Of a stretch of 35,601 nucleotides of DNA, positions 1 through 35,601 are shown piece by piece. A model generated the notes under the pieces. That model saw nothing but the letters and a program-made list of their open reading frames with translations. It did not search any database and was not told the origin of the DNA. This stretch comes from Acetatifactor sp. (lineage in GTDB: Bacteria > Bacillota > Clostridia > Lachnospirales > Lachnospiraceae), in assembly GCA_024403365.1 (NCBI GenBank), contig JAKSRX010000011.1, positions 1 to 35,601 of the forward strand, given 5' to 3'. Position 1 is the first letter of the stretch; every line of letters begins with the position of its first letter. The position numbers were made by a program, and so were the translations under genes.

Positions 1-536
1 GGATCATGGGCATCAAAGGTAATGAAGTTGGAGATACCCATATCGCGAAGCTCTGTCAGTGCATATGCACAGTCCAGGGATTCTCTGCCGTTTCTCTTGT
101 GCTGTCTGCCTTCGTAGAGGAAGGGCATAATGACATTGATTCGGCGGGCTTTACCGTTACATGCTGCGATGACACGCTTCAGATCCTGATAGTGATCATC
201 GGGAGACATGTGGTTCTCATAACCGTTAATGCTGTAAGTGATGCTGTGGTTGCAGACATCCACCAGAATGAAAAGATCTTTTCCACGAATACTTTCGCCG
301 AAGACTGCTTTGCCTTCGCCGCTGCCGAAGCGGGGAGTGCTTACTGTGGTAAGATAATTGTCTTCACTGTAGCCGTGAAAAGCGGGATCGCTTTTTACTC
401 TTGTGTTTTGTACATAACTACGAAAATCTACCAGATACTCGTTGATCCTCTCGCCCATCTTCTGTGCGGAAGGCAGAACTACGAGCTTCAAAGGAGCAAC
501 CGGCATAGCATTTTCGATACTCTCTAAGTTAGGCAT
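1..536 (-). CDS. prs: Ribose-phosphate pyrophosphokinase (PRPP synthetase), 5' part, cut by window edge
   Basis: This gene makes 5-phosphoribosyl-1-diphosphate from ribose-5-phosphate and ATP in the cytoplasm, the entry compound for purine, pyrimidine, NAD, histidine and tryptophan synthesis. The first 178 residues are in the window. The N-terminus (MPNLESIENAMPVAP) and the spacing of later motifs fit the longer PRPP synthetase form that I recall from Lachnospiraceae. Family landmarks include an FGESIRGKDLFILVD segment, a conserved VIMPFLYEGRQ block (the ARQDR-like ATP loop is YEGRQHKR here), and the FDAHD(P) metal/ribose-5-phosphate segment at the edge. The start at 536 is preceded by GGAGGT (541-546) and a good promoter. 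The plus-strand open frame over the same bases is an antisense shadow. The catalytic C-terminal half lies outside the window. Confidence 0.9.
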   Translation of the reverse strand, partial: MPNLESIENAMPVAPLKLVVLPSAQKMGERINEYLVDFRSYVQNTRVKSDPAFHGYSEDNYLTTVSTPRFGSGEGKAVFGESIRGKDLFILVDVCNHSITYSINGYENHMSPDDHYQDLKRVIAACNGKARRINVIMPFLYEGRQHKRNGRESLDCAYALTELRDMGISNFITFDAHD

Positions 537-571
537 AGTGACCTCCATAAAGTCCTTACATAATTATTATC

Positions 572-600
572 TTTATATCATTTGAATAGTGACACGTCAA
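572..600 (-). promoter_or_regulatory. Sigma-A-type promoter of prs
   Basis: Read on the minus strand, TTGACG (595-600) and TATAAA (572-577) are separated by exactly 17 bases. Transcription would start about 25-30 bases before the prs start codon. This is seen directly as a consensus match; activity is inferred. Confidence 0.75.
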
Positions 601-672
601 GGTTTTTCAAGTATTATATAAAGAGAGTATTGTGCTGTTTTAAACAAAATCTGGGCATGAAAGGCATAAGAT

Positions 673-2010
673 ATGCAGAAAAAACAGAAAAAGCATATTA
701 TCAAAACTGTGCTTCCGGGAAGTATCGCAGAAGAACTGGAAATGGAACCCGGTGATGCGGTGATCTCTATCGACGGCACAGAGATCGAGGATATTTTTGA
801 TTATCAGTTCCTGATTCAGGATACTTATATAGAAGTGTTGATCGAGAAACCTGATGGTGAGCAGTGGCTCTTAGAGGTGGACAAGGATTACGATGAAGAT
901 CTGGGCATCGAGTTTGAGAACGGCCTGATGGATGATTACCGCAGCTGCCACAATAAGTGTGTGTTCTGCTTCATCGATCAGATGCCTCCCGGAATGAGAG
1001 AGACCCTGTATTTCAAGGATGACGATTCCAGACTGTCTTTCCTGCAGGGCAATTATGTAACATTGACCAATATGTCGGAGCATGATATCGACCGTATCTG
1101 CAGATATCATCTTTCTCCTATCAATATTTCCTTCCAGACCATGAATCCGGAACTTCGATGCAAGATGCTGAACAATCGTTTCGCAGGCGAAGCGCTGAAG
1201 AAGGTGGACCGTCTCTTTGAGGCGGATATTCATATGAACGGACAGATCGTACTCTGTAAGGGTTTGAATGACGGTAAGGAACTGGAATTCAGTATCACCG
1301 AGATGATGAAATATATTCCGAATCTGGAGAGTGTTTCTGTTGTTCCCGTAGGTCTTTCCAAGTATCGTGAGGGATTATATCCCCTGGAGTCTTTTGAAAA
1401 GGAAGACGCGGAGGAAGTCATCGATCTGATCGAGAAGTATCAGAAGATCTGTTTTGAAAAGTACGGCATCCATTTCATCCATGCCAGTGATGAGTGGTAT
1501 ATTCTGGCAGAGAGGGAAATGCCTGAGGAAGAGCGATACGACGGCTACTTACAGTATGAGAATGGTGTGGGAATGACCCGTATGCTGCTCAATGAGTTCC
1601 AGGCCGAGATGGAGAAGAGAAAGGCTCATGACGGATTTCCCTGCTATGGACCTGTAGGAGAAATGTCCATGGCTACCGGTAAATTGGCCTATCCTTATAT
1701 CAAGCGGATGGCGGATGCAGTGATGGAAGCTTATCCCAATATCAAGATCCATGTCTATTGCATCACCAACTATTTCTTCGGCGAGAAGATCACCGTTTCC
1801 GGCTTGATCACGGGACAGGATCTGATCGCTCAGCTGAAGGGAAAAGAACTGGGAAGCAGACTGATCCTGCCGGAAAATATCGTGCGAAGCGGAGAGGATG
1901 TTTTCCTGGATGACCTCCATGTACCGGATGTGGAAAAGGCTTTACAAGTGCCCCTGGATATTGTAAAATCAGGCGGGTATGAATTTGTTGATTGTGTGTT
2001 GAATGTTTAG
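673..2010 (+). CDS. DUF512 family protein: PDZ-like domain plus radical-SAM-like Fe-S domain
   Basis: This 445-residue protein belongs to the DUF512 family (TIGR03279-like), commonly found beside der in Clostridia. Residues about 10-70 form a PDZ-like module, with a PGSIAEELEMEPGD stretch typical of such domains. A CX3CX2C cluster follows at C92, C96 and C99, the spacing of a radical-SAM 4Fe-4S site, and then the C-terminal DUF512 region. No biochemical role is established for the family that I know of. The start at 673 has a GAAAGG ribosome binding site at 659-664. A weak promoter candidate, TTTCAA (605-610) with 17 bases to TATTGT (628-633), lies upstream. The stop is 15 bases before der, so the two genes are probably co-transcribed. 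Confidence 0.88.
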   Translation: MQKKQKKHIIKTVLPGSIAEELEMEPGDAVISIDGTEIEDIFDYQFLIQDTYIEVLIEKPDGEQWLLEVDKDYDEDLGIEFENGLMDDYRSCHNKCVFCFIDQMPPGMRETLYFKDDDSRLSFLQGNYVTLTNMSEHDIDRICRYHLSPINISFQTMNPELRCKMLNNRFAGEALKKVDRLFEADIHMNGQIVLCKGLNDGKELEFSITEMMKYIPNLESVSVVPVGLSKYREGLYPLESFEKEDAEEVIDLIEKYQKICFEKYGIHFIHASDEWYILAEREMPEEERYDGYLQYENGVGMTRMLLNEFQAEMEKRKAHDGFPCYGPVGEMSMATGKLAYPYIKRMADAVMEAYPNIKIHVYCITNYFFGEKITVSGLITGQDLIAQLKGKELGSRLILPENIVRSGEDVFLDDLHVPDVEKALQVPLDIVKSGGYEFVDCVLNV

Positions 2011-2025
2011 TTTTTAGGAGGAAAC

Positions 2026-3366
2026 ATGGCGAATAAAAAACGTAAGCCGATCGTTGCCGTAGTAGGTCGTCCCAACGTAGGAAAATCTACTCTGTTTAAC
2101 GCTTTGGCAGGTGAAAATATATCCATCGTAAAAGATACGCCCGGTATCACCAGAGACCGTATTTATGCAGATGTCAACTGGCTGGATCGTACTTTTACCT
2201 TAATTGATACCGGCGGTATCGAGCCGGACAGCAATGATATCATTCTGTCCCAGATGAGAACTCAGGCTGAGATCGCCATGGAGACCGCTGATGTTATCAT
2301 TTTCCTGGTAGATGTAAAGCAAGGACTCGTGGATTCCGATGCAAAGGTAGCGGACATGCTGCGTCGTTCTCATAAGCCTGTTGTTTTGGTAGTCAACAAG
2401 GTGGACAGTTTCGAGAAGTTCATGGCGGATGTCTATGAATTCTATAATCTGGGTATCGGCGACCCTCATCCCATCTCTGCGGTAAACAGAATGGGACTGG
2501 GCGATATGCTGGATGAGGTCATGTCTTATTTCCCTGACCTGGAAGGGGATGAGGAAGAGGATGATCGTCCCCGTGTGGCTATCGTTGGTAAGCCCAATGT
2601 AGGTAAATCTTCCCTGATCAATAAGCTTCTTGGTGAGAACCGTCTGATCGTATCCGATATTGCAGGTACAACCAGAGATGCTGTTGATACAGAGGTCGCT
2701 TACAACGGTAAAGACTACGTGTTTATCGATACGGCAGGACTTCGTCGTAAGAACAAGATCAAGGAAGATCTGGAAAAGTATATGATCGTTCGTACCGTCA
2801 GTGCGGTAGAGCGTGCGGATATCGTGGTACTTCTGATCGATGCTGTGGAAGGTGTTACCGAGCAGGATGCAAAGATAGCAGGTATCGCTCATGAGAGAGG
2901 TAAGGCTGTCATCATTGCGGTGAACAAGTGGGATGCGGTAGAGAAGGATGACAAGACCATTTATCGTGTCACTGAGAGAGTTCGCAACACTTTGTCCTAT
3001 ATGCCTTATGCGGAGATCCTTTTCATTTCTGCTTTGACAGGACAGAGATTGAATAAATTGTTCGAAACCATTGATATGGTCAGCGAGAACCATGCGATGC
3101 GTGTACAGACCGGTGTGCTGAATGAGATCATGTCTGAGGCAGTTGCTATGCAGCAGCCCCCTTCCGATAAGGGTAGGAGATTGAAACTCTACTATATCAC
3201 ACAGGTTTCCGTAAAGCCTCCCACATTTGTCATCTTCGTAAATGACAAGGAACTGATGCATTTCTCCTATACCAGATATATCGAGAATCAGATCCGGGAG
3301 ACTTTTGGATTTAAGGGAACACCGCTTCGTTTCATTATCAGAGAGCGCGGTGAGAAGGAGCAGTAA
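2026..3366 (+). CDS. der: Ribosome biogenesis GTPase Der (EngA)
   Basis: Der is an essential tandem-GTPase that helps mature the 50S ribosomal subunit. At 446 residues it has the usual family length. The first G domain shows GRPNVGKST at residues 14-22, a DTPGIT-type G3 motif and NKVD. The second shows GKPNVGKSS from residue 188, DTAGLRRK and NKWD. A basic C-terminal KH-like domain follows, ending in an [14 protein letters not shown] segment. The start is set by AGGAGG just upstream (2017-2022). The stop codon overlaps the plsY start by one base (TAATG), which indicates translational coupling. Confidence 0.97.
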
Positions 3367-4019
3367 TGGTAAGATTGATTTGTCTGGCCATTGGCTATGT
3401 ATTTGGCTTATTTCAGACTGCGTTTTTCTACGGAAAGATGCACGGCATCGATATCAGAGAGCACGGCAGCGGTAACTCCGGTACCACCAATACCTTGCGA
3501 GTACTTGGTACCAAGGCAGGTCTGATCGTGTTTGCGGGAGACTGTCTGAAATGTATGGCAGCTGTGTGGATCGTGAGACTGGTGTTTGGAACGACCTATC
3601 ATAATATTATTTATATGTTGTGCCTTTACACAGGCGCAGGCGCAGTGCTTGGCCACAATTATCCCTTCTATATGGGATTTAAGGGTGGAAAAGGAATCGC
3701 TGTAACCGCGGGAATGGTGCTTAGTTTCCATCCCTATTTTATCATTACCGGTGTGTTGACCTTCTTTGGGATCTTCTTTGCGACCCATTATGTTTCACTG
3801 GGTTCCCTTTTGGTGTACACCGTGCTGATGATCCAGTTGGTGATCTCCGGTCAGATGGGACTGTTTTCTGAGATGACACAGCCTCAGTTGCTTGAGATGT
3901 ATGCGATATTCGGCTGCATGTTCCTTATGGCTTTCTGGAAGCACAGAGAGAACATCAAGCGTCTGGCAACCGGAACCGAGAGAAAGACATACCTTACGAA
4001 GAAGAATAAAGTAGATTAA
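3366..4019 (+). CDS. plsY: Glycerol-3-phosphate acyltransferase PlsY
   Basis: PlsY is an integral membrane enzyme that transfers an acyl group from acyl-phosphate to glycerol-3-phosphate, the first committed step of phospholipid synthesis. The 217-residue sequence has several hydrophobic segments. It carries the three conserved motifs of the family: HGSGNSGTTNTLRVLG near residues 33-48, a GHNYPFYMGFKGGKG stretch near 97-111, and a later membrane-facing motif. It overlaps der by one base and lies directly before gpsA, whose product makes its substrate. The pairing is functional as well as positional. Confidence 0.95.
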   Translation: MVRLICLAIGYVFGLFQTAFFYGKMHGIDIREHGSGNSGTTNTLRVLGTKAGLIVFAGDCLKCMAAVWIVRLVFGTTYHNIIYMLCLYTGAGAVLGHNYPFYMGFKGGKGIAVTAGMVLSFHPYFIITGVLTFFGIFFATHYVSLGSLLVYTVLMIQLVISGQMGLFSEMTQPQLLEMYAIFGCMFLMAFWKHRENIKRLATGTERKTYLTKKNKVD

Positions 4020-4043
4020 TTGATCATTTCTGGGGGAAAAGAT

Positions 4044-5057
4044 ATGGCAAAAGTAAGTATTTTAGGCGGCGGCAGTTGGGGTATTGCCCTTGCGGTCCTG
4101 CTTCACAATAACGGACATGAGATCACGATCTGGTCAGCTCTGGAATCAGAGATCGAAATGCTTCGTGAAAAGCATGAACATAAGATGCTTCCCGGCGTGA
4201 AGCTTGCTGAAGATATGATCTTTACAACAGATGAGATGGAAGCAGTATGCGGCAGAGATCTTGTGGTCATGGCTGTTGCTAGTTCTTATACAAGAGCAAC
4301 TGCAGAGCGTTTTAAACCCTTTATTTACCCTACTCAGAAAATTGTGAATGTGGCAAAGGGTATCGAAGAGAATACATTGCTCACACTTTGTCAGATCATT
4401 GAGAGTGTCATTCCGCAGGCGGATGTGGCAGTTCTTTCCGGACCTTCCCATGCGGAAGAAGTAAGCCGAGGTTTACCTACTACAGTTGTAGTCGGTGCCA
4501 AAACCAGGGAGACTGCAGAATACATTCAGAATCTTTTCATGAATGAGGTGTTCAGAGTATATATCAGCCCGGATATCCTGGGTATCGAGTTAGGTGGTTC
4601 CCTGAAGAATGTGGTAGCCCTTGCAGCAGGTATTGCAGACGGACTGGGCTATGGTGATAACAGTAAGGCTGCATTGATCACTCGTGGTATTACCGAGATC
4701 GCACGCCTTGGCACTGTGATGGGCGGTAAATTCGAGACCTTCTGCGGCCTGACGGGTATCGGCGATCTGATCGTAACCTGTGCCAGCATGCATTCCCGTA
4801 ACCGTCGTGCCGGAATCCTCATCGGACAGGGTAAGACCTGCGATGAAGCAATGGCTGAAGTACAGATGGTGGTTGAGGGTGTTTATTCCGCGAAGGCTGC
4901 CATGCAGCTTGCCGAGAAATATCATGTATCCCTGCCTATCATTGAGCAGGTAAATGCAGTTTTGTTTGACGGCAAGAATGCAGAGACCGCTGTGAAGGAA
5001 CTGATGCTACGTGATAAAAAGGTAGAAGTACCTGCTTTCCCTTGGCCGGAGGAGTAA
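4044..5057 (+). CDS. gpsA: NAD(P)H-dependent glycerol-3-phosphate dehydrogenase
   Basis: GpsA reduces dihydroxyacetone phosphate to sn-glycerol-3-phosphate, feeding PlsY. The protein is 337 residues from the ATG at 4044. An in-frame TTG at 4020 would add eight residues, but the strong GGGGG ribosome binding site at 4032-4036 and the family N-terminus (MAKVSILGGGSWGIAL) favour 4044. The Rossmann GGGSWG nucleotide loop is at residues 7-12. Further landmarks are VAKGIE, LSGPSHAEEV, the catalytic-lysine region GGSLKNVVALAAG, and the substrate-binding stretch SRNRRAG. The stop is followed by a 52-base gap with no clear terminator. Confidence 0.96.
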   Translation: MAKVSILGGGSWGIALAVLLHNNGHEITIWSALESEIEMLREKHEHKMLPGVKLAEDMIFTTDEMEAVCGRDLVVMAVASSYTRATAERFKPFIYPTQKIVNVAKGIEENTLLTLCQIIESVIPQADVAVLSGPSHAEEVSRGLPTTVVVGAKTRETAEYIQNLFMNEVFRVYISPDILGIELGGSLKNVVALAAGIADGLGYGDNSKAALITRGITEIARLGTVMGGKFETFCGLTGIGDLIVTCASMHSRNRRAGILIGQGKTCDEAMAEVQMVVEGVYSAKAAMQLAEKYHVSLPIIEQVNAVLFDGKNAETAVKELMLRDKKVEVPAFPWPEE

Positions 5058-5109
5058 GCAGCTACTGTTGATGTGTTTACTTCTGTGATGAGTAGAAGGG
5101 AGCAACACT

Positions 5110-6798
5110 ATGAATTGGAACAATAAGAAAGCAGGGATTCGGGAACTTATCCCTGCTGTTCATTTTTTATTGAGTTTTCTATATGAGAGACTGGTGATCC
5201 AGTTTACGCCCAAGGTGGATATCGTTGCCGCCATCGCAAAGAGCCAGATCATCAGTGAAGGCACAGAGCGTGTGCTGGCGTACGTGATCAGTAAGATCAT
5301 CGGCGGCATTCTGATCCTTTTGTTATGGAAATTGATCTTTTATGTGATCGACCATATAAAAATATCAAAAGATGTCAGAGTTCTGTTGTCTGTTTTTGCC
5401 ATCGGTTTGATCATGATATTATGTATTTGGCCGGAGCCTGCTTTTGATCTGGATTTCGATAACTACATCACCTTTTCCTATGCGATCCGCCTGGAGCCTG
5501 AGTACTGGCATTCTGCCTACACCAGCTATGTATATTGCGGATGTATGATGGTGATCCCGCATCCTGTTGCCATCGCTGTGGTACAGTGGGTGGCATTTGT
5601 GGCATCTCTGGGATATCTCATGGTTCGTATGGAGAAAAGTCCCGTGTTAAAGGGAAAAGGAAAATGGCTGGCATTTCTGCTGTTTCTTGTGCCCGGCAGT
5701 TTCACCGTTATGACCTCTGCCTATAGAACAGAACTGTATGCGGTGCTTTGCATATTTGCCATGACGCTGTTTGCAATGGATGCCATCGATCACAAGGAGA
5801 GGACCGCCAAAGAGATCATCGGTATCGCGATCTTGTGTGCTTTTTTGGCAGTATGGCGTTCGGAAGGATTGATCCTCGGATTCCTGTCATTCTTTATTTT
5901 GATCTTATTTGTATATCGTCCTGCTTTTAAGAAGGTGCTTTTGTATTTCTGCAGCCTGATCCTTGCATTTCTGTTGATCCTGATGCCCCAGAAACTGGGA
6001 GATATGAAATATTACGGAAATGATTACAGTTTCATCAATTCCTTTACCATATTGATGAATATATTCAATACACCGGGTTCTGATCTGTCTTATGAAGGCG
6101 TGGAGCAGGATCTGGCAGCGATAGAAGCGGTTGCCCCCATCGAGCTGATCAAAGCTCACGGAATGGAAGGATATCGCAGATATAATGTGGCAAACGGACG
6201 GAAAGATATCAACCAGAGCCTGGCGGATCAAGAGACAGGAAAGCAATATAAGAAAGCCTTTTATCGTCTGATCCTCCATAATCCGAAGATCTACATCAAG
6301 ACCCAGACTTATATGTTGTTCAATATCTTTGGATTGGTGCCCTATTATCATATCGTTCTCTCAGATAAGGTGCCGGAACATGACCTGCCTATGTGGACTT
6401 ATGATGCCTGGGATCTGGGAGAAGCGGATCTGAACAGCTTCGCCGGTGTGGCCGCTTGGAGAGAGAATTCTTTCCATCAACAGGCTTATCAACTGGTGAT
6501 AGGAGCAGTGAAGGGTGTGAGAGCATTCCTGCATAAGGTTCACATTGATACCTTGATCTTCCTGGGGATGTTTGCGGTGATGGGAGTTACGATCCTGCGA
6601 GAGTTCGTGCTGTTCTGCAGGAAGAAAAAATGCCGCTTTGCCATTGCATTTTTCTGCATTACATTGTTCGGACAGATCGCGGCGATCTGGATGGTAATGC
6701 CTGCTTCCAGTGCAATATATTTACATCCCAGTTTCTACGCCTGTGCGGTGCTTGTGCTGCTTAGTTTGTGCGAATTGAGATGTGATACAAAACAATAA
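5110..6798 (+). CDS. Large polytopic membrane protein, possibly DUF6020/GT-C-like
   Basis: This 562-residue protein has roughly ten or more hydrophobic segments, with a larger extracytoplasmic-looking stretch around residues 310-470. An acidic FDLDFDNY segment after the third membrane span resembles the first-loop acidic motif of GT-C glycosyltransferases. The overall form resembles the DUF6020 group of Firmicute membrane proteins. I do not recognise a substrate or partner. It begins 52 bases after gpsA behind a GGGAG site (5098-5102) and ends at a strong terminator, so it may be the last gene of the der operon. A lipid-linked sugar transferase role is a guess from topology. Confidence 0.6.
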   Translation: MNWNNKKAGIRELIPAVHFLLSFLYERLVIQFTPKVDIVAAIAKSQIISEGTERVLAYVISKIIGGILILLLWKLIFYVIDHIKISKDVRVLLSVFAIGLIMILCIWPEPAFDLDFDNYITFSYAIRLEPEYWHSAYTSYVYCGCMMVIPHPVAIAVVQWVAFVASLGYLMVRMEKSPVLKGKGKWLAFLLFLVPGSFTVMTSAYRTELYAVLCIFAMTLFAMDAIDHKERTAKEIIGIAILCAFLAVWRSEGLILGFLSFFILILFVYRPAFKKVLLYFCSLILAFLLILMPQKLGDMKYYGNDYSFINSFTILMNIFNTPGSDLSYEGVEQDLAAIEAVAPIELIKAHGMEGYRRYNVANGRKDINQSLADQETGKQYKKAFYRLILHNPKIYIKTQTYMLFNIFGLVPYYHIVLSDKVPEHDLPMWTYDAWDLGEADLNSFAGVAAWRENSFHQQAYQLVIGAVKGVRAFLHKVHIDTLIFLGMFAVMGVTILREFVLFCRKKKCRFAIAFFCITLFGQIAAIWMVMPASSAIYLHPSFYACAVLVLLSLCELRCDTKQ

Positions 6799-6807
6799 AA
6801 GAAGAAC

Positions 6808-6841
6808 AACTGTCGATAGAAAAACTATCGGCAGTTTTTTT
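6808..6841 (+). terminator. Intrinsic terminator after the membrane-protein gene
   Basis: A 12-base stem (6808-6819 with 6825-6836, one G-U pair) closes an AAAAA loop and runs into seven T residues (6835-6841). It lies 9 bases after the stop codon. Confidence 0.9.
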
Positions 6842-6866
6842 GTGCAGACGTGCAATTTCCTTGCTT

Positions 6867-6894
6867 TTGAGAGCAAACTATCGTAACATATAAA
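6867..6894 (+). promoter_or_regulatory. Promoter for the MoxR–VWA–CAP–PqqD gene set
   Basis: TTGAGA (6867-6872) and TATAAA (6889-6894) are 16 bases apart. They lie between the preceding terminator and the MoxR start at 6927, which supports a new transcription unit here. Confidence 0.6.
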
Positions 6895-6926
6895 TTAGAT
6901 AATTATGCAGAAAGGCGTGTAAATAT

Positions 6927-7745
6927 ATGGAACAGCAGATTTTTAACGGAACACAGGAATATGTGGCCAGCGAGCAGTTGATGGCAAGTGTAAATATCGC
7001 TATCGCATTGAAAAAACCTTTGTTGATCAAGGGTGAGCCCGGTACCGGCAAGACCATGCTGGCAGAGGCAGTTGCTAAGGCTTTGGGCAAAAGATTGATC
7101 ATCTGGAACATCAAGTCCACCACCAAGGCGCAGGAAGGTCTGTATGTCTATGATACCATTCAGAGACTGTACGACGGACAGTTCGGCGAAGAAGGTGTCA
7201 ATGACATTGCAAGATATATCAAACTGGGCAAACTGGGTGAGGCTTTTGACAGCGATGAACAGGTGATCCTGTTGATCGATGAGATCGATAAGGCAGCTCT
7301 GGAGTTCCCCAATGACTTGCTTTGGGAGCTGGATCAGATGGAATTCTACATCAATGAGACCAAGAGAACAGTCAAGGCAAAGCATCGTCCCATCGTGATC
7401 ATCACCTCCAATGCGGAGAAGGAATTGCCCGATGCATTCCTGCGTCGTTGTATTTTCCATTACATTGATTTCCCTGAGAGAGAGCTGATGGAGGAGATCG
7501 TCAGAGTACATTTCCCCGATGTGGAAGCAAATCTTCTGAAGAATGCTATGGATGTTTTCTATAATATTCGTACCATTCGTGATATCCGCAAAAAGCCCAG
7601 TACCTCCGAACTTATCGACTGGGTAAATGCATTGCAGATCGGCGGTATCCCTGCGGATAAGATCCGCAAAGAACTTCCTTTTGTGGGAGTAGTGGTGAAG
7701 AAGGACGAGGATCTGGAACTGGTGAGACAGAATCCTTTGAACTAA
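6927..7745 (+). CDS. MoxR-family AAA+ ATPase
   Basis: MoxR ATPases act as chaperone-like remodelling enzymes, usually with a von Willebrand A (VWA) partner encoded next door, as here. The 272-residue protein has a Walker A GEPGTGKT at about residues 37-44, a Walker B VILLIDEID near 113-121, and a sensor region TSNAEKELPDAFLRRC typical of the family. A short C-terminal lid follows. The VWA gene begins 17 bases downstream, so the two are probably co-expressed. The substrate or complex that this pair assembles cannot be told from the sequence. Confidence 0.88.
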   Translation: MEQQIFNGTQEYVASEQLMASVNIAIALKKPLLIKGEPGTGKTMLAEAVAKALGKRLIIWNIKSTTKAQEGLYVYDTIQRLYDGQFGEEGVNDIARYIKLGKLGEAFDSDEQVILLIDEIDKAALEFPNDLLWELDQMEFYINETKRTVKAKHRPIVIITSNAEKELPDAFLRRCIFHYIDFPERELMEEIVRVHFPDVEANLLKNAMDVFYNIRTIRDIRKKPSTSELIDWVNALQIGGIPADKIRKELPFVGVVVKKDEDLELVRQNPLN

Positions 7746-7762
7746 ACTATCGGAGTGTATAA

Positions 7763-8965
7763 ATGTTCATTAAATTTTTTGAAACGCTCCGAGCCAAAGG
7801 CCTTCGCGTGACATTGGGAGAGTGGCTGACATTGCAGGATGCCCTGGATCAGGGACTCTGCGGCAGTTCTCTGACACAGTTTTATTATGTGGCGCGAATG
7901 ATCTTAGTAAAGAGTGAGACTGATTTTGATAAATTTGATATGGCCTTTGAAGAATGCTTCAAGCCTGCGCAGCGGGAGACCGAGGTGGGCAAGGAAATGC
8001 TTCGCTGGCTGGACAAGTCCGATATGATGGAACTGGCTCATGAGGAAGCAAGAGCGCATCTGAATCAGATGGAGGACATTGCCGTTGACAAAGAAACTGT
8101 GGAAGAGACCTTTAAGCAGAGACTGAAGGACCAGGACAGCGAACACAACGGCGGAAGCTTCTGGATCGGTACCATGGGTAAGACTTCCTTCGGTAATATG
8201 GGCGGTAATGTCGGCGGTGTTCGTGTGGGCGGACAGACCGGTTACCAATCAGCCTTCTCCGTAGTGGGAGCCAGAAAGTATCGTGACTTCAGAGATGACA
8301 GAGTACTGGATAACAGACAGTTTCAGCTCGCATTTCGCAAGTTGAGACAGTTTTCCAGCAGATTGGATATTCCCGAGACGGAGCTGGATATCGACGGAAC
8401 CATTGACAAGACCTGTAACAACGGCGGTTGTCTGCAGATCGTGATGCAGAAGCCTCGTAAAAATGCGGTGAAGCTTTTGCTTCTCATGGATTCCGGCGGA
8501 ACCATGATCCCCTACAGCAGCCTGCTCAATGATCTGTTCCAGGCGGTGCACAAATCCAATCATTATAAGGATGTAAAGACCTATTATTTCCACAACTGTA
8601 TCTATTCCAAACTCTACAAGACACCGGAGTGTGAGAACGGAGACTGGATCGATACGGAGTGGATGTTCAGAAATTTGGACAGTGACTATAAGGTGATCAT
8701 TGTAGGTGATGCAGCAATGGCACCGGAGGAATTGTATTCCGATACCGGTAACTATCGTGGCCCTAACGGAGGCTTATCTGGGTGGGAATGGTTGAAACTG
8801 GTAAAGAAGAAATACAAGAAAGTAGTCTGGCTGAATCCCAAGATGGCTCCCGGAAGAGCCCCCTGGAGAGAGGCAGAGACCGCGGTAAAGGAACTGTTCC
8901 CCATGTATAAGTTAACGGTGGACGGTCTAAATCGCGCCATGATCAAATTGATGGCGAATAAATAG
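7763..8965 (+). CDS. CoxE-like VWA-domain protein, partner of MoxR
   Basis: This 400-residue cytoplasmic protein has an N-terminal helical region, a glycine-rich middle (about residues 130-160, with IGTMGKTSFGNMGGNVGG) and a C-terminal VWA fold of the CoxE type. The usual metal-site DxSxS is replaced by DSGGT (start of the MDSGGTM stretch near residue 247), so the metal site is atypical. The later YFHNCIYSKLY and VGDAAMAPEEL segments match the core strands of CoxE-like proteins. Together with the upstream ATPase it forms a MoxR–VWA pair, which in other bacteria matures or inserts metal into protein complexes. No metalloenzyme gene is adjacent. Confidence 0.8.
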   Translation: MFIKFFETLRAKGLRVTLGEWLTLQDALDQGLCGSSLTQFYYVARMILVKSETDFDKFDMAFEECFKPAQRETEVGKEMLRWLDKSDMMELAHEEARAHLNQMEDIAVDKETVEETFKQRLKDQDSEHNGGSFWIGTMGKTSFGNMGGNVGGVRVGGQTGYQSAFSVVGARKYRDFRDDRVLDNRQFQLAFRKLRQFSSRLDIPETELDIDGTIDKTCNNGGCLQIVMQKPRKNAVKLLLLMDSGGTMIPYSSLLNDLFQAVHKSNHYKDVKTYYFHNCIYSKLYKTPECENGDWIDTEWMFRNLDSDYKVIIVGDAAMAPEELYSDTGNYRGPNGGLSGWEWLKLVKKKYKKVVWLNPKMAPGRAPWREAETAVKELFPMYKLTVDGLNRAMIKLMANK

Positions 8966-9006
8966 AGGGTATAGTTGATCATTTTTCATGAAAAGGAGAA
9001 GGATAT

Positions 9007-11574
9007 ATGAAACGCCTGTATAAGATTTTATTGACGATGATCGTAGGATTGATCCTCATGACCGGTTTGGATCTGAAGGCAAATGCCGCAAGCATCGGAC
9101 CCTATGATTTTACGGTACATGATATCAGAGACTATAACAGACAGAAGCATTTTGACAGTGATGGTGGAAGATATTCCATGATCGTGTTTGGCCATTTGAC
9201 CAGTGACCAGATGTCTAAGGATATGATTCAGACAATGGTCGATCTGTCAAAATTCACAGATACCTCGAATCTGGATCTGTATGCTTATGATGTTGAATTG
9301 AAAGATGATCTGGGAGCGCATTATCAGGATATTATCAAAGCACTGAATGCGATTTCCGGATCAGAAGTGGTATATGTGAATTATCAGAACCAGGAGACCA
9401 CCTACAGAGATTTATGGCGTGAGGGTTACGGTTATTTCTCCGATCATTATGCGGCGCCTTATTTGCCCCTGGTATGGCTCATCGGCCCGGATGGTACCAT
9501 TTTAAAGGATTCCGTAGGTAATTCTGATCTGCGCTTCTGGCTCAATGCCTTGAAGGAATGCGGATATGTTGTGGACGACTTTGCCGGCATGGCACCGGTA
9601 GAGATGAACGTTCAGTTCCGACAGGATATGGCCCGTGATATGCTTCCCTATGTCAATTCCTTCCGTCAGGAATCCGGTGTCTGGTATTGGAATGAAGATA
9701 ACAGCCAGAAGATCCTTTGCGGCAGCTTGGGTAATCTGACCTATGACTACGAATTGGAAAAAGTGGCAATGCAGAGAGCTGCGGAGATCGCTTTATGTTA
9801 CGGTCATGACAGACCCGATAAATCCAGCTGCTTTTCCGCATTTACAGAATTAAATTATACAGACTTTGGTGCCGGTTCCGAGAATATTGCGGCAGGATAT
9901 ACCAGTGCTGCAGCAGCATTTACTGCATTCCGTGAGGAAAATGAATACTTTGAAGGACAGGGACACAGACGTAATATGCTGGGTGACCAGTTTGCGGCAG
10001 TAGGTTTCGGCTGCGTATATTATAAGGGATATTATTACTGGGCACAGGAGTTCAGCGGAGTTGCGAAGAGTACCACAGCTACGCCTGCAGATACATCTAC
10101 TAGAGCAGTGACTCTGCGAGTAGATCCCGCAAATATCATGATGGCGGTTGCAAGTCCGTTGACGATCACTGTATCCGAGGGAGATGTCTATGATCTGAAT
10201 AAGATCGCAGTCAATCTGACCATGTATAATTCTTTCCCTGCTAAAAATGCAAGACCTATTTTGAACAAGGCTACTTGGATGAGCAATGATGATTCTATTG
10301 CTGAGGTCAGCGGAAGTAATCTGATCGTTAAGAAAAATGGTGAGACCTCACTGAGAGGTATGCTGTTTGACCGAGAACTGATCGTATATGTGACAGTAAA
10401 GGAAGTGAGCCGAACCGTTGGTGGACAGATCACGAACGGCGTTGGTGCAACGGTAGAGCTATTACAGGGAAATGAAGTGAAGTATACCACATCGGCAGGT
10501 ATTTCTTCTTATGCTTTCACAGGTGTTGCGGCAGGTACCTATACCATGCGTGTCACCAGAGCTGGTTATTCCACAGCGGAGTGCGAATTGGTCGTAAACA
10601 GCAGTAAGACAACAAAGAACTTAACTTTGTATGCGAATCCGTCCATTACTCATACGTTGTCAGTCAACAGTAGTTTCAGCATCAATTATTATGTATCTAA
10701 GTCCGGAATTGCTGATCTTGGTAATGTAAAAATGATCATCGATCAGGATTCTTATACCGGAGGAAGCAATGTAGTACATAAGACCACTGAGGTTAAGGGC
10801 GTTGAACAGTATTCAGATGGATATGGATATGAATATAAGTTCCCTTATCGTGGTATTACTTCCAGAGAAGTAGGAGAACAGGTTTCCGCAGTGCTGATGG
10901 GTGAGAAGGATGGCGTGACTTATAAATTTACTCCTGACCTGTATTCCGTTTCCGATTATTGTTATTCCAGATTGACAAAATCTTCCAATGCTTATTTGAA
11001 GACCCTTTGTGTTGATGTGCTCAATTATGCAGCTGCAGCACAGATGCATTTTGGCGTAAAGACGGATCAGCTGGTAAATAAGCAGTTGACCGCTGCTCAG
11101 AAAGCAATGGCAACACCTGCTTACAGTACCCTGAGTGATCATACAGCAACGTTGCAGACGATCAGCAGTCCTTCCGCTACCATTTCAGGAAAGACCCTGG
11201 TATTGGATAACTGTATTGAATTGAAGATCTATATGAAGATGCAGAATACCGCAAATGTGAAACTTCGTTTGAAATATAAGTCCTTAGATAACAGACAGAT
11301 CACCTACGATATTCCTGCTAGTGAGTTTACTTATGACGGAACAGAATATCAGGCAAAATATCAAGGCCTGATCGCGGCTGAATTCCGTACACCGGTAGAG
11401 ATCCAGATCCTGAGAGGAGAGACTCCTATCAGTGATAAGATCCAGTACAGTGTGGAAACCTATGCATATAACAGACTGAAGCCCGGAAGCACTTCCCAGC
11501 AGAGCCTGAAAGATCTGATGGCTGCCATCATGAAGTATTCCGATGCAGCGATCGCTTATGAAGCACATAAGTAA
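9007..11574 (+). CDS. Secreted multidomain CAP (SCP/PR-1) protein with thioredoxin-like N-terminus
   Basis: The 855-residue product begins with a signal peptide (basic MKRLYK, hydrophobic core, likely cut near residue 27 after ANA). Residues about 30-200 look like a thioredoxin/AhpC-type fold (YSMIVFGHLTS, then PLVWLIGPDGTILKD) but lack a CxxC pair. Residues about 208-350 are a bacterial CAP domain, with CYGHDRPD, SENIAAGY and GHRRNML conserved. A Big-2-like Ig domain (about 370-460) and a carboxypeptidase-regulatory-like beta domain (about 470-545) follow. The C-terminal part contains two related units, starting at YSVSDYCYSRL (residue 646) and YSVETYAYNRL (residue 814). No sortase motif or membrane anchor is seen. 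AAGGAG precedes the start, 41 bases after the VWA gene. The function is unknown; CAP proteins are often extracellular binders or enzymes. Confidence 0.85.
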   Translation: MKRLYKILLTMIVGLILMTGLDLKANAASIGPYDFTVHDIRDYNRQKHFDSDGGRYSMIVFGHLTSDQMSKDMIQTMVDLSKFTDTSNLDLYAYDVELKDDLGAHYQDIIKALNAISGSEVVYVNYQNQETTYRDLWREGYGYFSDHYAAPYLPLVWLIGPDGTILKDSVGNSDLRFWLNALKECGYVVDDFAGMAPVEMNVQFRQDMARDMLPYVNSFRQESGVWYWNEDNSQKILCGSLGNLTYDYELEKVAMQRAAEIALCYGHDRPDKSSCFSAFTELNYTDFGAGSENIAAGYTSAAAAFTAFREENEYFEGQGHRRNMLGDQFAAVGFGCVYYKGYYYWAQEFSGVAKSTTATPADTSTRAVTLRVDPANIMMAVASPLTITVSEGDVYDLNKIAVNLTMYNSFPAKNARPILNKATWMSNDDSIAEVSGSNLIVKKNGETSLRGMLFDRELIVYVTVKEVSRTVGGQITNGVGATVELLQGNEVKYTTSAGISSYAFTGVAAGTYTMRVTRAGYSTAECELVVNSSKTTKNLTLYANPSITHTLSVNSSFSINYYVSKSGIADLGNVKMIIDQDSYTGGSNVVHKTTEVKGVEQYSDGYGYEYKFPYRGITSREVGEQVSAVLMGEKDGVTYKFTPDLYSVSDYCYSRLTKSSNAYLKTLCVDVLNYAAAAQMHFGVKTDQLVNKQLTAAQKAMATPAYSTLSDHTATLQTISSPSATISGKTLVLDNCIELKIYMKMQNTANVKLRLKYKSLDNRQITYDIPASEFTYDGTEYQAKYQGLIAAEFRTPVEIQILRGETPISDKIQYSVETYAYNRLKPGSTSQQSLKDLMAAIMKYSDAAIAYEAHK

Positions 11575-11591
11575 GAGGGAGCACGACAGAA

Positions 11592-11849
11592 ATGAAACTG
11601 AAGGATAATTTTCTGATCCATCAGACAGGAGAACAGACACATTTGGTAGATGTCTCCGGCGCATTTAATGGATTGGTGACCGGCAATGCAACGACAGCTT
11701 TTATCTTGCAGCAATTGACCAAAGATACCACAGAGGCTGAGGTGTTAGCGGCATTAAAGCAGGAATACGACGGACCTGAAGAACTGATGGCCCGTGATGT
11801 TCACAAGATCGTAGAGAAGCTGCAGAGTATTGGAGCACTGGAATCATAG
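11592..11849 (+). CDS. PqqD-family (RiPP recognition element-like) small protein
   Basis: This 85-residue protein matches the PqqD fold in pattern. Beta strands (FLIHQTGEQTHLVDVSG) are followed by an F-N-G segment and an I-L-Q-Q-L helix, then an acidic region and a last helix (VHKIVEKLQSIGAL). PqqD-type domains bind leader peptides of ribosomally made modified peptides, and presumably deliver them to radical-SAM enzymes. Here no precursor or matching radical-SAM enzyme lies alongside. The gene begins 17 bases after the CAP gene with a GAGGGA site, so it probably belongs to that operon. Its partner is unknown; stand-alone PqqD proteins are common in Lachnospiraceae. Confidence 0.75.
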   Translation: MKLKDNFLIHQTGEQTHLVDVSGAFNGLVTGNATTAFILQQLTKDTTEAEVLAALKQEYDGPEELMARDVHKIVEKLQSIGALES

Positions 11850-11857
11850 GGAACCTA

Positions 11858-11886
11858 TTGACAAGCCGGATAAACAATACTATAAT
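11858..11886 (+). promoter_or_regulatory. Promoter of the T-box–tyrS unit
   Basis: A near-ideal sigma-A promoter: TTGACA (11858-11863), 17 bases, TATAAT (11881-11886). Transcription would start near 11893, just before the T-box leader. Confidence 0.9.
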
Positions 11887-11899
11887 AACCACATTCATA

Positions 11900-12160
11900 T
11901 GAACAATGCGATGAAGAGAAAGAGTACGATTCATCCACTTTTCACAGAGAGTTGCCGGCAGGTGAGAGGCGCGTAAAGTCGAATCCGAATACATCTTGGA
12001 GCAGCAAACCGAACGTTTGAAACCAGTAGGCTTTGACGGAAGACCCCGATATCGGTCGAAAGTATTGATTGATACTTGCTAAGCTGTGGAGTGTGAACTT
12101 CATGGGAACATTAGGTGGTAACGCGATTGACTCGCCCTTTTGATAAAGGGCGAGTTTTTT
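11900..12160 (+). promoter_or_regulatory. Tyrosine T-box leader of tyrS
   Basis: The 343-base stretch without a gene (11850-12192) holds this RNA. It senses uncharged tRNA-Tyr and prevents early termination when tyrosine is short. Stem I has the AGTA part of the S-turn at 11923-11926. The other half, GAA (11987-11989), is followed at once by TAC (11990-11992), the tyrosine specifier codon. The T-box sequence AGGTGGTAACGCG (12113-12125) contains the UGGU bulge (12116-12119), which would pair with an ACCA acceptor end. The competing terminator is a perfect 11-base stem (12130-12140 with 12145-12155) and a T run to 12160. The T-box differs slightly from the usual AGGGTGGTACCGCG. Confidence 0.93.
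12130..12160 (+). terminator. Attenuator hairpin of the T-box
   Basis: ACTCGCCCTTT (12130-12140) pairs perfectly with AAAGGGCGAGT (12145-12155) across a TGAT loop, followed by T residues. It forms when tRNA-Tyr is charged. Confidence 0.92.
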
Positions 12161-12192
12161 ATTTGCTGCCACGAAGAAAGAAGGAGAAAAAC

Positions 12193-13419
12193 ATGGGAAT
12201 TTATGAAGAATTGCAGGCAAGAGGATTGCTTGCACAGGTAACAAATGAAGAAGAGATCCGCAAGATGATCAACAGTGGACAGGCAACTTTTTACATCGGT
12301 TTTGACTGTACTGCAGACAGTTTGACAGCAGGTCACTTCATGGCACTGACTCTGATGAAGAGACTGCAGATGGCAGGCAACAAGCCTATCGCACTGATCG
12401 GTGGCGGTACTACCATGATCGGTGACCCCAGCGGACGTACCGATATGCGTAAGATGCTGACCAGAGAGGATATCGACCACAATGCTGAGTGCTTCAAGCG
12501 CCAGATGGAGCGTTTCATTGATTTCTCCGAAGGCAAGGCAATGATGGTAAACAATGCAGACTGGCTTCTGGATCTGAATTACATCGATCTGCTTCGTGAA
12601 GTTGGTCCTTGCTTCTCCGTTAACAATATGCTTCGTGCAGAGTGCTACAAGCAGCGTATGGAGAAGGGCCTTTCCTTCCTGGAGTTCAACTACATGATCA
12701 TGCAGTCCTACGACTTCTACTACATGTTCCAGAAATTCGGCTGTAACATGGAGTTCGGCGGAGATGACCAGTGGAGCAACATGCTGGGCGGTACCGAACT
12801 GATCAGAAAGAAGCTGGGCAAGGATGCTCATGCTATGACCATCACTCTGTTGACCGACTCTCAGGGTAAGAAGATGGGTAAGACCGCAGGTAATGCTGTA
12901 TGGCTTGATCCCAACAAGACCACTCCCTTCGAGTTCTACCAGTACTGGAGAAACGTTGGCGATGCTGATGTTATGAAGTGTCTGAGAATGCTGACCTTCC
13001 TTCCTCTGGAGCAGTTGGATGAGATGGCTAAATGGGAAGGTTCTGAACTGAACCGTGCAAAGGAGATCCTTGCATTCGAACTGACCGAGATGGTACATGG
13101 TACCGAGGAAGCAAACAAGGCACAGGAGAGTGCAAGAGCACTGTTCGCAGGCGGCGGAAATGCAGCAGATATGCCTTGTGCAGAATTGACTGCAGATGAC
13201 TTTATGAATGGTACCATCGATATTTGCGGTGTACTTGTAAAGTCCGGCTTGACCGCTTCCAGAAACGAAGCAAGACGTGCCGTTGAGCAGGGTGGCGTTA
13301 CCGTGGATAACGAGAAGGTCACCGATCTGAAGACTGTTTACACAGCAGAAGATTTCGCAGGCGAAGGCAAGATCGTAAAGCGCGGTAAGAAGAACTTCAT
13401 GCGTGTAGTAGTAAAATAG
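12193..13419 (+). CDS. tyrS: Tyrosyl-tRNA synthetase
   Basis: This class I synthetase joins tyrosine to tRNA-Tyr. The protein is 408 residues from the ATG at 12193, which has an AAGGAG site at 12181-12186. An upstream in-frame extension from 12115 runs through the T-box terminator and is rejected. Landmarks are FDCTADSLTAGHFMAL (the HIGH-type motif is TAGH here), GDPSGRTDMR, QSYDF, DDQWSNM, a KMSKS-type loop KKMGKT, and a C-terminal S4 RNA-binding domain (SRNEARRAVEQGGVTVD). Control by the T-box upstream confirms the amino acid. Confidence 0.97.
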   Translation: MGIYEELQARGLLAQVTNEEEIRKMINSGQATFYIGFDCTADSLTAGHFMALTLMKRLQMAGNKPIALIGGGTTMIGDPSGRTDMRKMLTREDIDHNAECFKRQMERFIDFSEGKAMMVNNADWLLDLNYIDLLREVGPCFSVNNMLRAECYKQRMEKGLSFLEFNYMIMQSYDFYYMFQKFGCNMEFGGDDQWSNMLGGTELIRKKLGKDAHAMTITLLTDSQGKKMGKTAGNAVWLDPNKTTPFEFYQYWRNVGDADVMKCLRMLTFLPLEQLDEMAKWEGSELNRAKEILAFELTEMVHGTEEANKAQESARALFAGGGNAADMPCAELTADDFMNGTIDICGVLVKSGLTASRNEARRAVEQGGVTVDNEKVTDLKTVYTAEDFAGEGKIVKRGKKNFMRVVVK

Positions 13420-13437
13420 TTTGAAATATGATAAAAT

Positions 13438-13472
13438 GGCTGTGGACTCTGTGCAGGAGTCCCGGCCTTTTT
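13438..13472 (+). terminator. Intrinsic terminator of tyrS
   Basis: GGACTC (13444-13449) pairs with GAGTCC (13457-13462). An outer GGC/GCC pair (13438-13440 with 13465-13467) extends the stem before a T-rich tract (13468-13478). This hairpin lies inside a possible longer reading frame from 13428 and argues against that start for the next gene. Confidence 0.75.
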
Positions 13473-13508
13473 GTTTTTGCGAAAATAACTGCACTGAGAG
13501 GTTATTAC

Positions 13509-15245
13509 ATGAGATTTATCGGGGCTTACCTGAAAAAGTATATAAAGATCATCGCAGTAGGTATGACGATCAAGATCAGCGGCAGTATGCTGGAACTTTT
13601 GATCCCTTATGTTCTGGAACATATCATCGATGATGTGGTGTTGGAGAAAAAGATCAGCAGTGTGGTACTCTGGGGCTTTCTTATGATCGGACTGGCTATT
13701 CTGGTCCGTGCAATGAACATCACAGCGAACCGTATGGCGGTGCGTGTGGCCAGCGAGAGCAACTTTGATATTCGAAGAGATCTGTTTCGTAAGTCAATCA
13801 ATCTTTCCGGCAGCCAGGTGGATGAGATAGGACTTCCCTCACTGACTTCCAGAATGACTGCGGATTCCTATAATCTGCAGAATTTTATCCGTTCCGTGCA
13901 GACGCTTGGTATCCGTGCCCCCATATTACTGATGGGTGGTATTATCATTACTATGATCATGGATTGGAGACTGGCTCTGATCCTGCTATGTATGGCTCCG
14001 TTTATGATCCTGATCATGGTCTGCATTTCTCTTCGGGGTATTCCGTTTTATGAGAAGGTGCAGGCTGGTGTGGACGATATCGTTCGTATCATGCGTGAAA
14101 ACATCACCGGTATCCGTGTGGTAAAGGCGCTGTCCAAGGAGACCTATGAGCGCAAGAGATATGATAATGCCAATGAAGAACTGGCGAAAAGAGATATCAC
14201 CGCAGGCGTGATCATGTCACTTCCCGTTCCTTTGGTAACATTGCTTTTGAATATCGGCCTGACTCTTGTTGTTATCATTGGTGCAAAACTTGTAAATGCA
14301 GGCCTGACTAAGCCAGGAGTGATTTTGGCCTTCCTGACTTACTTTAATATGATGATGATGGGGGTTATGGGCCTTTCCCGTATGTTTACCATGATGAGTA
14401 AAGCGGATGCTTCCGCAGGACGAATCGAGGAAGTGGTAAAGATGCCCGTGGACCTGCTGCCGATAGCGGAAGCGGAGGCTGCCCATACAGACAGAGAAGG
14501 ATTTATCGTTTTTGATCATGTGACGTTTAAATACGGCAGTGATGATCCTATGGCCGGCCATGAGAGACAGAACTGTCTGACGGATGTGGATTTTGTGATC
14601 AAAAAAGGCGGCAGTCTAGGAATCATCGGTGCCACCGGTTCCGGTAAGACTACCATAGCCAACCTTCTGATGCGATTTTATGATACCAATGAAGGTCATG
14701 TCTTTATCGATGGGAAAGATGTTCGCACCTATGATAAGGATCAGCTGCACCGTAAATTCGGTGTGGTATTTCAAAATGATGTGATCTTTGCGGATACCCT
14801 GAGGGAAAACATATCTTTTGGCCGTACCGTGGATGATGACAGGATATGGAGTGCTGCTGAAGATGCCAGAGCGAAAGAATTCCTGGAAGGCTACGAGGAT
14901 GGACTTGGACATGAGGCAGTGATCCGAGGTGCCAACTTAAGCGGCGGACAGAAACAGAGAGTCCTGATCGCCAGAGCGCTGGCAGCTAAGCCGGAGATAC
15001 TGATTTTGGACGATTCTTCCAGTGCGCTGGATTATAAGACAGATGCGGAACTTAGAAAAGCGATTCGCACCAATTATCCGGATACGACGACCATCGTGGT
15101 AGCACAGCGAATCAGTTCCATTATGAATCTGGATGAGATCATCGTTTTGGAGGAAGGCCGCGTCGTAGGACACGGTTCCCATGAGGAACTGATGGAAAAT
15201 AACGAGATGTATCGAAAGATCTACAAGACCCAGATGGAAGTGTAA
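13509..15245 (+). CDS. ABC exporter half-transporter, degenerate ATPase subunit
   Basis: This 578-residue protein has six membrane spans followed by an ATPase domain, the normal size for a half-exporter. I place the start at 13509 (GAGAGG at 13496-13501), since an upstream in-frame ATG at 13428 lies before the tyrS terminator and lacks a ribosome site. The ATPase has Walker A GATGSGKT and a good signature LSGGQKQR. The catalytic glutamate after Walker B is aspartate (ILILDDSSSALD) and the switch histidine is glutamine (VVAQRISSI). Such changes mark the degenerate member of heterodimers such as BmrC/BmrD. The partner follows at 15314. Substrate unknown; multidrug or peptide export is likely. 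Confidence 0.88.
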   Translation: MRFIGAYLKKYIKIIAVGMTIKISGSMLELLIPYVLEHIIDDVVLEKKISSVVLWGFLMIGLAILVRAMNITANRMAVRVASESNFDIRRDLFRKSINLSGSQVDEIGLPSLTSRMTADSYNLQNFIRSVQTLGIRAPILLMGGIIITMIMDWRLALILLCMAPFMILIMVCISLRGIPFYEKVQAGVDDIVRIMRENITGIRVVKALSKETYERKRYDNANEELAKRDITAGVIMSLPVPLVTLLLNIGLTLVVIIGAKLVNAGLTKPGVILAFLTYFNMMMMGVMGLSRMFTMMSKADASAGRIEEVVKMPVDLLPIAEAEAAHTDREGFIVFDHVTFKYGSDDPMAGHERQNCLTDVDFVIKKGGSLGIIGATGSGKTTIANLLMRFYDTNEGHVFIDGKDVRTYDKDQLHRKFGVVFQNDVIFADTLRENISFGRTVDDDRIWSAAEDARAKEFLEGYEDGLGHEAVIRGANLSGGQKQRVLIARALAAKPEILILDDSSSALDYKTDAELRKAIRTNYPDTTTIVVAQRISSIMNLDEIIVLEEGRVVGHGSHEELMENNEMYRKIYKTQMEV

Positions 15246-15252
15246 AGATAAC

Positions 15253-15327
15253 ATGAAATCTAAGCACGGCACCGATTCCACCGGAATCGGTACAAAAAAT
15301 GGAAGTGTAATGTATGGCAAAAAATGA
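15253..15327 (+). CDS. Possible 24-residue leader ORF between the two ABC genes
   Basis: An ATG at 15253 opens a 24-codon frame (begins MKSKHGTDSTG, ends YGKK) whose TGA at 15325-15327 lies 12 bases past the start of the next gene. It contains a perfect 9-base inverted repeat (15271-15279 with 15283-15291) with no T run. It may be a coupling peptide, or merely spacer. The bases ATGGAAGTGTAA occur both at the end of the previous gene (15234-15245) and again at 15299-15310, suggesting a small duplication. Low confidence that it is translated. Confidence 0.25.
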   Translation: MKSKHGTDSTGIGTKNGSVMYGKK

Positions 15328-17080
15328 CTCAACTAATAAACCGAAAGATACAAAAGGGACATTCTTACGAATGCTTGCCTACATGGGGCAGTATAAGTTT
15401 GTGATCCTTGGCGTTCTGATCCTTTGTTTTGCCAGCAATATGCTTGCTTTGTGGGGGCCGAATCTGGCCGGCAAAGCGATCAGTGAAGCTGCAGCAGGAC
15501 AGGGAAAAGTCAACTTCAGCAGGGTATATTATTATGCTTCCCGCATGTTGTTGGTGTATCTTGGCTCGGCAATATTGACTGTCCTGATCAATGTTATCAT
15601 GGTGACATTGAGTAAGTGGATCTCACGTAAGATGCGTCGGGATATATTCGAGAAACTGATGAAACTGCCGGTAGGATTCTTTGACAGAAACCAGGCCGGA
15701 GATATTATCAGCAGAGTATCTTATGACGTGGATGTGATCGGAACCTGTCTTGCCACAGATGTAGTACAAATACTGACCAGTGTGGTAACGGTTTTAGGTT
15801 CCCTGGTGATGATGGTGACCATTTCCCCGTTACTTTCCTTGACGGTGCTGATCACAGTGCCTATGGCGATCACTTATACTACCAGAATTCGTACATTCAC
15901 GCAGCCGAGATTCAGCAAGCGTTCCAAGAATTACGGCAAGATGAACGGATTTGTGGAAGAGATGCTTTCCGGACAGAAGACGATACTGGCGTATGCATAC
16001 GAGGATCAGGTGGAAGATAGATTCAAGGCTATCAATGATGAAGTGGCCTTTTCCTACTATGATGCGGAATACTATGGCTGCAGTATGGGACCTTCCGTCA
16101 ATCTGATCAACAATCTGGGATTGTGTCTGGTGGCGATGTTTGGTTCTCTGCTGTATATGAAGGAGATGATCTCCCTGGGCCAGATCTCTTCCTTTGTATT
16201 GTATTCCAGAAAGTTTTCCGGGCCCATCAATGAGATCGCAAATATTGTAAATGAATTGTATTCCGCACTGTCAGCTGCAGAGAGAGTGTTCCATCTCCTG
16301 GATCAGGAGGAAGAGGTTGCGGATGCTGCGGATGTGCAGGAACTGACAGATGTCAAAGGTAAGGTAGAGTTTGAACATGTCTACTTCGGTTATGAGGAAG
16401 GAAAGACGATCATTCATGATCTGAACCTGACGGCAGACGCAGGTAAACTGATCGCTATCGTCGGACCTACCGGTGCCGGTAAGACCACCATTATCAACCT
16501 GCTGATGCGATTCTACGATGTCAACGAGGGCAAGATCTTAGTGGATGAGAAAGAGATCCGCTCCCTGACCCGAGAGAGCCTGAGAGGGGCCTATGCCATG
16601 GTTTTGCAGGATACCTGGGTATTCCGAGGTACGATCTTTGACAACATTGCTTACGGCAAGGAAAATGCTACCAGAGAAGAAGTGGAACGGGTTGCCAAGG
16701 CGGCCAGGATCCATAACTTTATCATGAGATTACCCCAGGGGTATGACACCGTGATCACAGAGGACGGAGGCAATATCTCCAAGGGCCAGAAGCAGCTGCT
16801 TACCATTGCAAGAGCTATGCTGTATGATGCGAAGATGTTGATATTGGATGAGGCTACCTCCAATGTAGATACAGGTACCGAGAGAGAGATCCAGAAGGCC
16901 ATGCGTGAGTTGATGAAGGAGAAGACTTGCTTCGTCATTGCCCACAGATTGTCTACCATCAGAAATGCAGATCGTATTTTGGTACTGAATCATGGAGATG
17001 TTGTGGAACAGGGTGATCATGATTTCCTGATGGAAGAGCAGGGCTTTTATTACAAGTTGTACGCTTCACAGTTTGAATAA
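15314..17080 (+). CDS. ABC exporter half-transporter, catalytically competent subunit
   Basis: This 588-residue partner of the preceding gene has a six-span membrane domain and an ATPase. Walker A is GPTGAGKT, Walker B ends MLILDEATSNVD with the catalytic glutamate, and the switch histidine is kept (VIAHRLSTI). Its signature is altered to ISKGQ instead of LSGGQ. In a head-to-tail dimer, the altered signature pairs with the degenerate Walker site of the other subunit. One site is thus weak and the other, formed by this Walker site and the partner's LSGGQ, is intact. GGAAG at 15301-15305 is the ribosome site. Confidence 0.9.
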   Translation: MAKNDSTNKPKDTKGTFLRMLAYMGQYKFVILGVLILCFASNMLALWGPNLAGKAISEAAAGQGKVNFSRVYYYASRMLLVYLGSAILTVLINVIMVTLSKWISRKMRRDIFEKLMKLPVGFFDRNQAGDIISRVSYDVDVIGTCLATDVVQILTSVVTVLGSLVMMVTISPLLSLTVLITVPMAITYTTRIRTFTQPRFSKRSKNYGKMNGFVEEMLSGQKTILAYAYEDQVEDRFKAINDEVAFSYYDAEYYGCSMGPSVNLINNLGLCLVAMFGSLLYMKEMISLGQISSFVLYSRKFSGPINEIANIVNELYSALSAAERVFHLLDQEEEVADAADVQELTDVKGKVEFEHVYFGYEEGKTIIHDLNLTADAGKLIAIVGPTGAGKTTIINLLMRFYDVNEGKILVDEKEIRSLTRESLRGAYAMVLQDTWVFRGTIFDNIAYGKENATREEVERVAKAARIHNFIMRLPQGYDTVITEDGGNISKGQKQLLTIARAMLYDAKMLILDEATSNVDTGTEREIQKAMRELMKEKTCFVIAHRLSTIRNADRILVLNHGDVVEQGDHDFLMEEQGFYYKLYASQFE

Positions 17081-17103
17081 GTTTATAGAAGATGGAGAAA
17101 AAG

Positions 17104-18162
17104 ATGAAAAATTGGAACAAACCGGTGCAGATCAAACATCTGACCATCAAAAATCCTCTGGCAGTGCCCCCTATGGTGTGCTTTTATTGGCCGGATGAGA
17201 ACGGATATGTGACAGAGAAGAATATCAGACATTACAGAGAACTGGCAGAAGGTGGTTTCGGACTGGTGATCGTGGAAGCCACAGCCATTACGAAACGAGG
17301 CAAACTGCATGACTCCGAGTTGGGTATCTGGGAAGATGGACAGATCGAGGGGCTTCGTAAGATCACGGATGCCATCCATGAAAACGGCGCTAAGACCTTT
17401 ATTCAATTGGTGCATGCAGGCGGCAACGGAGCAGATCCCGAAGCGGATGCACCTTCAGACAAGGTTTACAGAGGTCATAACAACGGTCATGAGATGAGTA
17501 AGCAGCGTATAGCGGAGACTATAGAGGATTTCGTGCAGGCTGCACTTCGTGCGAAGAAGGCGGGCTTTGACGGTGTAGAACTGCATGGTTGTCATGGGTA
17601 TCTGATCTCTTGCTTCTGCAACAGCAGAACCAATTTCAGAACCGACGAATACGGAGAAAATAAGGCGCTTTTTGCCATAGAAGCATTGAAGGCAGTGAAG
17701 GCTGCCTGTGGGGATGACTTTGTGGTAGGTATCCGATTGGGTGCCTTCGAACCCTTGCTTGAAGATGGTTTGCGCCATGCAAAATTGATAGCACCTTTCG
17801 CGGATTTCCTGGATGTATCTTATGGCGGAGACTGCGACGGCTATGCGCCGGAAGATTTCCCCTGTTCTCAGGCGGTGTATGGTGCTATGCGTATCAAGCA
17901 GGAGCTTCCCGAGATGCCTGTATTTGGTGTGCATAACATCAACAGTGAGAAGGCAATTGAAGATGCATTGAGTACCGGTATCGATATGGTGGACATCGGG
18001 AAGGCTGCATTGGTGGATCCAGCCATCGCAGCGCACATCTTAAACGGGGAGAAATACGGTCAGTGCCTGCACTGCAACAACTATTGCCGTTGGAATCCCT
18101 GGGAAATGGCAGATGAGACAAAGATCTGTCCCGGTGCCGTGAAGTGGCAGAGAGAACAGTAA
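17104..18162 (+). CDS. NADH:flavin oxidoreductase, old yellow enzyme family
   Basis: This predicted FMN-dependent TIM-barrel enzyme reduces activated C=C bonds or related substrates with NAD(P)H; the natural substrate is unknown. The protein is 352 residues from the ATG at 17104, which has a GGAG site six bases upstream. An in-frame ATG at 17092 would add four residues but lacks a ribosome site. Motifs are FIQLVHAGG, the active-site stretch VELHGCHGYLISCF, NFRTDEYGE and the GKAALVDP phosphate-binding loop. The cysteine-containing tail CLHCNNYC is the kind seen in the larger Fe-S-linked 2,4-dienoyl-CoA reductase group, but the enzyme here ends at the OYE domain with only part of that cluster. 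Confidence 0.85.
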   Translation: MKNWNKPVQIKHLTIKNPLAVPPMVCFYWPDENGYVTEKNIRHYRELAEGGFGLVIVEATAITKRGKLHDSELGIWEDGQIEGLRKITDAIHENGAKTFIQLVHAGGNGADPEADAPSDKVYRGHNNGHEMSKQRIAETIEDFVQAALRAKKAGFDGVELHGCHGYLISCFCNSRTNFRTDEYGENKALFAIEALKAVKAACGDDFVVGIRLGAFEPLLEDGLRHAKLIAPFADFLDVSYGGDCDGYAPEDFPCSQAVYGAMRIKQELPEMPVFGVHNINSEKAIEDALSTGIDMVDIGKAALVDPAIAAHILNGEKYGQCLHCNNYCRWNPWEMADETKICPGAVKWQREQ

Positions 18163-18177
18163 ACGTACTAAATCCAG

Positions 18178-18220
18178 ACCTCTCAGCATATCCTATAGAA
18201 GGATATGTTGGGAGGTTTTT
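18178..18220 (+). terminator. Hairpin between the OYE gene and spoIVA, with the spoIVA ribosome site inside
   Basis: A 17-base stem (18178-18194 with 18200-18216, two G-U pairs, loop ATAGA) ends in TTTTT (18216-18220). It can terminate transcription from the OYE gene. Its 3' arm contains GGGAGG, the ribosome binding site of spoIVA. A sigma-E-like -10 (CATATCCT, 18187-18194) lies in its 5' arm. Confidence 0.75.
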
Positions 18221-18222
18221 CT

Positions 18223-19704
18223 ATGGAGCAAAATGTCAGTACATACGACTTATATCATGATATACAGGAACGCACCGGGGGTGAGATCTACATCGGTGTG
18301 CTGGGACCGGTACGAACAGGTAAATCCACATTTATCAAGCGATTTATGGAAGAGATGGTCCTTCCCAATATGGAAGATGATCATGCAAAGACCAGAGCAC
18401 AGGATGAGATGCCACAAAGCGCAGGAGGCAAGACCATCACTACCACAGAACCTAAATTTGTACCCAATGAGGCGGCGAAGATCACATTGAGCGGTGATGT
18501 CGCCGTGTCGGTCAGGCTCGTGGATTGCGTGGGATATATGGTGGAGGGCGCAGCGGGCCATCTGGAAGAAGAGACGGAGAGAATGGTGAAAACGCCTTGG
18601 TTTGAGGAAGAGATCCCCTTTACCAGGGCAGCGGAAGTGGGAACGGATAAGGTCATGAACGATCATTCTACCATCGGCATCGTAGTGACCTGTGACGGCT
18701 CTTTCGGGGAGATCCCCAGAGAGAATTTCCTGGAGGCGGAAGAACGTACTATCACAGCACTTAAGCGTTTGAAGAAACCTTTCCTGGTGCTTGTCAACAG
18801 TAAGAGACCTTACGGCGAAGAAGCCAGAGAGATCGCCGCACAGATCGGGGTAAAATATGATGTGACCACTATGGCTGTGAACTGCGAACAGTTAAAGAAA
18901 GAGGATATCCATCAGATACTGGAGAAGGTCTTATATGAGTTCCCCATCGCCTCTATCGAATTCTATATGCCCAGATGGGTCTGCGAACTGCCGAAGGATG
19001 ATATATTGAAGAAAACATTGACTGAAGAAGTCGAGAAAATGATGCAAAGATATACCGTGATCAGGGATGTGAAGGAAAATCCCATTACCATCGATAGTGA
19101 ATATGTGAGAAGCTGCCGCAATGACAGTTTGAAGTTGTCGGATGGCTGCGTCAGAGTGGATCTGGAGCCTGTGGAAAGCTATTATTACAGGATGCTTTCG
19201 GATACAGTGGGGGAAGAGATCGATGATGCATCTGTTCTGATCGAGAAACTGAGAGAACTCTCCGAAATGAAAACAGAGTACATGAAAGTAAGAGATGCGG
19301 TGAATCTGACCAGGATCAAGGGATATGGTGTGGTGACTCCGGATAAAGAAGAGATCACCTTAGAGAAGCCGGAACTGATCCGCCACGGCAATAAATTCGG
19401 AGTGAAGATCAAGGCGGTAAGCCCATCTATTCATATGATCAGGGCGAATATCGAGACAGAGATCGCTCCGATCGTTGGAACGCAGCAACAGGCTGAGGAC
19501 CTGATCTCCTACATTGATCAAAGTGATGACAAAGAAGGTATGTGGAATACCAATATTTTCGGGAAAACGGTGGAACAGCTGGTAAATGACGGCATCATGG
19601 CCAAGATGGCTGTGGTGGGAGAGGAAAGCCAGTTAAAACTGCAGGATACCATGCAGAAGGTGGTAAATGATTCAAACGGCGGAATGGTCTGTATTATTTT
19701 ATAA
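18223..19704 (+). CDS. spoIVA: Stage IV sporulation protein A (spore coat morphogenetic ATPase)
   Basis: SpoIVA is made in the mother cell and polymerises with ATP into the base layer of the spore coat around the forespore. At 493 residues it is the size of the Bacillus protein (492). The N-terminus (MEQNVSTYDLYHDI) fits the family, with Walker A GPVRTGKST at residues 28-36, and the middle and C-terminal regions are conserved in character. The start at 18223 is chosen from GGAGG at 18211-18215; an upstream ATG at 18205 lies before that site. Expression is expected under sigma-E. A spoIVA gene implies a spore-former or a recent descendant of one. Confidence 0.96.
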   Translation: MEQNVSTYDLYHDIQERTGGEIYIGVLGPVRTGKSTFIKRFMEEMVLPNMEDDHAKTRAQDEMPQSAGGKTITTTEPKFVPNEAAKITLSGDVAVSVRLVDCVGYMVEGAAGHLEEETERMVKTPWFEEEIPFTRAAEVGTDKVMNDHSTIGIVVTCDGSFGEIPRENFLEAEERTITALKRLKKPFLVLVNSKRPYGEEAREIAAQIGVKYDVTTMAVNCEQLKKEDIHQILEKVLYEFPIASIEFYMPRWVCELPKDDILKKTLTEEVEKMMQRYTVIRDVKENPITIDSEYVRSCRNDSLKLSDGCVRVDLEPVESYYYRMLSDTVGEEIDDASVLIEKLRELSEMKTEYMKVRDAVNLTRIKGYGVVTPDKEEITLEKPELIRHGNKFGVKIKAVSPSIHMIRANIETEIAPIVGTQQQAEDLISYIDQSDDKEGMWNTNIFGKTVEQLVNDGIMAKMAVVGEESQLKLQDTMQKVVNDSNGGMVCIIL

Positions 19705-19708
19705 AAAT

Positions 19709-19740
19709 ACGGAGAAACAGAATGGAAACTGTTTCTCCGT
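19709..19740. terminator. Bidirectional terminator between spoIVA and the DUF2142-like gene
   Basis: A perfect 12-base stem (19709-19720 with 19729-19740) has T residues on the right (plus strand) and A residues on the left, so it can serve both convergent genes. Confidence 0.85.
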
Positions 19741-19745
19741 TTTGA

Positions 19746-21125
19746 TTAGCGCAAATATCCATAGTAAGGAAGTACCACACCAAATATCATCCATAAAAGT
19801 AGTCCTACGATGACGGTGATCAGCAGAACGGTTAAAACATTCAGCAACTTGTCGTTTCGGAACTTATTGCAGATAGAACTTTTCCAGGTCTTCTCAATAC
19901 CATGAATGCTATAAAAGATCAGGGGTATCAGGGAAGGGAGCAGGTAGCGTCCCTGGGGCTGATAGTCAGTGGTGTAGGAGTAGACGATGCTTAACAGGAT
20001 CGGAATCAGGATACAACCGATCAGATTGCAATAATAGAAGATGCGCAAAGGCTTTGAGCGGATCACATCTTCGCCTTCTCGCTGAACCAGTTTTTTGGTA
20101 GAGACTGTTGCACATAACAGCAGAGACAGCAACAGGAAGTACTTATAAAAACGATAGAGCCAGATCGGTGCCGGGATAGCCATATGACTGTACATGGCAA
20201 TAAAACTTAAAATGGACAGGTTGATAAAGTCTGATTTGCCAAGCATATCCAAAGGACTATAGCCTAAATTCTGCCAGGTCTCTCGGGTCAGAGGGTGGTA
20301 AGCCGGTTCGGCGTACAGCATAGCGCATTCCTGTCGCACGCGAAGTCCCAGAAAATCACCGTCGTACAAAATAGCACTTCGAATGAACCACCAGGCGATG
20401 CCTGCAAGTACCAGACAGGAGATAAACAGTCCTTTCTTTAAGAAGGGCTTCCAGTCAAAACGCAGCTTCTTTTCCTTGCGCAGGAAGGATGCGGTAAACA
20501 GCAGGATGCAGGATAGAATATAGCCGTAGGCGTTATAGTAGGACAAGGCACACAGAATGATACCCACAGAGAGAAGAATATTAGTATTCCTTTCAAAACC
20601 ATTCTGCAGCCCCGCAGTCAGGGCAAGCAGCATCACCGCGATAGAAAGCATACAGCAGGAGTCGGTATTGATATATGTGTGAATAAAGATGCTCTGGGGC
20701 AGGAAGGTGGTCATAAAGGCAAAGATCCATGCAAAACGATCATCCTTGAACCAAAGCTTGCTGAGTTTGACTATGACTATTGCAGTCAATAAACCAAACA
20801 GGCAATCAACCAGTCTACCGGTAAGCACCATAGCGGATTCGGAATCTGAGAACAGCCTTACCACTCGCATGGCATATCCTTGAGCCATGTAGGGCAGGAT
20901 AGGCTGGAAGGCATAGGAGAAACCGTAGCCGTTGATGCGGATACTTTCCTCGTAACCGTTGGGCAGTGTGCCGTGTTCCGCAATGTACTGCGGTATCAGA
21001 AACCGGTTAAACTCATCCGGCGGATCTCCGAAAGGCTGGGTAAATACCAGGGTCAAAGCCACGATCAGATATAATGTGATGTAAAAACAGGTGATAAAAA
21101 CAGATATGCTTTTGGGAAGTTTCAT
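19746..21125 (-). CDS. DUF2142-like polytopic membrane protein, GT-C fold suspected
   Basis: This 459-residue membrane protein has about ten or more hydrophobic segments. After the first span it carries a DPPDEFNR motif, typical of DUF2142 and related GT-C glycosyltransferases, in which the acidic residues sit in the first outer loop. The start at 21125 has GAGG upstream and begins MKLPKSISVF, just before the first span. A frame opening at 21188 would add 21 residues and run through the promoter. It is the only minus-strand gene besides prs. It faces spoIVA tail to tail and shares its intergenic region with the nucleoside phosphorylase. Substrate unknown. Confidence 0.72.
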   Translation of the reverse strand: MKLPKSISVFITCFYITLYLIVALTLVFTQPFGDPPDEFNRFLIPQYIAEHGTLPNGYEESIRINGYGFSYAFQPILPYMAQGYAMRVVRLFSDSESAMVLTGRLVDCLFGLLTAIVIVKLSKLWFKDDRFAWIFAFMTTFLPQSIFIHTYINTDSCCMLSIAVMLLALTAGLQNGFERNTNILLSVGIILCALSYYNAYGYILSCILLFTASFLRKEKKLRFDWKPFLKKGLFISCLVLAGIAWWFIRSAILYDGDFLGLRVRQECAMLYAEPAYHPLTRETWQNLGYSPLDMLGKSDFINLSILSFIAMYSHMAIPAPIWLYRFYKYFLLLSLLLCATVSTKKLVQREGEDVIRSKPLRIFYYCNLIGCILIPILLSIVYSYTTDYQPQGRYLLPSLIPLIFYSIHGIEKTWKSSICNKFRNDKLLNVLTVLLITVIVGLLLWMIFGVVLPYYGYLR

Positions 21126-21159
21126 AGGCGTTTCCTCTGCACTTCTTAAGATGACATTC

Positions 21160-21188
21160 ATTGTATCATATCGGGATAGATAAAACAA
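21160..21188 (-). promoter_or_regulatory. Promoter of the DUF2142-like gene
   Basis: On the minus strand, TTGTTT (21183-21188) and TACAAT (21160-21165) are 17 bases apart, about 35 bases before the start codon. It is back to back with the phosphorylase promoter. Confidence 0.65.
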
Positions 21189-21193
21189 ATGAA

Positions 21194-21222
21194 TTGCAAT
21201 TCTGTGGCTGGTTTTGTATAAT
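21194..21222 (+). promoter_or_regulatory. Promoter of the nucleoside salvage operon
   Basis: TTGCAA (21194-21199), 17 bases, TATAAT (21217-21222). It should drive the phosphorylase, deaminase, amidohydrolase and probably the MutS-like gene. Confidence 0.8.
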
Positions 21223-21263
21223 CAAGAGAGGTATGTAATTTGACAGAAAGGCAAGGTGTTGTG

Positions 21264-22100
21264 ATGAGTGCTGTATATGAAAAACTCGAGAATTGCTTAA
21301 AATGTGTGAGAGAGAAAACTTCCTTTTCCCCCAAGGTAGCTATCGTACTTGGTTCCGGATTGGGAGATTTTGCAGATAATATCGATATTGTATGTGAGGT
21401 GAGCTACTCAGATATTCAGGGCTTCCCTGTGTCCACCGTTCCGGGACATGCAGGAAAATATATCTTCGGTTACCTGGATGAGGTCCCCGTGGTATGCATG
21501 AAGGGAAGAGTACACTTCTATGAAGGATATGATGTGAAGGATGTAGTATTGCCCATCCGCCTGATGAAGATGATGGGAGCACAGATCCTGGTGCTTACCA
21601 ATGCTGCAGGCGGTGTGAATGCGAACTTCAAAGCAGGAGATCTGATGCTGATCAAGGATCATATCTCTCTGTTTGTTCCCAATCCTCTGGCCGGGGAAAA
21701 TGTGGACGAACTGGGCGTGCGTTTCCCTGATATGAGCACCATCTACAACAAGGAACTGCAGAATATGATCAAGAAGACCGGTTACGAGCAGGGCGTATGC
21801 CTTCAGGAGGGCGTATATACTCAGGTCTCCGGACCTTCCTTTGAATCTCCTGCAGAGATCAGAATGCTTCGTACCCTGGGTACAGATGCCGTAGGTATGA
21901 GCACTGTGATCGAGGCGATCGCAGCAAACCATGCCGGCATGAAGGTCTGTGGTGTATCCTGCATCTGCAATCTTGCGGCAGGTATGACCATCAATCCTTT
22001 GAGCCACGAGGAAGTACAGGAAGCAGCCAACAAGGCTTCCGTAGATTTCCGCAAATTGTTGATGGCAAGTGTAAAGAATATGAAGGACTTTTTAGAGTAA
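21264..22100 (+). CDS. Purine nucleoside phosphorylase (trimeric, inosine/guanosine type)
   Basis: The enzyme splits inosine and guanosine with phosphate to free base and ribose-1-phosphate. The protein is 278 residues from the ATG at 21264 (AGGTG upstream); a TTG at 21240 is in frame but less likely. Motifs of the trimeric PNP family are all present: LGSGLGDFAD, VPGHAGKY, MKGRVHFYEGYD, LTNAAGGVN, GVYTQVSGPSFESPAEIR, and GMSTVIEAIAANH. It opens a salvage operon with cytidine deaminase and an amidohydrolase. The symbol could be punA or deoD-like depending on nomenclature, so none is given. Confidence 0.93.
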   Translation: MSAVYEKLENCLKCVREKTSFSPKVAIVLGSGLGDFADNIDIVCEVSYSDIQGFPVSTVPGHAGKYIFGYLDEVPVVCMKGRVHFYEGYDVKDVVLPIRLMKMMGAQILVLTNAAGGVNANFKAGDLMLIKDHISLFVPNPLAGENVDELGVRFPDMSTIYNKELQNMIKKTGYEQGVCLQEGVYTQVSGPSFESPAEIRMLRTLGTDAVGMSTVIEAIAANHAGMKVCGVSCICNLAAGMTINPLSHEEVQEAANKASVDFRKLLMASVKNMKDFLE

Positions 22101-22110
22101 AGGAAATCGT

Positions 22111-22518
22111 ATGACGAAAGAACTGATCGCCATGGCTCTGGAAGCCAGAAAGAATGCCTATGTGCCCTATTCACATTATGCGGTAGGGGCAGCGGTGCTT
22201 ACGGAAAATGGGTCTTTTTTCAAAGGCTGTAATATCGAAAATGCTTCCTACGGAGCAACCAATTGCGCGGAGAGAACTGCTATCTTCAAGGCAGTCAGTG
22301 AAGGACACCGTCGCATCACAGCAATCGCTGTAGCCGGCGGAATGGCCGGAGAGGAACCGGTGGATTATGCGTATCCCTGCGGGATCTGCCGCCAGGTCAT
22401 CAAGGAATTCGGCGGAGATGATTGCAAGGTGATCGTTGTGAAAAATGAAACGGATTATCAGGAATATACATTGGCAGAACTTCTGCCTCATGGATTCGGA
22501 GGGGAATCGATCAGATGA
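22111..22518 (+). CDS. cdd: Cytidine deaminase
   Basis: This enzyme converts cytidine and deoxycytidine to uridine and deoxyuridine. At 135 residues it is the homotetrameric bacterial size. The zinc ligands and catalytic glutamate are in NCAERTA (C and E) and PCGICRQ (two cysteines), preceded by the substrate segment GCNIENASYGAT. It begins ten bases after the phosphorylase. Its last bases overlap the next gene in an ATGA junction (22515-22518), indicating coupled translation. Confidence 0.96.
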   Translation: MTKELIAMALEARKNAYVPYSHYAVGAAVLTENGSFFKGCNIENASYGATNCAERTAIFKAVSEGHRRITAIAVAGGMAGEEPVDYAYPCGICRQVIKEFGGDDCKVIVVKNETDYQEYTLAELLPHGFGGESIR

Positions 22519-23819
22519 ATATCAGATTATATAATGCCAGAATTTTGACCATGGAGAAGAACAGACCGATCTTCGAAGGCGAGATCTGGGTCAAAAATGA
22601 AAAGATCGCATATATTGCGGATACTGCGGAATTGAGCAGTGAATGGACCAAGGAGATGCCCAGGATCACGTGGGATTTTGAGATCGACTGTAAGGGCAAT
22701 CTCCTGATGCCCGGCTTTAAGGATGCTCATACCCATTCCGCCATGACATTCCTCAGATCCCTAGCAGACGATATGCCTTTGCAGCAGTGGCTTGAGGAAA
22801 AGGTTTTCCCTGCTGAGGAGAAGCTTACCTACGATGATGTGTATCAGCTGACGAAGTTAGCGATCTTAGAGTATCTTTCTTCCGGTATCACCGCCATCTT
22901 TGACATGTACAAGATTCCCGATGCTACCGCTGAGGCTTGTATGGACATGGGTATGCGCTGCGTACTGGTAAGCGGTCTGAATAAGAATACATCCTCTCTG
23001 GAACAGACAGAGCAGGAGTTCCTGAAATGGAATAAAAAGCATCCCCTGATCAGCTATCAGTTGGGATTCCATGCGGAGTATACCTGTACGGAGGAGCAGA
23101 TCTATCGTCTGTCTCAGCTGGCTCACAGATATAAGGCTCCCGTATATATGCATCTGGCAGAGACCGCCAAAGAGGTGGAAGAATGCAAGATGAGACATGG
23201 TGTTACCCCTGCGGTATACCTGGACAATATGGGTATTTTCGATTTCGGCGGTGGTGCATTCCACTGCGTTCACATGACCCAGTATGATATGGATGTATTC
23301 ACCAGAAATCGTGTCCATGTGATCACCAACCCGGCTTCCAATATGAAACTGGCCAGCGGTATCGCTCCTGTGGCAGCGTTTGACAAGCAGAAGATCTCTG
23401 TAGCCATCGGAACAGACGGCGCAGCAAGCAACAATAGTCTGGATATGTTCAAGGAAATGTATCTCACAGCCACACTCAGCAAGATCCGTGAGAAAGATGC
23501 AGCCAGCCTGGATGCTATGAGAGTACTTCGTATGGCTACCGTTCACGGTGCCAAGGCAATGCGTCTGAATAAGGCGGATGTTCTGGCAAAGGGAAAACTT
23601 GCGGATATTATTATGATCGATCTGCACAAGCCCAATATGCAGCCTTTGCACAATATCGAGAAGAGTCTGGTCTACAGCGGCAGCAAGGATAACGTGTTGA
23701 TGACCATGATCGGCGGCAAGATCCTTTACCGCAACGGTGAGTACAACGTAGGCGAGAGCATTGAAAGTACCTATGCAAAGTGTGAAGCCATCGTAAAGCG
23801 CATCATGGGTGAGGAGTGA
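22515..23819 (+). CDS. Amidohydrolase, SAH/MTA deaminase–guanine deaminase type
   Basis: This 434-residue metal-dependent hydrolase belongs to the ATZ/TRZ branch of the amidohydrolase superfamily. The metal site includes DAHTHS (near residue 75), HLAET, an H in GAFHCVHMT, and the aspartate in IGTDGAASNNSLD. Members deaminate S-adenosylhomocysteine, methylthioadenosine, guanine or related bases. Its place after purine nucleoside phosphorylase and cytidine deaminase fits a nucleoside or base deaminase. The exact substrate cannot be read from the sequence. It is translationally coupled to cdd by a four-base overlap. Confidence 0.88.
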   Translation: MNIRLYNARILTMEKNRPIFEGEIWVKNEKIAYIADTAELSSEWTKEMPRITWDFEIDCKGNLLMPGFKDAHTHSAMTFLRSLADDMPLQQWLEEKVFPAEEKLTYDDVYQLTKLAILEYLSSGITAIFDMYKIPDATAEACMDMGMRCVLVSGLNKNTSSLEQTEQEFLKWNKKHPLISYQLGFHAEYTCTEEQIYRLSQLAHRYKAPVYMHLAETAKEVEECKMRHGVTPAVYLDNMGIFDFGGGAFHCVHMTQYDMDVFTRNRVHVITNPASNMKLASGIAPVAAFDKQKISVAIGTDGAASNNSLDMFKEMYLTATLSKIREKDAASLDAMRVLRMATVHGAKAMRLNKADVLAKGKLADIIMIDLHKPNMQPLHNIEKSLVYSGSKDNVLMTMIGGKILYRNGEYNVGESIESTYAKCEAIVKRIMGEE

Positions 23820-23822
23820 TAA

Positions 23823-25493
23823 ATGGAGTTTCTTTTCGTCACCATAGCGCTGTTGATCTTCATGGCGTTTGTTTTTGCACTGGAGTTTTTCAGGGCAAAA
23901 AAGAAAAAAGCAGAATTTAGAGAGAAGATCAGAACCGGATATCTGCAACTGAATGAGAAGAAATATGCACCGGAAAGATATGTGAGGATACGCAGTTACT
24001 ATCTGAAGCATCGAGATGACAGGTGTATCGATGATATAACCTGGAACGATCTGGATATGGATGATGTGTTCAAGAGAATGAATTACACCTTATCCGCAAC
24101 GGGAGAAGAGTATCTGTATCATAAACTCCATGCGCTGTCTCAGAACAGAGAAGAACTGGATCATTATGAGGAAATGATCCAATATCTGGAGGAGCATACC
24201 GAACTCAGAACGGAACTTCAGTTTATCTTCAGCAAACTGGGATATACCGGTAAGTTTTCTCTGTATGACTATATCGATAATCTGGATTATCTGGGAGAGA
24301 TGTCCAACAAAAAGCATGTGATCCCCAATCTGTTGTTCCTGCCTTTGATCGCATTCGGATTTGTAAACTTTCCGCTTGCAGTATGTGCTATCATCGTGCT
24401 GATGGTCTATCAGATCGTCAATTATTACAGATATAAAGCGGATGTAGATCCTTATATCACCAGCTTTGCTTATATCATCAGACTGCTGGAAGTCTGTGAT
24501 GAACTGGAGAAGGTTTCCTATGCACCTGCAGCGGAAGAGATGAAGCGGATCAAGCAGTATCAGAAGGATCTGAATCCTATGAGAAGAAATTCCTTCTGGC
24601 TTTTGTTCTGTTATGGTGCGACGACCACAGAGATCTTCACCATGCTGCTTGATTATATCAGAATGGTATTTCATATCGATCTGATCAAGTTCAATTCCAT
24701 GCTTCGGGTGGTGAGAGGCCATATTGAAGAGATCGACGGACTGATCACGGAAGTCGGTTATCTGGAAAGCGTGGTATGTACCTGGATCTACAGAAAGTCT
24801 CTGGATGCCTATTGTATGCCGGAATTCGTAGAAGAAGACCGTATTTCCATGACAGAGGCATATCATCCCCTGTTGACCGATCCGGTTAAGAACTCCATCG
24901 ATGCAAACCGTGGAGTATTGCTGACCGGTTCCAATGCTTCCGGTAAATCTACCTTCCTGAAGACCGTCGCCATCAATGCGATCTTAGCTCAGAGTATTCA
25001 TACCTGTGCTGCGGATTCCTATCGGGGTGGATTCTTCAGAGTATTCTCATCTATGGCGCTTAGAGATGATCTCAGCGGCGGAGACAGTTATTATATTGTA
25101 GAGATCAAGGCACTGAAGCGTATTCTGGAAGCGGCCGAGGAGGATAAGGGCACAGTCCTTTGCTTCGTGGATGAGGTGCTTCGCGGAACCAATACCGTGG
25201 AACGAGTGGCTGCCAGCTCTCAGATCCTGGAATCCCTGGGAGACAATGTGCTTTGCTTCGCTGCGACCCATGATATCGAGCTGACATCCCTTCTGGAGAG
25301 TAGTTATGACAACTATCACTTTGAGGAGGAAGTTGCAGACGGAGACGTTAGATTCAATTATCGTCTGCAGACGGGAAAAGCGACCACACGAAATGCCATC
25401 AGGCTTCTGGAACTGATGGGATACCCCGGCGAGATCATCGAGAAAGCTGCAAAGCGTGCGGAAAACTTTGTGAATACCGGCGTATGGCAGTAA
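23823..25493 (+). CDS. Membrane-anchored MutS-like ATPase
   Basis: The 556-residue product starts with a membrane helix (residues about 3-22) and carries another hydrophobic pair around 163-200. The C-terminal MutS-type ATPase has Walker A TGSNASGKST, a DDLSGGDSYY segment, Walker B VLCFVDEVLRGTN, and AATHDIELT. The mismatch-recognition domains of true MutS and the Smr nuclease domain of MutS2 are missing. It therefore belongs to the MutS-related membrane proteins of unknown role found in many Firmicutes. It follows the amidohydrolase by three bases and is probably in the same operon. Confidence 0.83.
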   Translation: MEFLFVTIALLIFMAFVFALEFFRAKKKKAEFREKIRTGYLQLNEKKYAPERYVRIRSYYLKHRDDRCIDDITWNDLDMDDVFKRMNYTLSATGEEYLYHKLHALSQNREELDHYEEMIQYLEEHTELRTELQFIFSKLGYTGKFSLYDYIDNLDYLGEMSNKKHVIPNLLFLPLIAFGFVNFPLAVCAIIVLMVYQIVNYYRYKADVDPYITSFAYIIRLLEVCDELEKVSYAPAAEEMKRIKQYQKDLNPMRRNSFWLLFCYGATTTEIFTMLLDYIRMVFHIDLIKFNSMLRVVRGHIEEIDGLITEVGYLESVVCTWIYRKSLDAYCMPEFVEEDRISMTEAYHPLLTDPVKNSIDANRGVLLTGSNASGKSTFLKTVAINAILAQSIHTCAADSYRGGFFRVFSSMALRDDLSGGDSYYIVEIKALKRILEAAEEDKGTVLCFVDEVLRGTNTVERVAASSQILESLGDNVLCFAATHDIELTSLLESSYDNYHFEEEVADGDVRFNYRLQTGKATTRNAIRLLELMGYPGEIIEKAAKRAENFVNTGVWQ

Positions 25494-25498
25494 CGGAC

Positions 25499-25527
25499 TT
25501 GATTCGTAAAGGCTTGTTTGTTATACT
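25499..25527 (+). promoter_or_regulatory. Promoter of the small membrane peptide and WYL regulator
   Basis: TTGATT (25499-25504), 17 bases, TATACT (25522-25527). Transcription would start about 23 bases before the start codon at 25557, leaving room for GAGAGG at 25545-25550. Confidence 0.7.
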
Positions 25528-25556
25528 GATTTTATTCTATAAATGAGAGGTTCATT

Positions 25557-25733
25557 ATGAGTAACTTAATTGCTTTCGGAAGAATGTTTTTGTCTTATGC
25601 GGTGCTGGTCATTCTGATCGCAGCGGTAATGGCAGTAGCTATTTTCCTGGGAATCACCATTGCCAAGAAGAAAAATGCCAAGGCTGAAGCTGAGGCTGCA
25701 AAACCTGCAGAGGATGCTGCAGAGGAAGCATAA
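25557..25733 (+). CDS. 58-residue single-span membrane peptide
   Basis: The frame begins MSNLIAFGRMFLSYAV, has one hydrophobic helix (about residues 9-35), then a KKKNAK basic stop-transfer and an alanine/glutamate-rich cytoplasmic tail. A GAGAGG ribosome site (25545-25550) and its own promoter support translation. Its TAA overlaps the start of the WYL regulator by one base (TAATG). I do not recognise a family. The overlap suggests the two products are made together; a sensor or regulator-tethering role would be only a guess. Confidence 0.75.
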   Translation: MSNLIAFGRMFLSYAVLVILIAAVMAVAIFLGITIAKKKNAKAEAEAAKPAEDAAEEA

Positions 25734-26722
25734 TGGCGAAGTCAGCAGGCCAGAAACTGAAATTATTATATATTATCAGATATCTGTCGGAGAATACGGA
25801 TGAGAACCATCCCGCAAGCACCCAGACCCTGATCTCTTATCTGAAGAGCAACGATATCCATTCGGAGAGAAAAAGTATCTATGACGATATTCAGAAGTTG
25901 ATCGAGTTCGGTTACGATATCGTACAGGTACAGAGCAGACTGGGCGGCGGCTATTATCTGGCAGGCAGAGAGTTTGAACTGGCAGAGTTGAAACTCCTGG
26001 TAGATGCGGTACAGAGTTCCAGATTTATCACCACCAGAAAATCCAGAGAACTGATCAAGAAGCTGGAAACACTGGCAGGTAAGCATGATGCAGGCAAATT
26101 ACAGCGTCAGGTCTATGTATCCGGCAGGATCAAGACGGAGAATGAAAGTATCTATTATAATATCGATACCATTCATCGTGCGATCCAGGAGAATAAGCAG
26201 ATCACCTTCCGCTATATGGACTGGAACCTGAAGAAGGAACTGGTAGCCAGAAGCGTGGAGAACAGACAGGTAAGTCCCTGGGCACTGATCTGGAAGGAAG
26301 AGAATTATTACCTTGCAGCATATGATGCAGGGGATGCCATAATCAAGCATTACCGTGTGGATAAGATGGGTAAGGTAGCCCTGACGGAAGACAGCCGCCT
26401 GGGTGCTGAGGTATTCGAAAGGATCGATCCCGCGCAATATACCAACAGGACCTTCGGTATGTTCGCAGGTAAAGAAGAGACCGTGACTCTCCAATTTCCT
26501 GCAAAACTTGTGGGTGTTATCATTGACCGATTCGGACGAGATGCACAGGTGAGAAGCGTGGACGATCAGATCTGCAGAGTGAGAGCAAACGTGGCAGTCA
26601 GCGGCCAGTTTTTCGGATGGCTGGCAGGTATGGGAAAGGATGTCAGGATCGTTTCTCCGGAAAATGTGGTAAAAGAGTACAGGCAATGGCTTGTCAATAT
26701 ATTGAGCGAAATTGACCCCTAA
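25733..26722 (+). CDS. WYL-domain transcriptional regulator
   Basis: This 329-residue protein has an N-terminal winged-helix DNA-binding domain (residues about 8-65, with KLLYIIRYLSENTD and a GGYYLAGREF wing). A WYL ligand-binding domain follows at about 140-225, where WALIWKEENYYLAAYD carries the name-giving residues. A C-terminal WCX-type extension completes it. WYL domains sense nucleic-acid or nucleotide ligands in several bacterial stress systems. Its start overlaps the membrane-peptide stop by one base. The target genes cannot be identified; the neighbouring MutS-like gene or nrdD region are candidates. Confidence 0.88.
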   Translation: MAKSAGQKLKLLYIIRYLSENTDENHPASTQTLISYLKSNDIHSERKSIYDDIQKLIEFGYDIVQVQSRLGGGYYLAGREFELAELKLLVDAVQSSRFITTRKSRELIKKLETLAGKHDAGKLQRQVYVSGRIKTENESIYYNIDTIHRAIQENKQITFRYMDWNLKKELVARSVENRQVSPWALIWKEENYYLAAYDAGDAIIKHYRVDKMGKVALTEDSRLGAEVFERIDPAQYTNRTFGMFAGKEETVTLQFPAKLVGVIIDRFGRDAQVRSVDDQICRVRANVAVSGQFFGWLAGMGKDVRIVSPENVVKEYRQWLVNILSEIDP

Positions 26723-26752
26723 AATTATGTATGAATTTTAGGGGCTTTTTTT
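26716..26752 (+). terminator. Intrinsic terminator of the WYL regulator
   Basis: CCCCTAAAATT (26716-26726) pairs with AATTTTAGGGG (26734-26744), followed by seven T residues (26746-26752). The stem starts inside the coding end of the WYL gene. Confidence 0.92.
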
Positions 26753-26767
26753 GTTAACTTTTTCCCC

Positions 26768-26796
26768 TTTACTTGAGGGGTAAGTTCTAATATACT
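26768..26796 (+). promoter_or_regulatory. Candidate promoter of nrdD
   Basis: TTTACT (26768-26773), 17 bases, TATACT (26791-26796). It would leave a leader of about 145 bases with the NrdR-like sites downstream of the start point, which is not the usual arrangement, so another promoter closer to the sites remains possible. Confidence 0.4.
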
Positions 26797-26838
26797 TGTG
26801 TATGATTGGTACTATATATGGGCATATATTGATACACA

Positions 26839-26874
26839 CCCCTATATTTAGTGTTTAAACACAAGATATAGGAA
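26839..26874 (+). promoter_or_regulatory. Two NrdR-box-like operators upstream of nrdD
   Basis: Compared with the NrdR consensus ACACWATATATWGTGT, the bases 26839-26854 match at 13 of 16 positions (CCCCTATATTTAGTGT) and 26859-26874 at 12 of 16 (ACACAAGATATAGGAA). Their centres are 20 bases apart, about two helical turns, with the outer half-site poor in each. NrdR represses ribonucleotide reductase genes when dATP is plentiful. The gene directly downstream is nrdD. Confidence 0.6.
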
Positions 26875-26946
26875 TTGCGGGAAATACGCCTGTATATGTT
26901 AGTTTTATTAGATTCAGTGCTGTAAATAGAAGGGGAAAAAGTAGTT

Positions 26947-29131
26947 ATGAGTAGTAATTTTGATCAGGCATTATCTGAGAGCGCAAGTTCCTACGGGGAA
27001 GAGTACAAGCCTAAAAAAGAAGTATTTGTCATCAAAAAGGACGGCAGTAAGGAAGCCTTCAATGTACAGAAGGTCATCAATGCTGTAGGAAAGAGTGCAT
27101 ACAGAGCGCTGACCAAATTTACCGAGGAGGACGAGCGCAATATCTGCAAATATGTAGTGGCTAAGGTAGACGAACTGGATACAGACGCTATTCCTATCCC
27201 TATCATGCATAATATCGTTGAGAGCGCTTTGGAGCAGGTAAAGCCTCTGGTTGCTAAGAGCTACAGAGATTACCGTAACTATAAGCAGGACTTTGTCCGC
27301 ATGCTGGACGATGTATATAAGAAGAGCCAGTCCATCATGTATATCGGTGACAAGGAGAATGCAAATACCGACTCCGCACTGGTAGCTACCAAGAGAAGTT
27401 TGATCTTCAACCAGCTGAACAAGGAACTGTATCAGAAGTTCTTCATGACCACCGAGGAGATCCAGGCTTGCCGTGACGGATATATCTATGTTCATGATAT
27501 GTCTGCAAGACGTGATACCATGAACTGCTGTCTGTTCGATGTTCAGAACGTTCTTTCCGGCGGTTTTGAGATGGGTAATGTATGGTATAACGAGCCCAAG
27601 TCTCTGGATGTTGCATTTGACGTTATCGGTGACATCGTTCTTTCCGCTGCAAGCCAGCAGTATGGTGGATTCACCGTTCCCAGCGTAGACCTGATCCTGG
27701 AGCCTTATGCTGAGAAGTCCTACCAGAAATACATTGAGAAGTATACCCGTCTGGGCATTGATGCCGTATCTGCAGAGGCAGAGGCATACGCAGACGTTGT
27801 AAGAGAGTTTGAACAGGGCTTTCAGGGATGGGAGTACAAGTTCAATACCGTAGGAAGCAGCCGTGGCGACTATCCTTTCATTACTGTGACCGCAGGTACC
27901 GGTACCGGCAGATTTGCGAAGCTGGCAACCATCACCATGCTGAATGTCCGCAGAAGAGGACAGGGTAAGAAAGAATGCAAGAAGCCCGTTCTGTTCCCTA
28001 AAATCGTATTCCTTTATGATGAGAACCTTCACGGACCCGGAAAGCCCCTGGAGGATGTATTTGAAGCAGGTGTTAAATGTTCCGCTAAGACTATGTATCC
28101 CGACTGGCTTAGCCTTACCGGTAAGGGCTATGTGGCAAGCATGTACAAGCAGTACGGCAAGATCGTGTCTCCTATGGGCTGTCGTGCGTTCCTTTCTCCC
28201 TGGTACGAGAGAGGCGGAATGCATCCCGCAGACGACAAGGATGTACCTGTATTCGTTGGACGTTTCAACATCGGCGCTGTCAGCCTTCACCTTCCCATGA
28301 TCCTTGCAAAGGCAAGAAAGGAAGGCAAGGATTTCTATGAAGTACTGGATAAATATCTTGACCTGATCCGTCAGCTCCATATTCGTACTTACGCATATCT
28401 CGGCGAGATGCGTGCAAGCACCAACCCTCTGGCTTACTGTGAGGGCGGTTTCCTGGGCGGTCATCTGAAGCTTACAGACAAGATCAAACCTCTCCTGAAG
28501 TCTGCAACCGCAAGCTTTGGTATTACCGCACTGAACGAATTACAGGAACTGTACAACGGAAAGAGCCTGGTAGAAGATGGCAAATTCGCTGTAGAAGTTC
28601 TGGAATATATCAATGAGCAGGTGGCAAGATTCAAGGAGGAGGACGGTAATCTCTATGCGATCTACGGTACTCCCGCAGAGAATCTGTGCGGTCTTCAGGT
28701 AAAGCAGTTCCGTGAGATCTACGGTATCGTTGAGGGCGTATCCGACAGAGAGCAACAGTTTCCACTGCCACGTTTCCGAGGACATTACCCCTATCCAGAA
28801 GCAGGATCTGGAGGAGAGATTCTGGAATCTTTCCAACGGCGGCAAGATCCAGTATGTAAAATATCCCATCGATTACAACATGGAAGCTATCAAGACTCTG
28901 ATCCATCGTGCTATGGAGATGGGCTTCTATGAGGGCGTAAATCTTTCCCTTGCTTATTGTGATGACTGCGGCCATCAGGAGTTGGAGATGGATGTCTGCC
29001 CTAAGTGCGGAAGCCGCAACCTGACCAAGATCGATCGAATGAACGGATATCTGTCATACTCCAGAGTCCATGGAGATACCAGATTGAATGATGCCAAGAT
29101 GGCAGAGATCGCTGAAAGGAAGTCAATGTAA
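26947..29131 (+). CDS. nrdD: Anaerobic ribonucleoside-triphosphate reductase NrdD, reading frame broken near 28750
   Basis: NrdD reduces ribonucleoside triphosphates to dNTPs without oxygen, using a glycyl radical. The first frame (26947-28932) holds an N-terminal ATP-cone (FVIKKDGSKEAFNVQKV, about residues 27-120) and most of the barrel, up to IYGIVEGVSDRE. It then shifts; the expected continuation NSFHCHVSEDI is in the next frame and runs to 29131. That second part carries the zinc cysteines (CDDC, CPKC) and the glycyl-radical motif RMNGYL. Compared with the usual DxxYxxNSFH spacing about three residues are missing, so an 8-base deletion fits better than one extra base. This is a true mutation or a sequence/assembly error. 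GAAGGGG (26929-26935) is the ribosome site. Confidence 0.9.
28747..28757 (+). other. nrdD: Frameshift site in nrdD
   Basis: The frame GAC AGA GAG CAA CAG changes to AGC AAC AGT TTC CAC at this point. No slippery heptamer (such as AAAAAAG) or long mononucleotide run is present, so programmed frameshifting looks unlikely. Confidence 0.8.
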
Positions 29132-29691
29132 TGAGATACCACAATATTACAAAAGACGATATGCTAAACGGCGATGGTTTGCGTGTAGTCCTCTGGGTCG
29201 CAGGTTGTAATCATTGCTGTAAGAATTGTCAGAATCCGATCACATGGGATCCCGATGGTGGTCTGCCTTTCGATGAAGCAGCCAAGAAGGAGATCTTTGA
29301 TCAGTTAGATAAAAGTTATATTTCCGGTATTACATTCTCCGGCGGAGATCCCTTGCATCCCGCCAATCGTCTCGGTGTACGTGAGTTGATCGCCGAGATC
29401 AGAGAGAAGTATCCCAAGAAGACCATCTGGCTCTACACCGGTGATGTCTGGGAAAATATTATGTATTATCCTGTGATGAAGAGCATCGATGTAGTCGTAG
29501 ACGGCGAGTTCGTAGAAGATCTGAAGGATGTGAAACTGCTCTGGAAGGGAAGTAAGAACCAGCGTGTCATTGATGTACAGAAGTCTCTGGCACAGCCGGA
29601 TCCGTTGATCCCTGTTCTGCATTGCGCAGATTATGCGGATGCTTACAAGATCAGTGAGAAGCCTTCCAATATCTGCGGATGTTGCGACTAA
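29131..29691 (+). CDS. nrdG: Anaerobic ribonucleotide reductase activating protein NrdG
   Basis: NrdG is a small radical-SAM enzyme that cleaves S-adenosylmethionine to install the glycyl radical on NrdD. The 186-residue sequence has the CX3CX2C cluster at C26, C30 and C33 (GCNHCCKNC), the SAM-binding GD/GGDP region (SGGDPLHP), and an WLYTGD segment. A cysteine pair ends the protein (CGCCD). Its start overlaps the nrdD stop by one base (TAATG), so the pair is translationally coupled. An intact nrdG coupled to the end of nrdD argues that nrdD is functional in the organism. Confidence 0.95.
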   Translation: MRYHNITKDDMLNGDGLRVVLWVAGCNHCCKNCQNPITWDPDGGLPFDEAAKKEIFDQLDKSYISGITFSGGDPLHPANRLGVRELIAEIREKYPKKTIWLYTGDVWENIMYYPVMKSIDVVVDGEFVEDLKDVKLLWKGSKNQRVIDVQKSLAQPDPLIPVLHCADYADAYKISEKPSNICGCCD

Positions 29692-29706
29692 TTTGCGGAG
29701 GATACG

Positions 29707-30219
29707 ATGAAAAGAGTAGCACAGTTTATGAAGGTCAGCTTTGAGAACTTCAAAGCGGCCGTTAAGGATGATTTCCCTCAGTATTCCGAGGAAGAGATCT
29801 TGAACATGTATGACGCACTGAAGCTTCCCAAGAGAGCCACAAAGGGTTCAGCAGGATATGATTTTTGTGCTCCTTTCGGTTTTAAACTGGAACCGAATCA
29901 GACCATCAAGATCCCTACCGGAATCCGTTGCAGAATGGATGAGGACTGGGTTCTGAAGATCTACCCCAGAAGTGGATTGGGATTCAAATTCAGACTGCAG
30001 ATGAATAATACGGTCGGAATTATCGACAGCGACTATTTTAACTCAGATAATGAAGGACATATTTTCATCAAGATGACAAATTGTTCCAATGAAGGAAAGA
30101 CAGTTGAGGTGGCTGCAGGAACAGGATTTGCGCAGGGAATTTTCTTAGAGTATGGTATCACCGTAGATGATGACGCAGACGGTGTCAGAAACGGTGGATT
30201 CGGAAGTACTACAAAATAG
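29707..30219 (+). CDS. dut: dUTP diphosphatase (dUTPase)
   Basis: dUTPase converts dUTP to dUMP, keeping uracil out of DNA and supplying thymidylate synthesis. The 170-residue protein carries the trimeric dUTPase motifs: AGYDFCAP, PRSGLGFK, GIIDSDYF (catalytic aspartate), and the C-terminal flexible GGFGSTTK arm. The N-terminal 35 residues are an extension relative to minimal dUTPases. It lies 15 bases after nrdG with GGAGG at 29697-29701, so it shares the nrdDG operon, which makes sense for dNTP balance. Confidence 0.9.
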   Translation: MKRVAQFMKVSFENFKAAVKDDFPQYSEEEILNMYDALKLPKRATKGSAGYDFCAPFGFKLEPNQTIKIPTGIRCRMDEDWVLKIYPRSGLGFKFRLQMNNTVGIIDSDYFNSDNEGHIFIKMTNCSNEGKTVEVAAGTGFAQGIFLEYGITVDDDADGVRNGGFGSTTK

Positions 30220-30224
30220 TGATC

Positions 30225-30261
30225 AAGCTCCCCTTTGGCAATTCCTGAAGGGGAGCTTCTT
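30225..30261 (+). terminator. Probable weak terminator of dut
   Basis: A perfect 11-base stem (30225-30235 with 30248-30258) is followed only by CTTCTTA-like pyrimidines (30257-30261), so termination may be partial. Confidence 0.55.
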
Positions 30262-30288
30262 ACTGTGCAAAAACCATAGTTTTGTAAG

Positions 30289-30317
30289 TTGATATCTTAA
30301 TACATATGTGATAAGAT
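30289..30317 (+). promoter_or_regulatory. Promoter of the DegV gene
   Basis: TTGATA (30289-30294), 17 bases, TAAGAT (30312-30317). An 8-base hairpin (30316-30323 with 30329-30336) lies at the transcription start and could protect the 5' end. Confidence 0.7.
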
Positions 30318-30376
30318 GTAGTTATTAAAACTACATAGGAATTATGTAGAAAGTTTCAAAAAGGATGGTGTAGATT

Positions 30377-31249
30377 ATGTTTAAGATCGTGACCGATAAT
30401 ACAGCTGATCTGCCGAAGGAGTATCTGGAAGCAAATCACATTGATGTGGTTTCATTGTCTTATATCGTGGATGGTGTGACTTACGGCAAAGAGAAGGAAC
30501 TCAGCGTAGAAGAGTTCTACAAGGGAATGAGAGAGGAAGGCAAAATGCCCACCACATCTCAGGTCAATCCCGAGGAGGCGAAGGAGTTCCTGACCGAAGT
30601 GATGATAGAGAGCAAGGAGATCCTTTATCTTGCCTTTTCCTCCGGACTGAGCGGTACCTATTCTTCTGTCAATATTGCGGCAGAAGAACTGCGTGAAGAG
30701 AATCCGGATCTGAAATTGATCATTATTGATACCTTGAGTGCATCTATGGGAGAAGGCCTGGTGGTTCATAAGGCGATCAAACTCCGCGACGAGGGAAAGA
30801 GCCTGGAAGAGACAGCAGAGTGGATCGAGAACCACAAACTGAACTGTGTACATGTCTTTACAGTAGACGATCTGTTCCATCTTCACAGAGGCGGACGTGT
30901 CAGCAAGGCTGCTGCGGTGCTTGGAACACTGGTTGCGGTGAAACCCAAGCTGCATGTAGATGATGAAGGTCATCTGATCCTTATTGATAAGGTGCGCGGT
31001 CGTAAGAAGGCATTGAAGGCACTGGTAGATTACATGGAGGAGAAGATGGGCTCCTACACTGAGGAGAATCGATCCGACATGATCATGATCAGCCACGGCG
31101 ATTCCCTGGAGGATGCGGAATATGTCAGAGATCAGATCAAGGAAAGACTGGGAATTGAGAATTGCATGATCAACTCTATCGGACCTACCATCGGTACCCA
31201 TGCAGGTCCCGGAACCATTGCTTTGTTCTTTATGGGTGAATCCAGATAA
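30377..31249 (+). CDS. DegV family fatty-acid-binding protein
   Basis: DegV proteins bind fatty acids; in some Firmicutes the related FakB delivers them to the kinase FakA for incorporation into phospholipids. The 290-residue sequence has the family N-terminus (FKIVTDNTADLPKEYLE), TTSQVNPEEA, the lipid-pocket SGLSGTYSS, DDLFHLHRGGRVSKAAA, and a terminal IGPTIGTHAGPGT. The gene has its own promoter and ends at a strong hairpin, so it is probably monocistronic. No fakA is in the window, so FakB identity is not proven. Confidence 0.9.
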   Translation: MFKIVTDNTADLPKEYLEANHIDVVSLSYIVDGVTYGKEKELSVEEFYKGMREEGKMPTTSQVNPEEAKEFLTEVMIESKEILYLAFSSGLSGTYSSVNIAAEELREENPDLKLIIIDTLSASMGEGLVVHKAIKLRDEGKSLEETAEWIENHKLNCVHVFTVDDLFHLHRGGRVSKAAAVLGTLVAVKPKLHVDDEGHLILIDKVRGRKKALKALVDYMEEKMGSYTEENRSDMIMISHGDSLEDAEYVRDQIKERLGIENCMINSIGPTIGTHAGPGTIALFFMGESR

Positions 31250-31259
31250 GATACACAAT

Positions 31260-31288
31260 AAGGCGCTTTCTTTACGGAAGCGCCTTTT
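31260..31288 (+). terminator. Intrinsic terminator of the DegV gene
   Basis: An 11-base stem (31260-31270 with 31276-31286, one G-U pair, loop TTTAC) followed by TTTT (31285-31288). Confidence 0.8.
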
Positions 31289-31319
31289 GAACAGATAAAA
31301 CATTTCGAGGGATTATTAC

Positions 31320-31862
31320 ATGAAAGATCTATTGGCGCTGTATGCCGCCTTTTTCAGAATAGGCGGGCTTACCTTCGGAGGCGGTTTGACCATGCTCCCG
31401 ATGCTGAAATATGAATTGGTGGAAAAGAAACACTGGGTGGAAGAGGCAGACCTTCTGGATTACTATGCGGTGGGACAATGTACCCCCGGTATCATTGCTG
31501 TGAATGTAGCCACATTTGTGGGCTATAAGAAAAAGGGGATTCCCGGCGCTATCTTTTCCACGTTGGGCATGATCAGCCCTTCTTTGATCATCGTATCCAT
31601 TCTTGCACTGTTCCTGGAGCAGTTCATGAGCAATCAGGTCATTGCTCATGCGGTAGCGGGAATCAAGGTAGTGGTATGTGCCCTGATGTTGAATACCGTA
31701 GTGACCATGGCAAAGAAGACGGTCAAAAATGTGACAGCTGCCATCGTCTGCGTGATCTCTTTTCTCCTTGCTATGTTTTCTCCGATTCCCACAGTACTTT
31801 TGGTGGTTTGTGCCGGCGTATTCGGAATCGTATTATATAAAATGGGGAGGTTCAAAGAATGA
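31320..31862 (+). CDS. Half-size chromate transporter family protein, first subunit
   Basis: This 180-residue membrane protein is a short-chain member of the CHR family (PF02417 type), which usually works as a pair with a sister gene. The N-terminal motif GGLTFGGGLTMLPML and the segment QCTPGIIAVNVATFVGY are typical. About five to six membrane spans are visible. It overlaps the next gene by four bases (ATGA, 31859-31862). Family members export chromate in some bacteria; in gut anaerobes the natural substrate is unknown and may be another anion. Confidence 0.87.
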   Translation: MKDLLALYAAFFRIGGLTFGGGLTMLPMLKYELVEKKHWVEEADLLDYYAVGQCTPGIIAVNVATFVGYKKKGIPGAIFSTLGMISPSLIIVSILALFLEQFMSNQVIAHAVAGIKVVVCALMLNTVVTMAKKTVKNVTAAIVCVISFLLAMFSPIPTVLLVVCAGVFGIVLYKMGRFKE

Positions 31863-32416
31863 GAGTATTTTTAGATCTGTTCATTGAATTCTTCCAGATC
31901 GGATTGTTTGCCATCGGCGGAGGCCCGGCAACCATTCCTTTCCTGATGGATCTGCCCAACAGACATGACTGGTATGAAGTGCCCGATGTGGCGAATATGC
32001 TGGCAGTCAGCGAAAGTACACCGGGTCCTATCGGTATCAATATGGCTACCTATGCAGGCTATAATGCGGCAGGCTTTCTTGGCGGAATCGCAGCAACGCT
32101 GTCCCTGGTGCTTCCCAGCCTGATCGTTATTATTCTGATCGCGAAGCTTCTGGATAATTTCAGTAAAAATATGTATGTGAAGTCCAGTTTTGGCATGATC
32201 AGACCGGCAGTTACAGGCTTGATCGCAACAGCGGTGTACGGCATCTTCAGAGCAGCTTTATTTACCGATGCCTCGGGTAACTTCAGATTTCCTGTGGTCC
32301 TGTTCCTGGTCTGCCTGGGATATTTTGCTTTGATGAGTCTAAAGAAACTGAAGAAACTGCATCCGGCCTTCTGGATCCTCTGCGGTGCTGTTATGGGTAT
32401 CGTATTTAAGCTTTAG
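31859..32416 (+). CDS. Half-size chromate transporter family protein, second subunit
   Basis: The 185-residue sister of the preceding gene has the same opening pattern (FFQIGLFAIGGGPATIPFL) and ESTPGPIGINMATYAGY. The two differ in the P/G-rich motif, as expected for the two halves of a heteromeric transporter with opposite membrane topology. GGGAGG upstream (31847-31852) lies inside the first gene. The surE gene begins 21 bases later and may be co-transcribed. Confidence 0.87.
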   Translation: MRVFLDLFIEFFQIGLFAIGGGPATIPFLMDLPNRHDWYEVPDVANMLAVSESTPGPIGINMATYAGYNAAGFLGGIAATLSLVLPSLIVIILIAKLLDNFSKNMYVKSSFGMIRPAVTGLIATAVYGIFRAALFTDASGNFRFPVVLFLVCLGYFALMSLKKLKKLHPAFWILCGAVMGIVFKL

Positions 32417-32437
32417 TATATTGGGAGTAATGTTTTT

Positions 32438-33154
32438 ATGAACAAAAGAATCTTGATCACAAATGATGACGGCATCGATGCGAGCGGCATCATACGCCTG
32501 GCAAAGGCGGCCACCAAATACGGAGAAGTGTGGGTGGTGGCACCGGAGTCTCAGAGAAGTGCCGCAAGTCACAGCATTACCTTGAGAACCTACATCGATG
32601 TAACGGAACATAATTTTCCTGTGCCCGGGGTAAAAGCCTTTGCGATCACAGGAACCCCTGCAGACTGTATCAGATTGGGAGTATTGCATATTTTGCCTAA
32701 GAAGCCGGACATTGTGCTTTCCGGTATCAATTTCGGATACAACGCAGGTACGGATGTACAGTATTCCGCCACGGTAGGCGCAGCCATGGAAGCAGTCTTC
32801 CAGGGTGTGGCGGCAGTGGCTCTGTCGGAAGGAACTGACGAAGGTTATCAGGTCACGGATGCTTATCTGGAGCAGATAATGGATGAAGTGATGGAGACGA
32901 AGTATACGCCCGGAAAGATCGTGAATGTGAATTTCCCCACTTGTAAGGTGGAGGAGGTAAAGGGTATCCTTCGCGACAGGATCAATTCACAAGGCTGCAT
33001 CTACAGAGATCGTTATGATTGTACGGAACTGGGCGATGGGACCAGACGTTATCAGGTCAGAGGCCAGTACAACGAAGACGTAGAAGACGGTTCGGATCTG
33101 AGAGCACTTTTTGATCATTATATCTCCATCGGTACCGTTACAAATCTGCACTAA
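32438..33154 (+). CDS. surE: 5'/3'-nucleotidase SurE
   Basis: SurE dephosphorylates nucleoside 5'- and 3'-monophosphates and has survival roles in stationary phase. The 238-residue protein has the metal site TNDDGI (aspartates 8-9), VVAPESQRSAASHSIT, GTPADCIRLG, and the asparagine in SGINFGYNAGTDVQYSATVGAA. The family length is normal. A GGGAG site (32422-32426) precedes the start, and a clear terminator follows the stop. Confidence 0.95.
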   Translation: MNKRILITNDDGIDASGIIRLAKAATKYGEVWVVAPESQRSAASHSITLRTYIDVTEHNFPVPGVKAFAITGTPADCIRLGVLHILPKKPDIVLSGINFGYNAGTDVQYSATVGAAMEAVFQGVAAVALSEGTDEGYQVTDAYLEQIMDEVMETKYTPGKIVNVNFPTCKVEEVKGILRDRINSQGCIYRDRYDCTELGDGTRRYQVRGQYNEDVEDGSDLRALFDHYISIGTVTNLH

Positions 33155-33168
33155 GCAATATCTTTTTC

Positions 33169-33204
33169 AAGCGGTCAGGGACAATTCGTTCCTTGACCGC
33201 TTTT
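33169..33204 (+). terminator. Intrinsic terminator of surE
   Basis: A 13-base stem (33169-33181 with 33190-33202, one G-T pair) ends in TTTT (33201-33204). Its 3' arm also holds the -35 of the next promoter. Confidence 0.85.
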
Positions 33205-33221
33205 CTTACTTATGCTATGAT
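33193..33221 (+). promoter_or_regulatory. Promoter of the cobalamin-riboswitch unit
   Basis: TTGACC (33193-33198), 17 bases, TATGAT (33216-33221). The start point near 33228 lies about 20 bases before the aptamer. Confidence 0.8.
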
Positions 33222-33249
33222 GAAGCCAATTGAATACTCGATAAGAGAA

Positions 33250-33446
33250 GATACGGTTTGAAAAGTTGTGAACTGAGTAGATAAAAGGGAATCCGGTTCG
33301 AATCCGGAACAACCGCCATTACTGTATTTGACGAATCGAAGAATACCATATGCCATTGAAGTTGCTTGTAGAAATGCGGGAACTTTGAGAAGGCGTATTC
33401 TTTGCGTGAAATTTCACTGATCATAAGTCAGGATACCTGCCGTATC
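33250..33446 (+). promoter_or_regulatory. Cobalamin riboswitch aptamer
   Basis: The bases 33155-33651 hold no gene but contain this RNA. P1 is a perfect seven-base pair, GATACGG (33250-33256) with CCGTATC (33440-33446). Conserved blocks appear in order: GGGAATCCGG with TCCGGAAC (33277-33310), AACCGCCATTACTGTA (33311-33326; consensus has CCGCTACTGT), the B12-box-like GCCATTG (33352-33358), and AGTCAGGATACCTGCC (33426-33441; consensus AGTCAGGAGACCTGCC). The aptamer binds adenosylcobalamin or a related corrinoid; high ligand normally turns expression off. Confidence 0.95.
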
Positions 33447-33624
33447 ATCTGTAAGGTTAACCATGATTGGGCGTGAAGAGTGCAACCGATCTATCTGTTT
33501 TGCAGACAGTTTCGGCCTGCACTTGTTTTAGTGCCGCGACAGTACTGTTTCTTTTTCGTATGCTCTTTTGGATAGATCAGTTGTACTCTTTCTCCTTGCT
33601 TTGTGGGAGAAAGAGTATTTTTTT
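33447..33624 (+). promoter_or_regulatory. Expression platform of the cobalamin riboswitch
   Basis: Two pairings compete here. Hairpin A is 33479-33484 with 33518-33523, with inner pairs 33486-33489/33512-33515 and 33495-33498/33506-33509. Helix B is 33483-33495 with 33571-33583 (12 of 13 pairs) and stacks on the terminator stem. They share bases, so only one can form at a time. The switching direction is inferred. Confidence 0.55.
33584..33624 (+). terminator. Riboswitch-controlled intrinsic terminator
   Basis: TACTCTTTCTCC (33584-33595) pairs perfectly with GGAGAAAGAGTA (33606-33617), followed by seven T residues (33618-33624). It lies between the cobalamin aptamer and the two downstream genes. 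Confidence 0.92.
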
Positions 33625-33651
33625 GCCAAAAATAAGAAAAGGAGGGATGGA

Positions 33652-33876
33652 ATGAACGGCGAAGAGAAGATTGCTTGGGCGACGGAGCAATTGCAGGCAA
33701 AATACAGAGAACTTGGACGACTGCCGAAAAAAGATGATTTCGACGATGTCACAAGATCTCGTATCAAAGCTTTTCTGGGCCCTTGGCCGCGAGCTTTGGA
33801 AAAAGCAGGCTTAAAAGAGATCCACAAGCCTGATTCCGTACCGACTTTTACGAAGAGTAAGGTCCGTACCGAGTAA
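33652..33876 (+). CDS. 74-residue protein with a homing-endonuclease-associated (HNH) repeat
   Basis: The frame starts at 33652 after GGAGGG (33641-33646). A single repeat of about 40 residues is visible: AKYRELGRLPKKDDF, then RIKAFLGPWPRALEKAGL. The pattern (aromatic, GR-P, a middle helix, G-W-AL--AG) is that of the HNH_repeat family (PF18780 type), small helical DNA-binding modules found beside homing endonucleases and also alone. No nuclease domain is present. It sits directly after the riboswitch terminator and 22 bases before the secreted-protein gene, so it is probably B12-regulated too. Function unknown; a DNA-binding regulator is possible. Confidence 0.75.
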   Translation: MNGEEKIAWATEQLQAKYRELGRLPKKDDFDDVTRSRIKAFLGPWPRALEKAGLKEIHKPDSVPTFTKSKVRTE

Positions 33877-33898
33877 CAAGAAAAAGAGAGGAACGAAC

Positions 33899-35601
33899 AT
33901 GAAATTCAGAAAAACAAGATTTTTGGCGTTGCTCCTGTCAATGATGATGCTCTTTACTTCTATCCCTGCCGTAGCGCAGGGGGCATCCGATGCATTCAGA
34001 GTTATTGTGTCTTTCGAAGGACTGACACTGGGACAGGGATTGTATTTTGAGCCTAAGGCATACAGTTTACAGGAGATCAATGATCTGATCGCGCAGGAGG
34101 GATATGGTCCCTATGCACAGGAGGAATTGACAGCAGGTATGGCTACCCTTGCATTCCTGATCGATCACAATGTAGATTACAATATGTCCGGTAGTTGGGA
34201 CAGCGATGCTTATCTTTCCGCTATCAAAGGTATCGATAAGGGAACCATCGATATTCCTGAGATCATCGGAGAGAACGGTGGACCTTCCAATGATGATAAT
34301 GATGGTAACGATGATGATTATCTGGGAGAGTTTGACTATAGTATGATGTCCGGATGGATGATCACAGTCAATGATCTTATGACCCCTGTAGGCTGCAGCC
34401 AGTTTGGCCTTGAAGATTATATCGGTACCGATGGTTATGGAGCCTATGACAATACTTATGTGATCAGATGGCAGTATACTCTATACGGCTATGGTGCAGA
34501 TCTGGGTTATGATCTGGGCTGGGGCATGCCTCCTTATTTCGAGGCTGCAGAGAAGTCTCAGCTCTATATTGATTATGTGGAGTGCACCGATGCGCAGAAG
34601 AAGGCTGCCGTTATGAAGACCATGGAGAAACTGACAGCCACCGAAGAAGAATTTGCTGCTGCCAGCAAGACACTGAAGGGCAGCGAAGCACCTAAGCAGA
34701 ATGTTGATTACGAGACTGCTATGAACGAGACTATGGCACAGCTAAAGGTAAATGTTCCCGCCCCTGCTTTCGGAACCAATGCAGGTGAATGGACTGTGCT
34801 TACCCTGGCAAGAGGCGGATATCTTCCTTTGGATGATCCTTATTTTGAAGGATATTATCAGAGAGTCGTACAGACCGTGAAGGATACAACTGCTACCGTT
34901 AATCTTGGAAACAAGCTCCATAAGTCCAAATCTACCGAGAACTCCAGATTGATCCTGGCCCTTTCCGCTATCGGTAAGGATGCCAGAGATGTAGACGGAA
35001 TTGATCTGGTAGAGCCTTTGGAGGACCTTACCTGGGTCAAGAAACAGGGCATCAACGGACCTATCTTTACGCTGCTTGCATTGGACAGCAGAAATTATGA
35101 GACAGAAGATCCTACCGTAAGACAGCAGTGTATCGATTATATTCTGGGTAAGCAGCTGGCCGGAGGCGGTTGGGCACTCAGCGGAGCTAACGCAGATCCC
35201 GATATCACTTCCATGGCTCTGCAGGCACTTGCTAAATACAGTACCGATGAAGCGGTCTGCGAGGCGGCAATCGCTGCTTTTGAGGCACTTTCCGCGATGC
35301 AGAAAGACGACGGCGGTTTTGCTTCCTGGGGTTCTGTAAACTCTGAAAGTATCTCACAGGTGATCGTAGCCTGCACATCATGGTATATCGATCCCGGCCT
35401 GGATTCCGAGTTCGTGAAGGATCGTTCCGCAGTGGATGCGCTTCTCGACTTCTATGTAGAGGACAGCAAGGGATTTGCGCATGTATTGGAAAGCGGCGCC
35501 GGCTATACAGGCGGTGTTGTAAATGGTATGGCTACCGCTCAGGCTCGTTATGCTCTGGTAGCATATAACAGAATGTTGAACGGTCAGACCGCCCCGTATG
35601 A
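33899..35601 (+). CDS. Secreted transcobalamin-like protein (DUF4430 plus alpha/alpha toroid), cut by window edge
   Basis: The first 567 residues are visible; the frame is open at the edge. A signal peptide (MKFRKTRFLALLLSMMM, likely cut after AQG/A near residue 29) is followed by a DUF4430/transcobalamin C-terminal-like beta domain (about residues 30-215: FRVIVSFEGLTLGQG, SGWMITVNDL, RWQYTLYGYG) with an acidic NDDNDGNDDD insert. From about residue 280, helical repeats with GGW and GGF motifs (LAGGGWALSG, QKDDGGFASWG) indicate an alpha/alpha toroid of the intrinsic-factor/terpenoid-cyclase fold. These two fold types bind cobalamin together in animal proteins. Control by a cobalamin riboswitch supports extracellular corrinoid capture; this is inferred. 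The start follows GAGAGGAACGAAC. Confidence 0.85.
   Translation, partial: MKFRKTRFLALLLSMMMLFTSIPAVAQGASDAFRVIVSFEGLTLGQGLYFEPKAYSLQEINDLIAQEGYGPYAQEELTAGMATLAFLIDHNVDYNMSGSWDSDAYLSAIKGIDKGTIDIPEIIGENGGPSNDDNDGNDDDYLGEFDYSMMSGWMITVNDLMTPVGCSQFGLEDYIGTDGYGAYDNTYVIRWQYTLYGYGADLGYDLGWGMPPYFEAAEKSQLYIDYVECTDAQKKAAVMKTMEKLTATEEEFAAASKTLKGSEAPKQNVDYETAMNETMAQLKVNVPAPAFGTNAGEWTVLTLARGGYLPLDDPYFEGYYQRVVQTVKDTTATVNLGNKLHKSKSTENSRLILALSAIGKDARDVDGIDLVEPLEDLTWVKKQGINGPIFTLLALDSRNYETEDPTVRQQCIDYILGKQLAGGGWALSGANADPDITSMALQALAKYSTDEAVCEAAIAAFEALSAMQKDDGGFASWGSVNSESISQVIVACTSWYIDPGLDSEFVKDRSAVDALLDFYVEDSKGFAHVLESGAGYTGGVVNGMATAQARYALVAYNRMLNGQTAPY

Follow-up and report, generated by a model that had tools for sequence, protein, structure and literature searches.

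BtuG and BtuH of Bacteroides are Gram-negative outer-membrane lipoproteins feeding BtuB; B12 is captured at the surface for import, and the likeness to the locus described here lies in the predicted role. For Gram-positive bacteria, Burroughs et al. proposed in 2007 that proteins combining SLBB and alpha/alpha toroid domains are B12 scavengers, and the parts of that paper available to us describe operons that also encode another SLBB protein and CbiO/CbiQ-like products, and argue that the animal module was acquired from low-GC Gram-positives (PMC1796856). ECF-CbrT (PDB ID 6FNP), with CbrT as a characterised B12 S component, has been shown to import cobalamin and cobinamide (PMC5997447). Dockerins and cohesins outside cellulosomes are said to be widespread, with mostly unknown roles, in the available part of a survey that there shows no link to corrinoid uptake (PMC4300822).

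The window analysed here, 35,601 nucleotides of an Acetatifactor sp. contig, ends within an operon that probably serves riboswitch-controlled corrinoid (B12) capture and import, with an extracellular binder docked beside an ECF importer. The source genome is a metagenome-assembled genome (MAG), 80% complete and in 135 contigs.

Riboswitch leader and operon layout

The features found in the window are as follows.

33193..33221, + strand: sigma-70-like promoter (TTGACC, 17-nt spacing, TATGAT preceded by TG; 10/12 matches)
33237..33458, + strand: cobalamin riboswitch aptamer (RF00174, 82.5 bits, full model 1-189)
33476..33495, + strand: predicted antiterminator, 5' arm (pairs with 33571-33590; 19/20 pairs, -26.1 kcal/mol)
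33571..33590, + strand: predicted antiterminator, 3' arm (overlaps the 5' arm of the terminator)
33583..33625, + strand: intrinsic terminator (14-pair stem at 33583-33618, then a T run; -20.6 kcal/mol)
33652..33876, + strand: small HNH_repeat protein, 74 aa, the operon's first gene (Pfam ID PF18780, 40.1 bits)
33899..35601, + strand: secreted DUF4430(SLBB)-toroid protein (567 aa up to the contig end, reading frame still open)
34328..34411, + strand: DUF4430/SLBB match, aa 144-171 (Pfam ID PF14478, 20.5 bits, below the cut-off of 23.8)
34766..35599, + strand: alpha/alpha toroid, aa about 290-567 (PF00432/PF13243 matches below cut-off)

The original prediction placed a cobalamin aptamer and a terminator upstream of a two-gene unit. 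The Rfam search it proposed confirms the aptamer, the RF00174 score comparing with a gathering score of 31.5, and a scan of the 80%-complete MAG yields no other cobalamin riboswitch. The terminator after the aptamer is also borne out, its 14 pairs being followed by T's, and an antiterminator is predicted in addition, for whose region the best duplex is equalled in 0 of 1000 dinucleotide shuffles. Judged from their sequence, terminator and antiterminator are predicted to be competing structures: at low intracellular corrinoid levels, formation of the antiterminator would let the operon be transcribed, and at high levels the aptamer would fold and the terminator would halt transcription. The promoter is one of two sigma-70-like matches observed in the leader region, where about one is expected by chance. 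The first gene exceeds the PF18780 cut-off of 26, and the same holds for all 10 homologs examined, which come from loci carrying toroid genes.

The unit has at least six genes rather than two. The second gene is cut by the end of the window contig (C13), and contig C69 carries its remainder and the other genes (positions in locus L034):

L034 17622-18740, - strand: continuation of the DUF4430-toroid protein (cohesin-like domain and type I dockerin)
L034 16883-17539, - strand: membrane-anchored cohesin (Pfam ID PF00963)
L034 15734-16879, - strand: DUF4430 lipoprotein (Pfam ID PF14478)
L034 14768-15655, - strand: ECF-T (match to Pfam ID PF02361, below cut-off)
L034 12114-14786, - strand: ECF A-A-S fusion (two ABC ATPase stretches and S-component matches)

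The toroid gene is thus followed, in this order, by the membrane-anchored cohesin, the DUF4430 lipoprotein, ECF-T and the ECF A-A-S fusion. Extending the contig in search of ECF transporter genes had been suggested, and both ECF genes are found on C69; the cohesin-dockerin pair and the transporter were missed in the original prediction because both lie beyond the contig end. Support for the join comes from synteny and from an overlap of 118 bases that is 96.6% identical, with 4 mismatches. The mismatches and the fragmentation of the MAG into 135 contigs could suggest an assembly artefact in which C69 is not the true continuation of C13, but this is hardly credible and was rejected, since the completed protein of 901 aa (567+372-38) fits the 898-905 aa of the orthologs in L097-L100, each on a single contig, and the gene order on C69 is that of the intact contigs.

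The SLBB-toroid protein and the ECF importer

The completed 901-aa protein is composed of a signal peptide, recognised by eye from the sequence, a DUF4430/SLBB domain, an alpha/alpha toroid, a cohesin-like domain and a type I dockerin. The DUF4430 and toroid domains originally assigned to the second gene are both matched, but both remain under the Pfam cut-offs (20.5 vs 23.8 bits for DUF4430 and 19.6 vs 26.5 bits for Prenyltrans). Among 10 relatives, PF14478 is over the cut-off in three (24.2, 36.7 and 41.5 bits), below it in four and unlisted in three. The closest PDB matches of the toroid profile (A1) are squalene-hopene cyclases (4.8e-14), and the NCBIfam matches of the window protein stay far under the cut-offs (SCO2321 family, 33.4 vs 300; squalene cyclase, 24.7 vs 322.7). 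PF01122, the family to which the toroid domain of eukaryotes belongs and which had been proposed as a check, is absent from the Pfam matches of the window protein at E<=1, and neither transcobalamin nor intrinsic factor is matched in the PDB profile searches. The proposal of a transcobalamin-like B12 scavenger is partly supported: the evidence favours a corrinoid role, and cobalamin binding and a transcobalamin-like structure are putative.

The collection scan used A2, a 9-row subset of the broad toroid alignment A1. Giant surface proteins, as long as 3382 aa, are among the toroid homologs. Across 68 genomes, 122 cobalamin riboswitches were matched, and for 44 of them the 10 kb downstream contain a toroid homolog on the same strand, whereas such a homolog lies upstream for 2 and on the opposite strand for 4; the other 78 riboswitches have none downstream in that range, and among the 28 genomes with one riboswitch, 7 have it unlinked to a toroid homolog.

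The only PDB match of the S domain at E<=10 is 6FNP_A (E 5.1e-10), and the S component of C. simiarum also matches 6FNP_A (1e-10, the next best match being at 0.047). The ECF A-A-S fusion is a single polypeptide of 890 aa with PF00005 in two stretches (194.2 bits), whereas the ECF-T match to PF02361 is, at 23.4 bits, just under the cut-off of 25. The operon lipoprotein matches PF14478 with 64.0 bits against the cut-off of 23.8. In the same 80%-complete MAG, no match to CbiD and one B12-binding domain over the cut-off are found. The riboswitch, the CbrT-like S component, the DUF4430 lipoprotein and the ECF genes concur in supporting the predicted corrinoid role, in an arrangement that is conserved across species.

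Alternatively, the operon might merely house the toroid protein, whose role would be that of an adhesin or of a squalene-cyclase-like or lyase-like enzyme, in keeping with the squalene-hopene cyclases as best PDB profile matches and with the giant surface proteins among the homologs. We consider this quite improbable, as toroid genes are repeatedly linked to cobalamin riboswitches and ECF genes, the toroid is fused or adjacent to DUF4430 across many species, and the S domain is CbrT-like in both cases tested.

The cohesin-dockerin pair and its conservation

The C-terminus of the toroid protein matches the type I dockerin domain (Pfam ID PF00404) with 28.0 bits against a cut-off of 22.9. Two calcium-binding loop patterns, DTNKDGVINAQD and NVNGDSRINTLD, can be read in its sequence, which we take to be calcium loops by the dockerin loop rule, and profile A3 gives weak PDB matches to dockerin chains, the best being 4dh2_B at 0.011. 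The membrane cohesin scores 29.6 bits for PF00963 (cut-off 24.1), and its family profile matches 5nrm_A (named Endoglucanase; 2.4e-4), 5lxv_A (Scaffoldin C; 9.5e-4) and 4uyp_A (scaffoldin anchoring protein; 0.0029). The internal cohesin-like domain of the toroid protein reached 29.4 bits in one scan and was unreported in another; its profile (A7) aligns to the membrane cohesin family (A5) with an hhalign value of 86.9% and matched no cohesin in the PDB. This domain could compete for the dockerin.

The membrane cohesin is present at 26 of the 76 named loci, and 19 of these 26 have the complete set of toroid, dockerin, cohesin, DUF4430 lipoprotein, ECF-T and ECF-AAS. Of the 26, 20 are preceded by a cobalamin-class riboswitch; in four of the six others the contig ends about 110 nt or less from the first gene, and no riboswitch above threshold is found in L100 and L131, related operons with upstream sequence. 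The toroid protein carries a dockerin at 25/26 loci with the cohesin gene and at 13/50 without it (Fisher p=2.7e-9, with kinship ignored). In addition, beta-propellers with dockerins are found in similar riboswitch operons of genomes G102, G159 and G214, where the domains were assigned by Pfam for G102 and G214, and the dockerins of G159 by a home-made profile.

The Acetatifactor MAG, at 80% completeness, yields one dockerin match and two cohesin matches, both cohesins being in this operon; a cellulosome was rejected on these counts. A single dockerin match per genome is also seen in 10 of 29 relatives, nine of which have, by coordinates, no cohesin match outside the operon; in the tenth (G413) such a match scores 19.4 bits, short of the cut-off.

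These counts bear on a further reading, in which the operon handles corrinoids but the dockerin binds a scaffoldin elsewhere in the genome or, forming a polymer, the cohesin-like domain on a second molecule of the protein, and the membrane cohesin serves another partner. Loci of Ruminococcus bromii (L136, L141 and L150) have a toroid protein with dockerin and no adjacent cohesin gene, in genomes with 19-27 dockerins and 4-5 cohesins each, and the Acetatifactor protein has its own cohesin-like domain. With no further cohesin found in the 80%-complete MAG, nor above cut-off outside the operon in the single-dockerin relatives, we regard this reading as unlikely here. R. bromii is reported, in the available part of the source, as unable to synthesise B12 (PMC6231298), and the arrangement suggests that amylosome-type machinery may carry its corrinoid binders.

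Proposed function and comparison with known systems

In the proposed capture and import mechanism, the secreted protein would bind a corrinoid outside the cell through its SLBB (DUF4430) and toroid domains. Its C-terminal dockerin would dock on the neighbouring membrane-anchored cohesin, as the domain pairing and co-conservation suggest, and this would keep the loaded protein beside the DUF4430 lipoprotein. The lipoprotein would pass the corrinoid to the S component, a homolog of CbrT, and the ECF transporter would import it, driven by ATP. The ligand might instead be cobinamide, another cobamide or a carrier-bound corrinoid rather than complete cobalamin, the riboswitch reporting only the end product. 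CbrT imports cobinamide too, according to the available part of its description (PMC5997447), and the beta-propellers with dockerins form a second domain set in similar riboswitch operons; we see this as a possible but doubtful alternative. All of these ligands are corrinoids, therefore the ligand would change and the system would not.

Going beyond this locus, we lean towards the view that gut Clostridia and their relatives build dedicated, riboswitch-controlled cohesin-dockerin "corrinosomes", in which membrane or wall cohesins hold dockerin-bearing SLBB-toroid proteins, joined in some genomes by beta-propeller proteins with dockerins, that feed a CbrT-type ECF importer. Candidate parts for capture, tether and import are named within a single regulated unit, and the 2007 proposal of a bacterial transcobalamin becomes directly testable. 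If true, cohesin-dockerin pairing extends to vitamin capture, serving a micronutrient instead of polysaccharides, and an ECF transporter is supplied by binding proteins outside the cell. Where a genome shows no further dockerin match, such a one-to-one pair could also provide engineers with a simple orthogonal connector.

The idea of a Gram-positive transcobalamin-like scavenger is sound but dates from 2007, when the CbiO/CbiQ operons were described as well, and calling it "animal-like" probably reverses the direction, because Burroughs et al. derive the animal module from low-GC Gram-positives (PMC1796856, as far as available). Their proteins resemble the one described here in being secreted, in having SLBB and alpha/alpha toroid domains, and in the accompanying second SLBB protein and CbiO/CbiQ-like transporter genes, whereas the tethers mentioned for them are sortase anchors and polysaccharide-binding domains. 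The word "dockerin" has 0 occurrences in the main text of that paper, and its available parts show no riboswitch linkage. The cohesin-dockerin pair is the new element relative to the 2007 proposal; we found no earlier report of such tethering for B12 capture in a search that left most subscription papers and all preprints outside its range.

ECF-CbrT of Lactobacillus delbrueckii (6FNP) resembles this operon in its S component, in having two ECF ATPases and, on the operon's side putatively, in a T protein, and the available part of its description mentions no additional extracellular binder (PMC5997447). Here, by contrast, the ATPases and the S component are fused (890 aa) and the operon encodes extracellular binding proteins. 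Animal transcobalamin and intrinsic factor likewise pair the toroid with DUF4430/SLBB, according to the available parts of the sources (PMC1796856, PMC4350170), but in the protein described here the SLBB domain comes first, reversing the order, a dockerin is added, and no match to PF01122 or to the sequences of the solved animal proteins was found.

With cellulosomes and amylosomes, for example that of R. bromii (PMC5814915, in part), the operon has the cohesin-dockerin connector in common, the calcium-loop patterns being readable in its dockerin. Those systems assemble many enzymes on scaffoldins; here each system comprises a single dockerin and a single membrane cohesin. Compared with other non-cellulosomal cohesins and dockerins, this pair carries a predicted function, and where the cargo of a cellulosome is a glycoside hydrolase, the cargo here is a predicted vitamin binder.

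Riboswitch leader and operon genes

The original prediction of a cobalamin aptamer and terminator in front of a two-gene unit was confirmed as an observation. Two genes do follow the riboswitch in the window, but the second gene and the operon itself continue on C69, another contig of the same genome. The features are as follows:

33193-33221, + strand: promoter-like match
33237-33458, + strand: full-length cobalamin aptamer (Rfam ID RF00174, 82.5 bits)
33583-33618, + strand: 14-pair terminator, downstream of the aptamer
33652-33876, + strand: first gene, HNH_repeat protein (40.1 bits)
33899 to beyond the contig end, + strand: second gene, toroid protein (DUF4430 plus alpha/alpha toroid), N terminus signal-peptide-like by eye
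C69, next gene: membrane cohesin, 218 aa, hydrophobic stretch near the N terminus, cohesin domain at 29.6 bits (cut-off 24.1)
C69, after the cohesin gene: DUF4430 protein, 381 aa, lipoprotein-like by eye (64.0 bits)
C69, after the DUF4430 lipoprotein gene: ECF-T, CbiQ-like T component (23.4 bits, just below the cut-off of 25)
C69, last of the series: ECF-AAS, 890 aa, two ABC ATPases fused with an S component

The aptamer is the only cobalamin riboswitch match in this MAG (2.09 Mb, 135 contigs, 80% complete). Downstream of it, 19 of 20 bases pair between 33476-33495 and 33571-33590, the latter overlapping the 5' arm of the terminator, and none of 1000 dinucleotide shuffles gave a duplex as strong as the best of the region. 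The layout matches a predicted transcription-attenuating OFF switch. The promoter-like match overlaps the end of a terminator-like hairpin (33169-33202) behind surE, so that the riboswitch unit probably has its own transcription. A T-box leader elsewhere in the window (11902-12142, RF00230, 103.6 bits), 5' of a tyrosine--tRNA ligase gene (TIGR00234, 401.5 bits), is ordinary.

The window spans contig C13 completely, and its last 118 bases match the end of C69 at 96.6% (4 mismatches). Joining the two completes the toroid gene to 567+372-38 = 901 residues, compared with 898 to 905 residues for the homologs at loci L097 to L100, each encoded on a single contig. The extension suggested with the original prediction yielded predicted transporter genes, ECF-T and ECF-AAS. 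At its C-terminal end, the completed toroid protein carries a type I dockerin (28.0 bits) in which both calcium-loop patterns can be read. The domain before it scores 29.4 bits with PF00963 in the genome search, is unreported by hmmscan, and matched no cohesin in a PDB profile search; hhalign gave 86.9% against the membrane cohesin family, and we term the domain cohesin-like.

The small HNH_repeat protein (Pfam ID PF18780) mostly lies between riboswitch and toroid gene in these operons. It is found in the window and at L097, L099, L103, L105, L109, L050 to L052, L057, and L172, its query matching 10 of the 76 named loci (from the best 80 of 558 toroid matches) and 5 of 40 family regions, and all 10 homologs scanned exceed the Pfam cut-off. 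It is also present alongside toroid proteins that lack a dockerin match (L050 to L052, L057). Our guess is a putative nucleic-acid-binding regulator.

Cohesin-dockerin pair in related loci

The main interest lies just past the contig end, in a putative one-to-one cohesin-dockerin tether within a riboswitch-controlled corrinoid importer, where the membrane cohesin would dock the dockerin of the toroid protein. A scan of named genomes with a nine-row toroid alignment gave 76 named loci, which represent the best 80 of 558 confirmed matches and are therefore biased toward the window's own kind. Queries against these loci were the operon proteins plus home-made profiles for dockerin and cohesin, the latter seeded partly with the operon's own domains.

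Among these best 80 of 558 matches, the membrane cohesin is found in 26 of the 76 loci and the dockerin in 40; L102 probably has one more membrane cohesin, which the query missed (PF00963, 23.1 bits, below cut-off). Toroid, dockerin, membrane cohesin, DUF4430 lipoprotein, ECF-T, and ECF-AAS occur together in 19 of the 26 cohesin loci, with the gene order of our genome at, for example, L098, L099, L100, L101, L103, L109, and L112, and contig ends cut several of the remaining 7. The toroid open reading frame carries a dockerin in 25 of 26 loci with a cohesin gene versus 13 of 50 without (p=2.7e-9, ignoring relatedness). The one cohesin locus without a dockerin call is L116, whose aligned C terminus looks dockerin-like. 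With Pfam, the dockerin reaches its cut-off in 8 of the 10 relatives scanned and stays below it in L120 and L122. Upstream of 20 of the 26 cohesin loci lies a cobalamin-class riboswitch (RF00174; RF01482 in three), at most 500 nt from the first operon gene except at L114, where the distance is 1.3 kb and a match of 36.5 bits lies closer. In four of the other six (L103, L110, L129, L156), the contig starts no more than about 110 nt before the first gene; at L100 and L131 there is sequence upstream, and it gives no riboswitch match over threshold. Giant toroid homologs of more than 1000 aa, some with two or three toroid domains, are surface proteins (L037, up to 3382 aa, L121, L127, L157, and others).

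A cellulosome reading was rejected for our 80%-complete genome, which has one PF00404 match, taken to be the operon's dockerin (28.0 bits), and two PF00963 matches, both in this operon. Across 29 genomes with related loci, 10 have one dockerin match, 3 have none at E<=0.001, and 16 have 2 to 100, the Ruminococcus-named genomes being dockerin-rich. In 9 of the 10 one-dockerin genomes the operon protein scores as a dockerin (two below cut-off), with L135 recognized by the home-made profile only, and in 9 of 10 all cohesin matches fall inside the operon by coordinate arithmetic, genome G413 having one weak extra. Genomes showing no trace of a cellulosome thus keep the pair. The toroid protein of Ruminococcus bromii and relatives (L136, L141, L150) has a dockerin (49.6 bits in L150) and no adjacent cohesin gene; the L150 upstream riboswitch (36.5) is over cut-off, and the L136 and L141 genomes have a single match each, at 27.0, below it. 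R. bromii scaffoldins are described, in the text available, to bind several dockerins (PMC5814915). The predicted B12 binder of this amylosome-forming species may therefore ride on the amylosome, with vitamin capture as part of its work.

A second arrangement is seen in regions chosen by riboswitch-toroid linkage or dockerin matches, which therefore show recurrence and not frequency. The riboswitch operons of genomes G102 and G214 encode large beta-propeller/cadherin-like proteins with dockerins (one of two in G102 below the Pfam cut-off, at 19.7), and G159 has large dockerin proteins in the same position by home-made profile. Cohesin proteins lie in the same gene run in G102 (24.7 and 29.3 bits) and G159 (27.6), and an LPXTG-anchored protein of G214 matches only the home-made cohesin profile. 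In all three, the toroid protein, DUF4430 protein, and ECF genes come next in the same orientation. In G098, a riboswitch precedes DUF4430-dockerin and toroid-dockerin proteins; G220 has a dockerin protein, and G216 a cohesin gene adjoining toroid gene and riboswitch. G102 also has genes for a DUF58 protein and a MoxR-type AAA ATPase (L077, 15429-17546), located between its cohesin genes and its toroid gene, which would not be expected of a vitamin operon; G159 and G214 (L079, L083) have open reading frames resembling these in size alone.

A quick tree built from 116 toroid domains requires 7 changes for the state dockerin plus cohesin, versus a shuffle mean of 22.7; the 25 rows with this state include ones labelled Clostridiaceae, Oscillospiraceae, and Lachnospiraceae. 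Rows labelled Alistipes, Bifidobacteriaceae, or Coriobacteriales (MAG labels) sit among Clostridia, suggesting mislabelled or mixed bins. The toroid protein was found in 0 of 100 other genomes of the window's genus, a sample drawn from a larger group, and its nearest named relatives among the matches listed, 64% identical, belong to other Clostridiales/Bacillota. This distribution fits a gain by transfer or patchy loss.

Link to corrinoids

At E<=10, the operon's S domain has a single PDB match, 6FNP chain A (E 5.1e-10). A distantly related S component, from Clostridium simiarum, matches that chain too, at 1e-10, its next best match being at 0.047. This structure is ECF-CbrT, for which the text available reports demonstrated ATP-dependent import of cobalamin and cobinamide (PMC5997447).

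We surveyed riboswitches in 68 genomes: one congener plus the 67 family genomes, out of 299 searched, in which a toroid homolog was found. These gave 122 cobalamin riboswitch matches (120 over gathering score; filters drop some weak ones). For 44 of them, spread over 36 genomes, a same-strand toroid homolog follows within 10 kb; the mirror position accounts for 2 and the opposite strand for 4. Where a genome has a toroid homolog and exactly one riboswitch (n=28), the two are linked in 21 and unlinked in 7. The SLBB-toroid protein is a predicted corrinoid binder, with putative hand-over to the transporter. No CbiD was found in our 80%-complete MAG, and one B12-binding domain is over cut-off; both are in keeping with salvage, as weak evidence given the incomplete MAG. 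The genome also has another DUF4430 protein outside this operon (contig C87; L035, 8555-9091; 178 aa, 29.9 bits, lipoprotein-like by eye), on a contig with no riboswitch over threshold.

Relation to known systems

Cohesins and dockerins are known outside cellulosomes, according to the available text of PMC4300822. Joined to corrinoid uptake, they appear in no report that we found in the open-access literature searched.

The interpretation of a transcobalamin-like B12 scavenger is partly supported: riboswitch linkage, CbrT homology, and conservation speak for a corrinoid role, whereas PF01122 has no match in the window's toroid protein and transcobalamin is not among the PDB profile matches. 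The idea had already been published as a prediction. As far as its available text goes, Burroughs 2007 described the SLBB superfamily and an SLBB-toroid fusion in low-GC Gram-positives, noted operons that also hold CbiO/CbiQ-like transporter genes and a gene for another SLBB protein, proposed a B12-scavenging role, and discussed transfer of the module to animals. Vertebrate TCN proteins have DUF4430 at the C terminus (PMC4350170, available text). The likeness to animal B12 carriers rests on these two sources as available, a direct sequence relation not being reproduced here; the operon anatomy, its conservation, the riboswitch linkage, and the CbrT homology are observed in the bacterial genomes themselves.
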